Below, one piece after another: positions 1 to 64,000 of a DNA stretch of 64,000 nt. The stretch lies in NCBI GenBank assembly GCA_016190505.1, contig JACPQM010000002.1, positions 1-64,000 on the forward strand. Reading direction: 5' to 3'. The position numbers and the translations under genes are program-made. The stretch is from Chloroflexota bacterium (lineage in GTDB: Bacteria; Chloroflexota; Dehalococcoidia; JACPQK01). The number at the start of each line of letters is the position of its first letter. The stretch's first letter is position 1. Under the pieces are notes generated by a model, which was not told where the DNA came from, did not search any database, and saw only the letters and a program-made list of their open reading frames with translations.

Positions 1-140
1 AACAACGTCGGCCTCTGACCACCGCCGCAGGACCACCCTTAACGCAGTTCGTTTGTGTTCGAATGCGAGCCCGGGGCGGGCACCCGGACGCGTCGGGGCC
101 CCTACACAATTGTCCCAAGTGTGTGCAAAGGCCAGTGTCC

Positions 141-175
141 AATGCGGGAGCAGGTCTCGGACCTGCTCCCGCATT
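141..175. terminator. Perfect 15-bp hairpin, possible terminator
   Basis: Bases 141-155 are perfectly complementary to 161-175 around the 5-base loop ctcgg. Neither side has a long T run, so a Rho-independent terminator is only a guess. It lies downstream of the leftward tRNA-Pro gene and downstream of whatever is transcribed rightward from outside the window. Bases 1-140 hold no gene that I recognise. Confidence 0.4.
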
Positions 176-300
176 TGTACGCCTCGTACGCCGGTCAGGC
201 CGGGGCAGCGCCGGGTCCAAGCCCGAATGGTTCGAAACCTGGACCCGGAAGAACGCGCCCCCTGGTTGTGTTGGGGGGGGAAAAACAATGGTCGGGGCGA

Positions 301-342
301 TCCCGATTGGATCGGGACGACCGATTGGTCCCGAACCAATCC
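301..342. repeat. Palindromic repeats just downstream of tRNA-Pro
   Basis: Two short hairpins follow each other: TCCCGAT-tgg-ATCGGGA and GATTGGT-cccga-ACCAATC. The second, read on the minus strand, contains TTGGTTCGGGACCAA, the same sequence as the anticodon arm of the neighbouring tRNA. The motif occurs again on the other side of the tRNA at 452-478. Confidence 0.7.
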
Positions 343-346
343 CAAG

Positions 347-422
347 TGGTCGGGGCGGGCAGATTCGAACTGCCGACCTCTTGGTCCCGAACCAAGCGCG
401 CTAGCCACTGCGCTACGCCCCG
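347..422 (-). tRNA. tRNA-Pro (anticodon CGG)
   Basis: Read from 422 down, the sequence folds as a cloverleaf. The acceptor stem is CGGGGCG paired with CGCCCCG, including the C1-G72 pair usual for bacterial tRNA-Pro. The anticodon arm is CTTGG-TTCGGGA-CCAAG, which gives anticodon CGG for codon CCG. The T arm contains the usual GTTCGAATC. The discriminator base is A at 350 and CCA is encoded at 349-347. This isoacceptor is usually the minor one beside tRNA-Pro(TGG). Confidence 0.95.
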
Positions 423-451
423 ACTTGCATATGCGATTGCAGGTCTCAGCG

Positions 452-478
452 TCCCGAACCAATCCCGACTATTCGGGA
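452..478. repeat. REP-like palindrome TCCCGA-N4-TCGGGA
   Basis: Bases 463-478 are TCCCGA-ctat-TCGGGA, preceded by TCCCGAACCAATCCC. The 16-base core recurs at 6973, 7101, 24550 and 53601 and, with one mismatch, inside the gene at 44248. The centre differs in each copy while the arms are conserved. Confidence 0.75.
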
Positions 479-503
479 CCCGACCCAACCCAGCCTAATG
501 TAT

Positions 504-509
504 TATACT
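504..509 (+). promoter_or_regulatory. -10 box of a probably leaderless thrB transcript
   Basis: TATACT (with TATTAT overlapping at 501-506) ends 8 bases before the GTG start of thrB. That spacing would place transcription initiation on or next to the start codon. No Shine-Dalgarno sequence is present between the box and the start. Confidence 0.55.
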
Positions 510-517
510 TACCCGCA

Positions 518-1426
518 GTGGACAAGCCAAGGCTTACCGTGCGCGTGCCGGCCACCACGGCCAACCTCGGCCCCGGGTTCGATTGCCTGGGCCTGGCCCT
601 CGATTTACATAATACCGTATCTGTGGAGCCAGGGCCCTTCGGTGTCCGGGTCACCGGACAGGGCGAGACGACGCTCCCTCGCAACAGGCGCAACCTGGTC
701 TATCGCTCCATGGAGAGGGTGTTTGACCGCCTGGGCAGCGGCATCCCTGACATGCGCCTCACTTGTCATAACGAGATACCGTTGACCAGGGGTCTGGGTT
801 CCAGCTCCGCCGCCACCGTAGCCGGACTTGTCGCCGGAAACGCCCTGGCTGGCAACGCGCTATCTCAGGAGGACATCCTGACCATGGCGGCGGAGCTCGA
901 AGGACATCCCGACAACGTGACGCCGGCCCTCCTGGGCGGTTGCCAGGTGGTAGTCCAAACGGAGAGAGGACTTGTCCATGCACCGGTGCCGCTCGCCACG
1001 GACCTGATCGCGGTGCTCTTTGTGCCCGACTTCGAGCTGCGCACGTCGCAGGCCAGGGCAGTCTTGCCCTCGGTGGTGCCCCGCGGCGACGCCATATATA
1101 ATGTGGGACGTGTGGCACTGCTGGTGACCGCCCTGGCCACGGGCCGGGGCAGCCTGTTGCGAGAGGCCACGCGGGACAGGCTTCACCAGCCTTATCGGGA
1201 GAGACTGTTTCCGGCCATGACCAGGCTATTTGACGCTGCCCTGGAGGCGGGCGCCCTGGGCGCATTTCTTTCGGGTGCCGGGCCGACGGTACTGGCGCTG
1301 GTCTCAGGGGATAGCTCGGCTGTTGCCCGGGCTTTAGGTGAGGTTGCCCGGCTGGCAGGGTTACCCGGCCATGTCCGGATTGCCCGGCCCAGCACAGCAG
1401 GAACACAGGTGATCGCGGGAGATTAG
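518..1426 (+). CDS. thrB: Homoserine kinase
   Basis: A GHMP-family kinase that phosphorylates homoserine, the step before threonine synthase, in the cytoplasm. The 302-residue product has the N-terminal substrate region (RVPATTANLGPGFDCLGLAL), the ATP-binding loop PLTRGLGSSSAA near residue 88, and the C-terminal GHMP motif GAFLSGAGPTVLAL. I chose the GTG at 518 because homology begins at once (MDKPRLTVRVPATTANLG). The open frame extends far upstream, but that part overlaps the tRNA and repeats. One base separates its stop from lysC, so the two form an operon of the aspartate pathway. Confidence 0.95.
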   Translation: MDKPRLTVRVPATTANLGPGFDCLGLALDLHNTVSVEPGPFGVRVTGQGETTLPRNRRNLVYRSMERVFDRLGSGIPDMRLTCHNEIPLTRGLGSSSAATVAGLVAGNALAGNALSQEDILTMAAELEGHPDNVTPALLGGCQVVVQTERGLVHAPVPLATDLIAVLFVPDFELRTSQARAVLPSVVPRGDAIYNVGRVALLVTALATGRGSLLREATRDRLHQPYRERLFPAMTRLFDAALEAGALGAFLSGAGPTVLALVSGDSSAVARALGEVARLAGLPGHVRIARPSTAGTQVIAGD

Positions 1427-1427
1427 A

Positions 1428-2645
1428 GTGGCTCTGATCGTCCAGAAGTACGGGGGGTCCTCCGTGGCCAACGCCGAGCGTATCCAGGCGGTGGCCCGGC
1501 GCATTGCTGGAGCGAAAGACCGGGGGGACCAGGTGGTAGTGGTGGTATCTGCCATGGGGGACACCACCGACGACCTGATACAGTTGGCCTGTTCCATTAC
1601 CCAGCGCCCTGACGAGAGGGAGATGGACCTCCTGCTGTCCACGGGCGAGGTGGTCTCCTGCACCCTGATGGCCATGGCCCTGAAGAGCCTCGGCTATCAG
1701 GCGGTCAGCCTCACGGGGTTCCAGGCCGGCATCCGCACCGAGGCCGCCTGGGGGCGTGCCCGCATTCTGCGAGTGGACCCGGACCGCATCCACCACGAGT
1801 TGGAGGCAGGGCGCATCGTGGTGGTGGCCGGGTTTCAGGGCATCACCGACAACCTTGACGTAACCACTCTAGGGCGGGGAGGCTCAGATACCACCGCCGT
1901 GGCCCTGGCCGCAGCGCTGGGGTCTCCCCGTTGCGAGATTTACACCGACGTGGAAGGGGTCTACACCGCGGACCCCCGTATGGTGCCCGAGGCCAGGAAA
2001 CTCTCCGAGATCGGCTATGAGGACATGCTCGAGCTGGCTACATGGGGGGCCAAGGTGATGCATCCCCGAGCAGTGGAGTTGGGACAGGTCTGGAACATAC
2101 CCATCCTGGTGGCTTCGAGCTTCACCGAAGCGCCGGGCACTTTGATACACGGAGAGGCGAACATGGAGGTCAGAAACAAGGTCAGTGGAATTGCCCACGA
2201 GATGAATGTGGCGAAGGTGACCGTGCGAGGGGTACCCGACCGGCCGGGTATCGCCGCCTCGATCTTCGAGCCGCTGGCCCGGGCCGGGGTAAGCGTGGAT
2301 ACCATTGTGCAGAACGCCAGCGCCGACAACATCACGGACCTATCCTTCACCGTGGCCAAGCAAGACCTGTCCAAGGCCATGCCCCAGGTGGAGAAGACAG
2401 CGCGCGAGATTGGCGCTTCAGGCTGCCTGGGCGAGCCCGGCCTGGGCAAGGTGAGCATCGTGGGCGGCGGCATGCAGAATGCGCCGGGCTACGCCGCGCG
2501 CATGTTCCGCGCGTTGTACGAAGCCGGCATCAACATCGAGATGATAACCACGTCGGAGATCCGCATCACCTGCCTCGTCCGGGAGGACCGGGTAAAGGAT
2601 GCAGTGGTCGCCCTTCACCGGGCCTTCGAGTTGGACCAACCGTGA
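1428..2645 (+). CDS. lysC: Aspartate kinase
   Basis: Phosphorylates aspartate, the first committed step towards lysine, threonine and methionine. The 405 residues begin with the kinase signature QKYGGSSVA; the catalytic domain runs to about residue 245. Two ACT domains follow (VTVRGVPDRPGIAASIF and VSIVGGGMQNAPGYAARMF), the usual site of feedback inhibition by lysine and/or threonine. It is a monofunctional enzyme without a homoserine dehydrogenase part. The GTG start lies two bases after the thrB stop. Confidence 0.96.
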   Translation: MALIVQKYGGSSVANAERIQAVARRIAGAKDRGDQVVVVVSAMGDTTDDLIQLACSITQRPDEREMDLLLSTGEVVSCTLMAMALKSLGYQAVSLTGFQAGIRTEAAWGRARILRVDPDRIHHELEAGRIVVVAGFQGITDNLDVTTLGRGGSDTTAVALAAALGSPRCEIYTDVEGVYTADPRMVPEARKLSEIGYEDMLELATWGAKVMHPRAVELGQVWNIPILVASSFTEAPGTLIHGEANMEVRNKVSGIAHEMNVAKVTVRGVPDRPGIAASIFEPLARAGVSVDTIVQNASADNITDLSFTVAKQDLSKAMPQVEKTAREIGASGCLGEPGLGKVSIVGGGMQNAPGYAARMFRALYEAGINIEMITTSEIRITCLVREDRVKDAVVALHRAFELDQP

Positions 2646-2648
2646 TCA

Positions 2649-2888
2649 GACTTCGGGCTACAGACTTCAGGCTACAGGCTTCGGGCTTCAGTGTTCTGCG
2701 TTCAACGAGAAACGGAGATTGACCCTGTAGCGCGTCAAGACCTATCGGGGCCAACCTGCCTACCGCAATCTACAGGTAGGCCCAAGTGGGCGAAACCAGG
2801 TAGGGGCGCACGGCCGTGCGCCCCCATAGGCCTGTAGCCGGTGGTCAGTAGCCTGTAGCCTGTAGCCTGAAGTCTGTAGCCCGAAGTC
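2649..2888. repeat. 30-bp inverted repeat built of TGTAGCC/CTGAAGTC units
   Basis: Bases 2649-2678 are the exact reverse complement of 2859-2888. Each arm is built from short reiterated units of the type CTGTAGCCTGAAGTCTGTAG. The same units occur at 19197-19241, 19461-19489 and 42118-42140. The arms sit 180 bases apart and enclose a palindrome at 2803-2824. The whole 354-base gap between lysC and rarA is repeat-like, and I see no gene in it apart from a TACAAT box at 2925-2930. Confidence 0.85.
2803..2824. repeat. 22-bp palindrome of the TAGGGGCG family
   Basis: GGGGCGCACGG and its reverse complement meet without a loop. It belongs to a family of GGGGCG...CGCCCC palindromes also seen at 10556, 10835, 10886, 12005 and 60652, where the inner bases differ but both arms change together. 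Confidence 0.8.
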
Positions 2889-2999
2889 CGAACCCTGTCC
2901 GTCCAGATATGGCTGAAGGTGTGCTACAATGTAGATTAAGGGTTTGGTATCGGGGAAGGGCCTTCGGGTTGTGCTTGTGGTGTCTGGCGACTAGCGATT

Positions 3000-4436
3000 A
3001 TGCCGGCGAGAAAAGGTGTAGTGTATTCGCTTTTTGACCACGCCCGGGCGCAGGTCCTGGCCCAGGAGGCTCCCCTGGCGCACCGGATGCGGCCCCGCAG
3101 CTTCGACGACTTCGTTGGCCAGGAACACATCGTGGGGGAGGGCCGCGTCCTGCGCCGGGCCATCGAGTCAGACCAGCTTCCTTCCGTAATCCTGTGGGGA
3201 CCGCCGGGGTCGGGCAAGACCACCCTGGCCATGATTGTCGCCCAGGTCACCAGGTCCCACTTCGAGCCGGTATCCGCGGTCACCTCGGGTGTGGCTGACC
3301 TTCGGCGCATCATTGACCAGGCCAGGGAGCGTCGCGGCGAAGAGGGCCAGCGTACCATACTGTTCATTGACGAGATCCACCGGTTCAACAAAGCCCAGCA
3401 GGACGTGGTGCTGCCTCACGTTGAACAGGGCGGCATAACTCTCATCGGCGCCACCACTGAGAACCCTTCCTTTGAGGTGAACTCCCCTCTGCTCTCGCGC
3501 TGTCGCGTGTTTACCCTGAAGCCCCTCACCAACGAACAGGTACAGGCCATCGTGGAGCGAGCGCTTGGCGAACCCGAGCGCGGCCTGGGCAATTATCGCG
3601 TCCAGTTGGAGGACAACGCCCTTCAGTTCCTGGTGGACATGGCCAACGGCGATGCTCGGGTGGCCCTCAACGCCCTGGAGATGGCCGCCTTCGCCACTGA
3701 GCCGGACGCCCAATCGTTGCGGCACGTCGGGCTACCCACCATCGAGGATGCCCTCCAGCACCGGGCACTGCTCTACGACCGGGCGGGGGACCAGCACTAC
3801 GACACCATCTCCGCGTACATCAAGTCGGTGCGCGGCTCAGACCCTGACGCCGCGCTGTACTGGTTGGGACGCATGATCGAGGCTGGGGAAGACCCACTGT
3901 TCATCGCCCGGCGTATGGTCATCCTGGCGGCAGAGGACGTGGGCATGGCCGACCCACAGGCCCTGGTTGTGGCGGTGGCCGCCCAGCAGGCGGTCCATTT
4001 CGTGGGGTTGCCTGAGGGGCGCATACCTCTGGCTGAGGCTACCGTGTACCTGGCCACCGCCCCGAAGAGCAACTCGGCCTACATGGCTCTGGAGCGGGCC
4101 ATGGAGGACGTTCGCCAGACCCGCACCGACCCGGTGCCGCTGCACCTGCGCAACCCGGTGACTCGCCTCATGCGCGGGTCAGGCTACGGTAAGGGCTATA
4201 AGTACGCCCACGACTTCCCCGGCCACTACGTTTCCCAGCAGTATCTGCCCGACAACCTCAAGGGGAAGCGATACTACTTCCCCAGCGATCAGGGCTACGA
4301 AAGGGGTGCGGCGGCCAGGCCAGGGCGCACACGCCAGCAGCCAGGCCAAGGCAAAGACGAGGGTGAACATGAAAGAGACGCCGGTCACCATAACGAGCCA
4401 GGAAGTCACGCTGGAGGGAGTGCTGACCATACCTGA
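3000..4436 (+). CDS. rarA: Replication-associated recombination protein A, AAA+ ATPase
   Basis: A RarA/MgsA-family clamp-loader-like ATPase that acts at stalled replication forks. The 478-residue protein contains Walker A GPPGSGKT near residue 68, Walker B LFIDEIHRFNK near residue 120, sensor region GATTENPSFEVN, and the C-terminal tetramerisation region ending at KRYYFPSDQGYERG. The last 40 or so residues are a charged low-complexity tail that overlaps the next gene by 68 bases. That tail is unlikely to be conserved. The 5' leader has a TACAAT box 70 bases upstream. Confidence 0.95.
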   Translation: MPARKGVVYSLFDHARAQVLAQEAPLAHRMRPRSFDDFVGQEHIVGEGRVLRRAIESDQLPSVILWGPPGSGKTTLAMIVAQVTRSHFEPVSAVTSGVADLRRIIDQARERRGEEGQRTILFIDEIHRFNKAQQDVVLPHVEQGGITLIGATTENPSFEVNSPLLSRCRVFTLKPLTNEQVQAIVERALGEPERGLGNYRVQLEDNALQFLVDMANGDARVALNALEMAAFATEPDAQSLRHVGLPTIEDALQHRALLYDRAGDQHYDTISAYIKSVRGSDPDAALYWLGRMIEAGEDPLFIARRMVILAAEDVGMADPQALVVAVAAQQAVHFVGLPEGRIPLAEATVYLATAPKSNSAYMALERAMEDVRQTRTDPVPLHLRNPVTRLMRGSGYGKGYKYAHDFPGHYVSQQYLPDNLKGKRYYFPSDQGYERGAAARPGRTRQQPGQGKDEGEHERDAGHHNEPGSHAGGSADHT

Positions 4437-5025
4437 TGGCCGCGGTCCAGTCCCGGGGGCAGTCGTCTGTCACCCGCACCCCCTGTATGGCGGGTGCATG
4501 GACAACGGTGTGGTGGCGGCGTTGTGTCACGCCCTGGCAGAACACTCGGTGGCATGCCTTCGCTTCAACTTCCGGGGCGTGGGCAAGAGCCAGGGCCACT
4601 TCGGACAGGGGCTGGCCGAGCAGCACGACGTGCTGGCCGCCTTATCTTACCTCGCCACCGAGCCAGCCGTGGATCCCGAGTGCCTGGCAGTGGCGGGCTA
4701 CTCCTTTGGCGCCCGCATCGCCATTACAGTTGCTCCCAAGGATGGCCGGATCCGAGCGGTGGCCCTGGTCTCGCCACCGGTGGCGGCCATATCCCCCAGC
4801 GTGCTCGACGGCTGGCACAAACCCAAGCTGCTGGTGATCGGCAGCCGAGATGATTTCATCCTCCCCGACGAGTTCCGCCACTTCGTCCACGACCTTTCGG
4901 AGCCCAAGAGCTATGAGGTGTTTGAGGGCGTGGACCACTTCTGGTGGGGAAGGGAGAACGAGGTAGGGCAGCGGCTGGCCAGTTTCCTCTCCACGTGCCT
5001 GCGCCGCCCCGCCCGGCGTACGTAG
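4369..5025 (+). CDS. Alpha/beta hydrolase (dienelactone-hydrolase-like)
   Basis: A 218-residue serine hydrolase of the small alpha/beta fold group. Visible are the oxyanion-side HPHPLYGG, the RFNFRGVGKS strand-turn, the nucleophile elbow GYSFGAR, the acid region in GSRDDFILP and the C-terminal histidine in FEGVDHFWWG. The start at 4369 is preceded by GAGGGTG and lies inside the end of rarA. The substrate cannot be told from the sequence. Confidence 0.85.
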   Translation: MKETPVTITSQEVTLEGVLTIPDGRGPVPGAVVCHPHPLYGGCMDNGVVAALCHALAEHSVACLRFNFRGVGKSQGHFGQGLAEQHDVLAALSYLATEPAVDPECLAVAGYSFGARIAITVAPKDGRIRAVALVSPPVAAISPSVLDGWHKPKLLVIGSRDDFILPDEFRHFVHDLSEPKSYEVFEGVDHFWWGRENEVGQRLASFLSTCLRRPARRT

Positions 5026-5102
5026 CAAACGCTGCCGGCGGGTGCCCCGGAGCCCTGTTTCAGAGACCCATCGAACACGTGAGGCGGCGTGTGCAGGCCA
5101 CC

Positions 5103-5621
5103 TCACCTCTCGGTCCTCTCTCCGCTTGCGGAGAGGGGAGGAAGTGAGGCTCGCGCCGTGTGTTGCAGTTCCGCCCGAGCCAGCAACAACTTCGCTGCCC
5201 TGGGCAACAGGCGGCACATGTCTCTGGCAGCAGGGCGCTGGGGCACATAGACCAGGTGGCCCGGGCAACGGCAGTCCGAAGAGCCAAAGCCGGGCATGGC
5301 AATGGCTGCTCCCGGCAGCGTGGACAGGGCACTGGCCCAGGCGCACTCAGGTGGCTCGGCTGATTCTGCCACCCAGACCTCTTGAATGGTGCCTACCGCT
5401 AGCAGGTAGTCAATGTGCCAGCGGAGGCGTTTGTCGCTCCGGAGGTGCCGGGCCAACCTGGCCCCCAGTCCCCGCCGGGCACGACCGACGTAAAGATGGT
5501 ATCCTTGCCGGAATAGGACGCAGCCCAGTCTGCCCACGTGCACCTTGGCCGGTTGAGTCATGGCTATGACCAGGACATAGACCCCACAAGTTGGTAGACC
5601 CATTTGTTTTGCCCGTCCCAT
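5103..5621 (-). CDS. DUF123/GIY-YIG-like nuclease-domain protein
   Basis: The first ~115 residues (CGVYVLVI..., VGRLGCVLFRQGYHLYVGRA, HIDYLLAVG, GFGSSDCRCPGHLVY) match the DUF123 type of GIY-YIG-like domain, which occurs alone or fused to endonuclease III. The last ~45 residues run into an intergenic repeat and end in PPLSASGERTER, so the native C-terminus may be shorter. The start at 5621 has a CATAAT box 7 bases upstream, which suggests a leaderless message. The alternative ATG at 5603 begins just before the domain. Confidence 0.7.
   Translation of the reverse strand: MGRAKQMGLPTCGVYVLVIAMTQPAKVHVGRLGCVLFRQGYHLYVGRARRGLGARLARHLRSDKRLRWHIDYLLAVGTIQEVWVAESAEPPECAWASALSTLPGAAIAMPGFGSSDCRCPGHLVYVPQRPAARDMCRLLPRAAKLLLARAELQHTARASLPPLSASGERTER
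5116..5137. repeat. Hairpin repeat, CTCTCTCCGC-tt-GCGGAGAG
   Basis: A 9-10 bp stem with a 2-base loop. It belongs to a GC-rich class of dispersed intergenic hairpins and also encodes the tail of the minus-strand gene 5103-5621. It could act as a transcription barrier for the hydrolase gene upstream. Confidence 0.6.
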
Positions 5622-5724
5622 ATGCTAGATTATGTGGGCAGTCGAGGAAAGGGACACAACTTACTCGGAGTTGTCAATTCAGCACAACCCTCTAGCTATC
5701 CCGGGGGCCGGGGGCAACGCCTAG

Positions 5725-6471
5725 GTGAGGCACAAGGCCCGCTGGAGGCCCCAGACGCGGACCATGGCCCTGGCCTTGCTGCTGGCTGCGGCGGGCATCG
5801 CAGTCATGGTCGCCCCCGTCCTGTTGAAGGGCGCCAGTGTCTATGTTTACCTGGTTGCCATCGGTCTGGCGCTGGCCCTCCAGAAGTACATTGCCAGCTT
5901 CGCCGCCTATTTCCTTATCTTCTTCGGCGGGATCGCGCATGTGGGCAACAGGATAAGGATTGGCAACCTGAAGGGCGACGTGAGACACATCGGCCTGTTC
6001 CACTTCGTCCTCGAAGAGGTGGGAGAGGACGAAAAGCTGGGTGGGGAACTGACGGGAAGACTGCTCCATGTTCCTAATTTGATTATCCTTGACCAGCCGG
6101 TCCTCAACTACTCCAAGGACTACTCGGACGGGGATGTGCCCATCTCCTCTGATTATATCTTCGATGAGATCAGGATCCCGCTGACCCTGGACAGCGACAT
6201 CCCCAAAGCCTGCCGTCTTCTGGAGAGTATCGTGCTGCAGAACGACTGGCCCTACATGGAGGAGGCCAAGCGGCTGTTCAAGGACAACTATCCGGGATTC
6301 CTTAACGAGGCCGAGCACGGCAGCCGGATCCAGGTGCACGTGGAGCCTCAGCGGATATGGCTGTGGGGCAAGTTCGTCACCCCAGTCAAGGAAAGGAACA
6401 ATTTACGTACCAAACTGCTCCTGGAGTTCCTGGCCCATGCCAAAGCGACGCAGGGCGTGCGCCTGGCCTGA
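5725..6471 (+). CDS. Mechanosensitive ion channel, MscS family
   Basis: A 248-residue membrane protein with two hydrophobic helices near residues 13-35 and 38-60, followed by the pore-lining and vestibule region QKYIASFAAYFLIFFGG and the beta domain VGNRIRIGNLKGDVRHIGLF. MscS-like channels release solutes upon hypo-osmotic stress. The N-terminus is short compared with three-helix MscS, so the protein is compact or begins earlier. The GTG at 5725 has only a weak ribosome site. One base separates it from lspA. Confidence 0.8.
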   Translation: MRHKARWRPQTRTMALALLLAAAGIAVMVAPVLLKGASVYVYLVAIGLALALQKYIASFAAYFLIFFGGIAHVGNRIRIGNLKGDVRHIGLFHFVLEEVGEDEKLGGELTGRLLHVPNLIILDQPVLNYSKDYSDGDVPISSDYIFDEIRIPLTLDSDIPKACRLLESIVLQNDWPYMEEAKRLFKDNYPGFLNEAEHGSRIQVHVEPQRIWLWGKFVTPVKERNNLRTKLLLEFLAHAKATQGVRLA

Positions 6472-6472
6472 G

Positions 6473-6919
6473 ATGAGGTTCTATGTCGTAGCCCTGGCAG
6501 TGGTGGTCCTTGACCAGATCACCAAGTTCCTGGTACGTACCTACATCCCTCTCGGACAGTCCATTCCCAAGGATAGCTTGGTCCGGCTCACCCACGTGAC
6601 CAACACGGGCGCCGCCTTCGGCCTGTTCCAGGGCCAGGCTGCACTCTTCCTGTGGCTGGGGATCGTGACCATGGCCGTGGTGCTACTGCTGCTATTCTAC
6701 CGCAGTCCCACCTTCGGCAACCCCTGGGCCAGGCTGGCCCTGGGCCTGGAGCTGGGTGGCGGTGTGGGCAACCTGATAGACCGCGTGCGCTGGGGCCAGG
6801 TGGTGGACTTCGTGGACGTGGGGTTCTGGCCCGTGTTCAACGTCGCCGACTCGAGTATCAGCGTGGGCGTGGTGGTGCTGGCTGCGTACCTGTTCCTCTC
6901 GGGGCGGAAGCCTGCCTAA
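6473..6919 (+). CDS. lspA: Lipoprotein signal peptidase (signal peptidase II)
   Basis: Cleaves the signal peptide of prolipoproteins at the lipobox cysteine in the membrane. The 148 residues contain the family boxes DQITKFLVR, VTNTGAAFGLF, GNLIDRVRWGQVVDFVDV and FNVADSSISVG; the two catalytic aspartates lie in the last two. Four hydrophobic segments are present. The ATG at 6473 is one base after the channel gene stop. rluD, its frequent partner, follows after a 290-base repeat-filled gap. Confidence 0.93.
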   Translation: MRFYVVALAVVVLDQITKFLVRTYIPLGQSIPKDSLVRLTHVTNTGAAFGLFQGQAALFLWLGIVTMAVVLLLLFYRSPTFGNPWARLALGLELGGGVGNLIDRVRWGQVVDFVDVGFWPVFNVADSSISVGVVVLAAYLFLSGRKPA

Positions 6920-7049
6920 CCTGTCACCCTGTCTGATCCGCAGCATCGGACTCCGATACTTTGTTCGGCGAGTCCCGACGGATCGGGACGAAGGGTCTGC
7001 GCCTGCGATTGCGCTCCGCCAAACCGTTACTGCAAAGAGAGGTTTGTTT

Positions 7050-7138
7050 CGTCATTGCGAGGAGCAGAGCGACGAAGCAACCTACAGACGGTGCCAAGGG
7101 TCCCGACGTGTCGGGACTTCGCTACGCTCGCAATGACG
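7050..7138. repeat. MITE-like element between lspA and rluD
   Basis: Terminal 12-bp perfect inverted repeats, CGTCATTGCGAG at 7050-7061 and its complement at 7127-7138, enclose GAAGCAACC and the REP-like core TCCCGACGTGTCGGGA (7101-7116). A related element lies at 24489-24594 and a shorter one at 14411-14476. Both full elements are followed by GGATGTCATGCAAAG (7183-7197 and 24599-24613). A further REP core is at 6973-6988. The gap 6920-7209 has no gene. Confidence 0.75.
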
Positions 7139-7209
7139 GTTAGCACGAGGCTTCGCATTGTCCTTGCGACCAAGTACAGAACGGATGTCATGCAAAGTAG
7201 GCATTAGCC

Positions 7210-8121
7210 ATGGTCGAAGTGCTGGAATTCAACGTGGATGCTGCCGCTCTCAGGCTGGACCGCTACCTGGCGGAGCGGCAGGACCGCCTCACCAGGGCGC
7301 ACCTCCAGAAGCTGATCAGGGAGGGGCTGGTCACCGTTGGCGGGCTGCCTGCGCGGGCCAGCCAGCGCCTTCGCCCTGGAGACCGCATCCAGGTGACGGT
7401 TCCGGCGCCGGAGCCCCTGACCCTGACCCCGCAGCCGCAGCCGCTTTCCATCGTCTACGAGGACACGGACATCATCGTGGTGGACAAGCCCGCGGGCCTG
7501 GTGGTGCACCCCGCGCCGGGCCACCGCGAGCGCACACTGGTCAATGCACTCCTGGCCCACTGCCCAGACCTCGCTGGAATCAAAGGGACGATCAGGCCGG
7601 GCATCGTGCACCGGCTGGACAAGGACACCTCCGGCCTGCTGGTGGTGGCCAAGAACGACGCCGCCCAGCAGAGCCTGTCACGGCAGATCGCCCAGCGGGC
7701 CATCCTCAAGGGCTACCTGGCCCTGGTGGTGGGGCGCCTATCACCCGAACGTGGTTCCGTAGTTGCGCCCATCGGGCGCCATCCCCGCGACCGCAAGCGC
7801 ATGGCCGTGGTCCCCGAGGGGCGGGAGGCTGTGACTCGCTACCAGGTGGTCCGGTACTACCGCGACAGCACCTTGGTGGACGTGCGCCCGGTGACGGGGC
7901 GGACCCACCAGATCCGGGTGCACATGGCCTACCTGGGCTATCCCGTCGCCGGTGACCCCATATATGGGCGGGGTGTGGCCCGGCGCCTGGAGGCGCCCCG
8001 CCTGTTCCTCCACGCCTACCTTCTGGGCCTCCGCCTCCCGTCCGATGGCCGCTGGGTGGAGTTCCGCGCTGAGCTACCGGCGGAACTGAAGGGGGTGCTG
8101 GAGAGGTTACCCCGAAGCTGA
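7210..8121 (+). CDS. rluD: Ribosomal large subunit pseudouridine synthase, RluD type
   Basis: Isomerises uridines in 23S rRNA. The 303-residue protein has an N-terminal S4 RNA-binding domain (RLDRYLAERQDRLTRAHLQKLI) and the RluA/RluD catalytic domain with HRLDKDTSGLLVVAKN, which holds the catalytic aspartate. The later motif RPVTGRTHQIRVHMAYLGYPVAGD is also intact. The start at 7210 is the first plausible one after the repeat element. It probably once followed lspA directly. Confidence 0.92.
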   Translation: MVEVLEFNVDAAALRLDRYLAERQDRLTRAHLQKLIREGLVTVGGLPARASQRLRPGDRIQVTVPAPEPLTLTPQPQPLSIVYEDTDIIVVDKPAGLVVHPAPGHRERTLVNALLAHCPDLAGIKGTIRPGIVHRLDKDTSGLLVVAKNDAAQQSLSRQIAQRAILKGYLALVVGRLSPERGSVVAPIGRHPRDRKRMAVVPEGREAVTRYQVVRYYRDSTLVDVRPVTGRTHQIRVHMAYLGYPVAGDPIYGRGVARRLEAPRLFLHAYLLGLRLPSDGRWVEFRAELPAELKGVLERLPRS

Positions 8122-8162
8122 ACAGCGCATGATAAAGCCAGCCGCAGCCAGCGCCTCAGAGA

Positions 8163-8492
8163 CTATGTCCGCTTGCCTACCCGGCGTAGTATGACGGCCA
8201 AGTCGTGGTCGAGGTCTTCAAGGCTGTACTGGGCTGGGATTCTCCTCTGCCTCACAGAGTCCAGCATTTCCCAGAGGGACACTCCAGCCTCCTCAGCCGC
8301 CTTTGCCAAAGTGATCCTACCCTGTGCGTACTCCCCGGAGTAATGCTCCAGTTTCCAGTCCCTCAGGGCACGATGCAGGAGCTTGCGCAGGGTCGTTGCC
8401 CTGTCGGTTTGCTCTACCTTCTCCACCTTCTCCAGGTCGGCCATCAATGCCTCTGGCAGCCTTGCCCCGACCATCCGTTCTTTTCTCATCAC
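8163..8492 (-). CDS. UPF0175 family protein (VapB-like antitoxin)
   Basis: 109 residues. An N-terminal ribbon-helix-helix-like part (GARLPEALMADLEKV...RATTLRKLLHRAL) is followed by the UPF0175 signature YAQGRITLAKAAEEAGVSLWEMLD. Its start overlaps the stop of the upstream PIN-like gene by four bases (ATGA), so the two are coupled. UPF0175 proteins are found with DUF3368 partners in toxin-antitoxin-like pairs; here the putative toxin comes first. Confidence 0.8.
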   Translation of the reverse strand: MMRKERMVGARLPEALMADLEKVEKVEQTDRATTLRKLLHRALRDWKLEHYSGEYAQGRITLAKAAEEAGVSLWEMLDSVRQRRIPAQYSLEDLDHDLAVILRRVGKRT

Positions 8493-9004
8493 GGGCCCTC
8501 CTCTACCAACTGCAACAGCTTAGTCACGACCTCTGGTGACAGCCAAGACACTCTGCTCAAGTCCTCAAGGCTTCGATAGAAGTCTTTCTTGTCGAGCAAC
8601 CCACGAAAGAATGCATCCAGCAATACCGCCGCCGTGCCCACATACTCCAACCCGAGCGTCTGGGCCAGCTCACGAGCATTCTTGTCATCTATGACAACCG
8701 CCAAGCGCCGACTCTTGGCCAGCACCATCGCTGCTGCTTCGCCCCTGCCTATGCCTCCAGTGGTGATGTAGGTCGCTACGGTCTCCAGTTGGGCCCTGGT
8801 AAGATGGGCCACTCCGATCCAGCCTGATGTGATGGCCTCTTCTACCTCCTGGACACCTGCCTTATGCAGCCTTCGACCATCTACCACTACTTCCTCATAC
8901 ACAGATGAAGGGACAAGAACGCGCCCGTACAGCGCACGCAGCAGTACCAGCCTTCCAATTCTGGCCAGGCTGATTACAGGCGAGGAGTCGGCCACTACCG
9001 TCAT
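8489..9004 (-). CDS. DUF3368 PIN-like nuclease domain protein (putative toxin)
   Basis: 171 residues with the PIN-like aspartate start VVADSSPVISLARIG. Later acidic motifs are GIGRGEAAAMVLAK and VIDDKNARELAQTLGLEYVGTAAVLL, all typical of DUF3368. The fold predicts an RNase. I chose the ATG at 9004 because family members start a few residues before the first aspartate; an ATG at 9031 is also open. It faces away from gltX across a 97-base gap. Confidence 0.8.
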   Translation of the reverse strand: MTVVADSSPVISLARIGRLVLLRALYGRVLVPSSVYEEVVVDGRRLHKAGVQEVEEAITSGWIGVAHLTRAQLETVATYITTGGIGRGEAAAMVLAKSRRLAVVIDDKNARELAQTLGLEYVGTAAVLLDAFFRGLLDKKDFYRSLEDLSRVSWLSPEVVTKLLQLVEEGP

Positions 9005-9086
9005 CTTGTCCGCTCTCGATGATGTTATCATTCATAGCAAATGAAATCAAGACGCCGTGCCCCTTTGAATCGCGGCCATCTTCCCA

Positions 9087-9092
9087 TACAAT
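9087..9092 (+). promoter_or_regulatory. -10 box TACAAT in front of gltX
   Basis: The box ends nine bases before the gltX ATG at 9102. Transcription would begin within about 0-3 bases of the start codon. There is no Shine-Dalgarno sequence in between (agtggggcg). Confidence 0.5.
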
Positions 9093-9101
9093 AGTGGGGC
9101 G

Positions 9102-10559
9102 ATGAGCGTCCGCGTCCGCTATGCTCCCAGCCCCACGGGCACTCCCCATGTGGGCAATATCAGAACGGCCCTGTTCAACTGGCTGTTCGCCCGCAACCAG
9201 GGCGGCCAGTTCATTGTGCGCATCGAGGACACCGACGTCGAGCGCCTGGTGTCCGGCGCCCTGGAGGCCATCCTGGAGAGCCTGCGCTGGCTGGGGCTGA
9301 ACTGGGATGAAGGCCCCGAGGTCGGCGGGCCCTGTGGGCCGTACATCCAGTCGCAGCGCCTGTCGCTGTATCACGAGCACGCCCGGCGCCTGGTGGCCGA
9401 GGGGCAGGCCTACCATTGCTACTGCTCGCCCCAGCGCCTCACCGCCATGCGGGAGGAACAGCAGCGACAGAAGAGGCCGTCGGGCTATGACCGGCGGTGC
9501 CGGGAGCTGACGCCGCAGCAGCGCGCCGAGTACGAGACGCAGGGCATCAAGTCCGTCGTCCGGTTCAAGGCGCCCCTGGACGGACAAACGACGTTCAGCG
9601 ACCTGATTCGAGATGAGGTGACTTTCGCCCACAGCACCCTGGACGACCTGGTGCTGCTCAAGTCCGATGGCTACCCCACCTATCACCTGGCCAACGTGGT
9701 TGACGACCACCTGATGGGTATCACCCACGTTATGCGCGCTGAGGAGTGGCTGCCCAGCACGCCCCGGCATGTGCTGCTCTACGATGCCTTTGGCTGGCAG
9801 CCTCCGCAGTTCGCCCACTTGCCCATGATACTGGGGCCAGACCGCTCCAAGCTCTCCAAGCGTCATGGGGCCACGTCGTTGCTGGAGTACCGCGACCAGG
9901 GTTACCTGCCCGAGGCCATGATGAACTTCCTGGCGCTGTTGGGTTGGTCCCTGGACGACAAGACCGAGACCATTGACCGGGACATGTTGGTCCAACACTT
10001 CAGCATCGAGCGCGTTGGAAAGCCCGCCGCCATCTTCCACGCTGACAAGCTGCTGTGGATGAACGGCGTGTACATGCGCCAGCTCTCGCCCCAGGAGTGG
10101 CTGAAGCGCGCCCTGCCCTTCCTGGACCGTGACCTGCCCCCTGAGTTGCCCCGGCCCTTGCCGCGTGACTATCTGGCCATGACTGTGCCCCTGGTCCAGG
10201 ACCGGGCCAAGACCCTGGCGGAGATTGCGGGCCTGGTGGACTTCTTCCTGGTAGACGAGCTGACTTACGAGGCGACATTGCTGCATGACAAGGGCCTGGA
10301 CGTCGAGACCAGCCGCAAGGCGTTGGGGGCCGCGTTGGACCTGGTCAGTTCGGTGGCCCCTTTTGACGCCGAGACCCTGGAAGCAGCCCTGCGCCCCCTG
10401 GCCGAGCAGTTGGGGCTGAAGACGGGGACGTTGTTTGGCATCCTGCGGGTGGCAACCACCGGCCGTACCGCCGCGCCCCCCCTGTTCGCCACCATGGCCG
10501 TGCTGGGCCGCGAACGCTGCCTGAAGCGACTGGAAACCGCATTGAACCACCTGGCGTAG
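9102..10559 (+). CDS. gltX: Glutamyl-tRNA synthetase
   Basis: Class I synthetase that charges tRNA-Glu (and in many bacteria tRNA-Gln). The 485 residues have the HIGH-equivalent PSPTGTPHVGNIRTALFNW at the N-terminus and the KMSKS-equivalent SKLSKRHG near residue 250. GEDTE-type sequence RIEDTD is present, and a helical C-terminal anticodon-binding domain completes the usual bacterial length. Confidence 0.97.
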   Translation: MSVRVRYAPSPTGTPHVGNIRTALFNWLFARNQGGQFIVRIEDTDVERLVSGALEAILESLRWLGLNWDEGPEVGGPCGPYIQSQRLSLYHEHARRLVAEGQAYHCYCSPQRLTAMREEQQRQKRPSGYDRRCRELTPQQRAEYETQGIKSVVRFKAPLDGQTTFSDLIRDEVTFAHSTLDDLVLLKSDGYPTYHLANVVDDHLMGITHVMRAEEWLPSTPRHVLLYDAFGWQPPQFAHLPMILGPDRSKLSKRHGATSLLEYRDQGYLPEAMMNFLALLGWSLDDKTETIDRDMLVQHFSIERVGKPAAIFHADKLLWMNGVYMRQLSPQEWLKRALPFLDRDLPPELPRPLPRDYLAMTVPLVQDRAKTLAEIAGLVDFFLVDELTYEATLLHDKGLDVETSRKALGAALDLVSSVAPFDAETLEAALRPLAEQLGLKTGTLFGILRVATTGRTAAPPLFATMAVLGRERCLKRLETALNHLA

Positions 10560-10581
10560 GGGCGACCGGCCGGTCGTCCCT
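10556..10581. repeat. Imperfect palindrome at the 3' end of gltX
   Basis: GGGGCGACCGG pairs with CCGGTCGTCCC with one mismatch. It is a member of the GGGGCG palindrome family and overlaps the gltX stop codon. Confidence 0.6.
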
Positions 10582-10586
10582 GCCTG

Positions 10587-10592
10587 TATAAT
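10587..10592 (+). promoter_or_regulatory. -10 box TATAAT of a leaderless ferredoxin gene
   Basis: A perfect TATAAT ends eight bases before the ATG at 10601. Initiation would fall at the start codon. No ribosome-binding site is visible. Confidence 0.6.
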
Positions 10593-10600
10593 GGGTATGT

Positions 10601-10801
10601 ATGCCCAAGGCTGTTCTCGACGAGGCCCGCTGCCAGCCGGCCCAGTGCCCTGGAGGCCGCTGTCTGGCCCGCAAGAGCTGTCCGGTGAAGGCTATCTACC
10701 AGGACGAGCCTGACACGGTGCCCTTCGTGAGCGCGGGGATGTGCAATGGCTGTTTCAAGTGCGCGGCCTCCTGCCCTGCCCACGCCATAGTCCAGGCATG
10801 A
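10601..10801 (+). CDS. Small protein with two 4Fe-4S cysteine sets
   Basis: 66 residues. Cysteines 48, 51, 54 and 58 form a standard CxxCxxCxxxCP [4Fe-4S] motif (CNGCFKCAASCP). Cysteines 11, 16, 21 and 27 form an unusual C-x4-C-x4-C-x5-CP set that may bind a second cluster. It would act as an electron carrier or a cluster-binding accessory subunit. A NifX-like gene follows 120 bases downstream, after two palindromes. Confidence 0.85.
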   Translation: MPKAVLDEARCQPAQCPGGRCLARKSCPVKAIYQDEPDTVPFVSAGMCNGCFKCAASCPAHAIVQA

Positions 10802-10834
10802 GCCTATGAGTATGGGCCTGCGTGCAATCTGTAG

Positions 10835-10906
10835 GGGCGAGGCGCTGCCTCGCCCAGCGTAGGGCGGGCCTGGTGCAACATATGCGGGCAAGGTACTGCC
10901 TTGCCC
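10835..10906. repeat. Two GGGC-type palindromes
   Basis: GGGCGAGGC pairs with GCCTCGCCC at 10835-10855, and GGGCAAGG pairs with CCTTGCCC at 10886-10906. Both carry the flanking GTAGGGGC or CCCCTAC of the palindrome family. They fill the gap between the ferredoxin and NifX-like genes. Confidence 0.75.
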
Positions 10907-10920
10907 CTACGGGAGGCTGT

Positions 10921-11241
10921 ATGAGAGTCGCGGTTGCCTCAAGCGATGGCATCATGGTCAACCAGCACCTGGGCAAGGCTACTCGCTTCCTCATATATGA
11001 AACCCCGGGCAAGCTGCTGGAAACCAGGACCGCCCGTCCGCCCAGCCCTGGGCAGGACCTGGCCCAGGAAGACCACCTGGCCCGCCAGCTCGAGGTCGTG
11101 GCTGACTGTGCCGCCGTGATCGCCATGCGCATCGGCCCGGGTGCCCGCGAGGAGCTTCTCGAACGCGGCATAGTGCCGGTGGAGGCCCCGGGGCCCATTG
11201 AGGCGGCAGTTCGCTCTGTTCTCTCCCGAGCGTCGGGATGA
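10921..11241 (+). CDS. NifX/NifB-C-terminal-like (dinitrogenase iron-molybdenum cofactor) domain protein
   Basis: 106 residues matching the NifX/NafY/NifB C-terminal domain: MRVAVASSDGIMVNQHLGKA at the start, where family members place a cofactor-binding histidine, FLIYE, and DCAAVIAMRIGPGAREELLERGIVPV. In diazotrophs such proteins carry FeMo-cofactor precursors. Stand-alone homologues in non-diazotrophs have unknown roles. The ATG at 10921 begins the conserved region; the upstream open frame is repeat DNA. It may act with the ferredoxin gene. Confidence 0.85.
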   Translation: MRVAVASSDGIMVNQHLGKATRFLIYETPGKLLETRTARPPSPGQDLAQEDHLARQLEVVADCAAVIAMRIGPGAREELLERGIVPVEAPGPIEAAVRSVLSRASG

Positions 11242-11316
11242 TAACATAGGCGTTGTCCTCAGACTCTTCAGTCTCGGGGCTGTCGAAGGACTCAAATACT
11301 TGCCGGGGGACGGAAT

Positions 11317-12009
11317 ATGCCTGACCGGGCGCTGGCCATTGCAGCACATCCTGACGACGTGGACTTCGGGGCGGCGGGGACCTTCGCCCTCTGGGCCAAA
11401 CAGGGCTGGGAGGTCTTCTACGTCATCTGCACCAGGGGAGATAAGGGGAGCAGCGACCCGGAGATGACCCCGGAGCGGCTGACCATCTTGAGGGAACAGG
11501 AGCAGCGGGCCGCCGCCCGGGTGGCGGGTGCCCAGGACGTGCTGTTTCTGGGCCTCCCAGATGGCGGCCTGGAGGACACAACTGACTTCCGGCGGGAGCT
11601 AGTACGCTGTATTCGTCGCTTCCGACCCCGGGCGCTGTTCACCTCGGAGCCATTGCCCCACCGGCAACGCGTCTGGCACCGGGACCATCGCATTACCGGC
11701 CTGGTGGCCTGCGACGCTGCTTTCCCATACGCCCGGGATCGCCTCCACTTCTCCGAGCTCCTGGCCGAGAGCCTCCAGCCGCACAAGGTGGCCGATGTGT
11801 ATCTCTGGGGGAGTGAGGAGCCGAACACGTTCATTGACATAACACAGACCATAGATGTCAAAATCCGCGCCTTGCGCTGCCACGTCAGCCAGCTCAACAG
11901 CCGCCGGGACGACGTGGGCCAGCGCATCCGCGAACGGTGTGCTGAGGCTGGGCGCCAGATCGGCGCCGCGTACGCCGAGGCCTTCCGCCACATAGAGATC
12001 CCAGCGTAG
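11317..12009 (+). CDS. PIG-L family deacetylase
   Basis: 230 residues of the LmbE/PIG-L zinc hydrolase family, which removes acetyl groups from N-acetylglucosaminyl substrates. The metal-binding AHPDDVDFGAAGT is near the N-terminus and the third ligand sits in VWHRDHRITG near residue 123. The specific substrate is not evident. Its stop codon lies inside a palindromic repeat. Confidence 0.88.
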   Translation: MPDRALAIAAHPDDVDFGAAGTFALWAKQGWEVFYVICTRGDKGSSDPEMTPERLTILREQEQRAAARVAGAQDVLFLGLPDGGLEDTTDFRRELVRCIRRFRPRALFTSEPLPHRQRVWHRDHRITGLVACDAAFPYARDRLHFSELLAESLQPHKVADVYLWGSEEPNTFIDITQTIDVKIRALRCHVSQLNSRRDDVGQRIRERCAEAGRQIGAAYAEAFRHIEIPA

Positions 12010-12034
12010 GGGCGTATCGCAATACGCCCCTACG
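12005..12034. repeat. 13-bp-stem palindrome CGTAGGGGCGTAT
   Basis: A perfect 13-bp stem with the loop cgca. It contains the PIG-L stop codon and ends just before the AGGAGG ribosome site of the cupin gene. It belongs to the GGGGCG family. Confidence 0.8.
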
Positions 12035-12048
12035 GCTAGGAGGACAGA

Positions 12049-12366
12049 TTGCCTGTATCCGTTGGTAACTACGAAGTGGTCTCTCACGTGGAGACGCCGG
12101 AATGCAGCCTGCGGGTGATCAGGCTCGGCGCCGACCGCAAGGTCGAGCTACACTACCACGAGCGTAGCAGCCAGGTCTATTTCGTGCTGGCTGGCGAAGT
12201 CGAGATCACGATTAACAAGGACCCCCGCCGGCTCGTGCCCCAGCAGAGCGCCCGGGTCGCTCCCTTCGTACCCCACGGTGTGCGCGCCGCCGATAGCTCC
12301 GCGCTGGTGCTGAGCATATCCGTCCCCCCGCTGTCCCCTGAGGACCAGCACCCCATAGGGCACTGA
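12049..12366 (+). CDS. Cupin-domain protein
   Basis: 105 residues forming a single cupin barrel. Motif 1 is LHYHERSSQVYFVLAGEVEI and motif 2 is PFVPHGVRAAD; the histidines and glutamine/glutamate could bind a metal. The TTG start at 12049 is chosen because a strong AGGAGG lies 6 bases before it. No substrate can be assigned. Confidence 0.8.
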   Translation: MPVSVGNYEVVSHVETPECSLRVIRLGADRKVELHYHERSSQVYFVLAGEVEITINKDPRRLVPQQSARVAPFVPHGVRAADSSALVLSISVPPLSPEDQHPIGH

Positions 12367-12373
12367 GCGGGGC

Positions 12374-14302
12374 CTAGTCCTTACCCTGGCGGATGTAGTT
12401 GAGCAGGCCGCCGGCCAGGATGATCTCTACTTGCCGCGGAGAGAGGGCATGCTCGGCCTGGAACGCCGTCCCCTTGGTGCGGTTCCGCACCGTGACCTGT
12501 TTGCCCTTGCGGATCTGGCTAGCGACATCGGGTATGTCCAGCGTGTCCCCCTGGGAGATGGCCACGTAGTCCTGGGCCGCGGTGAAGGTCAGGGGCAATA
12601 TGCCGAAGTTGACCAGGTTGCTCCAGTGGATGCGGGCGAAGGACTTGGCCAGCACGGCCTTGACCCCCAGGTACATGGGCGCCAGTGCGGCGTGCTCACG
12701 GCTGGAGCCCTGCCCGTAGTTTGTCCCGCCCACGATGATGCCGCCGCCTATTTGCTTGGTGCGGCGCACAAAGTCTGGGTCCACGCGCTCGAAGACGTAC
12801 TCCGCGATGGCGGGGATATTGGAGCGCAGCGGGAGCACCTTGGCCCCGGCGGGGAGAATGTGGTCGGTGGAGACGTTGTCCCCCACCACGATAAGCACTT
12901 GCCCGGCCACCGTCTGGTCCGGGGGACTGGCCAGGGGCAGCGGCTTGATGTTGGGGCCACGGATGATCTCCACCTTGTCCGGCTCCGCCGAGGGCGGCAG
13001 GATGTAATCGTCGTTGATGACGAACTTCCGAGGCAGCTTGACTACCACGGGGTCGCCCAGCCGTCGCGGGTCGGTGATGGCGCCGGAGAGGGCGGATGCC
13101 GCAGCCACCTCGGGGCTGGCCAGATAGACCCGGTCGTCGGCCGTGCCGCTGCGCCCAGCGAAGTTGCGGTTCATAGTGCGCACCGACACCGCATTGCTGG
13201 GTGGGGCTTGCCCCATGCCGATGCATGGGCCGCAGGCGCACTCCAGGATACGGGCGCCGGCGTTGATGAGGTCCAGCAGCGCACCGCTGCGGTAGACGTT
13301 GATCAGAGTCTGCATGGACCCGGGCGTCACCACCAGACTCACATTGGCCGGGACGCCCTTGCCGCGCAGGATGCCAGCCACGGTCATCACATCCTGGAAC
13401 CCCGAGTTGTTGCAACTGCCCAGGGCTACCTGGGCGACGGGGGTGCCCTCGACGTCGCGCACTTTGCACACGTTGTCCGGGCTCTGCGGCCGGGCGATTA
13501 GCGGCTCCAGCGACGACAGGTCAATCTCAAGCACGTCGTCGTAGGCAGCGTCCGGGTCGGCGGCCAGCGGCTCCCAGGCGTGTCCGCGACCCTGGGCGAG
13601 CAAGTAGGCGTGGGTCTGCTCGTCACTGGGGAAGACCGTGGTAGTTGCGCCAAGCTCGGCGCCCATGTTGGCGACGGTGGCCCGCTGAGGCACGGTCAAG
13701 GTGGCTACACCTTCGCCGCCATACTCCATTACCCGGCCTGTGCCACCCTTCACCGTGAGCTGGCGGAGCACCTCGAGGATGATGTCCTTGGAGGCTGCCC
13801 AGGGCCGGAGTTGGCCGCGCAGCTTCACCAGAGTGACCCTGGGCATGGGCAGATAGTAGGGACGCCCGGCCATCGCCACGGCCACATCCAGGCCGCCCGC
13901 GCCGATGGCCAGCATAGCGTCGGCGCCAGCGTTGCAGGTGTGGCTGTCCGATCCCAACAGCGTCAGGCCTGGGGCGCCGAAACGCTCCAGGTGCACCTGG
14001 TGGCAGATGCCATTCCCAGGCTTGGAGAACACCATCCCGTACTTGGCGGCGATGGACTGGAGGAAGCGGTGGTCGTCGGCGCTCTCGAAGCCAGTCTGGA
14101 GCATATTGTGGTCCACGTAGCTCACCGAGAGCTTGGTGTTGACCCGGGGCACGCCCATGGCCTCGAACTGGAGGTCGGCCATGGTGCCCGTGGCGTCCTG
14201 GATGAGGGTCTGGTCCACCCGCAGAGCGATCTCCTTCCCCGGCACCAGGTCGCCGGAGACCAGGTGGGAGGATATTAGCTTATGCGCCAGGCTTTGTCCC
14301 AT
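12374..14302 (-). CDS. Aconitate hydratase
   Basis: Interconverts citrate and isocitrate through cis-aconitate with a [4Fe-4S] cluster. The 642-residue chain has DQTLIQDATGTM, the substrate loop LLGSDSHTCNAGADAMLAIGAG, and the cluster cysteine in the SHTC segment plus two in ILECACGPCIGMG. The C-terminal swivel domain has GDNVSTDHILPAG and GGTNYGQGSSREHAALAP. It is the short (about 640-residue) bacterial form. GAGGAG precedes the ATG. Homoaconitase or isopropylmalate isomerase activity is less likely because both domains are fused. Confidence 0.9.
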   Translation of the reverse strand: MGQSLAHKLISSHLVSGDLVPGKEIALRVDQTLIQDATGTMADLQFEAMGVPRVNTKLSVSYVDHNMLQTGFESADDHRFLQSIAAKYGMVFSKPGNGICHQVHLERFGAPGLTLLGSDSHTCNAGADAMLAIGAGGLDVAVAMAGRPYYLPMPRVTLVKLRGQLRPWAASKDIILEVLRQLTVKGGTGRVMEYGGEGVATLTVPQRATVANMGAELGATTTVFPSDEQTHAYLLAQGRGHAWEPLAADPDAAYDDVLEIDLSSLEPLIARPQSPDNVCKVRDVEGTPVAQVALGSCNNSGFQDVMTVAGILRGKGVPANVSLVVTPGSMQTLINVYRSGALLDLINAGARILECACGPCIGMGQAPPSNAVSVRTMNRNFAGRSGTADDRVYLASPEVAAASALSGAITDPRRLGDPVVVKLPRKFVINDDYILPPSAEPDKVEIIRGPNIKPLPLASPPDQTVAGQVLIVVGDNVSTDHILPAGAKVLPLRSNIPAIAEYVFERVDPDFVRRTKQIGGGIIVGGTNYGQGSSREHAALAPMYLGVKAVLAKSFARIHWSNLVNFGILPLTFTAAQDYVAISQGDTLDIPDVASQIRKGKQVTVRNRTKGTAFQAEHALSPRQVEIILAGGLLNYIRQGKD

Positions 14303-14410
14303 TTGTTTCTCCTCTGGAACTAGGTGCTCTCTTTCCGTCCGATTTCAACGAGGTCATCCATTGAGTGAACTGGCAGCACTTAGTGTCATTGAAAGGAGTC
14401 CGTCTCAGGC

Positions 14411-14476
14411 GGACGACGAAGCAACCTGCAGACGATGAAATCGGCAGAAGGTTGCTTCGCTGCGCTCGCAATGGCG
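14411..14476. repeat. Short member of the MITE-like repeat family
   Basis: GAAGCAACCT at 14418-14427 is the reverse complement of 14449-14458. It is followed by GCTGCGCTCGCAATGGCGG, which resembles one arm of the elements at 7050 and 24489. It lies in the 275-base gap upstream of the aconitase gene, which otherwise holds nothing I recognise. Confidence 0.65.
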
Positions 14477-14577
14477 GGAAAGAAAAGGCAACCGGGCAGG
14501 ACATAATGCCTCGCGGATTGCGGTAGAAGGCAACCCTCCCGAACGCACGATTAACATACCATGATGACCTTCCGTTT

Positions 14578-16203
14578 TCAAACGTTTGCCTTCTGAAGGC
14601 GCCGAGTCAGTGCCAGGTTCTCGCCATAGTCCACAGGGACCGCGATCAGGGAAGGCATATTTGCCCCCAAGGCGTGCTGCAACGTGGGCAGGAAGTCCTG
14701 CGCCCGCTCGATGTTGTACCCCTCCCAGCCGAAGGAGCGGGCAAACCGCACGAAGTCCGGATTGGTGAAACCCACGCCGAAGGCCTGGCCAAACTTGAGC
14801 TTGGCCTTCCAGTCCACGGCACCGTAGGTGCCATCCACCCAGACCACGCACACTACGTTGATGCCCTCGCGGCGGGCGGTCTCCATCTCCTGGGCTGTCA
14901 TCAAGAGGCCGCCATCCCCCACCACAGCCACCACCTGGCGCTTTGGGTAGGCCAATCTCGCGGCCAGGGCGCCGGGCAGCCCGATGCCCATGGACGCCAG
15001 ACCATTGGAGATGATGATGTTTTCCGGCTGAAAGGCGGGGTACATGCGGCCCAGCCACAGCTTGTGGGCGCCCACGTCGCTTACCAGAATGGCGTCGTCG
15101 TCCAGGGCGTGGCGCAGGTCAGACACCAGGCGCTGAGGCTTCACCGGGAAGCCACTGTCTTCCGCGGCGGCCTCCAACTCGCCCATGATCGCTGCGCGCA
15201 GGGAGACGAAGTCCCAGGGTGGCCGCGAGGGTATGGCCTCGGCCAGGGCGCCCAGCGCCGGCGCCAGATCGGCGACGATCTCTTCCCGGGGGGAGAAATA
15301 CTCGTCCACCTCTGCTGGCATGGTCCCTATGTGCACGATCGGCTTGTCGCCGGTGGGGTTCCACCGATACGGCGGGTACTCCACCAGGTCGTAGCCGGCG
15401 GCCAGGACCAGGTCGGCGGCTTCCAGCACATCCATCACCCTGTCGCGCCAGAGGAGCCCAATGGAGAGGAGCGACAGAGGGTGCCGGTTGTCTAGAGAGC
15501 CTTTGCCCTGGAAGGTCTCCACCACGGGTATGCCGCCCTTTGCAGCCAGCGCCGTGAGTTGGGCAGAGGCGTGGCGGCGAATGACACCATGGCCAGCGAC
15601 TATCACTGGCCTTCGAGAGGCGGCCACGAGCTGAGCGGCCCTCTGGATGGCCTCAGGGTCCGGCCTCGGGTAGCGGAAGGCGCCCGAAGGTGGTGGGAAG
15701 CGGGGCCTAGCGCTGTCCGGAAGGCCCTCTGGGAGCTCGATATGGCTGGGGCCGGGATGCTCCACCTCCGCCAGCTTGAAGGCAGTACGTACCATCTCCG
15801 GGATGACCTCAGAGGACTCGACCCGGGCCCCCCATTTGGTCACTGGGCGGAAGATGCCCCGGATGTCCACGTACTGGTGCGACTCCTTGTGGGCACGGTC
15901 CATCGCGGCCTGGGCGGTGATGGCCACCACAGGTGCATGGTCCAAATAGGCGGTGGCCACACCGGTCAGCAGGTTGGTAGCGCCAGGCCCTAGCGTGGAG
16001 AGACACACGCCAGGCCGCCCGGTGAGCCTGCCCCAGACCGTGGCCATGAAGGCGGCGCCAGCCTCGTGGCGGGTCAGGATGAACCGGATGGGGCTTCGAG
16101 AGAGGGAGTCCATGACGTCCAGGGTCTCCTCACCCGGGAGGCCAAACACGTACTGGACGCCCTCTTGCTCCAGGCAACGCACCAGCAGATCAGAGGCTTT
16201 CAT
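14578..16203 (-). CDS. Acetolactate-synthase-like thiamine-diphosphate enzyme
   Basis: 541 residues with the three TPP-enzyme domains. The N-terminal domain has the glutamate region FGLPGEETLDVMD and the glutamine-phenylalanine region, the middle domain carries VIVAGHGVIRR, and the C-terminal TPP/Mg motif is VAVVGDGGLLMTAQEMETA...WVDGTYGAVDWK. It fits catabolic acetolactate synthase (AlsS-like) best, with no regulatory subunit gene beside it. Oxalyl-CoA decarboxylase or a related 2-oxoacid lyase is possible. Its ATG shares one base with the stop of the upstream 90-residue gene (TAATG). Confidence 0.82.
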   Translation of the reverse strand: MKASDLLVRCLEQEGVQYVFGLPGEETLDVMDSLSRSPIRFILTRHEAGAAFMATVWGRLTGRPGVCLSTLGPGATNLLTGVATAYLDHAPVVAITAQAAMDRAHKESHQYVDIRGIFRPVTKWGARVESSEVIPEMVRTAFKLAEVEHPGPSHIELPEGLPDSARPRFPPPSGAFRYPRPDPEAIQRAAQLVAASRRPVIVAGHGVIRRHASAQLTALAAKGGIPVVETFQGKGSLDNRHPLSLLSIGLLWRDRVMDVLEAADLVLAAGYDLVEYPPYRWNPTGDKPIVHIGTMPAEVDEYFSPREEIVADLAPALGALAEAIPSRPPWDFVSLRAAIMGELEAAAEDSGFPVKPQRLVSDLRHALDDDAILVSDVGAHKLWLGRMYPAFQPENIIISNGLASMGIGLPGALAARLAYPKRQVVAVVGDGGLLMTAQEMETARREGINVVCVVWVDGTYGAVDWKAKLKFGQAFGVGFTNPDFVRFARSFGWEGYNIERAQDFLPTLQHALGANMPSLIAVPVDYGENLALTRRLQKANV

Positions 16204-16475
16204 TACGGCCGGGGTGTTGGGTGATAGCTGGCGTCGGTCTCAGGGTCGTACTGAAAAGCCTTCAGAAGGTCTTCGAAGAGGTTGTCGAAGTGGCTTAGAA
16301 GCACGTCGTCGTGGCGACTCCAACTGAAATCCAGAGGTGGCGGGTTGCCCTTGAGGCCCTCCCAATAACTCTGCAACTCGTATCGAGCCGCGGCTACCGC
16401 CAATGTGGCAGCGGCTTGTAGGATGGTGTCAACACTTGGTCTCCCAGTCCCCACTCTTTGCCTTGCAGTTGCCAT
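16203..16475 (-). CDS. Small protein translationally coupled to the TPP enzyme
   Basis: 90 residues of no recognised family. The N-terminus resembles a short helix-forming segment (SVDTILQAAATLAVAAARYELQSYWEGLKG), and the C-terminus is acidic then proline-rich. The stop codon overlaps the next start as TAATG, which supports it as a real gene and suggests a joint role with the TPP enzyme. Confidence 0.6.
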   Translation of the reverse strand: MATARQRVGTGRPSVDTILQAAATLAVAAARYELQSYWEGLKGNPPPLDFSWSRHDDVLLSHFDNLFEDLLKAFQYDPETDASYHPTPRP

Positions 16476-16794
16476 CGCTGTTTTCCCTCCATTGCGGCGG
16501 TTCGAGTGCTACGTCCCGCCGTACGTAAGCTCATTGTAACCCGCCCACCCGCGCCTACTCAACAACCAATATGCCGGTTGGGTAGTGTAACGTCTTGTGT
16601 GTGGAGCATGGTCTGAATCTCCGCTAGGTTGCCTCGAAGAAAAACCAGATGTGGTAACGGCAATGTATGCGGTCGCCTTGAAGCACCGCCGTAGAAGGTC
16701 GAATCTAGTGCGCTCGAAGGTACTTCCTTTCACGGGATAGGCATGGCTGCCGCAAAAGTCGCAACAATAACAAGCGCGTCCAAGCCACAGGCAG
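16476..16794. other. Intergenic stretch without a recognised gene
   Basis: 319 bases between the 90-residue gene and the zinc-ribbon membrane protein. I see no convincing open frame, RNA or repeat. A longer minus-strand frame crossing it is only an off-frame reading of the zinc-ribbon gene. Confidence 0.6.
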
Positions 16795-17343
16795 CTACCG
16801 GCCAAGCCGTTCAGCGTCTCGCTGTGTTCCTGACGCGTCCAAACCCGGCCTGTCTTTGTCCCCCTGGCTTGCCTCCTCCCACCGTCGTTGCCTGCCCTCC
16901 GCCCCTCGCCTTTTTGGATCTTCTTCAGACCGACCCGTATCCACCGCAGCGCAAGTGGGGCACACAGTTGCGGTGCCCTTCCGAAGAAACCGGCCACAGC
17001 AAGAACAGCGGCTAGCAACAGGCTTGTGGCGACCTCTCGCTTCGGAGACTGCTTTCGGGGCCTGGTGAATATCCCGGGGCCTCGGAGTGCGAACTTGAGC
17101 GTGCAAATCCTGCGAGGGGATTCCGCGTCGGCTGGCCTGAAACCATTCATACACATAAGCGCCAACAAGCGTTATCCCCCCAACCGCAAGCAACACGTAT
17201 ACCATGAACTGCTCAAATTCAGGATTATCGCCACGAACTGATGTCATCCCCCTTCCGGTCGGCCCACCCTGGGCTGCCACGGGGGCTGTTATGGCGACAA
17301 AAAGAGCCGCCATTGATAATGCGATACCGCAGGTGAGCTTCAC
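16795..17343 (-). CDS. Exported or membrane-anchored zinc-ribbon protein
   Basis: 182 residues. An N-terminal signal-like segment (MKLTCGIALSMAALFVAITAPVAA) is followed by a transmembrane helix near residues 46-66. A cytoplasmic-type zinc ribbon CSCCGRF...CPTC is centred near residue 120, and a strongly charged tail follows. No family is recognised. The GTG at 17343 begins the signal segment. The rubredoxin-like gene lies 22 bases upstream and may be co-transcribed. Confidence 0.65.
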   Translation of the reverse strand: MKLTCGIALSMAALFVAITAPVAAQGGPTGRGMTSVRGDNPEFEQFMVYVLLAVGGITLVGAYVYEWFQASRRGIPSQDLHAQVRTPRPRDIHQAPKAVSEARGRHKPVASRCSCCGRFLRKGTATVCPTCAAVDTGRSEEDPKRRGAEGRQRRWEEASQGDKDRPGLDASGTQRDAERLGR

Positions 17344-17365
17344 GGCTATTGATTTTATCCAGGGC

Positions 17366-17554
17366 CTAGTCCTCGGTCAACAGGTAGAACTCCTCGCGAG
17401 GGGCCTTGCAGTCCGGGCAGGTCTTGGGGGCCAGATCCTCGCGGGGCTTCAGGTAGCCACAGCCGCCGCACTTCCAAACAAGCTCCATCTCCATGTAGCG
17501 CACCTCCGGAGGCGGAACCTCCGCCGGTCCCGGCTTTTCTTTCATTTCGTCCAT
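17366..17554 (-). CDS. Rubredoxin-like metal-binding protein
   Basis: 62 residues with CGGCGYLKPREDLAPKTCPDC, the paired CxxCG and CPxC knuckles of a rubredoxin-type iron or zinc site. The C-terminus EEFYLLTED is also typical of small rubredoxin-like domains. The N-terminal 28 residues are proline-rich and probably disordered. It lies between an aldehyde dehydrogenase and a zinc-ribbon gene on the same strand. Confidence 0.75.
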   Translation of the reverse strand: MDEMKEKPGPAEVPPPEVRYMEMELVWKCGGCGYLKPREDLAPKTCPDCKAPREEFYLLTED

Positions 17555-17579
17555 TGTCCTACCCCTCCCCTTTCCCTGG

Positions 17580-19001
17580 CTACAGCCGCAACAGCAGAAG
17601 CCTGGGCTCGGTCATCTCCTCCATGGCATAACGCAGGCCCTCCCGGCCCTGGCCAGACTCCTTCACTCCGCCGTAGGGCATGGGGTCCACCCGGTAGGTG
17701 GGAATGTCGTTGACGATGATGCCCCCAACCTCCAGCTCGTCGAAGGCGTAGAGCACGTGCCCCAGGTCCTGGGTGAACACGCCGGCCTGAAGACCGTACA
17801 TGGTGTCGTTGACGCGGGCCACCGCGTCCCGGAAGTCAGAGAAGGAGAAAAGGTTGACCACCGGGGCGAAGACCTCCAGGCGGCATACGTTGCTCTGCGG
17901 GTCCACGTCGGTGAGCACGGTGGGCTCGAAAACGCGCCCTTTGCCCCGGCCACCCGTCAACACTTTGGCGCCCTGGGCAACGGCCTCCGCCACCCAGGTC
18001 TCAGTGCGGGCAGCAGCGCCATTGTCTATCAGAGGGCCAACGTCGGTCTCGGGGTCCAGGGGATCGCCCACTTTCAGCTTCGACACCTGCGCTGCCAGGG
18101 CCCGGGAGAACGCCGGGTAGATGTCCTCGTGCACGAATATGCGCTGGACCGAGATGCAGCTCTGCCCAGCGTGGGTGAAGCTGCCCCAGGCGATACGGGG
18201 GACGGCGTATTCCAGGTTGGCGTCCCGGTCTACGATTACGCCGGCGTTGCCCCCCAGCTCCAGCAGCACGCGCTTTTTGCCTGCTTTGCGCTTGAGGTCC
18301 CAGCCCACCTCGGCGGAGCCAGTGAAGGTAAGCAGCTTGAAGCGCTCGTCCGCGACCATGCGCTCTGCCTCGTCGTGCCCCATGGCCATGATGCTCACCG
18401 CACCCGGCGGCAGTCCTGACTCGGCGATGATCTCAGCCACAGCAAGCATGGTCAGGGGGTCTTTGGAAGGCGGCTTGAGAACGACGGTGTTGCCCACAGC
18501 GATGGCCGGGGCCAGCTTGTGCATGGCCAGGTTGAGGGGGAAGTTGAAGGGGGTAATGGCGGCGATGGGGCCGATGGGGTAGCGCCGGACGATGCCCAGG
18601 CGACCCTTGGCGTGCTCGGCCACATCCAGAGGCAGCAGCTCACCGGGAACGCGCTTGGCCTCCTCGGCAGCCGTCTCCAGAGTGAGCATAGCCCGGTTGA
18701 CCTCGCCGCTGGCGTCCTTTAGCGGCTTGCCCGCCTCCTGGGCGATAAGCCGGGCCAGCTCCTGCTGGCGGGCCTTCACCCCATCGTGGATGCGGGCCAG
18801 GATGCGGGAGCGCTCGTAGGCAGGGAGCCTGGCGGTGACCTTGAAGGCGGACTCAGCCGCCACGGTGGCGGCTTCCAGTTGCTGCGCCGTGGCCAGGTAT
18901 GTGGTGCCCACGACGGAGTCATCGTAGGGGCTGGTCACCGTCAAGCGCTTGTCGGAGCGCTGGAACTCGCCAGATACAAAGAGGGGATAGTCTTTTGCCA
19001 T
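17580..19001 (-). CDS. NAD(P)-dependent aldehyde dehydrogenase
   Basis: 473 residues of the ALDH superfamily. Motifs are the cofactor region PFNFPLNLAMHKLAPAIAVGN, FTGSAEVGWDLKRKAG, the glutamate base in LELGGNAGVIVD and the catalytic cysteine in HAGQSCISVQRIFV. That last context is common in the non-phosphorylating glyceraldehyde-3-phosphate and lactaldehyde dehydrogenase branch. I chose the ATG at 19001, which follows GGGAGG; the longer frame has no ribosome site. Confidence 0.9.
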   Translation of the reverse strand: MAKDYPLFVSGEFQRSDKRLTVTSPYDDSVVGTTYLATAQQLEAATVAAESAFKVTARLPAYERSRILARIHDGVKARQQELARLIAQEAGKPLKDASGEVNRAMLTLETAAEEAKRVPGELLPLDVAEHAKGRLGIVRRYPIGPIAAITPFNFPLNLAMHKLAPAIAVGNTVVLKPPSKDPLTMLAVAEIIAESGLPPGAVSIMAMGHDEAERMVADERFKLLTFTGSAEVGWDLKRKAGKKRVLLELGGNAGVIVDRDANLEYAVPRIAWGSFTHAGQSCISVQRIFVHEDIYPAFSRALAAQVSKLKVGDPLDPETDVGPLIDNGAAARTETWVAEAVAQGAKVLTGGRGKGRVFEPTVLTDVDPQSNVCRLEVFAPVVNLFSFSDFRDAVARVNDTMYGLQAGVFTQDLGHVLYAFDELEVGGIIVNDIPTYRVDPMPYGGVKESGQGREGLRYAMEEMTEPRLLLLRL

Positions 19002-19125
19002 CTTATGCCTCCCATTCCCACCCGACACCGGAGTGAGCAGCACCAACTCTGTAGCGCAGGTTTGCCAACCCTTCGGGCTTGAGCCCTCTGGGGCGAAGCC
19101 TGCCGTGCACCGTTCCCGTCCACCC

Positions 19126-19155
19126 CGTAGGTCGGGTTAGGAAACCCGACCTACG
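19126..19155. repeat. 13-bp-stem palindrome CGTAGGTCGGGTT
   Basis: A perfect 13-bp stem with the loop agga. A degenerate relative lies near 60608-60633. It holds the stop codon of the HicB remnant beside it. Confidence 0.75.
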
Positions 19156-19442
19156 GCTGACTCATTGCCCGTTCGATGTATTCCGCCAGCATTGCAGTCT
19201 CCCCATCCTGAAGCCCGTAGCCTGAAGTCTGGAGTCTGTATGACCGGCAGGGGATCGCCATGTCGTAAGCCGACAATTAGCCATCCTTCGAGGACAGAGC
19301 GAAGTTCCTTCTGGCACTCGTATAGCGTCTTACCGAAGGCGATGGTCCCCGGACATTCCGGGATGGTGCCTGCGTAGGTGCCGTCCTCCAGTTTGTCATA
19401 GGTCGCCTTGCTCATGGCCCGCTCGATGTATTCAGTCAACAT
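19137..19442 (-). CDS. HicB-family antitoxin, orphan, with repeat-derived tail
   Basis: Residues 1-67 match HicB (MSKATYDKLEDGTYAGTIPECPGTIAFGKTLYECQKELRSVLEGW...GLRHGDPLPVI), which normally binds a HicA mRNA interferase. No hicA gene is adjacent. After LPVI the frame runs into TGTAGCC/CTGAAGTC repeat DNA and a second partial hicB start, so the final ~34 residues are probably not native. The antitoxin-like part ends where other HicB proteins end. Confidence 0.7.
   Translation of the reverse strand: MLTEYIERAMSKATYDKLEDGTYAGTIPECPGTIAFGKTLYECQKELRSVLEGWLIVGLRHGDPLPVIQTPDFRLRASGWGDCNAGGIHRTGNESAVGRVS
19151..19192 (-). pseudogene. Remnant of a second hicB start
   Basis: A short frame from ATG at 19192 encodes MLAEYIERAMSQP and stops. 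It closely copies the start of the neighbouring hicB (MLTEYIERAMSKA). This looks like a duplicated 5' end cut off by the palindrome at 19126-19155. Confidence 0.6.
19197..19241. repeat. TGTAGCC/CTGAAGTC unit repeats
   Basis: AAGCCCGTAGCCTGAAGTCT is followed by further related units. Similar units are at 19461-19489 (cccgtagcctgtagcctgcc), so the orphan hicB is bracketed by two clusters of the same repeat. Confidence 0.65.
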
Positions 19443-19488
19443 CCCAGTTCTACCTCTTTCCCGTAGCCCGTAGCCTGTAGCCTGCCTC

Positions 19489-20703
19489 CTACACCAGCAG
19501 CGCCACCGGGTGCTCCAAGAGGCGCTTGACCTCGGCCAGGAAGCGGGCGGCTTGGGCGCCGTCGGTCACCCGGTGGTCTGACGACAGGGTGGCCGTCATC
19601 ATTTCGGCCACCACAATCTGACCGTCTCTCACGACTGGGCGCTGCCGCACTGCCCCCACCGCCAGTATGGCCGCCTGGGGCGGGCTGATGATGGCGATGA
19701 ACTTCTCCACCTCGTACATCCCCAGGTTGGACACGGTGAACGTTGGGCCGGCGTACTCCTCGGGCTTGAGCTTGCCTCCCTTGGCCCGCTCGGCCAGGTC
19801 CCGGGTCTCCCGGGCGATCTGGACTAGCCCCTTGGCCCCACAGTCCACTACAGCGGGGGCGATAAGCCCGTCATCCAGGGCAATGGCCACGCCCACGTTT
19901 ATCTTCTCGTGGCGGACGACGCCGTTCTCGGTGTAGGAAGCGTTCATGTAGGGGAACTTGGCCAGGGCCAGGGCCGCCGCCTTGACGATCATGTCGTTAA
20001 TCGAAACGTGCGAGTCGTCGCCCAGGGCCTCGTTAAGCTGGCGGCGCAGGCGCTGGGCCTCGGTCATGTCCATGTCCATGCTGAGGTAGAAGTGGGGGGC
20101 CTCGCGCTTGGACTGGGCCATGCGCCGGGCGATGGCCTGGCGCATGGGGCTGAGGGCAGCCACCGCGGGCGTGGGAACGGCAGGCGCCGCTTTGGGCGCC
20201 TCGGCTACGGGGGCCTTGGCCTTCTGGGCGACGGCCTTTTCCACATCCTCCCGCACCACGCGCCCGCCAGGGCCGGAGCCGACCAACTGGGCAAGGTCAA
20301 TGCCATGTTCCTCAGCCAGGCGCCGGGCCAGGGGGGAGGCCCGGGTACGCCCATCCGTAGGTGGGGGCGCGGCGGCGGGCGCTGGAGCAGGCACGCTGGG
20401 CAGGGGGGCACCCGCCAGCGCCGCAGCAGGCTTGGCCGCAGCGGCCACTGGCGCTACCGCTTCCCCAGGCGCGGCGATAAGGCCGATGACCTGGCCCACC
20501 GGTGCGGTCTGCCCTTCGCCAACAACGATCTGGCCCAGCACCCCGGAGGCGAAGGCTTCTACCTCCACCACCGCCTTGTCCGTCTCCACCTCCAACAGCG
20601 GCTCGCCCTTGGCCACGATATCGCCGGGCTGTTTAAGCCAGCGCACCACAGTGCCCTGCCGCATATCGAAGCCGAGCTGGGGCATGAATACCTCGGTAGC
20701 CAA
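19489..20703 (-). CDS. Dihydrolipoamide acyltransferase (E2) of a 2-oxoacid dehydrogenase complex
   Basis: 404 residues. The N-terminal lipoyl domain has the lipoylated lysine in EVETDKAVVEVEA. An Ala/Pro linker leads to the peripheral-subunit-binding domain (RASPLARRLAEEHGIDLAQL). The catalytic domain ends with SSDHRVTDGAQAARFL, which carries the HxxxDG active site. The TTG at 20703 is preferred because GGGAGGTG lies 5 bases upstream. It follows E1beta in the same direction; no E3 gene is in the window. The acyl specificity (pyruvate, acetoin or branched chain) cannot be fixed. Confidence 0.92.
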   Translation of the reverse strand: MATEVFMPQLGFDMRQGTVVRWLKQPGDIVAKGEPLLEVETDKAVVEVEAFASGVLGQIVVGEGQTAPVGQVIGLIAAPGEAVAPVAAAAKPAAALAGAPLPSVPAPAPAAAPPPTDGRTRASPLARRLAEEHGIDLAQLVGSGPGGRVVREDVEKAVAQKAKAPVAEAPKAAPAVPTPAVAALSPMRQAIARRMAQSKREAPHFYLSMDMDMTEAQRLRRQLNEALGDDSHVSINDMIVKAAALALAKFPYMNASYTENGVVRHEKINVGVAIALDDGLIAPAVVDCGAKGLVQIARETRDLAERAKGGKLKPEEYAGPTFTVSNLGMYEVEKFIAIISPPQAAILAVGAVRQRPVVRDGQIVVAEMMTATLSSDHRVTDGAQAARFLAEVKRLLEHPVALLV

Positions 20704-20755
20704 CGCGCCACCTCCCAAGCAGGACCACTAGACAGATTACCTATCCGGCGAGCAC

Positions 20756-20761
20756 ATTATA
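20756..20761 (-). promoter_or_regulatory. -10 box TATAAT upstream of the E2 gene
   Basis: On the minus strand a perfect TATAAT lies about 52 bases before the TTG start of E2. E2 may therefore have its own promoter in addition to read-through from the E1 genes. Confidence 0.4.
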
Positions 20762-20805
20762 CCATCGGGCTCCGTTAGACCTGGCAACCAAAGGTTAATG
20801 TTCCA

Positions 20806-21774
20806 TTAAAGAACAGCCCTGACCGCAGCGATAATGTCGGAGGCCTTTGGTATGGCCGCCTGCTCCAGCGCCTTGTTGTAGGGCATGGGCGCCTCGACGC
20901 CGGCCACGCGCTGCACCGGAGCATCCAGGTAATCGAAACCCTCCGAGGCGATGGTGGATGCAACCTCGGCCCCGAAGCCGCCGGTCCGCCAGCCCTCCTC
21001 GGCAATCACGGCCCGGGTGGTCTTCTTCACCGAGGCCAGCACCGTCTCCTTGTCCCAGGGGCGTAGGGAGCGCAGGTCCATCACCTCGGCATTGACGCCT
21101 TCCTTCTCCAGCAGGGCAGCGGCCTCCAGGGCCACCTGTACCATGCGGGAGTAGGCCACGATGGTGACGTCGGTGCCGGTGCGCTTGACATCGGCCTTGC
21201 CCAGGGGCACCGAGTACTCCTCCTCAGGCACGTCTCCGGCCAGGCCGTAGAGCAGAGAGTGCTCGATGAATATCACGGGATTGGGGTCGTCCAGGGCTGC
21301 CCGGAGCAAGCCCTTGGCGTCATAGGGAGAAGCAGGCGTCGCCACCTTGATCCCGGGCACGTGGGCGAACCACCCCTCGAAGCTCTGCGAATGGGTGGCC
21401 GCCAGTTGCCGGCCAGCGCCGCCTACAGTGCGGACGACCAGGGGAATGGTGATCTGGCCGCCAGACATGCAGAGCAGCTTGGCGGCATGGTTGACGATCT
21501 GATCCATGGCCAGCAGAGCGAAGTTGATGGTCATGAGCTCCACCACGGGACGCAGGCCGCCCATGGCCGCGCCGATGGCCACGCCCACCACGCCGGCCTC
21601 GGATATGGGCGTGTCCATGATACGCTCCTCGCCAAAGTCGGCCAGCAAACCCTTGGTGACGGCGTAAGATCCGCCATAGCGGCCGATGTCTTCTCCCATC
21701 AGGAATATGCGCTCGTCCCGCGTAATGGCCTGCCGCAGGGCCTGGGATATGGCTTCACGGTATGTCATGTTCAT
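20806..21774 (-). CDS. 2-oxoacid dehydrogenase E1 component, beta subunit
   Basis: 322 residues of the transketolase-like pyrimidine-binding subunit: MTYREAISQALRQAITRDERIFLMGEDIGRYGG at the start, ISEAGVVGVAIGAAMGGLRP, and the C-terminal EGWRTGGFGAEVASTIASEGFDYLDAPV. With the alpha subunit it decarboxylates a 2-oxoacid using thiamine diphosphate. The nine-base gap to E1alpha and GGAG before the start show one operon. Confidence 0.93.
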   Translation of the reverse strand: MNMTYREAISQALRQAITRDERIFLMGEDIGRYGGSYAVTKGLLADFGEERIMDTPISEAGVVGVAIGAAMGGLRPVVELMTINFALLAMDQIVNHAAKLLCMSGGQITIPLVVRTVGGAGRQLAATHSQSFEGWFAHVPGIKVATPASPYDAKGLLRAALDDPNPVIFIEHSLLYGLAGDVPEEEYSVPLGKADVKRTGTDVTIVAYSRMVQVALEAAALLEKEGVNAEVMDLRSLRPWDKETVLASVKKTTRAVIAEEGWRTGGFGAEVASTIASEGFDYLDAPVQRVAGVEAPMPYNKALEQAAIPKASDIIAAVRAVL

Positions 21775-21783
21775 GGTTGCTCC

Positions 21784-22767
21784 TCAGTCCAGGTACACGT
21801 TCTGATACAGCGCCTCCGGCTCCGGGTCGGGGCTTTCCTGGGCGAAACGCACGGCCTCATCAACCGTGGCCCCGACCTCGCGCTCCAGGGCGTCCGTCTC
21901 CTCCTGGGAGAGCATGTCCTGCTCGCCCAGATAACGGCGGTAGGTGACAATCGGATCACGCTCCATCCAGCGAGCGGCCTCGTCTTTGGAGCGATAAAGC
22001 TCCGGGTCGGCCATGGAGTGCCCCCGGAAGCGAAAGGTCAGCGCCTCCAGGATGCGGGGACCGCCTCCCGAGCGGACCTGCTCCAGGGCTGTGGCTGTGG
22101 CCTCGCGCACTTCGAGGACCTGCATGCCGTCCACCTGTTGTCCAGGAACGTTGTGCCCCTGACCGATGCGGTAGATGTCCTTTCCAGCGAAGGCCCGTTC
22201 CACGGCCGTGCCCATGCCATAGCCGTTGTTCTCGATGAAGAACAGCACGGGCAGCTTCCACAGGGAAGCCATGTTCATGGCTTCAAAGAACACCCCCTGG
22301 TTGATGGCCCCATCGCCCAGGAAGCAGACCGCTACCCGGTTCTCGCCCTTGCGTTTTGAGGCCAGGGCCAGGCCCACGGCCAGTGGCACGTGGCCGGCCA
22401 CGATAGCGTAGCCCCCCCACATGCCGCGAGGTACATCGAACAGGTGCATGGAGCCGCCTTTGCCCCGGCTCAGGCCCGTGGCCTTGCCGAAGAGCTCGGC
22501 CATTACCCGTCCGGGAGGGCTGCCACGGGCCAGGGCGTAGCCGTGGTCCCGGTAGTGCGACACGATGTAGTCCTGCGGCTGCATGGCCGAGACCGCCCCC
22601 ACTGCTACCGCCTCCTCACCGATGTAGAGATGCAGGAACCCCCCGATGTGCCCGCGGGCGTACATCTCCGCGGCCTTCTCCTCGAATCTCCTGATGAGCA
22701 GCATCTGGCGGAGCAGGTCCACCAGCAGGGCTTTGTCCAGCCTTTCAGCTAACGCCATGTCTGCCAT
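21784..22767 (-). CDS. 2-oxoacid dehydrogenase E1 component, alpha subunit
   Basis: 327 residues. It has the E1alpha signature IGGFLHLYIGEEAVAVGA and the TPP/Mg motif VCFLGDGAINQGVFFEAMN. The typical RGHSMADPELYRSKDE loop, which is a regulatory phosphorylation region in eukaryotic enzymes, follows. I chose the ATG at 22767, which follows GGGGAGAGGAAC. Pyruvate or acetoin dehydrogenase are the likely activities. Confidence 0.93.
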   Translation of the reverse strand: MADMALAERLDKALLVDLLRQMLLIRRFEEKAAEMYARGHIGGFLHLYIGEEAVAVGAVSAMQPQDYIVSHYRDHGYALARGSPPGRVMAELFGKATGLSRGKGGSMHLFDVPRGMWGGYAIVAGHVPLAVGLALASKRKGENRVAVCFLGDGAINQGVFFEAMNMASLWKLPVLFFIENNGYGMGTAVERAFAGKDIYRIGQGHNVPGQQVDGMQVLEVREATATALEQVRSGGGPRILEALTFRFRGHSMADPELYRSKDEAARWMERDPIVTYRRYLGEQDMLSQEETDALEREVGATVDEAVRFAQESPDPEPEALYQNVYLD

Positions 22768-22833
22768 GTTCCTCTCCCCCTCACAACTTAGCAATCATTG
22801 TTATCAAGCAATTGTAGCAAAACTTGGCCGCCC

Positions 22834-22862
22834 TTGACAGGGTGGAAGGCTTGTGATAAATA
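22834..22862 (+). promoter_or_regulatory. Sigma70-type promoter of the ABC exporter
   Basis: A perfect -35 TTGACA (22834-22839) and a -10 TAAATA (22857-22862) are separated by 17 bases. The predicted start lies about 30 bases before the ABC ATPase ATG at 22900. The E1alpha gene is transcribed away from the same intergenic region. Confidence 0.7.
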
Positions 22863-22899
22863 CTACGCAGCAACTGAAGGGAGGTTCTTGCGGAGCTGA

Positions 22900-23655
22900 A
22901 TGACTGGTGAGCGGCAGCCTCCCGCCGTCGAAGTGCACGACGTCACCTTTGCCTATGACGGGCTGAAGGCGCTGGATAGCCTGTCATTGGAGGTGCCCGC
23001 CGGGGTCAGCTACGGCCTGCTGGGCCCCAACGGAGCTGGCAAGTCTACCCTCATCCGGTTGCTGGTGGGGCTGCTGAAGCCCCAGCGAGGCAGCGTGCTG
23101 GTGCTCGGTGAGTCTCCATCGCCGCGGAACGCCTCTCACATCGGCTACATGCCCCAGCTCAGTGCCCTCTACCTCGAGCTTTCCGTCATCGAGAACGCGG
23201 ACTTCTTTGGCCGTATTAGTGGGCTGAGCCAGAGAGAGGAGAGGCGCCGACGGGTGGAGGACGTGCTACAACTGGTGGATCTGTGGGACCGACGGGACTC
23301 GCTGACCCTTCACCTGAGCGGGGGCATGAGGCAGCGGCTCAGCCTGGCTTGTGCCCTGGTACACGATCCCCGGGTGCTATTTCTGGACGAGCCCACCGTG
23401 GGCCTTGACCCCGAGCTGCGGGTCCTCTTCTGGGACCACTTCCGGCGGCTTACGGAGCGCGGGCGCACGCTGATCGTCTCCAGCCACTCCATGGACGATG
23501 CCGCCCACTGCGACCGCCTGGCGTTTCTGCGGGCGGGAGGCCTGGTCGCCCAGGGCTCGCCCCAGGAGCTACGCGCAGCTACTGGCAACCAGGCGTCCAG
23601 CCTGGAGGACGCGTTCCTCTTCTTCGCGCGGAAAGGGCTCCTTGGTGAGCGCTGA
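22900..23655 (+). CDS. ABC-2 type transporter, ATP-binding protein
   Basis: 251 residues: Walker A GPNGAGKST near residue 42, signature LSGGMRQRLSLACALV, Walker B VLFLDEPTVGLDPE, and the H-loop SSHSMDD. It powers the permease encoded by the next gene, which it overlaps by 11 bases. Such two-gene exporters move drugs, lipids or polysaccharides; the substrate is unknown here. Confidence 0.93.
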   Translation: MTGERQPPAVEVHDVTFAYDGLKALDSLSLEVPAGVSYGLLGPNGAGKSTLIRLLVGLLKPQRGSVLVLGESPSPRNASHIGYMPQLSALYLELSVIENADFFGRISGLSQREERRRRVEDVLQLVDLWDRRDSLTLHLSGGMRQRLSLACALVHDPRVLFLDEPTVGLDPELRVLFWDHFRRLTERGRTLIVSSHSMDDAAHCDRLAFLRAGGLVAQGSPQELRAATGNQASSLEDAFLFFARKGLLGER

Positions 23656-24385
23656 CCGTATCCTGGCGCTGGCCAGTCGCGTGGTCCGCCAGTTGCGGCG
23701 GGACCGGCGCACCCTGGGCCTCATCTTTATGGTCCCCCTGGTGGTGATGTCCCTCATAGCGGTGAGCCTGCCGGAGGTGCCTGGGCCGGTAGACGTCCTG
23801 GACTTTCTCGCCCCCGCCCTGCTGGCAGCCTTTGTTCTCTTATTCGTCTTTGTGTTGACGGGCGTGAGCTTCTTGCGGGAGAGGTCATTGGGCACCCTGG
23901 AGCGGCTCATGGCTTCCCCGGTGTCACGGTGGGACATCATCCTGGGATACCTCGCCGGCTTCTTCCTGCTGGCCAGCCTGCAATCCCTGGCTGTGCTTCT
24001 TTTCACGATATTCGTGCTGCAGGTGAACTACGAGGGGGCTCTGTGGCAGGTCTTCGTCTTTCAAATGGTGATCACGGTGGCGGCGGTGAACCTGGGCATA
24101 TTCTTTTCTGTCTTTGCTCGCAACGAGCTACAGGTAGTCCAGTTCATCCCGCTAGTCATTGTGCCTCAGTTGCTGCTGTCCGGTGTCATGTGGCCGGTGG
24201 AGCAGATGCCGGGCTACCTTCAGGCGGTCTCGAAGGTACTGCCCCTAACCTACGCCGTGCGAGGGCTGCGGGCCATAATGCTGGAGGGGCGGGGCCTGGG
24301 CTCTTTGGGGCTGGAGCTGGGGGTGCTGGTGGGCTTCGCCGGGCTCATGGTGCTGCTGGCGGCCAGCAGCTTGCGCCGGGGCTAG
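23645..24385 (+). CDS. ABC-2 type transporter, permease
   Basis: 246 residues with about six transmembrane segments. The ABC-2 family sequence RERSLGTLERLMASPVSRWDIILGYLAGFF lies before the third helix, and LLLSGVMWPVEQMPGYLQAVSKVLPLTYAVRGLR after the fifth. The GTG at 23645 is within the end of the ATPase gene, which indicates coupling. Confidence 0.9.
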   Translation: MSADRILALASRVVRQLRRDRRTLGLIFMVPLVVMSLIAVSLPEVPGPVDVLDFLAPALLAAFVLLFVFVLTGVSFLRERSLGTLERLMASPVSRWDIILGYLAGFFLLASLQSLAVLLFTIFVLQVNYEGALWQVFVFQMVITVAAVNLGIFFSVFARNELQVVQFIPLVIVPQLLLSGVMWPVEQMPGYLQAVSKVLPLTYAVRGLRAIMLEGRGLGSLGLELGVLVGFAGLMVLLAASSLRRG

Positions 24386-24488
24386 ACGCTAACGCCCATT
24401 GCAGAACAACTCGAGGCAGCGATCCCGCTGCATCGAGCCGCGGGGATGCCGTACCATGGATGTTATTGCAGGTTGTGAAGGTATGATT

Positions 24489-24594
24489 TGTCGTTGCGAG
24501 TGCCCGGTAGGGCCGAAGCAACCCGTGTCTTCACGTATTGCCAGGGGTATCCCGACGAGTCGGGACTTCGCCGCTATCGCGTCTCGCAACGACA
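24489..24594. repeat. MITE-like element, second full copy
   Basis: The 12-bp perfect terminal inverted repeats are TGTCGTTGCGAG (24489-24500) and CTCGCAACGACA (24583-24594). Inside are GAAGCAACCC and the REP core TCCCGACGAGTCGGGA (24550-24565). GGATGTCATGCAAAG follows at 24599-24613, as it does after the copy at 7050. Confidence 0.75.
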
Positions 24595-24603
24595 GGATGG
24601 ATG

Positions 24604-24840
24604 TCATGCAAAGCCCCCGCTGACGGGCGGGCGCTGCGTTGTAAGCGGGTTCATCTTTTCTGCCAACACTTGTGGCTGGTCCCGCAGGGGTTTAACCTGC
24701 TTCCACACGTCCGGGCAGTCGGCGTCTTCCAGGGATAAGGCCCTGCGTAGACGCCGGTCGGCCTCCCGCTTGCCCGCCGGGTCAAAGGGCAGGCCGGCAA
24801 GCTCCATGGCCTCTTTCAGGTGGCGGGTGTAGCAGGTCAT
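24604..24840 (-). CDS. Small conserved protein of unknown function (MTCYTRHLKEA type)
   Basis: 78 residues. The opening MTCYTRHLKEAMELAGLPFD and the motif DADCPDVWKQVK recall a small cytosolic protein family found in anaerobic bacteria and archaea; I know of no function. The cysteines at positions 3 and 42 could bind metal. The last 15 residues run into the repeat element. Resemblance is from memory and should be treated with care. Confidence 0.55.
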   Translation of the reverse strand: MTCYTRHLKEAMELAGLPFDPAGKREADRRLRRALSLEDADCPDVWKQVKPLRDQPQVLAEKMNPLTTQRPPVSGGFA

Positions 24841-24862
24841 CGGGGTGCGCCCTCGACGGCAA

Positions 24863-25159
24863 TCACATTATGCCTTCCTCGATCATCCTGCGGATCTTCG
24901 CTTCGTAGTCAGCGGCGCTCATCGGGCATTGCACCAAAGCATCGAATTCCCAAGGAGTGAGCCGGCACTGGTTAACCACCTTGCTGAGAGTCCCTGGCCT
25001 GATGTCGCCGGAGTGGCCGTGCGGCAGAGTAAGCCTGTGGGTCTTCCTGCCATCAACCGTATACCAGGCGTTCCGTTCACTGCCGGAGCGGAAGTCAAGG
25101 CCGAGCTTGTGCTCGTAGGCCCGAGTTACTTCTCGATAGCTATGCACCAGCTTGGACAT
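24863..25159 (-). CDS. HicA/YcfA-like putative toxin
   Basis: 98 residues. The segment RNAWYTVDGRKTHRLTLPHG followed by GTLSKVVNQCRLTPWEFDALV resembles the double-stranded-RNA-binding-like core of HicA interferases (histidine then GTL..I..Q..L...EF). It starts within the last 20 bases of the upstream gene, as toxin-antitoxin partners often do. A divergent member or a non-toxic homologue is possible. Confidence 0.55.
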   Translation of the reverse strand: MSKLVHSYREVTRAYEHKLGLDFRSGSERNAWYTVDGRKTHRLTLPHGHSGDIRPGTLSKVVNQCRLTPWEFDALVQCPMSAADYEAKIRRMIEEGIM

Positions 25160-25586
25160 GGGCGGGCTCGATCAGGCGCGAAAGGGTTCTCAGCCAGGCC
25201 CTGGGCAACCGACCGAGCGTCCTTCGGTCAGCACTTTTAAGGTCTTCGTATAGCGACACTACTTCCTTCTTCAGGCAAGAGAGTGCTTCGCTCACAGTCT
25301 TGCCACTGGCAAACGCTTCTAGCTCAGGCCAGCTAGCGATCACTTCTTCCGCATGCTCTTCAATGGTTACTTGGACAGGTGATTTGAGAACGTGCTTGTC
25401 CGAGTTCAAATCAGTGATCATGGCCTGAGTCACTGTAGGTTTCTCTTTAAGGTCAGCGCAGACCGCTTCGAGCCGCCGCTCTAGGGCACCAACGCGCTTG
25501 GACAACCCGTGGACCTGTTCAGTCAACCTATCAAGCGCTTCTGGTAGACCCGTTGTTGTTATTGGCCAGGGCTCCTGCTGTTCCAC
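25140..25586 (-). CDS. HicB-like antitoxin domain with N-terminal coiled coil
   Basis: 148 residues. Residues 15-50 (LPEALDRLTEQVHGLSKRVGALERRLEAV) predict a coiled coil. Residues 58-140 (LNSDKHVLKSPVQVTIEEHAEEVIASWPELEAFASGKTVSEAL...) resemble the HicB-like/partial RNase H fold that partners HicA-type toxins. It overlaps the 24863-25159 gene. The coiled coil could multimerise the complex. Confidence 0.55.
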   Translation of the reverse strand: MEQQEPWPITTTGLPEALDRLTEQVHGLSKRVGALERRLEAVCADLKEKPTVTQAMITDLNSDKHVLKSPVQVTIEEHAEEVIASWPELEAFASGKTVSEALSCLKKEVVSLYEDLKSADRRTLGRLPRAWLRTLSRLIEPAHVQAGA

Positions 25587-25648
25587 TTCCTCACCTTGTA
25601 TGCCGGCTAACGCCCGCTAGCGCCATTATCTGTTACCTGGGCATGCAG

Positions 25649-27730
25649 TCAAGCCTTTCGGGCGCGGACCAGGATGCCCTTGAGGTGAGGGATGCCTGTC
25701 ACCGGGTCACGGTGCTGGGTGGAGGTCAGCTCATTGACGTTGGCTTCGGCCCAGCCATGGGGTATGGAGATGACCCCGGGCATGATGTCCACCGACGTCT
25801 TCAGGCGTAGCTTGATGGCAGCATGCTGGCTCTCAACCTCGACCATGTCCCCGTCGGCCAAACCCTGCTCGCGGGCAGTGTCCGGGTGTACTGTAGCCAC
25901 GGGCTCGGGAGCGCGGGCACGTAGCTTCTGTATCTCCCGCATCTGGGAGTGGCTGAACTGGGCCTCGCGGTCACCGCTTACCAGGATCAACGGGTATTCC
26001 TTGAACACACCTGGAGCGGTCACTGGGCTGACAGTCGGCTCGTAGTAGGTGGGCATGGGGTGGTAGCCCAGCTTCTCCAGGGTATCCGAATAGAGCTCGA
26101 TCTTCTGGGAGGGGGTAGGGAAGGGCTTGGAGCCAAGGGCTTCCTGGCCATACTTGGTCTCCCCATACAAAAGGCCGTGGGTGGGCATGGCCCGCATCTT
26201 CTCCGTGGACAGGTTCATGTCCTTGACTTCGTAGTCCACGTATTCTTCTTCGGTGCGCCACGGGAAGTAGTTCCCGTAGCCCATGCGCTGGGCCAGAGTG
26301 GTCCAGAACTTGAACTCGGACCAGCACTCGCCGGGCGGCTCCACCACTTTCGGGCGCAGACAGAGGTAGGGGATTCCCTGAGTCACCGCGTAGCTATAGC
26401 CCAGGCCCGTCTTCTCCAGGAAGGTGGCTGCGGGCAGCACAATATGGGCGAGCTTGGCGGTCTCGGTCATGCGGACGTCCATGACCACGAACATCTCCAG
26501 CTTTTGGAAAGCCTCCCTGAAGCGCTGGCTGTCGGCCTGGGTGAGGACGAAGTTGCCAGCGTTGAGGAATACCATCTCTATGGGATAGGGCTTTCCGTCC
26601 AGAATGGCGTTGGGCAGCGAGATGCCCTGGCCCTCGCCGAAGTTGCGGCCCCAGAGCTCCCAGTGGATGGGGTAGTCCTCTGTCCCCACGGGTTGGCCTT
26701 CGGGCAGGGGGTAGTCAAGTCTGGGCCAGTAGGGCATAGGCACCCGGATCCAGGACCCCTTGCCGTAGATGCTGCCGGTGATGGTCTGGAGGATGGAGAA
26801 GGCCCTGGAGATCTGGAACCCGGCTTCCTGCTGGCCCAGGGCGCAGGTGCCCTGGATGATGCAGCCGGGCTTCTTGGTGGCAAATGTCCTGGCGACCTCC
26901 CGGATGTCTTCCGCCGAGACCCAGGACAGCTCGGCGGCCCACTCGGGGGTGTACTGCTTGACGTGCTCCACGATCCGGTCGAAGCCCAGGGCATACTTGG
27001 CCACGAACTCCCTGTCATAAAGGCCTTCGGTGACTATGATGTTAATCATGGCCAGGGCGATGGCCAGGTCAGAGCCCGGCCGGGGCTTGAGATGCTTGCC
27101 CTGGTTAGCCAGGGGAATGCGCTTGGGGTTAATGGTAATCAGCTCCGTCCCTGCGCGCACAGCCTCGAGGATGCGACGGGACTTGGGCGGGTCAGAGTGC
27201 GACGGGTTGTGCCCCCACAGCAGTATGGAACCTGCGCCCTCGATGTCTTCGAAGGGGAATCTGCCGAACGTGACCATCCTGGCACGTATCATGTCCGTGT
27301 ATCATATTCCTGGATTCAAGTAGTTGGGGGTGCCGAATACGGCAGCGAAGCGTTGAGACAGGGTCTGGGACTCGCGCTCCTCAGCCCCCAGGGCGCCCAC
27401 TTGGATCGCCACCGCCCGCGGCCCTTCCCTCTCCTTTATCTCGTTCATCTTGGAGATGATGGCGCTAAGGGCCTCGTCCCAGGTTATGCGCTGGAAACCA
27501 TCCCCGACTCGCCGCTGCGGGTAGAGCAGGCGCTCTGGGGCATATTCCCATTCCACGATGCGATTGCCCCGGGGGCAGATTAGCCCCTTGTTCAGGGGGT
27601 GCTCCTTCATCCCCTCCACCTTCACCACGCGCCCGTCCTTCACGTGGGCGTCCAGCCCGCAACTATTGACACAGAGCATGCAGTTGGTCTTGACGATTTC
27701 GTCGGCAGTCACTGGGCTCGCCTGGGGCAT
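25649..27730 (-). CDS. Molybdopterin oxidoreductase (DMSO-reductase family), probable selenoprotein
   Basis: 693 residues if the in-frame TGA at 27304-27302 is read as selenocysteine (residue 143). The N-terminus has the [4Fe-4S] site NCMLCVNSC...GLICPRG. LLWGHNPSHSDPPKSRRI, VFLNAGNFVLTQAD and AHIVLPAATFLEKTGL of the bis-MGD fold follow. The C-terminal cap has HPDTAREQGLADGDMVEVES. The TGA comes after FGTPNYLNPGI and before YTDMIRARMVTFG, the place where family members carry the Ser, Cys or Sec that binds Mo or W. Translation is uninterrupted on both sides. The formate-dehydrogenase U-H pair is absent (U-Y here), so it is not a standard FDH; the substrate is unknown. The ATG at 27730 follows GGGAGGTG. 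Confidence 0.8.
27268..27287 (-). promoter_or_regulatory. SECIS-like hairpin after the in-frame TGA
   Basis: Fourteen bases after the TGA the message reads ACGTGCC-AGGAT-GGTCACGT: a 7-bp stem with one bulged U and a five-base loop that contains GG. Bacterial SECIS elements have this form, with the loop G about 16-37 bases after UGA; here it is 23-24. It is within the coding sequence, as bacterial SECIS elements must be. Confidence 0.55.
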
Positions 27731-27802
27731 ACTGGCACCTCCCGGAAAGGTCAAAGGTAACACTTGGATTATAGCATGAACGGGCACCAAGGCGGCTGCC
27801 AC

Positions 27803-27970
27803 CTACCAAGGGTCCGCTGGTTGATAGCCTAGGCTATGCGCGATTTCCGCTGCGGTAAAAGCTTCGTGTGGGTTGCCCTCGAGGAACCTGATTATTATCT
27901 GCTCCTGTGAGCTAAGGCCCCTGTCGAACTGTTCCCTGGGGATAGGCATATTCGTATTCTCCGGCTCCAT
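27803..27970 (-). CDS. Small 55-residue protein, helix-turn-helix-like
   Basis: A short frame from ATG 27970 encodes MEPENTNMPIPREQFDRGLS... and then ...IIIRFLEGNPHEAFTAAEIAHSLGYQPADPW. The pattern FL..NP.EAFTA.EIA..LG resembles the start of a winged-helix regulator. It lies between the Rieske fusion gene and the molybdopterin enzyme on the same strand. The ribosome site is weak. Probably a real small gene. Confidence 0.55.
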   Translation of the reverse strand: MEPENTNMPIPREQFDRGLSSQEQIIIRFLEGNPHEAFTAAEIAHSLGYQPADPW

Positions 27971-28013
27971 TATGCCGGAATCTGAAAGCGTGTCAATGCG
28001 GCATTGACCGGCC

Positions 28014-29009
28014 CTATGGCCGCGCCGGACCCACCAGGATGTCCTCTCCTCTCACACGTACCGCGTGGTGCACCAGCGGCTCATGCGCCGGTCCGGCCAG
28101 CGCCTCGCCGGTAGCCACACGGAAGCGGGCGCCATGCCAGGGGCAGGTCAATACACCGTCCCGGAGCGGGCCAATGGACAGCGGCGCCTCCGCATGGGGG
28201 CAGGTCTCAGCCAGGGCGTAGAAGCTGCCTGCATCGTTGACCAGCAGCACCCGCTGTCCCCGGTAATGAACTAGCCTGGTGCTGCCTGGTGCCACCTCGT
28301 CGGCGCGGGCCACTCTCCGGTACATACCCCTTTCGGCCTCAGCCAGGGCCGAGCGCATGACCTTAGCTTCAATGGGGCGCAGCTTTTCCAAGGGGGCAAA
28401 GTCTGGCGTCTGATCGTAGGTCGCGGGATCGAAGGTGGCTATGTCCCGCACGAAGTTAGACCGTTGCCCGGTCAGGTCGTTGAGCCGCAGTGGCAGCCGC
28501 ACCATGTCCCCATAACCGGAGACCTCATGGGGGTAGAAGGGAGTCTCGTGGCGCAGGCCGGCCCGGTCCCGCGCCAGCCGCCCGAAGGCCTTGGCCTCGC
28601 GCACCGGAATTGGCTCGGCCAGGGGCAGCACCACGTGGAAGCCCACCGTGGGGAACTCGACCAGGACCTGGTCGGGCTGCACACCAAGGTGTCCCAGGGC
28701 GCTGATCAACGCCTGGACCTGGTCCCGCTTGGCCCGCAGTTCGGGCACGAGCTGCTCCCACGACTGCTTGAGCCGGGGAAATACGTCCATGTCGTACATG
28801 AGGAAGCCGACATTGCCTCCGGCGTCCAGATTGTAGGCGCCGTAGATGTGGGTCTGGTTGACCTGCTCCAGGAAGCGCTCGTAGGTGAAGCCGCCGGGCA
28901 GGGTCCTGAATGAGCCGTCCACCTGCTGTTGAGCGACTGCGTCGGCCCGGCCCCGGTAGCAGCGGACGAAAAGCTCGTAGCGGCGTTTCATCGTTCTGTC
29001 GTTGCTCAT
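28014..29009 (-). CDS. Primase-like (AEP/TOTE-type) domain fused to a Rieske [2Fe-2S] domain
   Basis: 331 residues. Residues ~8-190 resemble the archaeo-eukaryotic primase domain of TOTE conflict systems: RYELFVRCYRGR, then IYGAYNL...VGFLMYDMD with the metal-type D73-x-D75. EFPTVGFHVVLPL follows with H125, then GYGDMVRLPLR. Residues ~230-331 are a clear Rieske domain with Cys270-x-His272 (TCPHAEAPLS) and Cys289-x2-His292 (CPWHGARF). The ATG at 29009 follows GGAAGG. I know of no described role for this pairing. The Rieske call is firm; the primase call is by motif and less sure. Confidence 0.7.
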   Translation of the reverse strand: MSNDRTMKRRYELFVRCYRGRADAVAQQQVDGSFRTLPGGFTYERFLEQVNQTHIYGAYNLDAGGNVGFLMYDMDVFPRLKQSWEQLVPELRAKRDQVQALISALGHLGVQPDQVLVEFPTVGFHVVLPLAEPIPVREAKAFGRLARDRAGLRHETPFYPHEVSGYGDMVRLPLRLNDLTGQRSNFVRDIATFDPATYDQTPDFAPLEKLRPIEAKVMRSALAEAERGMYRRVARADEVAPGSTRLVHYRGQRVLLVNDAGSFYALAETCPHAEAPLSIGPLRDGVLTCPWHGARFRVATGEALAGPAHEPLVHHAVRVRGEDILVGPARP

Positions 29010-29078
29010 AGGTTTTCCTTCCTGCAAATCAGTCTCCGGTGCCAATTGGCGCCCAAGGATCCACCGAAGATGGTCGGC

Positions 29079-29107
29079 TCGGACCGATCAGTCCGATCGG
29101 ACCGATG
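29079..29107. repeat. TCCGATCGG-type repeat
   Basis: CTCGGACCGATCAGTCCGAT continues into CGGACCGATGC. A longer relative lies between the two nitrogenase-like genes at 43701-43740. A hairpin of another type (CTAGCCTTCtCCC...) occupies 29143-29171, directly after guaB3. Confidence 0.6.
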
Positions 29108-29172
29108 CATCCCTCATCCTTTCGGCAAGCTCAGGGCAAGCTCTAGCCTTCTCCCAAAGGGGGAAGGCTAGC

Positions 29173-30345
29173 CTAGACCTGCCCTGACAACTGGAGCTGC
29201 TTGCCCTCGGTCTTGATGCTGGGGGCGATGACCATCTGCGCCTGGTGCATCTCCTTGATGGTGCTGGCCCCGCAGACTCCCAGACACGTGGTCAATGCGC
29301 CGATCAGGTTGTGCGTGCCGTCGGTGACGGACGATGGCCCGAACAGGATCTGGCGCAGGGTGCCTTTGGACCCCACCTTGACCCGAGTGCCCCGTGGCAA
29401 GGCGGCGTGGGGGGAGGCCATGCCCCAGTGATAGCCCTGGCCGGGCGCCTCGGTGGCCTGGGCGAAGATCGAGCCTATCATCACCGCGTCGGCCCCACTG
29501 GCAATGGCCTTGCACAGGTCCCCGCCGTTGCGAATACCGCCATCAGCGATGAGGGGGATGTAGCGCCCAGTGCGGCGAAGGTATGTCTCCCGAGCGGCGG
29601 CGCAGTCCAGGGTGGCAGTGACCTGGGGGACTCCCAGTCCCAGCACCTCTCGGGTGGTGCAGGCCGCTCCGGGGCCAACTCCCACCAATAGGCCGGCGAC
29701 CCCTGTCTCCATCAGTTCCAGGGAAGCCGAGTAAGTCACGCAGTTGCCCACGACAAGGGGCACGGGCAGCGAGCGGCACAGGTCCGCCATGTCGAGACCC
29801 TTGGGGCTTTTGGAGATGTGCCGGGCGGTGGTCACCGTGGACTGCACCACGATGATGTCTGCACCAGCCTCCACGGCCAAAGGGGCGAAGCGCTTGGTGT
29901 TGGCCGGTGTCACCGACACCGCCGCCACACCGCCCTCGCTCTTGACCGTGCGCACGACCTGCCCGATGAGTTCCTCACGGATGGGCGCTGAGTACACCTT
30001 CTGCAGGAGGGAGATAATCGCCTCCTGAGGAGTGCGAGCGATCTCGTCCAGCGCCTCTGCCGGGTTGGGGTAGCGGGTGTGCACTCCCTCCAGGTTCAGC
30101 ACAGCCAGTCCACCCATGCTGCTCAGCAACGCCGCGAAACGCGGGTCTACCACCGCGTCCATGGCGGCGGCGAGCACTGGGATAGTCAGCTCTTGCTGCC
30201 CCATGCGGAAGCTGACGTCCACCTGCTCGGGGTTAATGGTGACATCGCCGGGCACTATGGCGACTTCATCGAAGCCATAGGCTCGACGGAGCTCCTTGAA
30301 GGTAGGAGGCGCTTCTTTGACGCTAGTTCGGACGTTGGACCACAT
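29173..30345 (-). CDS. IMP dehydrogenase-like protein, GuaB3 family
   Basis: 390 residues of a TIM-barrel IMPDH/GMP-reductase homologue without CBS domains, as in GuaB3 proteins of actinobacteria, cyanobacteria and Chloroflexota. Visible are [11 protein letters not shown], the catalytic cysteine loop [17 protein letters not shown] and [25 protein letters not shown]. GuaB3 may carry out IMP oxidation to XMP for GTP synthesis. The start overlaps the polyprenyl synthase gene by 23 bases, so the genes are coupled. Confidence 0.9.
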
Positions 30346-31285
30346 AATCTACTAACTCCTCCAGTGCCTGCCGCGCCGGGACAGCGGGCAGGCAGTCCAG
30401 ACATTGTCGGGCCTGTGTGGCAAGCTGCCGGGCCTCATCGAGGCTTGCCGCGACGGCCCGTGAGTCGCGGATAGCCACCACGGCCTCGTTGACGCACTCT
30501 CGGGAGACGGGCTGAGCCCACGCACGACGGACCAGGGACTCGCTGCCCCCCAGCTCCAGAAACAGTATGGTGGGTAGCGTGAGAGTCCCTTGTTCGAGGT
30601 CGCTGCCCACGGGCTTCCCCAACTGCTCTGGGGTGGCGGTGAAGTCCAGGATATCATCCACCACCTGGAAGGCAGCCCCCAGCAGCAGCCCGTACTTCCG
30701 CAGGGCCTGGATGGCCGGCTCGGGGGCGTCGCTCAGGATGGCGCCGCACTCGGTGGCGTTGGCGAACAGGTGTGCAGTCTTGTGGGCAATGCGCTGCAGG
30801 TAGTCCTCGCGGGAGGTGCCCAACTGGTAGGCGCCTAGCTCCTGGCCGATCTCGCCCTCACAGAGGACGCGGAGGGTCTCCGCGAAACAGTCTATGACCC
30901 GCAGGTTGCGGGTAGAGGCCACAAGCTTGGCGGCGCAGGCCAGCATGTAGTCTCCAACCATCACCGCGGTATGGTCGCCCCAAGCGCTGCTCACAGTGGG
31001 GCGTCCCCGACGGACCTGCGCCCCGTCAATGGTATCGTCATGCACCAGCGTGGCTGTGTGCAGCAGCTCCACGCCCGCTGCCATGGGCACCAGCAGGGAG
31101 GTGGAGTAGTGATTGAATAGTCCTGAGGCCAAGCACAGTGTGGGACGAAGGAGCTTACCCCTGTTTTCCAAGACCAGGGCCAGGACCTGCTGCAAGGCGG
31201 TACTTTCCGATCTGCCCAACCCCCGGAGGTGCTCAGTGACCTGGGCCAGCTCTGTCTCGACCAAACGGTAGGCCAGAAGCAGCAC
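30323..31285 (-). CDS. Polyprenyl diphosphate synthase (trans-isoprenyl)
   Basis: 320 residues. The two aspartate-rich motifs are LVHDDTIDGAQ near residue 81 and FQVVDDILDF near residue 206; GKLLRPTL is the substrate-binding lysine/arginine region. It extends farnesyl- or geranylgeranyl-PP for quinone side chains or lipid carriers. The GTG at 31285 is eight bases after the metG stop with an AGGGGGC ribosome site. The longer open frame is metG read off-frame. Confidence 0.92.
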   Translation of the reverse strand: MLLLAYRLVETELAQVTEHLRGLGRSESTALQQVLALVLENRGKLLRPTLCLASGLFNHYSTSLLVPMAAGVELLHTATLVHDDTIDGAQVRRGRPTVSSAWGDHTAVMVGDYMLACAAKLVASTRNLRVIDCFAETLRVLCEGEIGQELGAYQLGTSREDYLQRIAHKTAHLFANATECGAILSDAPEPAIQALRKYGLLLGAAFQVVDDILDFTATPEQLGKPVGSDLEQGTLTLPTILFLELGGSESLVRRAWAQPVSRECVNEAVVAIRDSRAVAASLDEARQLATQARQCLDCLPAVPARQALEELVDYVVQRPN

Positions 31286-31293
31286 GACGCCCC

Positions 31294-32967
31294 CTAGCGG
31301 CCGACGCTGGCGGCCATTCGGCCCAACTCCGCCTCGACGATGGTGTCGTCCAGCTTGCGGAAGAGGTGGTGCGGCTCGCCCAGGCGTTGTCCAGGGCTTG
31401 GCCGTTGCCAGCGCCAGCCCGCCTCGTGGACGGTGCCTGGGAATCCTAGTTGCTGGTGCAGTTCCTCCGAGCTGAACGGCAAGTAAGGGTACAACATGGT
31501 CTTGAGGCAGGATACCACGGAGAGGCCCACGTAAACGCTGGTGGCCGCTGCCTGGGGACCACCAGCGATGGCCCTCCACGGGGCTGTCTCTTCCAGATAG
31601 CGGTTGGCCTCCTGGGCCAGGGCCATCGCCTCCCGTACTCCGTCGCGGAAGTGGCACTGGGCCAGATGGCGGTCCACCGCGTCCAGGGACTCCTGGGCCC
31701 GCGCGAACAGACGCTGGGAGGTGTCGTCAAAGGGACCGGGCTCGGGCACCTGCCCCTGGTAGTGGCGCTGGGTGAAGGTGAGTACGCGCTGGGCGAGGTT
31801 GCCATAAGTGGCGACCAGCTCATCGTTATTGCGGCGGAGGAACTCGCTCCAAGTAAAGTCTGCGTCGCTAGTCTCGGGCATTCCCGCGGAGAGGTAGTAG
31901 CGCAGCGGGTCTGGGTCATAGCGGTTCAGGTAGTCTGGTAGCCAGATGGCCCAGTTGCGGCTGGTGGAGAACTGGCGCCCCTCCAGGGTCAGGAACTCGT
32001 TGGCGGGTACATCGTGGGGGAGGGCCAGGCCGCCATAGGCCATGAGCATGGCCGGCCAGATGAGCGTATGGAAGGGTATGTTGTCCTTGCCGATGAAGTA
32101 GTAGCTACGCGCGGGGGGCTCCCAGAACTGGCGCCAGGCCTCGGGATCACCCTGCCGCTGCGCCCACTCCTGGGTCGCCGAGAGATAGCCGGTCACGGCC
32201 TCGAACCAAACATAAATGCGCTTGTTCTCATAGCCGGATACGGGGACCGCTACACCCCACTCCAGGTCCCGCGTTATGGCCCGGTCCTGGAGCCCCTGCT
32301 CCAGGTATCGCTGTGTGAAGTTATGCACGTTGGGCCGCCAGTGCGTCTGGGGCCGTACCCAGTCCAGGAGCTTCTGATTGAAGGCGGAAAGCCGCAGGAA
32401 GAAGTGGCGTGACTGGCGCGTCTCCGGCGTGGCTCCGCAGAGCTTGCAGTGGGACTCGCGGAGATCCTCTGGGTTGAGGGTGCGCCCGCATTTGTCGCAC
32501 TGGTCTCCCCGGGCCTGGTTGTAGCCACAGTGGGGGCAGGTGCCCTCGACATAGCGATCGGGCAGGAACCGCGCCTCCTTAGGGCAATAGGCCAGGGGCA
32601 TGGCGCCCGGGTAGATGTAGCCGCGTTCCAGCAGCGTGAGGAACAGGTCGTGGACAACCCTAGCGTGGTTGGGCGTGCCGGTGGAAGTGTACAGGTCCCA
32701 GCTTATGCCCAGGCGCCGCCAGCAGTCCTGGAAAGAAGCGTGGAACTCGGCGACGACCTCCTGGGGGGTGCGTTTCTCCAGCTCAGCGCGTAGGGTAATG
32801 GGTGTGCCATGCTGGTCGGTGCCCGACACCATGAGCACGCGGTCGCCCTTGGCTCGATGGTAGCGGGCGAATATGTCTGCTGCCAGGAAACAGCCGGCGA
32901 CGTGGCCCAGGTGTAGTGGTCCGTTGGCATAGGGCCAGGCAACACCAATGAAAACGGTCTCCACCAT
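31294..32967 (-). CDS. metG: Methionyl-tRNA synthetase
   Basis: 557 residues. HIGH-equivalent PLHLGHVAGCFLAADIFARYHR is at the N-terminus. A zinc-knuckle insertion with four CxxC pairs (CPHCGYNQ, CDKCG, CKLCG) lies around residues 145-180. The KMSKS-equivalent is FSTSRNWAIW, a common variant. The C-terminal tRNA-binding EMAP domain is absent. Upstream of the ATG is a TAGAAT box at 9 bases (32982-32977), so the message may be leaderless. Confidence 0.96.
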   Translation of the reverse strand: MVETVFIGVAWPYANGPLHLGHVAGCFLAADIFARYHRAKGDRVLMVSGTDQHGTPITLRAELEKRTPQEVVAEFHASFQDCWRRLGISWDLYTSTGTPNHARVVHDLFLTLLERGYIYPGAMPLAYCPKEARFLPDRYVEGTCPHCGYNQARGDQCDKCGRTLNPEDLRESHCKLCGATPETRQSRHFFLRLSAFNQKLLDWVRPQTHWRPNVHNFTQRYLEQGLQDRAITRDLEWGVAVPVSGYENKRIYVWFEAVTGYLSATQEWAQRQGDPEAWRQFWEPPARSYYFIGKDNIPFHTLIWPAMLMAYGGLALPHDVPANEFLTLEGRQFSTSRNWAIWLPDYLNRYDPDPLRYYLSAGMPETSDADFTWSEFLRRNNDELVATYGNLAQRVLTFTQRHYQGQVPEPGPFDDTSQRLFARAQESLDAVDRHLAQCHFRDGVREAMALAQEANRYLEETAPWRAIAGGPQAAATSVYVGLSVVSCLKTMLYPYLPFSSEELHQQLGFPGTVHEAGWRWQRPSPGQRLGEPHHLFRKLDDTIVEAELGRMAASVGR

Positions 32968-32976
32968 GTGGTGCCT

Positions 32977-32982
32977 ATTCTA
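32977..32982 (-). promoter_or_regulatory. -10 box TAGAAT in front of metG
   Basis: On the minus strand the box is followed by nine bases (aggcaccac) and the metG ATG, with no Shine-Dalgarno sequence. Confidence 0.5.
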
Positions 32983-32997
32983 TCACACGGTGGCCCG

Positions 32998-33834
32998 CTA
33001 GCGAAGGCGCAGCCAGGCCCGGTAGACTTGGCGCCGGGGCACGCCCAGCTTCTGGGACACCAACGCTGTTGCCTGGCGCGCCGTCAGCCCCAGCTCGCGG
33101 CAGCGCCTGAGCTCTGTCTCCAGGTCGTTGACCGCCGCCGGGGCATGAGCCCCTGCTGGGGCGCCGTCAACCACCAGGGTGCATTCGCCCCTGGGCTCTT
33201 TGAAATGTGCCAGGGCTGCACTTACGTCTCCGCGAAACACTTCCTCGTGTAGCTTGGTCAACTCCCGGCACACCGCCAGACGCCTGTCACCCAGGACAAG
33301 AAGCATGTCCTGAAGAGTTTGGCGAAGGCGGTGGGGAGCCTCGAATATCACCAGCGTTGCTGGCTCGCCGGCCACCCGGGCCAGTGTTTGCCGGCGGGGG
33401 CCGGGCCGCGATGGCAGATACCCCAGGTAGTGGAACTCTCGCAGGGGGAGGCCCGAGACAATGAGGGCTGCCAGCAGCGCTGAAGGCCCTGGCACCGGCA
33501 CTACAGGTATGCCGTGCTCCAGGGTTGCTACCACGAGCTCGTAGCCCGGGTCGCTGAGGCCCGGCGTGCCCGCCTCGGACACCAGGGCCACATCGCCTGT
33601 CTTCAAGTGTTCCAGCAGAGAGGGCAGCTTGCGCCGCCAGTTGTGCTGGTGGAAACTGGTGGTCCGGTTGCGCAGTCCGTGGGCAGCCAGCAGGTTGCGG
33701 GTGGTGCGGGTATCCTCAGCGGCGACAAGGGACACCTTGCCCAGCACGTCCAGTGCCCGCAATGTGATGTCCCCCAGGTTGCCGATGGGCGTGGCGACCA
33801 GGTACAGGGCAGGTATGGCCGCCACAAAAGTCAC
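32998..33834 (-). CDS. rsmI: 16S rRNA (cytidine-1402-2'-O)-methyltransferase
   Basis: 278 residues of the tetrapyrrole-methylase-fold family: LYLVATPIGNLGDITLRALD, VAAEDTRTTRNLL, SEAGTPGLSDPGYELV and PVPGPSALLAALIVSGLP. It methylates C1402 in the decoding centre with S-adenosylmethionine. The C-terminal helix-turn region (LTARQATALVSQKLGVPRRQVYRAWL) is also typical. Start is GTG at 33834. Confidence 0.95.
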   Translation of the reverse strand: MTFVAAIPALYLVATPIGNLGDITLRALDVLGKVSLVAAEDTRTTRNLLAAHGLRNRTTSFHQHNWRRKLPSLLEHLKTGDVALVSEAGTPGLSDPGYELVVATLEHGIPVVPVPGPSALLAALIVSGLPLREFHYLGYLPSRPGPRRQTLARVAGEPATLVIFEAPHRLRQTLQDMLLVLGDRRLAVCRELTKLHEEVFRGDVSAALAHFKEPRGECTLVVDGAPAGAHAPAAVNDLETELRRCRELGLTARQATALVSQKLGVPRRQVYRAWLRLR

Positions 33835-33930
33835 TGTCGGCCAGGCTGTCCGCTGCTATGCTGCCTGCTAGTCGAAGGTATCAGCGCCGGCAATGCCCAG
33901 GGCGCTGCCAGTTCGTGGAGGTGACTCAAC

Positions 33931-34128
33931 ATGGGTACACTGGCCGTCAATTGTCGAAGCTGCGGCGGAAGCATCCAGGTCCTGCTCAACGTGCCTGAGG
34001 GAGCCCAGCTCGCCCCGGGTGCGCCCGAGGGCATGAGAGTAACTGTGAAGTGTCCCCACTGCAAGGTGCCGGGGAGCTACGCTTTCGCCGAGGTCGCTCT
34101 CCAGGCGGGGCCCCTCCCCATAGCATAG
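33931..34128 (+). CDS. Small zinc-ribbon protein
   Basis: 65 residues with CRSCGG near the N-terminus and CPHCKV near residue 42, forming a two-knuckle zinc ribbon around a short beta region. GGAGGTG is nine bases before the ATG. No function is known. The following 226 bases (34129-34354) have no recognised gene. Confidence 0.65.
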   Translation: MGTLAVNCRSCGGSIQVLLNVPEGAQLAPGAPEGMRVTVKCPHCKVPGSYAFAEVALQAGPLPIA

Positions 34129-34354
34129 GGTCATACGTCCAGAAACAGGTAGGGGTGCCAGGCGGGTGGCCTACGCCCAATACACAGGCAGGATCCACCG
34201 GTCCCCACCGACTGGTCCATCATGTCGCCAGGTCAGGCCCGGTGCCCGAGTGTCCCGCTGGATGGCCCCGCCCACCAGGGCAACTCCACGGGAGGGCACG
34301 GGCCCAACCTGGGCCCGACATGACAGGATGAGCGCCACCGAGAAGGGGCGCTAG

Positions 34355-35104
34355 CTATGCGTTTCGCTTATTGGTGTGGCGCCGGACGGCCAGACCGCCG
34401 AACAGCACCAGGAACAGGCCCAGCACAGCCAGACCTACCCACCAGTTGGAGGCGCCGGAAAGGTAGGCGTCACCTACTGGCCCTATTATGGGTGTGGGTG
34501 TAGCTACCTGGCCTGTGACCGCCAGGGCGAAGAACGATAGGCTCCGCACTGTGGCGCTGGCCTTCAGCGTCACCAGGTCCACCGATGTCTGCAAGGGGAC
34601 CCACGCGCTTGTGTCTTCGGCGTAGCGCATGATACGGATCTTGGTTACGTCGTTGTTCACCTTGGCCATATCGGCTTGGGTGACTTTAGAGGATATTTCG
34701 ATGGCGTTACTGAACGTGAAGCTCGCCTGCTTCACGCCGCCCTTGGAGACGTCGATAGTGAACGCATCCACAATCTCAGTCTGGGTGGGTGGGGCGGCGG
34801 GGGCGTCCGCTGGCGTCTTCTGGGTCAGCGTGACTTCGACGGTCTCGGTCACGGAGTTGGCGGGTATCTTGACCTCGGTCTTGCCATCAGCGGTCTCCAC
34901 TTTAGCTGCCGCCGCCGCGGTGACCTCGACGGTAGTTGCGCCTGAGGGCGCCGGTGTGCCCGTGGGTGCCGGTGTGCCTGTGGCCTGGGCGGCTGGGCCC
35001 TGGTTGGAGGTTGCCCATGCGGCGGGTCCAGAGCTCAGGAATACCAGGCCCAAAACCACCACGGCCATGACTACTAAGAAAGATATAGTGCCGGTCCTCT
35101 TCAT
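34355..35104 (-). CDS. Secreted surface protein with signal peptide and C-terminal anchor
   Basis: 249 residues. A signal peptide covers about residues 1-32 (SFLVVMAVVVLGLVFLSSG...AWA). A Pro/Thr/Gly-rich linker comes next, then a beta-rich domain around residues 60-200 (VEVTAAAAAKVETADGKTEV..., FTFSNAIEISSKVTQADM). A C-terminal transmembrane helix (WWVGLAVLGLFLVLFGGLAV) and a basic tail end the protein. That is a membrane- or wall-anchored architecture. I chose the ATG at 35104, after AGGAGG. The fold recalls ZU5-like modules but I cannot confirm it. Confidence 0.7.
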   Translation of the reverse strand: MKRTGTISFLVVMAVVVLGLVFLSSGPAAWATSNQGPAAQATGTPAPTGTPAPSGATTVEVTAAAAAKVETADGKTEVKIPANSVTETVEVTLTQKTPADAPAAPPTQTEIVDAFTIDVSKGGVKQASFTFSNAIEISSKVTQADMAKVNNDVTKIRIMRYAEDTSAWVPLQTSVDLVTLKASATVRSLSFFALAVTGQVATPTPIIGPVGDAYLSGASNWWVGLAVLGLFLVLFGGLAVRRHTNKRNA

Positions 35105-35403
35105 AAGTTGTTGCCTCCTTCTTTGATCCTGGGCGATCCTGCTACTGGGACGGCTTCTCCCCTGGCTCACCTCCTCATACTTCTTGTGCGATACAAGTAC
35201 TTAGGACAAAGAGAAACGCTGCCCCCGCTACAGCCTCCAGGAGCAAAGCGAAACCTCCCATACTAGGTCTAGCGCAGAATATAAACTAGCCCGCTAGCCC
35301 ACGTCAAGCCCCTTGGAGCCGATGCGCCAGGTTGATTAGGCCCAACTTATCAATTAGAATGCGCATGGTCGGCAGGTGCAACCGGATCGGGGGTGACAAC
35401 ATA

Positions 35404-36585
35404 ATGGACTTTGCCTTCTCCCCAGAGCAAGACCAGCTCCGTGCCGAGGTGCGCTCCTTTGTGCGAAAGAATCCGCCTGAGCGCTTCCCCTGTCAGATCC
35501 AGGACGAAGGGTATGGGTTTGGCGGATGGTCAAGAGAGTATACGCGTGCCCTGGGGGCCACGGGCTGGCTCGCCCTGACCTGGCCCCAGAAGTTCGGGGG
35601 CCTGGGACGCCCCTTGAGGGACAGATTTGTTCTCCTGGATGAGCTGGCGTACCACCGTGCCCCCCAAATGGCCCACTTCTTCAACGACTCGGTGGGCCCC
35701 AGCTTCCTGGTGCACGGCACCGAGGAGCAGAGGCAGCGATTCCTGCCCGCCATGGCCCGGGCGGAACTCCTGTTTTGTACCCCCATGAGCGAACCCAACG
35801 CCGGGTCCGACCTGCTGGGATTGCAGACCAGGGCCATCCCCCAGGGCGACGGCTTTGTGCTCCGGGGCCAGAAGGTGTGGTCTACAGGGGCCTTCCTCAG
35901 CGACTGGGGCATGACCTTGGCCCGCACCGACCCTGAGGCCCCCAGGCACCAGGGCATTACCGCTTTCCTTGTGGACCTGCGCTCCCCGGGAGTGACGGTG
36001 CGCCCCATTGCCGATGGCTCAGGACACCTCTCCTTTACCGAGGTCTTCTACGACGACGTCAAAGTGCCTGGGGAAAACGTCCTGGGGGGGATCAACAGGG
36101 GCATACCCATGATGTTCGATGCGCTGGAAGGGGACCGCTTGTGGGCACGCTGCGTGCGCGCCAGTGGCAGCCAGCGGGACCTGGAGGACCTGATTGCTTA
36201 TGCCCGGCAGACGGACCAAGGCCGCGAGGCCCTGCGCCACAACCCTACGTTGCGCCACTCCCTGGCCAATATGGCCGTCGAGATACATGTTTGCCGGTTG
36301 CTCACCTACCGGGCGGTCTGTCTAATTGACCAGGGGAAGACACTGGTGCACGAAGCCTCGATCATGAAGACCTTCGCCGACGAACTGGGGCAGCGCATGG
36401 CCCAGGTAGCCATGCAGCTTCTGGGTGCCCACGGCCTGCTGGCCCAGGAGTCGCGCCGGGCGCCCTTCAACGGGCGGTTCGCATACCAGTTCGTGTTCCG
36501 GCCTGGCCTCACCATAGCTGGAGGCACATCCGAGATCCAGCGCAGCACCATCGCCACCCGCGGTCTGGGACTACCTCGGGGATAG
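35404..36585 (+). CDS. Acyl-CoA dehydrogenase
   Basis: 393 residues of the FAD-dependent family: MDFAFSPEQDQLRAEVRSFV at the N-terminus, the flavin/substrate loop LLFCTPMSEPNAGSDLLGL, GQKVWSTGAF, and the C-terminal LLGAHGLLAQE plus PGLTIAGGTSEIQRSTIATRGLGLPR. It introduces the first double bond in fatty-acyl or related CoA thioesters and passes electrons to ETF. The start is preceded by GGGGGTGAC. The 299 bases upstream to the surface-protein gene show nothing specific. Confidence 0.9.
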   Translation: MDFAFSPEQDQLRAEVRSFVRKNPPERFPCQIQDEGYGFGGWSREYTRALGATGWLALTWPQKFGGLGRPLRDRFVLLDELAYHRAPQMAHFFNDSVGPSFLVHGTEEQRQRFLPAMARAELLFCTPMSEPNAGSDLLGLQTRAIPQGDGFVLRGQKVWSTGAFLSDWGMTLARTDPEAPRHQGITAFLVDLRSPGVTVRPIADGSGHLSFTEVFYDDVKVPGENVLGGINRGIPMMFDALEGDRLWARCVRASGSQRDLEDLIAYARQTDQGREALRHNPTLRHSLANMAVEIHVCRLLTYRAVCLIDQGKTLVHEASIMKTFADELGQRMAQVAMQLLGAHGLLAQESRRAPFNGRFAYQFVFRPGLTIAGGTSEIQRSTIATRGLGLPRG

Positions 36586-36618
36586 GATGGGCCTGTTGTC
36601 CGCTGACTCATGCCTTGG

Positions 36619-36624
36619 TAGAAT
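36619..36624 (+). promoter_or_regulatory. -10 box TAGAAT of the PAC2 gene
   Basis: Six bases separate the box from the GTG start at 36631, so a leaderless transcript is expected. Confidence 0.55.
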
Positions 36625-36630
36625 TGGACC

Positions 36631-37545
36631 GTGAACGGGCGCATACTTATCCGCGAGATGCCTTCTCTCCGGCAGCCGTACCTGGTAGCCGGGTTCAGCG
36701 GCTGGGTGGACGGAGGCCAGGCGGCCACGGGCACGGTGAAGTACCTGGTGCGGAAACTGGATGCCACACCGTTCGCTGAAATTCCGGTGGCCGACTTCAA
36801 CGTATTTCAGATGCCCGGGGTTGAAAGCCTCCGCCCGCACAGCAAGACGGAGGACGGCGTAATAACGGAGTTCCGCCCGCCTCGCAACGAGCTGTTCTAT
36901 TGGAAAAAGCCCGGGCCGGGGCCCGGCCACGACCTGGTGCTGCTCCAGGGCGTCGAGCCTCAATTGCGCTGGCCCGAGTTCATCGGCGAAGTGCTGGACC
37001 TGGCGCAACGGTTGGGTGTGGGCACGGTCTATTCTGTGGGCGCGGTGTTGGGCGGCGTGCCGCATACCCGGGAGCCCGCGGTGTCCTGCGCCGTCAGCCA
37101 CCCGGCGCTCAAGCGCGAGCTGGAGCAGTTCAAGGTCCGCTATTCCAACTACGAGGGGCCCGCTACCTTCAATACGGCGCTCCTGGTGCAGTGCCGGGAG
37201 CGGGGGCTCAAGGCTGTGCACTTCAACGGCCGTGCCGTGTACTATCCCGAGTTTGGCATCGTGGTGGCATACAACCCAATGGTCATGCTCGCCCTGCTCA
37301 AACGACTGAGGGTGCTGCTGGGTGTTGATGTGGACCTCTCGGACCTGGAATCGGCCAGCCGCGAGCTGGTGGAGCGACTCAATGGCCTGGAGACCCAGAG
37401 CGCAAAGCTCCGCGAGTATGTTGCGGAGCTGGAGCGTAACTTCACGGAGATGCGCTACGAGCCGCCCATTAGCGGGGCGCCGGAGGAGATCGTTCGCGAC
37501 GCCGAAGAGTTCCTGCGCCGGCAGCGGGGTGAGGAGCCCAAGTAG
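36631..37545 (+). CDS. PAC2 family protein
   Basis: 304 residues of the PAC2 (proteasome-assembly-chaperone-like) fold: QPYLVAGFSGWVDGGQAATGTVKYL at the start, HDLVLLQGVEPQLRWPEF and YSVGAVLGGVPHTREPAVSC. The C-terminal part is a coiled coil (ESASRELVERLNGLETQSAKLREYVAELERNF). In actinobacteria such proteins associate with proteasome or ATP-grasp genes; the role here is unknown. Confidence 0.85.
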   Translation: MNGRILIREMPSLRQPYLVAGFSGWVDGGQAATGTVKYLVRKLDATPFAEIPVADFNVFQMPGVESLRPHSKTEDGVITEFRPPRNELFYWKKPGPGPGHDLVLLQGVEPQLRWPEFIGEVLDLAQRLGVGTVYSVGAVLGGVPHTREPAVSCAVSHPALKRELEQFKVRYSNYEGPATFNTALLVQCRERGLKAVHFNGRAVYYPEFGIVVAYNPMVMLALLKRLRVLLGVDVDLSDLESASRELVERLNGLETQSAKLREYVAELERNFTEMRYEPPISGAPEEIVRDAEEFLRRQRGEEPK

Positions 37546-37693
37546 CCCGCGTTGAATGCGTCATACCTCGCTCCCTCATACCCACTGGGTGAAGCTGGCC
37601 ATACGTCAATCGCTCTTTGGAGGACTCGTCCGCGGATTGACGGCAAAGCTACGCCATGCTACATTGTGGCGCTAGCTGAGGAGACGTAGATTC

Positions 37694-38104
37694 ATGGCCG
37701 GTCGGGACTTACTACCCGGGCAACGGGTCACGCGACAGCGGCGCCTGTTGCTCAACATAATTCGCGGTGGCGGCGGCCACCTGGACGCCGACGAGATATA
37801 CCGGCGGGCACGGGACCTGGACCCCAGAGTTAGCCTGTCCACCGTGTATCGCAACCTTAGCCTGTTCTCGCGGCTGGGGCTCATCGAGGAGCGTCACTTC
37901 GACGATGCGCACCATCACTACGAGGCGCGCACATCCTCTGAGCACTACCATATGCGTTGCGTGAGCTGCGGCAAGGTAATCGAGTTCGAGAGCAACCTCA
38001 CGGAGCACATCAAAGAGGACGCGGCCCGCCACACGGGGTTCAAGGTTACGGGTGGGGAGTTCCATCTGGTGGGCTACTGCCGGGAGTGCGCCCCCAAGTC
38101 CTGA
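37694..38104 (+). CDS. fur: Fur family metalloregulator
   Basis: 136 residues. The N-terminal winged helix (RVTRQRRLLLNIIRGGGGHLDADEIYRRAR...VSLSTVYRNLSLFSRLGLI) binds DNA. The C-terminal half holds the metal-site HHHYEA, HYHMRCVSCGKVIEF and a second zinc pair CREC. It senses iron or a related metal, or peroxide as PerR does. The Fe(III) transporter genes follow, which favours iron. Confidence 0.9.
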   Translation: MAGRDLLPGQRVTRQRRLLLNIIRGGGGHLDADEIYRRARDLDPRVSLSTVYRNLSLFSRLGLIEERHFDDAHHHYEARTSSEHYHMRCVSCGKVIEFESNLTEHIKEDAARHTGFKVTGGEFHLVGYCRECAPKS

Positions 38105-38155
38105 TTCCCCCTGGCCGACCCGCCAGATAGCACCCCTTTCCACGTAGACGCCCTC

Positions 38156-38184
38156 TTGACAAGCTCCATCGTTCGTGCTATCAC
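38156..38184 (+). promoter_or_regulatory. Sigma70-type promoter of the iron ABC operon
   Basis: TTGACA (38156-38161) and TATCAC (38179-38184) are 17 bases apart. The 5' leader would be about 75 bases. A canonical 19-base Fur box is not obvious here. Confidence 0.6.
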
Positions 38185-38267
38185 TTATGCGTCGGTTTAT
38201 TGCATACGGTAAGCATCTGCGTGCCGGCTTGTTGGGCAAGACCGCGGACAAAGGAAAGGAGAACCAC

Positions 38268-39320
38268 TTGAACCCATGGCGCTCGAGGGCAACAACTCTG
38301 GTGGCGGGACTAGGCATATTACTGGCCGCTTGCGGCCCGGCGGCGGAAGCCACTCCCACCACATCCCCACCTCCGGCTACACCCACACCGGCCCCAAGCT
38401 CACTGACGGTGTACTCGGGGCGCGCTGAGGACCTGGTGGGACCCATCATCAAGCAGTTCGGCGACCTTACTGGTATTAAGGTGCAAGTGCGCTATGGGGG
38501 CACTTCGGAGCTGGCGGCGACCATTCTCGAAGAAGGCCAACGCAGCCCGGCAGACGTCTTTTTCGCTCAAGACCCCGGAGGCCTGGGCGCTGTAGCCGGG
38601 ATGCTTAGCCCGCTGCCGGAAAGCGTCCTGTCCCGGGCAGAGCCCCGTTTTCGCTCACCCGAGGGCAAATGGGTGGGTATCTCCGGCCGGGCGCGAGTGG
38701 TGGTATACAATACGAGCAAGCTGAAGGAGACTGACCTGCCGGCCTCCATCGGGGACTTCACCGACCCAAAGTGGAAGGGGCGTATCGGCTGGCCGCCTAC
38801 CAATGCGTCCTTCCAGGCTATGGTGACTGCCATGCGGGTATCCTGGGGTGAAGCAAAGACCCGGCAGTGGCTGGAAGGAATCAAGGCCAACAACCCCAAA
38901 GAGTACCGGAACAACACGGCGGTGGTCCAGGCGGTAGGCGCCGGTGAGGTTGACGTGGGCTTTGTGAACCACTACTACCTGTTCCGGTTCCTTCAAGAGC
39001 AGGGCGAAGCATTCCCGGCCCGCAACTACCACCCCAAGGCAGGCGACCCGGGCGCCATCATCCTGGTGGCGGGCGCCGGCATCCTGTCCACGGCCAAGAA
39101 CAAGGCAGCCGCCCAGCAGTTCCTGGATTTCATGCTTTCGGACGTGGGCCAGCAGTACTTCGCCAGCAAGACCTTCGAATACCCTGTGGTCAAGGGGATA
39201 AACACCCATCGCGTGCTGGTACCTTTGGAGCAGATCGAAAGCCCCAGCATTGACGTAACCAACCTGGCCGACACCAAGGGCACCCTGGAGTTGCTGCGGC
39301 AGACTGGAGTCATTCCCTAG
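38268..39320 (+). CDS. Fe(III)-type ABC transporter substrate-binding lipoprotein
   Basis: 350 residues. The signal peptide ends in the lipobox LLAACG, so the mature protein is a lipid-anchored receptor. A Thr/Pro linker leads to the periplasmic-binding-type fold: LTVYSGRAEDLVGPIIKQF, PADVFFAQDPGGLGAV and GRARVVVYNTSKL. VGFVNHYYLFRF carries the tyrosine pair typical of ferric-binding proteins. The TTG at 38268 follows AAGGAAAGGAG. It heads the three-gene transporter. Confidence 0.88.
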   Translation: MNPWRSRATTLVAGLGILLAACGPAAEATPTTSPPPATPTPAPSSLTVYSGRAEDLVGPIIKQFGDLTGIKVQVRYGGTSELAATILEEGQRSPADVFFAQDPGGLGAVAGMLSPLPESVLSRAEPRFRSPEGKWVGISGRARVVVYNTSKLKETDLPASIGDFTDPKWKGRIGWPPTNASFQAMVTAMRVSWGEAKTRQWLEGIKANNPKEYRNNTAVVQAVGAGEVDVGFVNHYYLFRFLQEQGEAFPARNYHPKAGDPGAIILVAGAGILSTAKNKAAAQQFLDFMLSDVGQQYFASKTFEYPVVKGINTHRVLVPLEQIESPSIDVTNLADTKGTLELLRQTGVIP

Positions 39321-40940
39321 ATGGCAGGTGTGGGGGCCGGTGCTGTGGCGCCGACGGCGCGGGCTTTGCGCTGGGCGCGCCCCTGGCCCCCCGCCTTTCT
39401 CTGGCTCCCCGCTGTCCTGGTAGCTGGGGCGGTCCTGCTTCCCCTGGCCTATTTGCTGGTGCGAACGCTGGGCGCGGGCGATGAGGTGTGGCGTCTGCTC
39501 TTCAGGGCTCGCACCTTGCTTGTCCTGGGGCGCAGCCTCTCGCTGGCCGGGGCGGTGGCCGCCACCACGGTGGCCCTGGCCCTCCCTCTTGCCTGGCTTA
39601 CCGCTCGCACGGACTTGCCCTGGCGACGGCTGTGGGCGGTGCTCACCTCCTTGCCCCTGGTTATTCCCAGCTACGTGGGAGCATTGGTGGCTGTTTCTGC
39701 CCTGGGCCCTCGCGGGATGCTGCAGGGCCTGCTAGCTCGCCCCTTCGGCGTGGACAGGCTGCCCGAGATCTACGGCTTTCCCGGGGCGTGGCTGGTGTTG
39801 AGTCTCTTGAGCTACCCTTACGTGCTGCTGAACCTCCGGGCGGCCCTGGGGCGCCTGGACCCGGCCCTCGAGGAGGCCTCCCGCAGCCTGGGCCACAGCG
39901 CCTGGGCCACCTTCCGGCGGGTCACTCTGCCCCATCTTCGTCCCGCCCTGGCGGCGGGAGCGCTGCTGGTCGCCCTCTACACGCTAAGCGACTTTGGGGC
40001 AGTGTCCCTCCTCCGTTTCGAGACCTTCACCTGGGCTATCTATCTCCAGTACCAGACATCCTTCGATAGGACGCTGGCGGCTGCCCTGGGTCTGGTGCTG
40101 GTGGTCTTTGCTATTGGCCTGCTGGTCCTGGAGGGCGCCAGCCGGGGCCGCAGCCGCTACTACCGGAGCACCGCCGGGGCCGTCCGGCCGCCGGCTGTAG
40201 CCAGGCTGGGCAAATGGCGCTGGCCGGCGGTTGCTCTGTGTGCCCTGGTCGTGCTCGGGGCCGTGGCGCTGCCGCTGTCGGTCCTGGGCTACTGGCTGGT
40301 CAGGGGCCTCCTGGCGGGCCAGGCCCTGGCGCCCCTGGGGCGGGCTACGGTCAACTCCCTCTACGTGTCAGGAATGGCAGCGGCGGTGGTGCTGGTGGCG
40401 GCGCTACCGGTGGCTGTGCTGAGCGTACGCTACCGGGTGTGGGTGGTCGCACTGCTGGAGCGTGCCAGCTATGTAGGCTTCGCCACGCCGGGCATCGTGG
40501 TAGCGCTGGCGCTGGTGTTCTTCGGAGCGCGCTATGCCACGCCCATCTACCAGACGCTAGCCCTCCTGGTCTTCGCTTACGGGGTGCTTTTCCTGCCCAC
40601 GGCGGTGGGTGCCGTGCGGTCCTCTCTACTCCAGATCAATCCTAATCTGGAGGACGCTGCCCGGAGCCTGGGACGGACTCCCTTCAGGGCCTTTGCCGGC
40701 ATAACCCTGCCCCTGATACGGCCCGGCCTGGCCGCTGGGGCGGCCCTGGTGTTCCTGCTCACCATGAAGGAACTGCCGGCCACGCTGCTGTTGAGCCCCA
40801 TTGGCTTCAAGACCCTGGCCACCTCCATCTGGTCTTCGGCCTCCGAGGCTTTCTTCGCCCGGGCGGCGGCTCCCGCCCTCTTGCTTGTCTTGGCCTCGTC
40901 TCTGTCGCTGGCCCTGATGAACCTGGGGGAGAGACGATGA
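39321..40940 (+). CDS. Fe(III)-type ABC transporter permease
   Basis: 539 residues with about 12 transmembrane helices in two repeats. Each repeat has a cytoplasmic coupling loop for the ATPase ([20 protein letters not shown] and [20 protein letters not shown]). That is the FbpB/AfuB arrangement. The start directly abuts the receptor stop, and the stop overlaps the ATPase start by four bases. Confidence 0.9.
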
Positions 40941-42067
40941 CCGTCGCGGTCAATTCAGCCCTGATGTGCTATGCTTGGGACAGAATGCCCACGGACGCGG
41001 TTGTCCAGCTTCACTCGGTAAGCAAGGCCTATGGCCTTACCAGGGTGATCGAGGACCTTTCCTTGCATATCGTGGCGGGAGAGTTGCTGTCTATTCTGGG
41101 GCCGAGTGGGTGTGGCAAGACCACCACGTTGCGGCTCATTGCCGGGTTCGAGCGGCCTGATCGCGGGTCCATCGAGGTGGGCGGGCGACCGGTGGCCAAC
41201 GGCAGCGTTTTCCTGCCCCCGGAGAGGCGGGGTGTGGGCATGGTGTTCCAGGACTATGCGCTTTTCCCGCATCTGACGGTGGCCCAAAACGTGTCTTACG
41301 GGGTGCGTGAGCGAGACAGAAAACGGAGAGTCCAGGAGCTACTGAAAATGGTGGGCCTGGGCGGCCTGGAGAAGCGCTATCCCCATGAGCTCTCGGGTGG
41401 CCAGCAGCAGCGGGTCGCCCTGGCCAGGGCGCTGGCGCCCCAGCCACCCATCGTCCTGTTGGACGAGCCCTTTTCCAACCTGGATGCAGACTTGCGGGCG
41501 CAGGTCCGCCGGGAGGTCAGGGACATCCTCAAGAGCACAGGCACCGCCGCCATCTTCGTCACCCACGACCAGGAAGAGGCCCTGGCCATCGCCGACCACG
41601 TGGCCGTCCTGCATCAGGGCAGGCTGGAGCAGACGGGCACCCCGGACGAGATCTACCATTGGCCGAAGACGCGGTTCGTGGCCGACTTCGTGGGCCAGGC
41701 CGACTTCCTGCCGGCCAGCGTTACTCCGCAAGGCGTGGTCAGTGAGCTGGGGACGTGGGCATTGCCCGTACCAGTGGATGCCGGTCAAGACGTGGAGCTC
41801 ATGGTCCGGCCCCACGACACGGGAGTGATTGCCGATGGCCAGGGGGACGCCGTGGTGACGGCGCGCGAGTTCCACGGCGAGGAGAACCACTACACGATCA
41901 GGCTGCCCTCCGGCAGGGAGGTTCACAGCACCATGCCGTCGCACGCCGTCCATCAGGTGGGGGACCGGGTGCGCCTAGCCATATGCATCCCCGAGGTGGT
42001 CATTTTCCATCAGGGCAAGGGCCTGGGCCGGGGCAAGGCGCAGGCGTCGGCCGTACCCGCTCCCTAA
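40937..42067 (+). CDS. Fe(III)-type ABC transporter ATP-binding protein
   Basis: 376 residues: Walker [11 protein letters not shown], the Q-loop [15 protein letters not shown], signature [17 protein letters not shown], and Walker [19 protein letters not shown]-terminal TOBE-like regulatory domain begins around residue 250. The native start may be the ATG at 40985 ([17 protein letters not shown]); the first 16 residues are not typical. Confidence 0.92.
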
Positions 42068-42117
42068 GGGAGCACCTGCCCCACGAATCTTGCTTTGAAA
42101 ATGCCTCGAGGGGGAAC

Positions 42118-42140
42118 CTGAAGCCCGAAGCCTGTAGCCC
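42118..42140. repeat. TGTAGCC/CTGAAGTC unit repeat
   Basis: CCTGAAGCCCGAAGCCTGTA and following bases belong to the repeat family of 2649-2888 and 19197-19489. It is located just upstream of the nitrogenase-like pair. Confidence 0.6.
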
Positions 42141-42154
42141 GCCTGCAATTAGGC

Positions 42155-42160
42155 TACAAT
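42155..42160 (+). promoter_or_regulatory. -10 box TACAAT of the nitrogenase-like pair
   Basis: The box is six bases before the ATG at 42167, giving the pair its own, probably leaderless, start separate from the transporter operon. Confidence 0.55.
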
Positions 42161-42166
42161 AGGCAT

Positions 42167-43678
42167 ATGTCGCTGGCCGAGCAAGGCTACCGCTGGCTTC
42201 CCCTGGACCAGGCATGGCGGTCCATCCCACCGCTGGAGGCCGGCGCCGAGGTCAACCGGCTCTACCGTGGCTTCACCGGCACCTGGTGCCGCTACATCAT
42301 GGCTACCACCTACACCCAGCAGTTGCAGGGCGTGGTGGCCCTGACCCATGGCCCGCTGTCCTGCGTGGCGGCCACCCGCAACTTCAAGATGACCAACTAC
42401 TCCCTGTTCTGGGCCAACCCCTTCTTACATACGCCGTGCACGGCCATGGACGAGATGTCCTGCATCATGGGGGGCGCCCGGCAACTGGAGGAGGCCATCC
42501 TGGCGGTGGACCGCGACTACCGTCCGCCGATCATCCTCATCTTCGAGACCTGCGCCACCTCCATGATTGACGACAATATCCCGCACATCATTGCCCGAAT
42601 CCAGCCCAAGGTCCGGGCCAGGCTGGTCCATTTCCCCAGCGGCGGCTACGCCTCCCCGTGGAATGGCCGCTCTGTGGAGCTTACCGCCGAGAACTATGTG
42701 CAGGTCATGGAGCCACCGGCCCGCGTGGGGCCTGACCTGGTGAACATCCTGGGCTTCTACAAGGATGCCGGCTGCACGCAAGGGCGCAAGTACCCGGGCG
42801 ATGCTACGGAGCTATCGCGGCTGGTGGGTGGGCTGGGCTTGCGTGTACATCGCATGCTCAACTCCGGCGACTATGACTACGTCCGGACCGCTCCGGAGGC
42901 GGCGTTGAACGCTATCAACTGCCCCACCTGGGGCTATCCCCTGGCCCGCCAGATGGAAAAGCAGTTCGGGACGCACTGGCTCAAGCAGGCCATGCCCTGC
43001 GGGCTGGGCTCCACCGCTCGATGGCTGCGCGGGTTGGCCCAGGCCACCGGTCGGCAGGAGCAGGCCGAGACCCTTATCGCCGCCGAGGAGTCGCGCCTCC
43101 GCCCTACCTTCGAGGAGTTGGCCCGGCTGTGCCGGGGCAAGGTGGCCCTCATCGAGTGCGGGCGCAATGCCCAGGGGTCCCTGGCCCGCCCTCTCCAGTA
43201 TGGGCGCATGCTCCAGGAGCTAGGTGTGGAGAGCTACTTCTACAACCTGCACCCCATGGAGCTAAAGGCGCGTAGGGACGACGTGGACTGCTTCGTCGGT
43301 GACGGTTATAACCCCAAAGTGCTGGTAGGTCCCTACCCCTACCAGCGGCCGGTCAATACACCAGACGTGATGCGTGAGCTGGGGCTGGATGTGGACCATG
43401 TCATCTACCTGTGGGAGGATGCCTTCCCCTACTCCCGGGCCGGTGAGTTCGACCCCTCGGATGTGCCCTGGGTGAATACCTCGGTCCACTTCCGGCGGAC
43501 CAAGGAGGGTCCCTTCCGCTCCATCGGCTACGCGGGGACGGCCTCCCTATGGCACTCCATCCGCGAGTCGCTTCAGGTGGGGCAACGCAAGGCCCGCTCC
43601 ACGCTCTATGGCCGCGTCTACTCCCGCACCCCCTTCGACTTCCAACGGAGTCAGCATGGCCCCGCAGGCGCACCGTAA
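42167..43678 (+). CDS. Nitrogenase component-1-like protein, alpha (NifD-like) subunit
   Basis: 503 residues of the oxidoreductase/nitrogenase component 1 family. The three P-cluster-type cysteines are C41 (GTWCRYIM), C66 (THGPLSC) and C129 (LIFETCATSMIDDN). The segment MSCIMGGARQLEEAI corresponds to the GG..L..AI helix of NifD. A cysteine at the FeMo-cofactor ligand site (CYRSMN type) is not evident, so classical nitrogenase activity is unlikely. With its neighbour it should form a heterotetramer that receives electrons from a NifH/BchL-like ATPase, but no such gene is in the window. Confidence 0.85.
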   Translation: MSLAEQGYRWLPLDQAWRSIPPLEAGAEVNRLYRGFTGTWCRYIMATTYTQQLQGVVALTHGPLSCVAATRNFKMTNYSLFWANPFLHTPCTAMDEMSCIMGGARQLEEAILAVDRDYRPPIILIFETCATSMIDDNIPHIIARIQPKVRARLVHFPSGGYASPWNGRSVELTAENYVQVMEPPARVGPDLVNILGFYKDAGCTQGRKYPGDATELSRLVGGLGLRVHRMLNSGDYDYVRTAPEAALNAINCPTWGYPLARQMEKQFGTHWLKQAMPCGLGSTARWLRGLAQATGRQEQAETLIAAEESRLRPTFEELARLCRGKVALIECGRNAQGSLARPLQYGRMLQELGVESYFYNLHPMELKARRDDVDCFVGDGYNPKVLVGPYPYQRPVNTPDVMRELGLDVDHVIYLWEDAFPYSRAGEFDPSDVPWVNTSVHFRRTKEGPFRSIGYAGTASLWHSIRESLQVGQRKARSTLYGRVYSRTPFDFQRSQHGPAGAP

Positions 43679-43700
43679 GCCAATTCGCAGAGGGTTTCGC

Positions 43701-43740
43701 AGTCCGATCAGTCGGGTCGGTCCGATCGGTCGGATCGGTG
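43701..43740. repeat. TCCGATCGG repeat between the nitrogenase-like genes
   Basis: AGTCCGATCAGTCGGGTCGG continues as TCCGATCGGTCGGATCGGTG. It is self-complementary in several registers and is related to 29079-29107. It fills most of the 96-base gap between the two genes. Confidence 0.7.
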
Positions 43741-43774
43741 CAGCGTGTGCGGGCAGTGGTGACAGGCACACACC

Positions 43775-45166
43775 ATGATGAAGGTCGTGCCCCCTCCCCA
43801 GTCCTACCGGGATGCCTTCCAGCCCGGGGCCTTCTCCGGGGCTATGCTCACCGCATGCGGCATCCAGGACACGGTGCTGGTGTTCCACGGGGTGTCCGGC
43901 TGCCACATCCAGGCCAATCACCTGCGCAGCGACCATATCCCCGACGGCTGCTATGTGCCCATCATCCCTACGGGCATCACCCAGGACGAGATCATCCACG
44001 GCGCCAGCGAACAGCTCCGCCGCGCCCTGCGCGAAGCCATCAACGCGACCCGGCGCCCCGAGTGCGTGTGGGTCACGGTGAGCGACGCCATCGCCCTTAT
44101 TGACGACGATGTCAAAGGCATCTCAGGCCTCGTGGCTGGCGAGACCGGCGCCCGTATCGTGTTCATTGATGCGCCGGGCTTCCGGGGTGGCGTCGCCAGG
44201 GGGGCCGACCTGGCCATCGCCGCCATCGCCGACAGCTTCGCGCCGAATCCTGACGTGTCGGGACGAGACGGGATCAATGTGCTGGCCCCGTTCCTCATGG
44301 GTAGCAAGAACTGGCCCTACGACGTGGACGAGATGGTCCGGCTGCTGCGGGAGTCTGGGGTGCCCGTCAACCTTGTCCTGTCCCGGAATACGCCCTTCGC
44401 CGACCTGGCCAGGTTTGGCCAGGCCCGGGCGGCCTATGTCCCGTCGTACGAGGAGCTACCCGAAACCTCGGAGCGGCTGGCCGGACTGGGCCAGGAGAGG
44501 TGTGGGCTGGACCTGCCCCTGCCCCTGGGCATGGCCAACACCGAAGAGTGGCTCCTGGGCATGGCGGAACGCTACGGCGATGCAGCGAAGGCCAGGGCCG
44601 TGCTGGCCGAGGACATGGCCCGGGTGAAGCGGGTGCTGGCCAACAACTACAACTTCTCCTGGATGGCCAGCCTGCTCTCGGGCAAGTCGGCGGCAGTGTG
44701 CGGCTTTGCGCCGTTTGCCGCGGCCATGGCCCGCTTCCTGTTCTTCGACCTGGACGTGCGGGTGCGTGTGGTCGCCATCTACGCCGAGACGCAGCCCGGC
44801 CTGGAGGGGGCCAAACGCTTGCTGGAGCCGCTGGCCGAGAGTGTTGACCTCACCGTCCTGGAGAACCCGACGTTTTTGCAGGCGGGGCAAGCGGCCCAGG
44901 AGGCGAAGGTAGACTTCGTAGTCGGCTCCATCCAGGACAAGCCGCTGTACGAGGGGCTGGGGCTGGCTCACATCAACCTGGGGCCGTTCTACTTCTTCAA
45001 CCAGTTCAACTTCGTCCCCTGGCCATACGCCGGGGTGCGGGGCGTACTTAACCTGTTCTCCGAGATGGCCCGCGTGGCCCAGGACGCCTTCTGGGAGCGT
45101 GGGGCGTGGGGGGAGCGAGCGTACAAACGGTCGCCGCCTGAAGGCTGCGACAAGCGAGCTAGATAA
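43775..45166 (+). CDS. Nitrogenase component-1-like protein, beta (NifK-like) subunit
   Basis: 463 residues. C28 (LTACGIQDTV) and C43 (HGVSGCHIQAN) correspond to the first two cluster cysteines. The third position reads VTVSDAIALIDDDV, so Cys is replaced by Ser/Asp (S103/D104). An Asp ligand is known from BchB of dark protochlorophyllide reductase. GINVLAPFLMGSKNWPYDVDEM and KSAAVCGFAPFAAAMARFL are further family regions. The C-terminus (after EGC) extends beyond the stop seen in the duplicated fragment at 47697. A REP-like 16-mer lies inside the gene at 44248. Confidence 0.82.
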   Translation: MMKVVPPPQSYRDAFQPGAFSGAMLTACGIQDTVLVFHGVSGCHIQANHLRSDHIPDGCYVPIIPTGITQDEIIHGASEQLRRALREAINATRRPECVWVTVSDAIALIDDDVKGISGLVAGETGARIVFIDAPGFRGGVARGADLAIAAIADSFAPNPDVSGRDGINVLAPFLMGSKNWPYDVDEMVRLLRESGVPVNLVLSRNTPFADLARFGQARAAYVPSYEELPETSERLAGLGQERCGLDLPLPLGMANTEEWLLGMAERYGDAAKARAVLAEDMARVKRVLANNYNFSWMASLLSGKSAAVCGFAPFAAAMARFLFFDLDVRVRVVAIYAETQPGLEGAKRLLEPLAESVDLTVLENPTFLQAGQAAQEAKVDFVVGSIQDKPLYEGLGLAHINLGPFYFFNQFNFVPWPYAGVRGVLNLFSEMARVAQDAFWERGAWGERAYKRSPPEGCDKRAR

Positions 45167-45332
45167 GCAACATGAAGACCACGAACATCACCACCATAAT
45201 GACCAGGGTGATGAGGAAGTTAGCCAGCATCCCGCCGCGGTAGGAACCACGCCCCTGAGTGATGTCACGGCGGCGTTGCTCCAGCTCTTTTTCACTGGGT
45301 ATGTAGTCTGGTCCCTGCGGCACGTTCCACAT
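45159..45332 (-). CDS. Small membrane protein
   Basis: 57 residues: a polar N-terminal part (MWNVPQGPDYIPSEKELEQR) and a single C-terminal transmembrane helix (FLITLVIMVVMFVVFMLL). GAGGGGG precedes the ATG. It converges on the nitrogenase-like gene with an 8-base overlap. No family is recognised. Confidence 0.6.
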   Translation of the reverse strand: MWNVPQGPDYIPSEKELEQRRRDITQGRGSYRGGMLANFLITLVIMVVMFVVFMLLI

Positions 45333-45382
45333 AGTGCTACCCCCTCGCGCCTCATGTGTGGCGAGACTGCGTGAGAACGACG

Positions 45383-45883
45383 TCACGCTTCGGCGATGGA
45401 TTCTGCAATTTTCAGGAACTCCGCCTTGGTAAGGCCCCGCTCGAGAAAAGCAGACACAGCGTAGCCCATGCCAGCCTTGTTCCACGTGAGACTCACGAAG
45501 TGGCGCCCATTGCGATCGGGGTCCTCGTATAACTGGCCGGGGACCTTCTGAATGGTCATCTCAACGAGAGGGTGATCGCCTGGGGTCACTGTGCCGTTCA
45601 TCTGCTCCAGGGTGAATCCCGGCCCCCCGGTCCCGCTGGCAAAGGTCAACATCACCTGCAGCACGTTCCCTACGGGCGGTGCAGCTACCACGACATTGGT
45701 GAGGCGCAACTCCAATGGGAGATAATGCGGCACCGCGATAGGAAAGTCCACCTGCGCCTGCGCCTCTTGCAGCATTTCGCTATCTATGCCCGCAGGCAGG
45801 GCCTGCGCTGGCTGGCCACACGCAACGAGTGGTACTGAGAGCACAACACCCACAACGCCAGACCACAGTTCCCGTCGCTTCAT
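45383..45883 (-). CDS. Lipoprotein with DUF4367-like domain
   Basis: 166 residues. A lipobox signal (VLSVPLVACG) is followed by QVDFPIAVPHYLPLELRLTN, a motif seen in DUF4367-type extracytoplasmic domains, and by GRHFVSLTWNKAGMGYAVSAFLERGLTKAEFLKIAESI. Such domains are often near anti-sigma or sporulation-like proteins. The gene upstream (45903-46456) is a damaged paralogue. Confidence 0.7.
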   Translation of the reverse strand: MKRRELWSGVVGVVLSVPLVACGQPAQALPAGIDSEMLQEAQAQVDFPIAVPHYLPLELRLTNVVVAAPPVGNVLQVMLTFASGTGGPGFTLEQMNGTVTPGDHPLVEMTIQKVPGQLYEDPDRNGRHFVSLTWNKAGMGYAVSAFLERGLTKAEFLKIAESIAEA

Positions 45884-45902
45884 AGATGCCAGCCTCCCCT
45901 TC

Positions 45903-46456
45903 TTACCTTACTGAGTTGGCTATGTTGATGACCTCCTCCTTGGTCAGTATATCATCCACAAAGGCGGACAATACGAGACTGACTTCACCCATTTTCCACG
46001 AAAGACCTACCATGCGTCTACCATCCTTCCGCTGGAGTTCGCTGATCTGGCCTTCGACCCCTTGAATTGTGAATGGGCTCGTCCCTTATCGCCAATCAGC
46101 AAAGTGGTCTGAGCAGATTCATAAAGGAAGAATCCTTGCTGACCATCGGCAGAGGCAAACACAAGAGTCAATGGACCTATGGACGACGGTCGGTCGTTGG
46201 GCAATGACACATCGTGGGCCGCCCTGTTGAAGCTGATACCACTGGGCAGGTAGGTTGGCAGGGCCACATCGAAATCGGCGTGCTGGCGGACCTCCTCGAT
46301 GGTAAGCAGCAGCTCGGCGCGGCCGCTTGTAGCGCCGCCGGCGCCATTGCCGGCGTGACTCGAAGTCCCAGACACCAATGCAAGCACAGTGCCGAACACG
46401 AGTCCGACTACGGCAGTCAGGACGATGGTATTGCTACGATGTAACCTGATATTCAT
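45903..46456 (-). pseudogene. Frameshifted paralogue of the DUF4367-like protein
   Basis: Residues 1-116 contain a signal-anchor segment and HADFDVALPTYLPSGISFN, parallel to the neighbour's VDFPIAVPHYLPLELRLTN. Around 46085-46100 the reading frame shifts: the original frame ends at GRMVDAW, while the matching C-terminal half is in another frame (FTIQGVEGQISELQ...RRMVGLSWKMGEVSLVLSAF...LTKEEVINIANSV) and ends at 45903. A one-base loss explains it. A sequencing error is possible. AAGGAG precedes the ATG at 46456. Confidence 0.65.
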
Positions 46457-46490
46457 TTGAAACACTCCTTTACTACCCTGCTGCCCGTTC

Positions 46491-46982
46491 TCACGGAAGT
46501 AAGAATATCACGATGTCGAACATGACATTGTTCCAGTTGTAACATGTAGCGTCGGCGGTGAAGGTGTACAACTTCGTGAACAACTCGTAGTTAGGGGCCA
46601 CGTCCACCCAGTCGTCATTCTGGACCGTTTCATCATGCGTGTGCAATACCTCGCAAACCAAGTGTTGATACAAGTAAGACCTACTATTAACGTTGTCAAC
46701 CACATAGTACGCGCCGTAAAAGGCCCAGTATTGATTGCTGTAGCCGTCATGGACTCTCGTCCAGTCTACATACGCTTCGGTCAAGCCTGAATTGCCGTAT
46801 ATGTAGTGATCAATCCAGTAACTGTACCAGCCGTTTGGCAGACTATGGACAAAGTAAGTCGAGTAGGTGTTCCACCCCTCCTGCAGGTCTTGCGATTTCA
46901 CAGTTGCATATGCCAGAGAACTGGTTACCAAAAACACCAAGATCATGGCGAGTACGGCTACTAGATTCTTAATCTTGCTCAT
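46491..46982 (-). CDS. Secreted protein rich in Tyr and Trp
   Basis: 163 residues. Signal peptide MSKIKNLVAVLAMILVFLVT...AYA; the mature part is rich in aromatic and Asn residues (NGWYSYWIDHYIYGNSG, SNQYWAFYGAYYVV) with two cysteines that could pair. Its base composition is noticeably less GC-rich than its neighbours, which suggests recent acquisition. No family is recognised. Confidence 0.6.
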   Translation of the reverse strand: MSKIKNLVAVLAMILVFLVTSSLAYATVKSQDLQEGWNTYSTYFVHSLPNGWYSYWIDHYIYGNSGLTEAYVDWTRVHDGYSNQYWAFYGAYYVVDNVNSRSYLYQHLVCEVLHTHDETVQNDDWVDVAPNYELFTKLYTFTADATCYNWNNVMFDIVIFLLP

Positions 46983-47179
46983 GTACGACTCCCCTCTTCC
47001 CTAATGTTGGCCCAAAGCCGCTATATGCCGGCCTTGCTGCGAGCACCCGCCTTGCTATTGTGCTCATTCTGTGCGACCTAATGGACCGTGATCACGCCTT
47101 CACAGTAGGCCCGCCTCGGCCCCGTGTCTATCACCCCCGGGGTGATTATTTCAGGTGCTTTTTTCGGCGCGCGGGTGAC

Positions 47180-47437
47180 CTATTTGGCGTCAATCAGGCG
47201 GGCCAGGCCACGGCGGCTTGCGCGCAGCTTGTGGCGGATGTGCCTGGTGTGGGTGCGCACGGTGTTCAGCGAGATGCCCAGCGCCTCAGCGATCTCTTTG
47301 TTCGTTTTGTCGGCCTCAAGCAGGGGCAGGAGCTCCTGCTCCCGGGCGGTGAGCCCGGCTCCGTCCACGGCCACGTGGGATGGCCTGGGGTCTGGCGCCG
47401 GGGAGCTATGGGACTGCGGTGACCTGTGTTGGGCCAT
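47180..47437 (-). CDS. LuxR-type helix-turn-helix protein
   Basis: 85 residues, nearly all a GerE/LuxR DNA-binding domain: LTAREQELLPLLEADKTNKEIAEALGISLNTVRTHTRHIRHKLRA. There is no receiver or sensor domain. GGAGGTG precedes the ATG at 47437. It could regulate the secreted proteins nearby or bind DNA with a partner. Confidence 0.8.
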   Translation of the reverse strand: MAQHRSPQSHSSPAPDPRPSHVAVDGAGLTAREQELLPLLEADKTNKEIAEALGISLNTVRTHTRHIRHKLRASRRGLARLIDAK

Positions 47438-47696
47438 GTCGCACCTCCGCGCACTACCAACTGGCGGGACCCGAACGAACGCCAGCATAGCACAGGCCCT
47501 TTCGCTAGTCAAGGTGGTGGGGGGTGCGCTCGGTGTGGATATGGTGTGATTTGGCGGAAAGGGTGGCACAAGCACCACGAGAGCTGGGTGAGAATCGGCA
47601 AGGTACGCCCCAGCCAGTGGGGTTAGGGTAGCCAGATTGGGGTTAACTTAACACAGGCCTAGCGGCGCCGAGGGAGCCTTCGTCGACGAGTGAAAG

Positions 47697-47834
47697 TTCG
47701 TCCCCTGGCCCTATGCGCGGGTGTGGGGCGTGCTCAACCTGTTCTCCGAGATGGCCCGCGTGGCCCAGGACGCCTTCTGGGAGCGCGGGGCGTGGGGGGA
47801 ACGGGGGTACAAACGGCCGCCGCCTGAAGGCTGA
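47697..47834 (+). pseudogene. Duplicated 3' fragment of the nitrogenase-like beta gene
   Basis: These bases closely match 45009-45150. The translation starts FVPWPYARVWGVLNLFSEMA and continues RVAQDAFWERGAWGERGYK, with only a few changes from the intact gene. It ends RPPPEG and TGA, where the intact gene has TGC and continues six codons. Nothing of the rest of the gene is present. It is a remnant of a second copy or a partial duplication. Confidence 0.85.
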
Positions 47835-47837
47835 GGC

Positions 47838-48020
47838 AATCTCCAAATAGCCCGTCCTGTAGTCAATTACAGTCTTGAAGTGCCTGAGAAAGCTCAATCC
47901 AAGCAACCCTCTTAACCCTGCCAACTCTGGGATGTCGTCACGCTCTTGGCTCTCAGCTTGGGGACCTCAATAACGCCGTTGGCCGTGATGATCTCCTGGC
48001 GTTCAGGCACGGTAGTCGCA
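47838..48020 (-). pseudogene. Remnant of a retropepsin-like aspartic protease
   Basis: Two frames together recall a retropepsin-like protein: TVPERQEIITANGVIEVPKL is followed, after a frame change, by LRGLLGLSFLRHFKTVIDYR, whose G-LLG-x-x-FL-x-x-F-x-x-x-ID pattern is typical of the domain's C-terminal part. The catalytic Asp-Thr-Gly segment is not present. The 3' end runs into the nitrogenase-like fragment. Confidence 0.45.
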
Positions 48021-48034
48021 TTGTGAACCGTAGG

Positions 48035-48191
48035 TTAGAACATGACCGCATAGCCCTCAGGAACTGGAGGGCCTGCGAAGGTGATGTAAACGTCTATGAA
48101 CCCGCGCTCCAGGTTACCCAGGCGCTCGTTGATCTGTTCCACGATGCCTTCCAAGCCGGGACACTCTTTCTTCCACTGTGGCCACCGTCAC
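48035..48191 (-). pseudogene. Frameshifted small coiled-coil protein
   Basis: A GTG at 48191 opens VTVATVEERVSR; with one base removed the frame goes on as LEGIVEQINERLGNLERGFI and then DVYITFAGPPVPEGYAVMF before TAA. The extra base lies in CGGCTTGGAAGG. This looks like a short heptad-repeat protein broken by a single insertion. Confidence 0.4.
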
Positions 48192-48218
48192 CCCCTGTCC
48201 TGTGTCGCTAGCTCTATT

Positions 48219-49790
48219 CTACCTCTTTGCGAACAGTTCGCCCTTGCCGTATTGCTCGCGCAGGACGCGGCGCAGGACCTTGCCCATGGGGTTGCGAGGC
48301 AGCTCGTCCACAAAGACGATGGACTCTGGCTTCTTGAAGCTGGACATGTGCACCCGGCAGTGCTCGATCAGCTCCTGCGGCTGGGCCTGTTGCCCTTTCT
48401 TGAGCACCACCACTGCCTTGATGACCTCACCCCAGTCCGGGTCGGGCACGCCAATGACTGCTGCCTCGTCCACTTTGGGGTGGGACGTCAGGCAGGCCTC
48501 GATCTCGTCGGGGGAGATCTTCTCGCCGCCGCGCTTGATGATGTCGCCACCCCGGCCCACCAGGTAGACGTAGCTGTCCTCGTCCATGTAGCCGAAGTCG
48601 CCGGTGTAGAGCCAGCCGCCCCTGACCGTCTTGGCGGTGGCCTCCGGGTTTTTCCAGTAGCCGCTCATCACCCGCGGGCCGCGGGCCAGGATCTCGCCCG
48701 GCGTGCCGCGCGGCACCTCGTTCCCCTCCTCGTCCACCACCTTCATTTCCACGTCCTCCATGGGCTTGCCGATGGAGGTGAGGTGCTTCAGCTTTTTGTC
48801 CACCTCCTCCTGCGTGCCGGTGAGGACGTGGTCATCCGGGGGCAGAATCATGATGGTGGACGCCGATTCGGTCTGGCCGAAGGCCTGGATGAAGCGGGCG
48901 CTGGGGAAGAGTTGAATAGCCCGTTTGATTACCTCCAGCGGCATGGGCGCGGCGCCGTAGGTGATGACCTTGAGGCTGCCCAGGTCGTACTGGCCGAAGT
49001 CGGGGTGGTCCATGACCTGCTTGAGCATGGTGGGGACCAGCATGGCACGGTTGACCTGCTCCCGCTGGACGATCGCCATCCACTCGGGGAGCTCGAACTG
49101 GCGCTGGAGCACCAGGGTGCGCCCGCCATAGATGCCAGCCAGCATGGCCTGGACACCGGCCACGTGGTACAGGGGCACGGTGAGAATGTTCTTCTCAGCC
49201 GCCTCCGGGTCGGCAGGGGTCACGTTGTTCAGCACATAGAGCCCAAAGGACTGGTGGGAAAGCATGACGCCTTTGGGCAGGCCCGTGGTGCCCGCGGTGA
49301 ACATCAGGATGGTGGTATCGGTCTCGGGGACCTCGGTGTTCACCTCGTCTTCGGAGGTGCCACAGAGCAGAGGCTCGTAGTCCTGCATGTCCGGCGTTGG
49401 GCCGTCCAGGGATACGCAGTGATGCAGCGAGGTCAGGTTGGAGTGGACGGACTGCACCAGCGGCACGTAGCGCTCTCCCACCATCATGACCTTGGCCTCG
49501 GCCAGCTTGACCATGTGGGCCACCTCTTCCGCCTTGGCCCGGAAATTGACCGGCACCCAGATGGCCCCTAGCTTGGCGGTGGCGAAGTATGACTCCACCA
49601 CCTGGGGGGTATTGACCTGCATGATGGCCACCCGGTCCCCCTGGCCGACGCCCAGGCGGGTCAGGGCGTGGGCCAGCTTGTTGGCCCGCTGGTTGAGCTC
49701 AGCGTAGGTCAGCCGCTGGCCCTCGAAGACCACCGCCTCCTTGTCGGGGCAGATGGCGTTGACGATGTTCAGGAACTCGGTGGTTAGCAT
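48219..49790 (-). CDS. AMP-forming acyl-CoA synthetase
   Basis: 523 residues. P-loop-like motif ILMFTAGTTGLPKGVMLSH, A5 region FGQTESAS, A7 GGWLYTGDFGYMDEDSYVYLVGRGGDIIKRGGEKISP, and the catalytic lysine in LPRNPMGKVLRR. It activates a carboxylate (medium or long fatty acid, or aromatic) to the CoA thioester. With the acyl-CoA dehydrogenase and two enoyl-CoA hydratases nearby it fits acid catabolism. Confidence 0.9.
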   Translation of the reverse strand: MLTTEFLNIVNAICPDKEAVVFEGQRLTYAELNQRANKLAHALTRLGVGQGDRVAIMQVNTPQVVESYFATAKLGAIWVPVNFRAKAEEVAHMVKLAEAKVMMVGERYVPLVQSVHSNLTSLHHCVSLDGPTPDMQDYEPLLCGTSEDEVNTEVPETDTTILMFTAGTTGLPKGVMLSHQSFGLYVLNNVTPADPEAAEKNILTVPLYHVAGVQAMLAGIYGGRTLVLQRQFELPEWMAIVQREQVNRAMLVPTMLKQVMDHPDFGQYDLGSLKVITYGAAPMPLEVIKRAIQLFPSARFIQAFGQTESASTIMILPPDDHVLTGTQEEVDKKLKHLTSIGKPMEDVEMKVVDEEGNEVPRGTPGEILARGPRVMSGYWKNPEATAKTVRGGWLYTGDFGYMDEDSYVYLVGRGGDIIKRGGEKISPDEIEACLTSHPKVDEAAVIGVPDPDWGEVIKAVVVLKKGQQAQPQELIEHCRVHMSSFKKPESIVFVDELPRNPMGKVLRRVLREQYGKGELFAKR

Positions 49791-49891
49791 GCTACCTCCA
49801 TAGCTTTACCCTTTCCCTTTGGGAGAGGGCTAGGGTGAGGGCCATACCCCGGCTATCGCCGAGGGCGTGTACTGGCGAACACCCTCTCTGG

Positions 49892-49919
49892 CTCCCCCTC
49901 TTAGGCCTAAGAGGGGGAG
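49892..49919. repeat. 28-bp perfect palindrome
   Basis: CTCCCCCTCTTAGG and its complement meet with no loop. It lies between the Sir2 and acyl-CoA synthetase genes, both leftward, and may hinder read-through. The rest of the 189-base gap is GC-rich with no gene. Confidence 0.7.
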
Positions 49920-49979
49920 ACCGGCCCCGATAGATCGGGGCACCTTCCTGGTCCTGGCTGGCGGTTGCCTCTAGCGTGG

Positions 49980-50753
49980 CTACGCCTCCAACAGGCGCTT
50001 GACCTCGGATACCACGTGGGGCAGTGCCTCCCCTGCCTGGGCATGGAGCACCACGTCGGCCCGCTGGTCGAGGGGCGTGGGCTGGAGGTTCACTATGGCC
50101 AGCTTCGCGCCCGCCTCTAGCGCATAGACCGGCATGAAGGCGGCGGGATAGACCACCAGGGAAGATCCCACCACCAGGAACAGGTCGCACCGTCGGGAGC
50201 GGCGCTCCGCCTCGGCAGTCTCCCGTTCGGGCATGGGCTGCCCGAAGGACACCGTGGCCGACTTGAGCAGCCCACCACACTCCCGGCATGTTGGTACTGT
50301 CTCCCCGTCCTCTAGCCAGAGTCGCACTTCCCGGCTGGCATAGCGATGGCCGCATTCCAGGCAGATGACCCATTTCAAAGTGCCGTGTAGCTCGATGACG
50401 TGGGTGTTTCCTGCCTTCTCGTGTAGATTATCCACATTCTGCGTGATGACGCAATCCAGCTTGCCCAGCCGCTCCAGCTCAGCGATAGCGTGGTGCGCCG
50501 GGTTGGGCTGAGCATCGTGGGCCGGGTTGGCCCGGAAGCGTTGCCAGGACGTCCGCCGCGTCTCCGGGCTGGTGAGGAACTTCTGGAAAGTGAAATCAGA
50601 CGAGTTGAACTTTGTCCAGATGCCGTCGGGCCCTCGGAAGTCTGGAATGCCGGACTCGGTGCTCACCCCTGCTCCCGTGAACACCACCAGGTGCTGGCAG
50701 GCCGCGATGAGCCTGGCCAGCTCCTGAATCTCGGCACCGTGCGTCAGTGCCAT
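49980..50753 (-). CDS. cobB: NAD-dependent protein deacylase, Sir2 family
   Basis: 257 residues. GAGVSTESGIPDFRG binds NAD; TQNVDNLHEKAG and the catalytic histidine in IELHGTL follow. Zinc is held by CLECG and CREC, and VVGSSLVVYPAAF is the second NAD segment. It removes acyl groups from lysines, for example on acetyl-CoA synthetases and other metabolic enzymes. The start overlaps the end of an enoyl-CoA hydratase gene. Confidence 0.93.
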   Translation of the reverse strand: MALTHGAEIQELARLIAACQHLVVFTGAGVSTESGIPDFRGPDGIWTKFNSSDFTFQKFLTSPETRRTSWQRFRANPAHDAQPNPAHHAIAELERLGKLDCVITQNVDNLHEKAGNTHVIELHGTLKWVICLECGHRYASREVRLWLEDGETVPTCRECGGLLKSATVSFGQPMPERETAEAERRSRRCDLFLVVGSSLVVYPAAFMPVYALEAGAKLAIVNLQPTPLDQRADVVLHAQAGEALPHVVSEVKRLLEA

Positions 50754-51469
50754 GATTCCTGCCCCGCCAGGACCCGGAGGGCCAGCCGGCGCTCCAGTTC
50801 AAGCCCCGCGTCGAGGGACAGGTCCATCCCTCGTACCACCGCCTCTTTGGCCAGTCGAAGGGCAGACTGGGGTTGGGATGCCAGGCGCTGGGCCAGGGCC
50901 AGCGCCTCGGCCAACAGCATCGCCTCTGGCACCACCTGATGCACCAGGCCGAGGTCATACGCTTCCTGGGCGGAGAGCCTCCGGCCCCGCATCAACATGT
51001 CCAGTGCTACTCCCAGCGGGACGGTGCGGGGCAACGTCTGAGTAGCGCCGGCGGCGGGGATGAAGCCGAGGCCGGTCTCGGGGAGGCCGAACTGGGCTGA
51101 CGGTGCGGCCAACCGCAGGTCGCAGCAGAGGGCAATTTCCATTCCGGAGCCCAGCACGTGGCCGTGCAGGGCGGCGATACACGGCTGGGGTAGGCCCAGC
51201 AACAGGCCCCAGACGTCCCGCTCCCACCGTACTTGCTGGGCGATGGTTGCCGAGGGTGCGGAGCCGAACTCGGAGAGGTCCGCGCCGGCGCAGAAGGCAC
51301 GCCCCTCTCCGCGCAACACGAGCACTGCCACTTCGGGGTCGTCCCTGACCGCCGAGAGCACTTCGTAGAGGTCGTCCCGCATCTGCACGTTGTAGGCGTT
51401 CAGGGCGCGGGGACGGTCCAGGGCCACGATGGCGATGGTGCCCTGCTTGTCATAAGTGAGGGTGTCCAA
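50744..51469 (-). CDS. Enoyl-CoA hydratase/isomerase family protein
   Basis: 241 residues of the crotonase fold: IAIVALDRPRALNAYNVQM, oxyanion-hole segments GEGRAFCAGADLSEFG and HGHVLGSGMEIALCCDLRLA, and LPETGLGFIPAAGATQTLPR. The catalytic glutamates are in the usual places. The TTG at 51469 is preferred because AGAGG is just upstream; no ATG fits. Hydration in beta-oxidation is the likely role. Confidence 0.85.
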   Translation of the reverse strand: MDTLTYDKQGTIAIVALDRPRALNAYNVQMRDDLYEVLSAVRDDPEVAVLVLRGEGRAFCAGADLSEFGSAPSATIAQQVRWERDVWGLLLGLPQPCIAALHGHVLGSGMEIALCCDLRLAAPSAQFGLPETGLGFIPAAGATQTLPRTVPLGVALDMLMRGRRLSAQEAYDLGLVHQVVPEAMLLAEALALAQRLASQPQSALRLAKEAVVRGMDLSLDAGLELERRLALRVLAGQESWH

Positions 51470-51485
51470 AGTGTCAACCTCTGCC

Positions 51486-52007
51486 TCAGGCCTTGGGTGC
51501 AACCAGGGGCACCGACCGGGCCATGAGGTCATCCCAGGATAGCTCGGTGCTCAACTGGCCGATAGCCGATAGGGAATGGGCGTCGCTGTTCGACAGCATC
51601 ATGAGGCCGTACTGGCGGGCCACCTCCTTCACGTGGGCCGCGTCAATGTGGCTGTGCAAGCCGTTGTCTACCTCGATGCCCTGCAGGCGCTCCAGTCCCT
51701 CGAACTCGTGCTTGCCTACGGGGTGAGCCAGGAAGCGGAACACCCGGCCATCAGGCAGATAGAGCTCGACCTCCTGGTGCCAGTCCACCTCGATCTCCTG
51801 GCCGGGGATTACCAGTAGCTGGCCTGGAAAGAACTGCTCGACCAGGCGCTTGATCTCGTAGCCCACCTCCTTGTTGTGGTGCTCGGTGGAGGCGATGCCG
51901 TCCAGCCCGCGCTGCTGTGCGTAGTGGACGATCTCGGCCACCACGTCGCGAGTGACGGGCCCCAGCGAGATGGCTTCCAGGGGGTGGGTATGCAGGTCGA
52001 ATCGCAC
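51486..52007 (-). CDS. PHP-domain phosphoesterase-like protein
   Basis: 173 residues with the PHP metal motifs: DLHTHP at the start, STEHHNKEV, PGQEIEV, FLAHPVG and NSDAHS. PHP proteins hydrolyse phosphoester bonds with two or three metals. It sits between two enoyl-CoA hydratase genes on the same strand, four bases from the first, so it is part of the operon, but the reason is unclear. Confidence 0.82.
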   Translation of the reverse strand: MRFDLHTHPLEAISLGPVTRDVVAEIVHYAQQRGLDGIASTEHHNKEVGYEIKRLVEQFFPGQLLVIPGQEIEVDWHQEVELYLPDGRVFRFLAHPVGKHEFEGLERLQGIEVDNGLHSHIDAAHVKEVARQYGLMMLSNSDAHSLSAIGQLSTELSWDDLMARSVPLVAPKA

Positions 52008-52010
52008 GGA

Positions 52011-52778
52011 TCACTCCCCCGAAAAATGGGGCGGGCGCTTCTCTCGCCAGGAGCGCAGCCCTTCCTCACGGTCATCGGTGGAAAACAGCAGGAAGTACAG
52101 GTCGGCCTCCAGGCGCAGGCCCTGTTCCAGCGTGTGGTCCAGTCCCTTCAGCGCAGCCTCCTTGACATAACGAAGAGCTATGGGCGCTTTCTCGGCCAGG
52201 CTGTTTGCCCAGGCAATGGCCATTTCGGACAGGGCCCCGGATGGCACCACCTGGTGCACCAGGCCGATGCGGGCTGCTTCCTCTGCATCTACTATGCGTC
52301 CGGTCAGTAGCATCTCCAGTGCCCGGCTGCGCCCCACCAGCCTGGGCAAGCGCTGGCTGCCACCGTCCCAGGGGAGTGTGCTGCGGAGCGCGTGTGTCAA
52401 ACCGAAGCGGGCCGATGAGTCGGCTAACCGCAGGTCGCAGGCTAGAGCCAGCTCCAGACCCTGGTCCAGGCAGTCCCCCTGGATGGCTGCGATCACCGGC
52501 ACGGGGAGGGCTGCCAGGGCACAGGCAGCAGCGGTCTGCGTGAAATAGAGCTCACGGTCCTCACCCAGAGGCGCGTCCTCTGTCCCAGTACAGAAGTTGT
52601 CCCCTTCAGCGCGCAGGACCGCTACCCGCACCGTGCTGTCCTGGGCGGTTTGCGCACACGCGGCGCGAAGCTCGGCGGCCATAGCCGGGTCCAGGCGGTT
52701 GCACCGTTGTGGACGGCTCAGGGTCAGCCATGCGGCGCCGCCTTCGTGCCGGCAGTGAATAGCTGTACCGTTAGACAT
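52011..52778 (-). CDS. Enoyl-CoA hydratase/isomerase family protein
   Basis: 255 residues: AWLTLSRPQRCNRLDPAMAAEL, AEGDNFCTGTEDAPL, AIQGDCLDQGLELALACDLRLADS and THALRSTLPWDGGSQRLPRLVGR. The start at 52778 is where homology begins; a much longer open frame reads across thyX and is not real. Residues around the oxyanion hole differ from typical hydratases (FCTGTED), so isomerase or another crotonase-fold activity is possible. Confidence 0.83.
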   Translation of the reverse strand: MSNGTAIHCRHEGGAAWLTLSRPQRCNRLDPAMAAELRAACAQTAQDSTVRVAVLRAEGDNFCTGTEDAPLGEDRELYFTQTAAACALAALPVPVIAAIQGDCLDQGLELALACDLRLADSSARFGLTHALRSTLPWDGGSQRLPRLVGRSRALEMLLTGRIVDAEEAARIGLVHQVVPSGALSEMAIAWANSLAEKAPIALRYVKEAALKGLDHTLEQGLRLEADLYFLLFSTDDREEGLRSWREKRPPHFSGE

Positions 52779-52896
52779 TCTAGCTGGGGCGAAGCCCAGG
52801 CCATAATAGGTTAGGCTCAATGTGGTGTCAAGGGCGGCTTGTAACGCCGAGGGGCCCATGCTATAATCGCGGTTTGGCGAGAAGGCGGAATACTGG

Positions 52897-53565
52897 ATGG
52901 AAGTCCGGCTAATAGCATATACACCCCAACCTGAACTTACCATTGCCGCAGCCGCCAGGCTTTCTACCACCAACTCCAAGGCCACCGAGCTCCTGGACAG
53001 AATGACCCCAGAACGGGCCAACGCCTTGATTGACCGGCTACTTACCTCCGGCCATCTTTCCCCCTTTGAGCATGCCAGCTTCACTTTTGGCATTGACGGC
53101 ATCTCCCGGGCCACCAGCCATCAGCTCGTGCGTCACCGCCTCGCCAGCTACACACAGCAGAGCCAGCGCTACGTGTCCGTCAAGCAACTGAGCTACGTGA
53201 CCCCGCGGAGCATCGAGGAGCGGCCGGAGTTGCTGGACAGATACCGGCAGGCGATGGCCGCTAACCATGGCCTTTACCGCGAGATGCTCCAGGCAGGTAT
53301 ACCAGCGGAGGATGCCCGTTACCTTCTTCCCAACGCGGTGGAGACGCGCCTGGTGATGACCATGAACGCCCGGGAGCTGATGCATGCCGCTTCTGTTCGG
53401 CTATGCCTGAGGGCGCAGTGGGAGATAGTCCATCTGTTTGAGCAGATCAAGATCGAGGTTGACAAAGTGGCGCCGCGCATTGGGGCGGAGCTCAAGCCCA
53501 AATGCTTCATGCAGGGGTACTGTGACGAGGCGGAGACCTGCGGCCTCCTGCCTACCCTCAACTAA
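52897..53565 (+). CDS. thyX: Flavin-dependent thymidylate synthase
   Basis: 222 residues with the ThyX signature RHRLASYTQQSQRYV and ETRLVMTMNARELMHAASVRLC. It makes dTMP from dUMP using methylene-THF as the carbon donor and FAD/NADPH, yielding THF rather than DHF. A TATAAT box is at 52863-52868 and a ribosome site at GAAGGCGG. folD and fhs follow, so the genes share folate carbon supply. Confidence 0.95.
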   Translation: MEVRLIAYTPQPELTIAAAARLSTTNSKATELLDRMTPERANALIDRLLTSGHLSPFEHASFTFGIDGISRATSHQLVRHRLASYTQQSQRYVSVKQLSYVTPRSIEERPELLDRYRQAMAANHGLYREMLQAGIPAEDARYLLPNAVETRLVMTMNARELMHAASVRLCLRAQWEIVHLFEQIKIEVDKVAPRIGAELKPKCFMQGYCDEAETCGLLPTLN

Positions 53566-53597
53566 TGACCGGAAGGAGGAGCACGGTCAGGACACGG

Positions 53598-53628
53598 GGA
53601 TCCCGAACACTCGGGACCCTCTTTTTTT
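53598..53628 (+). terminator. Rho-independent terminator between thyX and folD
   Basis: TCCCGA-acac-TCGGGA is followed by CCCTC and seven T. The stem is a copy of the REP core found elsewhere. It lies just 13 bases before the folD start, so partial read-through may set folD and fhs levels. Confidence 0.65.
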
Positions 53629-53640
53629 GGAGTGGAGGTA

Positions 53641-54528
53641 ATGACAGCACAGATTATTGATGGCAACCAGATCGCTGCGTCCATCAGGGCGGAGACTGCC
53701 GAAGAGGTGCGCAAGCTCAAGGCCAGGGGAGTGAACCCCGGCCTGGCGGTGGTCCTGGTGGGCGACAACCCGGCTTCACAGGTCTATGTGCGGAACAAGG
53801 GGAAGGCTTGTGAGGAGATCGGCATCTTCAGCGAGACCATACACTTGCCCGCGACGGCCTCCGAGGCGGAGGTCCTGGAGTTGGTGGGGCGGCTGAACAA
53901 CGATCCCAAGTTCCACGGAATCCTGGTGCAGTTGCCCTTGCCCAAGCAGATAGACGAGACCAAGGTGCTGTTCGCGATGTCACCTGACAAGGACGTGGAC
54001 GGCTTTCACCCGGTGAACGTGGGCAAGCTGCTTATCGGCGAGCCAGTATTCATGCCCTGTACCCCCGCCGGTGTCCAGCAGATGCTGGTCCGCAGCGGGA
54101 ACAGCCCCGAGGGGAAACACGTGGTGGTGTGCGGACGAAGCAACATCGTGGGCAAGCCCGTGGCTGCCATCCTGATGCAAAAGAGGCCCGGAGCCAACGC
54201 CACGGTCACTATCTGCCATACCGGCACGCGTAACATGACCGAGATAACTCGCCAGGCGGACATCCTTATCGCCGCGGCGGGCAGCCCGGCCTTCATCAAG
54301 GCGGACATGGTGAAGGCCGGTGTGGTAGTGATAGACGTGGGCGTCAACCGGGTGGACGACCCCACCAGGAAGAGCGGCTTCCGCCTGGCGGGGGACGTGG
54401 ACTTCGACGCCGTCAAAGAGAAGGCAGCGGCTATCTCTCCCGTTCCAGGCGGGGTAGGCCCCATGACCATTACCATGCTCATGGCCAACACGGTGAAAGC
54501 TGCCAAAATGCACTCGGGTCTGGCATAG
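53641..54528 (+). CDS. folD: Methylene-THF dehydrogenase / methenyl-THF cyclohydrolase
   Basis: 295 residues. Substrate region [24 protein letters not shown] with the catalytic lysine, [21 protein letters not shown], and the NADP-binding [15 protein letters not shown]. It interconverts methylene-, methenyl- and formyl-THF. The ATG at 53641 follows GGAGGTA. fhs follows, completing the formate-to-methylene route. Confidence 0.95.
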
Positions 54529-54560
54529 CAGGTAGCGGGCCGACAAGAGACGGCCACCTG
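54529..54560 (+). other. Hairpin in the folD-fhs gap
   Basis: CAGGT pairs with ACCTG and GGCCG pairs with CGGCC, around the loop acaagaga with a bulge of four bases on one side. It lies about 25 bases before the AAAGGAG of fhs. There is no T run. It may affect mRNA processing; no known riboswitch class fits. Confidence 0.4.
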
Positions 54561-54597
54561 CGCCCAGGAGCGAACCTAAGTATTGAAAGGAGATCCT

Positions 54598-56361
54598 ATG
54601 CCCTACGATGCCACCAACATGAAGGACTGGGAGATCGGGCAGGCTGCTGAGGTCAATATGCCGGCCCCAGAGGAATGGAGGACACGGCTTGGCCTCCAGA
54701 AGGATGAGCTTATCCCCTACGGCAAAATATGCCGTCTGGACTTCATGAGAATCCTGGAACGGTTGAAGGACAGGCCCGACGGCAAGTACGTCGAGGTTAC
54801 CGCCATCACCCCCACGCCCCTGGGTGAGGGGAAGACCACCACCACCATGGGCCTGATGGAAGGCCTGGGCAAGCGTGGCAAGAACGTAGGTGGCGCCATC
54901 CGCCAACCTTCGGGTGGCCCCACCATGAACATCAAGGGGACGGCTGCGGGCGGTGGCAACGCGCTACTCATCCCCATGACCGAGTTCTCCATGGGGCTGA
55001 CGGGTGACATCAACAACATCATGAATGCCCACAATCTGGCCATGGTGGCGCTGACCGCCCGGATGCAGCATGAGCGCAACTACACCGACGAGCAGCTTCA
55101 GCGGCTCACCAGGATGCGTCGCCTGGATGTAGATCCCACCAGGGTGGAGATGGGTTGGATAATAGACTTCTGCGCCCAGAGCATGCGCAATATCGTGATC
55201 GGACTCGGCGGGCGCATGGATGGCTACACCATGCAGTCCAAGTTCGGCATTGCGGTCAGCTCCGAGGTCATGGCCATGCTGTCCATCGTCCGGGACCTGG
55301 CCGACCTGCGCGCGCGGATGGACCACATCACGGTCGCCTTCGACAAGCGAGGCAAGCCGGTAACCACGGGGGACCTGGAAGTGGGTGGCGCTATGACCGC
55401 CTTCATGGTGGAGAGCATCAACCCCACCCTCATGTGCACCGCGGAGTACCAGCCCTGTATGGTGCATGCCGGCCCGTTCGCCAACATCGCCGTGGGGCAG
55501 TCCTCCATCATCGGGGACCGGGTTGGCCTCAAGCTGTTTGACTACCACGTCACGGAGAGCGGCTTCGGTGCTGACATCGGCTTCGAGAAGTTCTGGAACG
55601 TCAAGTCTCGCCTGAGCGGGCTTAAGCCCAACGTGTCGGTGGTAGTGGCCACCATCCGTGCCCTGAAGATGCACGGTGGCGGGCCCCGCGTGGTGGCGGG
55701 GCTTCCTCTGCCCGACGAATACACCAAACCCAACCCTGGGCTGGTGGAGAAGGGACTGGGCAACCTCCTGCACCACATCAATACCGTCAAGGCCTCCGGC
55801 ATCAGACCCGTGGTGTGCATCAACTCCTTCCACACCGACACGAAAGAGGAGGTCGCCATAGTCCGGAAGGCGGCCGAAGCGGCCGGCGCACGCTGCGCCC
55901 TTAGCGAGCACTGGCTTAAGGGCGGCGACGGAGCCCTGGAGCTGGCCGATGCTGTGATGGATGCCAGCAAAGAGAACGCCGACTTCCAGTTCCTCTATCC
56001 CATGGACACGAAGCTGCGGGACCGGGTCAAGAAGATAGCCCAGGTGGTCTATGGGGCGGATGATGTTTCCTGGACCTCGGAGGCCGACGAGAAAGCCAAG
56101 GCGCTAGAGGCTGACCCCAAGTACAACGACTACGCCACGATGATGGTGAAGACCCATTTGAGCCTCACCCACGACCCCGCCCGCAAGGGTGTACCCAAGG
56201 GGTGGACACTTCCCGTCCGGGATGTGCTTATCTACTCGGGCGCCAAGTTCCTGTGCCCCATGACCGGCGCTATCAGCCTCATGCCAGGGACCAGCTCTGA
56301 CCCGGCTTTCCGTCGCATTGACGTGGACGTGAAGACGGGCAAAGTGCAGGGCCTGTTCTAG
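54598..56361 (+). CDS. fhs: Formate-tetrahydrofolate ligase
   Basis: 587 residues. The ATP-binding motif [16 protein letters not shown] is near residue 70, then [19 protein letters not shown] and the FTHFS signature. Other conserved parts are [20 protein letters not shown] and the C-terminal [11 protein letters not shown]. It attaches formate to THF with ATP, in C1 assimilation or the methyl branch of the Wood-Ljungdahl pathway. AAAGGAG precedes the ATG at 54598. Confidence 0.96.
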
Positions 56362-56412
56362 GCTATCTCGCAGCCCCTTCCAGTTATAATCGGGGACACA
56401 GGAGGCTGGACT

Positions 56413-57903
56413 ATGGCCCTTTCCCATGAACAGTTCGCTCAGTTCGAGGGCATCTTCTACCCCCGGTCTGTCGCCGTGGTCGGCGCTACCGCCGACCGGC
56501 GAAAGATAGGCTACGGCTACATGTACTCTATTTACTCGGCCAACTACCAGGGCAAGCTCTATCCGGTGAACCCCCGGGCCGAGCCTGTACTGGGCCTCCC
56601 TGGCTATGCCAGCCTCAAGGACATACCGGGGCCGGTGGACCATGTTATCGTGTGTATCCCTGCCAGCAACGTTATCGCTCTTCTCAAGGAGTGCGGGACC
56701 AAAGGGGTGAAGTCGGTCCAGTTCTTCACCGCTGGCTTTCGGGAGCTCGGCACCGAGGAGGGGTGGCGGTTGGAGGGCGAGGTGGTGAAGGAGGCCCGGA
56801 GCAACGGGTTACGCCTCATCGGACCGAACTGCATCGGCGTTTACTCTCCCGAGATCCGGTTACCCTACGGCGTTACAGGGTTTGTGGGCGAAGTTGGCCC
56901 GGTGGCCGTCATCTCTCAGAGCGGCGGCCATGCCGACAGCATACTGGAGCTGGGGCTGCGTATGGGCGTCCGCTTCAACAAGATCGTGAGCTACGGCAAT
57001 GGAAGTGACCTGGACAGCACCGACTATCTAGAGTACCTGGCCCAGGACCCTCGGACCCAGTACGTCGGGGCTTACATGGAAGGGGTCAACGACAGCCGTC
57101 GCTTTATGCAGGTAGCTCGAGGCCTCACCCGGGAAAAGCCATTCGTCGTGTGGAAGGGGGGGCTTACCGAAGCGGGTGCCCGGCAGACCAACTCCCACAC
57201 CGGCTCGCTGGCATCCCCGGCAGGGGTCTGGGCTGGCGCGCTTAGGCAGGTGGGGGCGCTTCAGGTAATGAGCATGGAGGACCTGGACGATACCCTGCTC
57301 GCCTTCCAGCAAGTGGGGCGGTTCACAGGCACCAGGCTGGCTGTGGTCACTGGGATGACGGGTGGCGGTGGTGGACAGAGTGTGTCGTCGGCGGATGCGT
57401 GCTCTCGGGCTGGCTTCTCGTTGCCTGCCCTGGCGCCCTCGACGTACGCCAAACTGACCGAGGTCGTGCCCCCGGTGGGCAGCATTCTGCGGAACCCGCT
57501 TGACATAAGTGGAGTGGGCTGGAACCTGGACAACATCCTGGGCTGCCTGGAGGCGATCGCCTCCGACCCGGCGGTGGACATGCTCATGGTGCATCACCGC
57601 ATCTACCGGTCCCATTCCTTCATGTCCCACGAGGCTTTTCGCAGCATGAACTCGTCCCTGGCCAGCTTCCGCCAGCGGATAGGCAAGCCACTGGTGCTCG
57701 TATCCAATGCGGGCGTCCTGGACACGGATGTACAGCGTCTGGCCGTTGAGGAAGAACTGGTCGCCGATGGCTTACCGGTGTTCCCGACCTTCGAGCGCGC
57801 GGCCAATGCCGTGGGCCGGGTGAGCCACTACTGGCGCGATATCCACGGTCGCTCCATCGAGATGGGCCAAACACCCTCCTCCCCCCTTGTGGGGGAGGGC
57901 TGA
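56413..57903 (+). CDS. CoA-binding / ADP-forming acyl-CoA synthetase-like protein
   Basis: 496 residues. The N-terminal CoA-binding Rossmann part (YPRSVAVVGATADRRKIGYGY, HVIVCIPASNVIALL) is followed by succinyl-CoA ligase-like domains (VAVISQSGGHADSILELG, VSYGNGSDLDSTDYLEYLAQD). It resembles the alpha part of NDP-forming acetyl-CoA synthetase; the ATP-grasp beta part is missing. The last ~12 residues (TPSSPLVGEG) come from an intergenic repeat. AGGAGG and a TATAAT box lie upstream. Confidence 0.85.
   Translation: MALSHEQFAQFEGIFYPRSVAVVGATADRRKIGYGYMYSIYSANYQGKLYPVNPRAEPVLGLPGYASLKDIPGPVDHVIVCIPASNVIALLKECGTKGVKSVQFFTAGFRELGTEEGWRLEGEVVKEARSNGLRLIGPNCIGVYSPEIRLPYGVTGFVGEVGPVAVISQSGGHADSILELGLRMGVRFNKIVSYGNGSDLDSTDYLEYLAQDPRTQYVGAYMEGVNDSRRFMQVARGLTREKPFVVWKGGLTEAGARQTNSHTGSLASPAGVWAGALRQVGALQVMSMEDLDDTLLAFQQVGRFTGTRLAVVTGMTGGGGGQSVSSADACSRAGFSLPALAPSTYAKLTEVVPPVGSILRNPLDISGVGWNLDNILGCLEAIASDPAVDMLMVHHRIYRSHSFMSHEAFRSMNSSLASFRQRIGKPLVLVSNAGVLDTDVQRLAVEEELVADGLPVFPTFERAANAVGRVSHYWRDIHGRSIEMGQTPSSPLVGEG
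57874..57899. repeat. CCTCCCCC hairpin repeat at the gene end
   Basis: CCTCCTCCCCCC and GGGGGAGGG pair around ttgt. It encodes the tail of the gene ending at 57903. More GC-rich repeat DNA, including CCCCCGTCCCGGGGG, fills 57904-57962. Confidence 0.6.
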
Positions 57904-58033
57904 GGTGGGGGGTGGCGCTGCGCCTCACCCCCATCCTGACCTTCCCCCGTCCCGGGGGAAGGGACTTGATCCCGATCCCAGGTGACTCCGACACCACTAC
58001 GTGTAACGGGGAATGAGGTGCTACCAAAGCACA

Positions 58034-59050
58034 ATGAACACCTCTGATTTTGACTACCTCCTACCGCCTGAGCTCATCGCCCAAATGCCAACCGAGCCCC
58101 GCGACCATTCGCGCCTGCTGGTGCTGCGCCGCTCCGACGGTTCGCTAGCGCACCGGCGCTTTTACGAGCTGCCCGACTTCCTGGAGCCGGGCGATCTGCT
58201 GGTGGTCAACGATAGCCGGGTGATACCGGCCCGCCTTATCGGGCGCCGTCCCACTGGCGGGCGAGTCGAGCTACTACTGGTGCGCCGAGAGCAGGACTTG
58301 GTCTGGGAGTGCCTGGCGTGGCCCGGCCGACGCCTGCGCCCTGGAACGCAGTTTGTGTTCGATGGCTCGGGACTGCACGCCGAGGTGGTAGAGCACGCGC
58401 TCAGCGGCGCCGTCAAGGTGGCATTCTCCGAAGATCCTCCGCTGGACCGGCTCGGCCAGGTGGCTCTGCCCCCTTACATCCACCAGCCCCTGGCCGATCC
58501 GGAACGCTATCAGACCATTTACGCTCGGAGCGACGGCAGTCTGGCCGCCCCCACGGCGGGGCTGCACTTCACTCCGGAGTCGCTGGATGCCCTCCAACGT
58601 CGCGGCGTAGGCGTGTCCACCGTCACACTCCACATCGGGCCAGCCACGTTCCTACCGGTGCGGACGGAGGACCCAACCCGGCACGTTGTGCCTCCCGAGT
58701 GTTGCGAGCTTTGCGAAGCTACTTGCGCCGCCATTCGCCAGGCCAGGGCCGCAGGCAAGCACGTGGTGGCGGTAGGCACTACGGTGGTGAGAACGCTGGA
58801 AAACGCCGCACTTAGTTCGGCGAACGGGCACCTGTGCTCATTCTCCGGCTGGAACAACCTGATGGTCTTGCCCGGCCATGAATTCAGGGTGGTGGATGCC
58901 CTTATCACCAACTTCCACCTGCCCTGGAGCACCAACCTGATGTTGGTGGCCGCCTTCGCCGGGTGGGAGCCAGTCCGGGCTGCCTACGCCGAAGCCATCG
59001 CCCAGCGCTACCGCTTCTACTCCCTGGGCGACGCGATGCTGGTTCTGTAG
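58034..59050 (+). CDS. queA: S-adenosylmethionine:tRNA ribosyltransferase-isomerase
   Basis: 338 residues. Makes epoxyqueuosine in tRNA from the preQ1 base and the ribosyl part of SAM. Family motifs: FDYLLPPELIAQMPTEPRDHSRLL, GDLLVVNDSRVIPARLIG, SLAAPTAGLHFTPESL, HIGPATFLPVRTED and VGTTVVRTLENAAL. The ATG at 58034 starts the conserved region. Confidence 0.96.
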   Translation: MNTSDFDYLLPPELIAQMPTEPRDHSRLLVLRRSDGSLAHRRFYELPDFLEPGDLLVVNDSRVIPARLIGRRPTGGRVELLLVRREQDLVWECLAWPGRRLRPGTQFVFDGSGLHAEVVEHALSGAVKVAFSEDPPLDRLGQVALPPYIHQPLADPERYQTIYARSDGSLAAPTAGLHFTPESLDALQRRGVGVSTVTLHIGPATFLPVRTEDPTRHVVPPECCELCEATCAAIRQARAAGKHVVAVGTTVVRTLENAALSSANGHLCSFSGWNNLMVLPGHEFRVVDALITNFHLPWSTNLMLVAAFAGWEPVRAAYAEAIAQRYRFYSLGDAMLVL

Positions 59051-59121
59051 ATGGGCTGTTCTGGTCAAGACAGCCGTCATGGAGTACGATATACGTAGAC
59101 CTACGGATACGGAGGAATCCG

Positions 59122-59376
59122 GTGGCATTGACGAAAAGGGTAGAGGTCCTGTTTGACCCCAGGGAGTACCGGCTTATCGCGGCGATCGCTCAGGCGCGGG
59201 GGGAGACCGTGGGCGCCTTGGTCAGAAAGGCGGTGGAGCTGCTCTACCTGAAGCCGACCCGCGAGGAGCGTAAGGCGGCAGTGGAGGCCCTTCTTAGCGA
59301 GCAGAGTGATGTAACGTGGGAAGAAGCCAAACACGTGCTGGAAACGCAAGTGGGGCGACGGTTTGAAGCTTCTTGA
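59122..59376 (+). CDS. VapB-like antitoxin
   Basis: 84 residues with a ribbon-helix-helix-like N-terminus (RVEVLFDPREYRLIAAIAQARGETVGALVRKAVELLY) and a C-terminal helix for toxin binding. The GTG at 59122 follows GGAGG. It overlaps the PIN toxin gene by 14 bases. Confidence 0.75.
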   Translation: MALTKRVEVLFDPREYRLIAAIAQARGETVGALVRKAVELLYLKPTREERKAAVEALLSEQSDVTWEEAKHVLETQVGRRFEAS

Positions 59377-59785
59377 TACCAGCATCATTATCTATGCTCA
59401 GGGCAGGCCCCATAGGTACTACGAACCCTGTCGTGCTCTCGTTGCGCGGTTGGTCAACGGCTCCGACGAATACGGGGTAGATACCGAGCTTCTCCAAGAG
59501 GTCCTCCATGTCTATGGCCTTCGTGGTGAGCGCGCCCGGGCGTTTAGGACCTTTGACAGGCTCATTACGCTGTTCCCAAGGCCCTTCCCCATAACCGCCG
59601 AAGAAATGTCCCTGGCGCGGCAGTTGTTTGAGCAGTACCCGGTGTTGTCTTCCCGGGATGCCATCCATATTGCCGTGGTCTTCACGCAGCGTTTGGAGGG
59701 CATCGTCACCACTGATGCGGCCTTTGGCGCAGTCCAGGGGGTTACCGTTTACGACCCGCTGACTTTGACCTCAGAGGCACCGTAG
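59363..59785 (+). CDS. VapC-like PIN-domain toxin
   Basis: 140 residues. PIN motifs: LLDTSIIIYAQGR with the first aspartate, TELLQEVLHVYGL, SSRDAIHIAVV and VTTDAAFGAVQGV. It should cleave a tRNA or rRNA. The TTG at 59363 lies within the antitoxin gene. This pair is complete, unlike the two PIN remnants that follow. Confidence 0.82.
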   Translation: MKLLDTSIIIYAQGRPHRYYEPCRALVARLVNGSDEYGVDTELLQEVLHVYGLRGERARAFRTFDRLITLFPRPFPITAEEMSLARQLFEQYPVLSSRDAIHIAVVFTQRLEGIVTTDAAFGAVQGVTVYDPLTLTSEAP

Positions 59786-59849
59786 GAACTCTGGCCGGCG
59801 ATTGGTAGTATCATGAGTATGGTTATTGATGCTATCACAGAGGTGCACC

Positions 59850-60143
59850 ATGGCAAGGACGAGAACTACTGAGAAACTATCCGTAACGTTGCCCCAGGCA
59901 CTAGCCAGCGAGCTTAGGCGGCTAGTGCCTTCCGGCGAGATAAGCGCCTTTGTAGCAGAGGCAGTAACAGAAAGCCTCGCCCGTCGGCGCTTCCAAGAGG
60001 CCCTGGACAAAGGAATAGGCGCATGGACCGATGAGAACCACCCCGACCTGATGACGCCGGAGGATTCAACGGCGTACGTCCGGGCACTCCGGCACCCAAG
60101 CCGGTGGCGCGGCGCAGACCGCGATACCGAAAATGACAAGTAG
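59850..60143 (+). CDS. Second VapB-like antitoxin
   Basis: 97 residues. N-terminal RHH-like part EKLSVTLPQALASELRRLVPSGEISAFVAEAVTESLARRR, then an acidic-aromatic tail GIGAWTDENHPDLMTPEDSTAYVRALR. The ATG at 59850 is the conserved start. It overlaps the damaged PIN gene. Confidence 0.75.
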   Translation: MARTRTTEKLSVTLPQALASELRRLVPSGEISAFVAEAVTESLARRRFQEALDKGIGAWTDENHPDLMTPEDSTAYVRALRHPSRWRGADRDTENDK

Positions 60144-60541
60144 CCGAGTGCTATCTTGTGTGATTGATACGGACGTCGTGATTGACGCGCTCCGCCGCTG
60201 CCCCCACTCTGGTCCGCTCTTGGAGTCCTGGGCCGCACGCGGGCTTCCCGCCGTGAGCGCAGTTACCTACCCTGGAGGTGTACCAGGGACTGAGGCCAGG
60301 TGAAGAGGCTTCCACCGAGGTTTTCTTGGAGGGACTGGCCACCGTTCCTGTGGATGCTCACGTAGGGCGTCGGGCTGGTTTACTCCTTAGCGATGCCAAA
60401 GCAAGTGGACTCACCGTTGGCATCGCCGACGCCATCATAGCGGCCACCGCCCTGATGCTGGACGTGCCCCTGCTGACCAACAACGTGCGCCATTACCTTA
60501 GTATTCCAGGGCTGGATGTGGTGAAAGGGGCACCAGCGTGA
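60133..60541 (+). pseudogene. PIN-domain toxin broken by a one-base insertion
   Basis: From ATG 60133: CVIDTDVVIDALRRCPHSGP...LPAVSAVTY, then the frame is lost. The sequence ACCTACCCTGGAGG has one C too many; removing it restores SAVTYLEVYQGLRPGEEAS. The rest, LATVPVDAHVGRRAGLLLSD and IADAIIAATALMLDVPLLTNN to the stop at 60541, is intact. The antitoxin is intact, which is harmless for the cell. A sequencing error at a C run is the alternative. Confidence 0.8.
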
Positions 60542-60651
60542 GCGCCGGAGGCTTGGGCCGTCGCTCAATGCTACCGTTTCTACTTGGGCCACGGGATGCC
60601 CATTCTGTAGGTTGGGGCTTCTAACCCGACCCGCGTGGGTGGGGGGCAAAC

Positions 60652-60681
60652 CGTAGGGGCGAACGGCCGTTCGCCCCTACG
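60652..60681. repeat. 30-bp perfect palindrome CGTAGGGGCGAACGG
   Basis: A loopless palindrome of the GGGGCG family. A degenerate copy of the 19126 palindrome lies at 60608-60633. The 390-base region 60542-60931 otherwise holds only a PIN remnant. Confidence 0.8.
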
Positions 60682-60743
60682 TCTGTCATACCCGAGGTAT
60701 CAACTAAACCTGCCCTAGGAGAGCCAATGGCTGTTCCTCAGCC

Positions 60744-60862
60744 GTGAGCCTTGCCGACGCCTACAAGCGGCCTATATGCAGGCAACCGGCCTCACCGAAA
60801 TCTACAGCTACGATAAGGACTTCGACCGCGTGGAAGGGATGGCGCGGGTGGAGCCGGAGTAA
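60744..60862 (+). pseudogene. C-terminal remnant of another PIN-domain toxin
   Basis: VSLADAY, a one-base loss, then AAYMQATGLTEIYSYDKDFD and RVEGMARVEPE with a stop. The SLADAY helix and the IYSYDKDFDRV ending are typical for the second half of a VapC. The first half is absent and no antitoxin is beside it. Confidence 0.65.
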
Positions 60863-60931
60863 CCTTTCTGATTGGATAGGCGAGGGCACCCGAACGCTCC
60901 TACTCCCTGAACGCTGACGCCGTGCTCGGGT

Positions 60932-61945
60932 CTAGCGATGCTGGCTTTTCTCTCGCACCTCTTGCGCAATGCGGCCGTACTCTGTTGCCCTTTCTGAAGA
61001 ATACTGGTTAACAAACGCGGCGATGCCGGCAAGCGACCGCGCGCGGTCGAAGAATTCGTGAGGGTGGTTTGCAGCTCTGTGGAACATTGCTCTCCATCTT
61101 CTCCTCTTTGAGCGGGGCGGTAAAGCTTTCCCATTCACAACAAGGCCGGTCACCGTTTGCCGTCCCCCTTGTCCCACAATCCTGGTCTTCCTATCATTAA
61201 TCGTGAATCCACCTTGACGGAGGATCTCTCGAAGGCAGGCTACATCTTCTGAAATGAAATGCCTGGCGCCAGAGAACACGATGTCGTCTGCGTATCTCGT
61301 GTAGGTGCAGTTCCATTCGGCTGCCTGCCTGCTAAGCCGCTCGTCAACTGACAGGAAGACGAGATTGGCCAGAGCGGGACTAGTCGGAGCACCTTGCGGT
61401 AGCCCACCATCCAAGGTGCAGAGCCCCCCCAGTTGCCTACATATTTCCTCCGGGAAGCCGAATGAGGCAAACACCGCCTCAACCTGTTGCAGAGTCACGC
61501 TAGGGAAGAAGTCCTTGACGTCCACGACCATGACGTTCTTGTTCTTGCAGTGAGCCCTTCCGTTGTCGAATATGCTACGTCCCCTTACGAACCCCATTAC
61601 GCATTCAGGCATTCTTTCTTTGCTACAAATGTGTCCATTGATCCACGTCTGGATTAGTTTCAGGAATCGCCTTGGCGCCACAATCGCTCTGGTCCCGCCC
61701 CCTTGTTTGTTGATGGTGAACCTTCGGTAGTAGTGCTCCGCCCGCTTCTGCATTGCAGCGATGAGTCTGGGGGAAACCCCGAACATGTACGGGAGGCATT
61801 TGCGGTGAACCAGCGGAGGCAAGCCTCTCGAGTACAGGCTGACTGCCAGCGAACGTTCGTCAGGAGTCAAGTCAAGTTCGCCAGCTAGGACATCTATTGA
61901 CTCAGGCTCCCGTGGAAGGGACACAAGGAGGGGCAGGGGGTTCAT
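60932..61945 (-). CDS. Retron reverse transcriptase
   Basis: 337 residues. RT motifs in order: GGTRAIVAPRRFLKLIQ; the retron X-domain NGRAH at 128-132; DVKDFFPSV at 142-150; GLPQGAPTSPALANL at 181-195; catalytic YADD at 218-221; INDRKT; and the retron Y-domain VTG at 265-267. There is no maturase or endonuclease domain, so it is not a group II intron. Base composition is poorer in GC than the surrounding core genes. It would make msDNA from an adjacent ncRNA and use it to guard the effector genes upstream. Confidence 0.92.
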   Translation of the reverse strand: MNPLPLLVSLPREPESIDVLAGELDLTPDERSLAVSLYSRGLPPLVHRKCLPYMFGVSPRLIAAMQKRAEHYYRRFTINKQGGGTRAIVAPRRFLKLIQTWINGHICSKERMPECVMGFVRGRSIFDNGRAHCKNKNVMVVDVKDFFPSVTLQQVEAVFASFGFPEEICRQLGGLCTLDGGLPQGAPTSPALANLVFLSVDERLSRQAAEWNCTYTRYADDIVFSGARHFISEDVACLREILRQGGFTINDRKTRIVGQGGRQTVTGLVVNGKALPPRSKRRRWRAMFHRAANHPHEFFDRARSLAGIAAFVNQYSSERATEYGRIAQEVREKSQHR

Positions 61946-61985
61946 GGTCCGTTATTCCAATCTCACTTTGATTGCTTGGAGAGAC

Positions 61986-62004
61986 TGCGAGCGGGTAGCT
62001 CGCA
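61986..62004 (-). other. 7-bp hairpin upstream of the RT gene
   Basis: TGCGAGC-taccc-GCTCGCA lies in the 66-base gap between the winged-helix gene and the RT. The gap is too short for a whole msr-msd. It could be a processing or attenuation signal. Confidence 0.4.
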
Positions 62005-62011
62005 GGATCTT

Positions 62012-62371
62012 CTACGGGGAGTCTTGCACCACGGGCGACGAAGCATCGCCCAGGCCACTAGTCTCCCCTGCCGCCTCCTTGCTGACGTCAATTAGGTGCA
62101 ACAGACGGAGAACATCCCGCCTGCGTCCCATTTCCCGCGTGCCCGCGAATCCGAGTCCTCTTGCCGTCAATACCCATTTGTCATTGGGAAGCCTACGTAC
62201 TAGCCCCAATCTCTCTAGGGACACAACTGCCTCTCTTGTGGCTCTGAGCACACGTTCGATGTCGTCGTCTGCCACCGGCTGCAACACGCCCACGCCATTA
62301 AGTAACGTCAGCATTTGCCTGGCTGTCGTCACAACTTCATTCGTTGGTGGCGTCCCGGTGGGCTTACCCAT
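62012..62371 (-). CDS. Winged-helix DNA-binding protein of the retron
   Basis: 119 residues. DIERVLRATREAVVSLERLGLVRRLPNDKWVLTARGLGF fits a winged-helix recognition helix and wing. In type II retrons such as Eco1 (Ec86) and Ec73 a helix-turn-helix part accompanies the ribosyltransferase-like effector. Here it is a separate gene whose start overlaps the effector stop by eight bases. Confidence 0.7.
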   Translation of the reverse strand: MGKPTGTPPTNEVVTTARQMLTLLNGVGVLQPVADDDIERVLRATREAVVSLERLGLVRRLPNDKWVLTARGLGFAGTREMGRRRDVLRLLHLIDVSKEAAGETSGLGDASSPVVQDSP

Positions 62372-62921
62372 TCTCTAGGCGGCGCAGGACTTTTGCCGCC
62401 TTGGCTTTCTGAATGCGTGGAAGGAGCACCCTTGTCCAGACTTGTGCAGGCCGCGAATAGTCCACAAACTTGACCTCAGCGCTGAAGTCGCGCGCCGCTT
62501 TTCGAGGACCTTGGGCGATGTAAGAGCTGCGCTGCCGGAGATATTGTTTCTCGAAAAGGATGACCATTTTGGGGCAGAGATCTTGCCTCAACGCAAAGTA
62601 ACCGAGTTCAGCGATTGAACCGGGACTATCTGGGATAATCACGATTAGGTCGGAATCCTTGGCCATGAAAGCTTCAAGGTGCGTCAGGGTGAAACCCGAC
62701 TTGAGTTTCCTCTTGACTGCCGCGATAACGCCCTCGTGCTCTGCTTTGACTGCAAGACCCTCAAGGTTGCAGCGACTAATGAGCTCCTGCCGCAGTGTTG
62801 CCGACGGCCTGTTCGCTGTCAGGTCAGGGCCCATCACGAAAACGGTCAATGATGACGATCTTATGTATTCGTCGGCCAGTCCGGCGACCTGCCTGACAAA
62901 ACTTAATGAGTCCTCACGCAT
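62364..62921 (-). CDS. Nucleoside-deoxyribosyltransferase-like retron effector
   Basis: 185 residues. LTVFVMGPDLTANRPSATLRQELISRC and FMAKDSDLIVIIPDSPGSIAELGYFA match the NDT/TIR-like fold; the GSIAELG motif carries the glutamate (E105) that aligns with the catalytic residue in such N-glycosidases. It may cleave nucleosides or NAD when phage attack disturbs the msDNA. The ATG at 62921 begins the conserved part, with AGGA 11 bases upstream; a TTG at 62993 is open but gives an atypical N-terminus. Confidence 0.75.
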   Translation of the reverse strand: MREDSLSFVRQVAGLADEYIRSSSLTVFVMGPDLTANRPSATLRQELISRCNLEGLAVKAEHEGVIAAVKRKLKSGFTLTHLEAFMAKDSDLIVIIPDSPGSIAELGYFALRQDLCPKMVILFEKQYLRQRSSYIAQGPRKAARDFSAEVKFVDYSRPAQVWTRVLLPRIQKAKAAKVLRRLENG

Positions 62922-63072
62922 CTCCGCCGAATTCCTGTGGTATGCTTCGACCGCAAGCACCCATAGTGTAATAACGCCTCGGCACCCAGTCAAGGCGAAT
63001 GGACATCAACTTCACGTTGACGATTCTGCACGTGTTGAGGTCTCATTATTAAGGTAAGCTGCAATCGGACGT
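62922..63072 (-). ncRNA. Candidate retron msr-msd region
   Basis: In Eco1-type retrons the ncRNA precedes the effector gene. This 151-base interval shows three possible hairpins: CGTCAAC-gtgaa-GTTGATG, CGCCT...AGGCG and TGCTT-gcggtcg-AAGCA. I do not see a long msd stem or clear a1/a2 flanks, so the call rests mainly on position. Confidence 0.3.
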
Positions 63073-63615
63073 TTACGGTGCCTCCTCTATCTGGGTGAGG
63101 TCGTCGTAGCCGACAGCGCGGTAGACGCGGTTCTGGGCGGCGATGAACCGGCAGGGCTTGCTGGGGTCGGCGTTGAAGTGCTGGTGCACCGTCCGGGGCG
63201 GGATGTAGACGCAGTCCCCTTCCTCCCACTCCCACTTGGACGGCGACTCCGACATGCGCCAGGTGTAGACGTCGCCAATGTCGGCCTCCACGTCCCAGTG
63301 CAGGTCGTAGCCCTTGCCCTCGACGATGTAAAGGCACTCCTCGGCCGAATGGCAGTGCTTGCCCGACCGCTCGCCGGGAGCTAGTTCCTGCATGTAGGCG
63401 TCAACGGTCTCCACCCGGACGTTGTCCATGTCCTGGTTGACCAGCCACTTTATCTTCCCCTGGGGGGTGTCCTCCCAGGGCATCTGCCAGGGTTTGACCA
63501 CCTTCATGCGAGTGCTGTTGCGCTGCTCGAGGGTGCTGCCGCGGTCCAGTCGTTTCTGGTAAAAGTCCGAGGTCGTCTTTCCTTGTTGCCAGCGCTTGGC
63601 TTCTTCCCAGGGCAT
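63073..63615 (-). CDS. Cupin-domain protein
   Basis: 180 residues with one cupin domain: SGKHCHSAEECLYIVEGKGYDL and EEGDCVYIPPRTVHQHFNADPSKPCRF. The histidine-rich motifs would bind iron or another metal, as in gentisate-type dioxygenases. AGGAGG precedes the ATG. A related gene (63744) lies upstream on the same strand. Confidence 0.82.
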   Translation of the reverse strand: MPWEEAKRWQQGKTTSDFYQKRLDRGSTLEQRNSTRMKVVKPWQMPWEDTPQGKIKWLVNQDMDNVRVETVDAYMQELAPGERSGKHCHSAEECLYIVEGKGYDLHWDVEADIGDVYTWRMSESPSKWEWEEGDCVYIPPRTVHQHFNADPSKPCRFIAAQNRVYRAVGYDDLTQIEEAP

Positions 63616-63645
63616 GATTGTCCTCCTAAAGGGCCGATTGAGCCA

Positions 63646-63725
63646 CTCGCTCGCCCTTTGACAAGCTCAGGGTGAGCGGGCCAGAACACCCCCGCTCATG
63701 GTGAGCCTGTCGAACCACGAGCGGG
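63646..63725. repeat. Paired hairpins with GACAAGCTCAGGGTGAGC
   Basis: GCTCgCCCT...AGGGtGAGC is followed by CCGCTCaTGGT...ACCAcGAGCGG. It lies between the two cupin genes. A relative with GGCAAGCTCAGGGCAAGC is near 29122-29141. Confidence 0.6.
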
Positions 63726-63743
63726 TGCGGAAGTGAGCGAAAG

Positions 63744-64000
63744 TTACGCCTTGTCTGGGGCGTGGTCTGGCGGGCGGTAGCCTGTCTCCTCCTTGGGGCG
63801 GTTCTCCACCGTCCGCTGGTTGAGAAGGTTCAGGAACATGTACAGCGGCTTGGACTTGATGACCACGGCCCGCGCGGGATGTTGTGGGTCATCGTTGAAA
63901 TGCTGGTGGACGCAGTCGTTGTTGACGATGACCACGTCGCCGGCCTCCCAGTCGTAGCGCTTGCCGTCATGGATTTCGTGCCCTTTGCCCTCCAGGATGT
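63744..64000 (-). CDS. Cupin-domain protein, 5' end outside the window
   Basis: Partial: ILEGKGHEIHDGKRYDWEAGDVVIVNNDCVHQHFNDD, then AVVIKSKPLYMFLNLLNQRTV to the stop. VHQHFN resembles the next gene (63073), so the two are paralogues that may act together on one substrate. Confidence 0.8.
   Translation of the reverse strand, partial: ILEGKGHEIHDGKRYDWEAGDVVIVNNDCVHQHFNDDPQHPARAVVIKSKPLYMFLNLLNQRTVENRPKEETGYRPPDHAPDKA

Follow-up and report, generated by a model that had tools for sequence, protein, structure and literature searches.

A probable selenocysteine at the metal-ligand position of a Chloroflexota molybdopterin enzyme outside the formate dehydrogenases

Selenocysteine (Sec) has a narrow recorded place in the MopB/DMSO-reductase superfamily. 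The Sec-containing MopB enzymes in published selenoproteome lists are FdhA and FwdB only, both with a UHxP motif (PMC13188914), and FdhA has been entered under the broad COG0243 in a selenoprotein list (PMC9312934). In a survey of the superfamily acetylene hydratase is listed with Cys, and Sec is confined to FwdB and the formate dehydrogenases (FDHs) (PMC10100899). A 64,000-nucleotide stretch of DNA from a Chloroflexota bacterium, called the window here, carries a MopB gene with an in-frame TGA at codon 143 (Table 1). Is this codon read as Sec, is it a genuine stop, or is it a mistake in the sequence? And if it does encode Sec, is the protein anything other than one more FDH?

The first matter is the reading frame. 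The sequence-only reading described a frame open save for one TGA, and translation gives exactly that: 693 residues with a single internal stop, flanked by FGTPNYLNPGI upstream and YTDMIRARMVTFG downstream. Homology spans the stop. Relatives, at identities of up to 48%, align to residues 7-693, and the region 3' of TGA143 alone has acetylene hydratase as its top match (E 1.5e-71). Third-position G+C is 80% on the 5' side of the codon and 83% on the 3' side. What if the TGA is nevertheless a true nonsense mutation, leaving a recent pseudogene or a truncated product of 142 aa? The lack of any further stop or frameshift in 693 codons argues against this, as do the high third-position G+C on either side and the fact that the stop is a TGA placed exactly at the metal ligand. 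In favour of a nonsense mutation, the gene is without co-located partner genes.

The gene is solitary, and no iron-sulfur or membrane partner subunit was found among the neighbouring ORFs in the window. Its same-strand upstream neighbour (28014-29045, reverse strand) ends in a Rieske [2Fe-2S] domain (61 bits); oddly, this is joined to a domain with a weak likeness to archaeo-eukaryotic primases (PF22548, 25 bits, under the cut-off of 27). Downstream are two small adjacent ORFs (24863-25586, reverse strand), and the one of 98 aa has a sub-threshold match to a HicA toxin (17 bits).

Table 1. Features of the MopB gene and its surroundings (positions in the window).
Feature	Position	Strand	Details
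MopB catalytic protein gene	25649..27730	-	693 aa with TGA143 taken as Sec; terminal TGA 25651-25649
In-frame TGA, codon 143 (putative Sec143), Mo/W-ligand position	27302..27304	-	Cys in 103/103 homologous places
Shine-Dalgarno-like GGGAGG	27738..27743	-	7 nt 5' of ATG at 27730
N-terminal [4Fe-4S] motif C17-x2-C20-x3-C24-x27-C52-P-R54-G	27575..27682	-	PF04879 match, alignments
bSECIS-type hairpin ACGUGCC-AGGAU-GG(U)CACGU	27268..27287	-	apical loop AGGAU 27280-27276

The next matter is where the stop falls. The TGA had been assigned to the Mo/W-ligand position, and the alignments agree: codon 143 falls in the column that holds the Cys ligand of W in acetylene hydratase, as well as the ligand of E. 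coli FdhF (FDH-H) and of the genome's own FdhA. When Cys or Sec was sought at this column, Cys was found in all 103 homologous places (80 TGC, 23 TGT, no other codon) and in every other row of alignment A1, in which the query's Sec143 was written as C. A random stop would be expected at the ligand codon about once in 690. The same column is also the starting point for a rival explanation, namely that a sequencing or assembly error has altered a true TGC or TGT, in which case the enzyme would be one more Cys-type member of its clade. All other members have one of these codons, a single base from TGA, and the host genome is a 3.23 Mb draft of 100 contigs that is 85% complete. However, such an error would need to strike about 1 codon in 690, and to do so in a genome with full Sec machinery.

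This machinery was looked for in the genome, and selA, selB, selC and selD are all present. selA scores 560 bits, selB 344 bits including frame neighbours (cut-off 242) and selD 377 bits, and selC (tRNA-Sec) has the anticodon TCA. Of the genome's 39 MopB-domain genes, the query and a canonical fdhA of the Sec-His type are the two with an in-frame stop, each time a TGA that occupies the metal-ligand codon. The TGA of fdhA gives CARL-U-HAPT, i.e., U-H-A-P, and is followed after 18 nt by the hairpin GUGGCC-GGUCU-GGCCAC. Since FdhA and the query both carry the TGA and the sel genes are present, the host has the coding arrangement for Sec in the MopB superfamily. Two side observations belong here. 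The selD gene (L018, G000:C61:51255-52175, reverse strand) is itself Sec-containing, with an in-frame TGA in ARCAG-U-AAK and a perfect 9-bp bSECIS-type hairpin, CUGGCGCAG-GUG-CUGCGCCAG, 33 nt after the UGA. In addition, 39 MopB-domain (PF00384) matches are unusually many for a 3.2-Mb draft genome.

Might TGA instead have been reassigned throughout the genome, to Trp for example? Nothing found speaks for this, and its chance is close to nil. TGA terminates three of the ten window genes tested, the query gene included, and this use as a terminator led us to reject reassignment. Furthermore, the in-frame TGAs of the MopB set and selD sit at Sec positions, the genome has a tRNA-Sec with anticodon TCA, and no homolog has Trp at the ligand column.

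A hairpin of the bSECIS type follows the query's TGA. The bacterial bSECIS model has an apical loop of 3-9 nt with a G in the first two loop positions; this loop lies 16-37 nt downstream of the UGA, and the energy is at most -7.5 kcal/mol (PMC13188914). In the query the AGGAU loop starts 21 nt after the UGA on a stem of 7 bp with one bulge. Its energy is at the limit, about -7.1 to -8.0 kcal/mol, varying with the form of the loop and the flanks; the 20 nt alone give -7.5 kcal/mol, and one flanking base per side brings this to -8.0 kcal/mol. The published criteria are permissive when loosely applied. In our implementation 32% of the gene's codons satisfy them, and for this reason they were dropped as stand-alone evidence. 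A stricter filter, defined with the target already known, passes 4.1% of the 3063 codons examined in genes of the window. Among the 103 Cys homologs one passes at the corresponding place, and when the peptide is recoded synonymously 4.6% of the recodings pass. The 40-66 nt 3' of the TGA, folded in bulk, were no more stable than shuffles (z about 0); the motif-constrained hairpin alone carries information. Because knowledge of the target preceded the filter and the bulk stability is ordinary, the hairpin is taken as moderate support for the Sec reading. It also speaks against a sequencing error, being absent from 102 of the 103 Cys homologs.

Sec is the best reading of codon 143 because of the Cys-only column, the sel machinery, the precedent of FdhA in the same genome and the bSECIS-type hairpin. 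Judged from these lines of evidence, UGA143 is very probably read as Sec, which the sequence-only reading had considered the natural interpretation and which the Cys column and selABCD support. The genome's SelB/tRNA-Sec system would decode it, aided by the downstream hairpin. The main open risk to this reading is that it rests on one gene in one genome. No second Sec member was found among 60 relatives and 80 genome_contigs loci, in two overlapping draws amounting to about 394 genomes of the class, or in 400 genomes of the phylum and 29 of the class of genome G500. In the widest of these searches the two best candidates per genome were scored, and the host is the sole member of its order in the genome set. 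With no other Sec member in the class and phylum samples or in genome_contigs, TGA143 itself is without conservation. Perhaps further genes of this kind are overlooked, because standard annotation truncates them.

What kind of protein does the gene encode? The Pfam domains Molybdop_Fe4S4, Molybdopterin and Molydop_binding score 53, 159 and 85 bits against cut-offs of 22.7, 24 and 26.8, and these three domains together with the metal-ligand column (Ser, Cys, Sec or Asp) place it in the MopB/DMSO-reductase superfamily. In alignments the cluster cysteines 17, 20, 24 and 52 are retained, as are R309, H658 and R54, the last of which lies between the [4Fe-4S] cluster and the pterin. The N terminus has no twin-arginine signal, and the protein is probably cytoplasmic. 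An AlphaFold2 model from a 24-sequence alignment has a mean pLDDT of 90 and a pTM of 0.91. The intact residues and the confidently predicted fold are further points against a nonsense mutation. Among PDB structures the model comes closest to acetylene hydratase (TM 0.89, 30% identity), and next to FDHs, periplasmic nitrate reductase and polysulfide reductase. By sequence, too, acetylene hydratase is the closest of the solved proteins (292 bits, E 7e-86), and the best FDHs reach 193-199 bits. The idea that the query is simply an acetylene hydratase was rejected, because that enzyme has an Asp directly after its second cluster Cys (Asp13 in Pelobacter), where the query has Val21.

The remaining alternative is that the query is a divergent FdhA and its Sec the ordinary Sec of an FDH. 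Some observations lean that way. The top NCBIfam model is Fdh-alpha (TIGR01591, 333 bits), R309 is kept and aligns with the Arg of VETVRSL in FDH-H, and one relative lies near fdhD. However, the score is half the cut-off of 666, whereas the genome's own FdhA, the positive control, reaches 865, and the query's Cys relatives are equally low (364-425 bits). The U/C-H-x-P motif is missing, with Tyr in place of His. This residue had been noted in the sequence-only reading, and translation gives U-Y-T-D. In trees of 76 and 40 proteins the query lies inside an otherwise all-Cys clade (SH-aLRT 100) made up of proteins from the same class, the same phylum, Thermodesulfobacteriota and Myxococcota. This clade stands apart from FdhF and the genome's FdhA and nearer to acetylene hydratase, and a joint clade of query and FDHs was rejected (p-AU 0.035). 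With acetylene hydratase also the closest fold, a divergent FdhA is improbable. Model score, tree and closest structure all agree with the earlier placement of the protein outside the FDH group.

The residues around the ligand set the query apart from its own clade. E(-3), R(+2) and R(+4) are invariant around the ligand Cys of the 22 other clade members, none of which has a change at an invariant position within eight columns of the ligand. In the query these residues are Pro140, Thr145 and Met147. This suggests a remodelled active site, and the altered ligand region fits new chemistry accompanying a Cys-to-Sec change. It also bears on the two rivals raised earlier. A sequencing or assembly error does not account for three altered ligand neighbours that are found in the query alone, and we regard such an error as unlikely. 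On the other hand, the query departs at 13 of 86 clade-invariant positions, the highest count of all members, and its branch is the longest of the clade (0.70-0.78). As its overall divergence is also the highest, relaxed selection is another possible source of these changes, and long branch and altered positions are both what a nonsense mutation could yield. Nevertheless, given the intact frame and cluster residues, a pseudogene or truncated product is very unlikely, and Sec remains the preferred reading.

Clues to function come from relatives. In one Chloroflexota and one Deltaproteobacteria genome (L178 26-7286 and L021 98-10118), one of which is from the group nearest the query in the tree, the MopB protein gene is clustered with genes for HdrA/MvhD-type, NuoF-type and 2Fe-2S subunits. 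It is possible that these clusters encode an electron-bifurcating complex whose catalytic subunit is uncharacterised. Elsewhere the neighbours are of a different kind. One Cys-type clade member (L181 2678-8034) adjoins TIGR03201 and TIGR03200, following the genes for 6-hydroxycyclohex-1-ene-1-carbonyl-CoA dehydrogenase and 6-oxocyclohex-1-ene-1-carbonyl-CoA hydratase, and another (L024 8004-18050) is near fdhD and bzdQ. These neighbours from anaerobic aromatic degradation are possibly a clue to the substrate of the clade. An aromatic-degradation role for the query was not adopted, as the query gene has no such neighbours; its genome has no match to TIGR03200 over the cut-off. More generally, the partner genes of the relatives suggest low-potential redox enzymes of anaerobic carbon metabolism.

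Since this context comes from relatives and TIGR03200 has no match over the cut-off, the commitment is limited: the query is probably a Sec-ligated Mo/W-bisPGD enzyme with a redox function and a substrate other than formate. In the mechanism we propose, two pyranopterin guanine dinucleotides would hold a Mo or W ion beside one [4Fe-4S] cluster, and selenium would be the ligand that the protein contributes to this metal. The reaction would most likely be a low-potential two-electron (or hydration-type) conversion of an organic substrate other than formate, with electrons passing via the cluster to a separate partner. The enzyme falls in a MopB lineage on the acetylene hydratase side whose other known members are all Cys-type. 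Either a Cys-to-Sec change took place inside this lineage, or Sec-bearing relatives are unsampled. A change from Cys to Sec would follow a known general trend (PMC1794560).

Why would this matter? FdhA and FwdB are both C1 (formate/CO2) enzymes with U-H-x-P (PMC13188914, PMC10100899). If the reading is true, Sec in a separate, otherwise all-Cys clade uncouples selenium ligation from formate/CO2 chemistry in the superfamily. Cys and Sec forms of the clade would, moreover, be a natural pair in which to compare what selenium does at Mo or W. This is of interest for acetylene hydratase, for which selenium was calculated to bring a gain, whereas almost none was seen in model complexes (PMC11220754). 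The query probably contains selenium, although its branch was previously known in Cys forms only. We lean, with some reserve, towards the fuller claim that it represents a third Mo/W-bisPGD selenoenzyme lineage besides FdhA and FwdB, derived from a Cys type, with a remodelled active site and a substrate that is not formate or CO2.

How does the query compare with the known systems? It shares with FdhA and FDH-H the MopB fold, the [4Fe-4S] cluster, a (predicted) Sec at the metal-ligand column and the UGA with its bSECIS. However, those enzymes have U-H-x-P where the query has U-Y, and the query lies outside their clade. Sec forms are also known for one more MopB protein, FwdB (PMC13188914), but its family motif is UHxP, and no Fwd model was among the NCBIfam matches listed for the query. 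The acetylene hydratase of Pelobacter acetylenicus (PDB 2e7z) is like the query in having one [4Fe-4S] cluster, has its W-ligand Cys at the column of codon 143, and is the closest solved structure both by sequence and by fold; the query gene for its part stands alone in the window. The two differ in the ligand (Cys rather than the predicted Sec) and in the Asp of CQSCD (Val21 in the query), and several supported branches lie between them in the trees. The query's relatives in the uncharacterised all-Cys MopB clade (L160, L161, L101, L021, L172 and others) have 42-48% identity to it over the full length. They combine a ligand Cys with E-3, R+2 and R+4, whereas the query would combine Sec with Pro, Thr and Met.

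Follow-up and report, generated by a model that had tools for sequence, protein, structure and literature searches.

The known activity of PrimPol domains is the copying of nucleic acid. Their motifs have been given as hhhDhD/E (motif I), sxH (motif II) and hD/E (motif III), and mutating motif I or motif III ablates activity, metal binding being prevented (PMC10345425). In MpCAPP, a CRISPR-associated PrimPol (CAPP), the motif I residues are D177 and D179 (PMC8211822), and CAPP residue E260, together with metal A, contacts the initiating nucleotide. Here we describe a small family of proteins in which a domain related to the CAPPs, lacking the motif III acid, is followed by a complete Rieske domain.

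The window analysed in this study is a stretch of 64,000 nucleotides from a Chloroflexota bacterium of the Dehalococcoidia (contig JACPQM010000002.1 of assembly GCA_016190505.1, positions 1 to 64,000 of the forward strand). Positions 28014 to 29009 of its minus strand encode a protein of 331 residues, with coordinates and frame exact, an ATG at 29009 and a purine-rich ribosome-binding site upstream of this ATG. Its features are the following:

28014..29009, minus strand: PrimPol-Rieske fusion gene (ORF of 331 aa, with orthologues of 334 aa and 321 aa)
28377..29009, minus strand: PrimPol (AEP) domain, residues 1-211
28785..28802, minus strand: motif I, LMYDMD, with D73 and D75 kept (shared by the 3 fusions and all 40 relatives)
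28635..28658, minus strand: motif II, EFPTVGFH, with G123 and H125 kept, Ser replaced by Pro and the usual Lys/Arg by Val in the alignment
28524..28547, minus strand: motif III region, ETPFYPHE, with the catalytic Glu (E260 of MsCAPP) replaced by P157 and PKQ by PHE
28479..28511, minus strand: GDMVRLPLRLN, residues 167-177, aligned with the canonical GN(L)xKLPLGxH; all fusions share a new D168, and N177 takes the place of the His
28326..28376, minus strand: inter-domain linker helix, residues 212-228 (predicted helix 215-227)
28017..28325, minus strand: Rieske [2Fe-2S] ferredoxin domain, residues 229-331
28194..28202, minus strand: Rieske cluster ligands C270-P-H272, invariant in the three orthologues
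28134..28145, minus strand: Rieske cluster ligands C289-P-W-H292, Cys and His invariant in the three orthologues

An initial annotation of this gene had proposed a primase-like domain, with YDMD and GFHVVLP motifs (residues 72-75 and 123-129 of the protein), joined to a C-terminal Rieske domain, and both domains were borne out. The N-terminus matched the NCBIfam model PrimPol_Msp (NF040561, CRISPR-associated PrimPol) with an E value of 4.4e-13, its 48.6 bits not reaching the curated family score of 200 bits, as well as the PADLOC PrimPol model (E 2e-10) and the solved Marinitoga CAPP chain (MsCAPP, 7nqf; E 7e-4). The model of the full-length fusion was moderate (pLDDT 71), and the full-length fold search was crowded out by Rieske matches, so a separate model of the PrimPol domain was built from an input alignment with 24 relatives and used for a search of its own. 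The resulting model (pLDDT 93.8, pTM 0.90) has the alpha/beta unit and the RRM-like unit of the Prim-Pol (AEP) superfamily, and it matched MsCAPP with a Foldseek E value of 5e-13 and, in fold comparison (7nqe), with Z 22.3 and 2.4 A over 193 residues at 20% identity, whereas LigD and Pri1 scored well below this (Z ~12.5). As the alignment included PrimPols, the domain model is biased towards the PrimPol fold; independent sequence matches, however, back the fold. A likeness to TOTE-type primases had first been suggested, but the closest solved relative is a CRISPR-associated PrimPol, and the AEP-TOTE model PF22548 (E 6e-6) gave 24.7 and 26.4 bits, under the Pfam gathering score of 27 bits. By sequence and by a confident predicted model, the N-terminus thus groups with the CRISPR-associated PrimPols.

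The C-terminal part is a complete Rieske domain (PF00355, E 9.3e-17, 61.2 bits versus a cut-off of 20.3), carrying the CxH and CxxH ligands of Rieske-type ferredoxins as CPH and CPWH. When the Rieske part of the full-length model was laid on BphA3, Z was 19.4 with 1.0 A over 103 residues, and this fold comparison puts the domain with the electron carriers of dioxygenase type.

Two further full-length copies were found in other genomes. One, of 334 aa, lies in another Chloroflexota family (locus G058, JACQTY010000140) and is 56% identical to the window protein; it was found by searching the window's class. The other, of 321 aa and 52% identical to the window protein (locus L041, JAUYJC010000493), comes from a metagenome-assembled genome (MAG) labelled Deltaproteobacteria and placed in Myxococcota, and was found by a pattern scan of ~85,000 species genomes, a strict pattern by which more divergent members may be missed. 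With these two independent orthologues, a frame artefact confined to the window, which had been raised as a possibility, and an assembly chimera are both excluded. No further full-length fusion was present among ~1,300 genomes searched directly, so the family is very rare. The three known fusions share 49-57% identity, conserve all Rieske ligands and form a single, fully supported clade, set off by a long branch, in a tree with 40 relatives. Their presence in two phyla suggests horizontal transfer, provided that the MAG is correctly binned. As to a viral origin, viral contigs gave no relative when the queries were close to the fusion and canonical PrimPols only when the query was broader, and this origin was rejected; phages likewise yielded none, and plasmids yielded only distant staphylococcal matches of <30% identity.

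The window's own genome carries a truncated second copy (G000:C4:22682-23182, equal to L021:9683-10186), 85% identical over residues 27-170 and without the Rieske part, which adjoins a BcrA/BadF-type ATPase gene and a nitroreductase. Over the shared codons 27-168, the window fusion and this copy differ with a dS of 0.63 and a dN of 0.08, a dN/dS of ~0.13, and therefore the PrimPol domain has been under purifying selection. A non-functional relic or a chance fusion might look just as rare as this family and might leave a fragment of the kind seen in the window's genome, but three intact copies with this divergence, these ligands and this dN/dS, conserved over two phyla, largely refute such an origin, and we consider it very improbable.

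The active site was compared in an alignment of the three fusions with 40 relatives (22 viral and 18 cellular), E260 being placed at the glutamate of VEIFPKQ by counting from D177/D179 along the aligned MsCAPP chain. Motif I (D73 and D75) and motif II, as G123-x-H125, are present in all three fusions, and E118 is also kept. Motif III is absent: the equivalent of E260 is Pro in 3/3 fusions versus Glu in 40/40 relatives, which makes the fusion a relative by PrimPol fold rather than a full member by motifs. Other residues are lost too. The K and Q that follow the motif III Glu in 40/40 relatives have become H/I and E/T, the motif II Ser (40/40) has become Pro, the Gly of LPLG (40/40) has become R, and the His of LPLGxH (39/40) has become N. 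Conversely, D168 is a new acid, shared by every fusion and the truncated copy, at a position where the relatives have N or S. As a separate observation, one viral PrimPol (L103:2462-3022) has Asn for the LPLGxH His, like the fusions, in an otherwise canonical active site.

With the motif III Glu and other nucleotide-site residues consistently lost, synthesis of DNA or RNA by this domain is unlikely, judging from the alignment. The initial annotation had considered redox-gated nucleic-acid synthesis, and the substitution of the motif III carboxylate speaks against it. Such an active, redox-gated primase-polymerase would need D168 or E155 to replace the motif III Glu. The conserved DxD and His and the invariance of D168 are in its favour, and D168 could in principle stand in for the lost acid; however, neither E155 nor E162 is conserved in the Myxococcota orthologue, the nucleotide site has also lost its K, Q, S, G and H, and the fusions have neither an accessory priming domain (PriCT, zinc finger) nor replication or repair genes as neighbours at their loci. 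We therefore hold this alternative to be improbable. At the same time, the retained DxD and His hint that binding of a metal-nucleotide still matters.

The fusion's neighbours at all loci are metabolic/redox or catabolic genes. In the G058 locus, a nitroreductase, the fusion (after a gap of 16 bp) and a tandem Rid gene (after ~60 bp) lie on one strand, with a sensor-kinase/response-regulator pair nearby and a phage-type integrase at 1.4 kb. At the L041 locus, an Rrf2 regulator lies 0.7 kb from the fusion; this locus also encodes a hemerythrin-like protein and a molybdopterin oxidoreductase that has a 4Fe-4S subunit. In the window, an IMP dehydrogenase-like gene lies upstream and a molybdopterin oxidoreductase just downstream. 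An all-against-all comparison of four loci left the nitroreductase and the tandem Rid protein as the specific shared neighbours, each common to two loci; the window copy itself has neither. The sole close homologue of the G058 nitroreductase in the window's genome (55%) is 1.5 kb from the truncated copy, and the best tandem Rid homologue of the Myxococcota genome (52%) is on the fusion's contig, ~6 kb away:

L032:5264-6004 (G058) and L041:14667-15356: genes for the tandem Rid-family protein in the two phyla where it is linked to the fusion; G058:C65 carries a second copy

The molybdenum enzyme was rejected as a conserved neighbour, the window and L041 enzymes being only 28% identical, and the haem-O synthase and oxidase genes common to the G058 and L041 loci were set aside as common genes. 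No RNA element was found by Rfam around the fusion gene. The tandem Rid protein shows weak similarity to PD-T4-2_B of PADLOC.

Two observations were made on the genes downstream of the fusion in the window. The molybdopterin oxidoreductase gene (25649-27730, minus strand) is interrupted by an in-frame TGA at 27304-27302 (NYLNPGI-U-YTDMIRARM), presumably at the position of the Mo ligand, by eye against formate dehydrogenases. Because the genome encodes SelB (above cut-off), this gene is probably one for a selenoprotein, not a pseudogene. Between it and the fusion, an ORF of 55 residues (27803-27970, minus strand) resembles, as judged by eye, the beginning of a winged-helix domain.

These neighbourhoods bear on a role in defence, which had been proposed for the protein at the outset in the form of a defence sensor. 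A sensor of nucleic acids that descends from a CRISPR-associated PrimPol and acts through a redox effector would fit the nearest families, the sporadic distribution across phyla and the integrase near the G058 fusion. However, the four loci contain no CRISPR-like repeats, the neighbours tested included no cas or defence genes (PADLOC being among the checks), and the surrounding genes are housekeeping and redox genes; we think a defence protein distinctly improbable.

The main rival to a ferredoxin is a redox sensor, in which the former PrimPol domain would still bind DNA or nucleotides, the oxidation state of the Rieske cluster would alter this binding, and nearby redox genes would be regulated. 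This is consistent with the preserved fold and its DxD and His, with the linkage to redox genes, and with the regulators near the L041 and G058 fusions. On the other hand, the fusion has no helix-turn-helix or recognised DNA-binding module, and its Rieske domain is of the electron-carrier type, and so we regard this possibility as unlikely while giving it more weight than any other rival.

The reading that we favour, still tentatively, is that of a Rieske ferredoxin of redox metabolism, its CAPP-type PrimPol domain having been retired from polymerisation and kept as a module that binds a ligand or a partner. The protein might work as follows: the Rieske domain would hold a [2Fe-2S] cluster and act as a one-electron carrier in the manner of dioxygenase ferredoxins such as BphA3; the PrimPol domain, having kept the fold, the motif I Asp and the motif II His but neither the motif III acid nor the greater part of the conserved residues at the nucleotide site, would no longer make DNA or RNA, and may instead bind a metal-nucleotide ligand or a partner enzyme; and this binding module would dock or regulate the ferredoxin in what may be a setting of redox metabolism. 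Should the former primase domain instead be coupled to the Rieske cluster as a sensor that binds nucleotides or DNA, for which we see a rather small chance, one protein would read both redox state and the binding of a nucleotide or nucleic acid, and would represent a new class of redox-coupled PrimPol-fold protein.

A literature search on primase or Prim-Pol together with Rieske, most subscription papers lying outside its coverage, found no description of the pair, in agreement with what the initial annotation had said. Both domains are known; their combination with a broken active site appears to be new. A conserved family with a lost metal ligand and an intact electron carrier would be an unusual reuse of a polymerase fold in redox chemistry or sensing, and it suggests that a DNA-copying fold has been recycled for redox metabolism. 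It also calls for caution, as a PrimPol-like match is not always a primase or a CRISPR adaptation polymerase.

Compared with known systems, the fusion shares the PrimPol fold, the motif I DxD and the motif II His with the CAPPs (MsCAPP/MpCAPP, PDB 7nqe/7nqf/7p9j, NF040561). Unlike them, it lacks the motif III Glu (E260), PKQ and LPLGxH, has no TPR or PriCT domain and no CRISPR neighbours, and carries a Rieske domain. The AEP domain of TOTE conflict systems (PF22548) aligns to fusion residues 43-196, but with the sub-cut-off scores given above, and the TOTE partner domains are missing. The Rieske ferredoxins of aromatic dioxygenases, BphA3, HcaC and CarAc, resemble the fusion in their full-length domain, CxH and CxxH ligands and Z of ~19; they differ in that the fusion has a PrimPol domain attached, and no linked ring-hydroxylating oxygenase was seen near the fusions. 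PriX, finally, is itself a PrimPol-fold protein. It serves as a non-catalytic subunit of archaeal primase (PMC12019639) and, unlike the fusion with its Rieske domain, it remains in the primase complex and is without an iron-sulfur domain.
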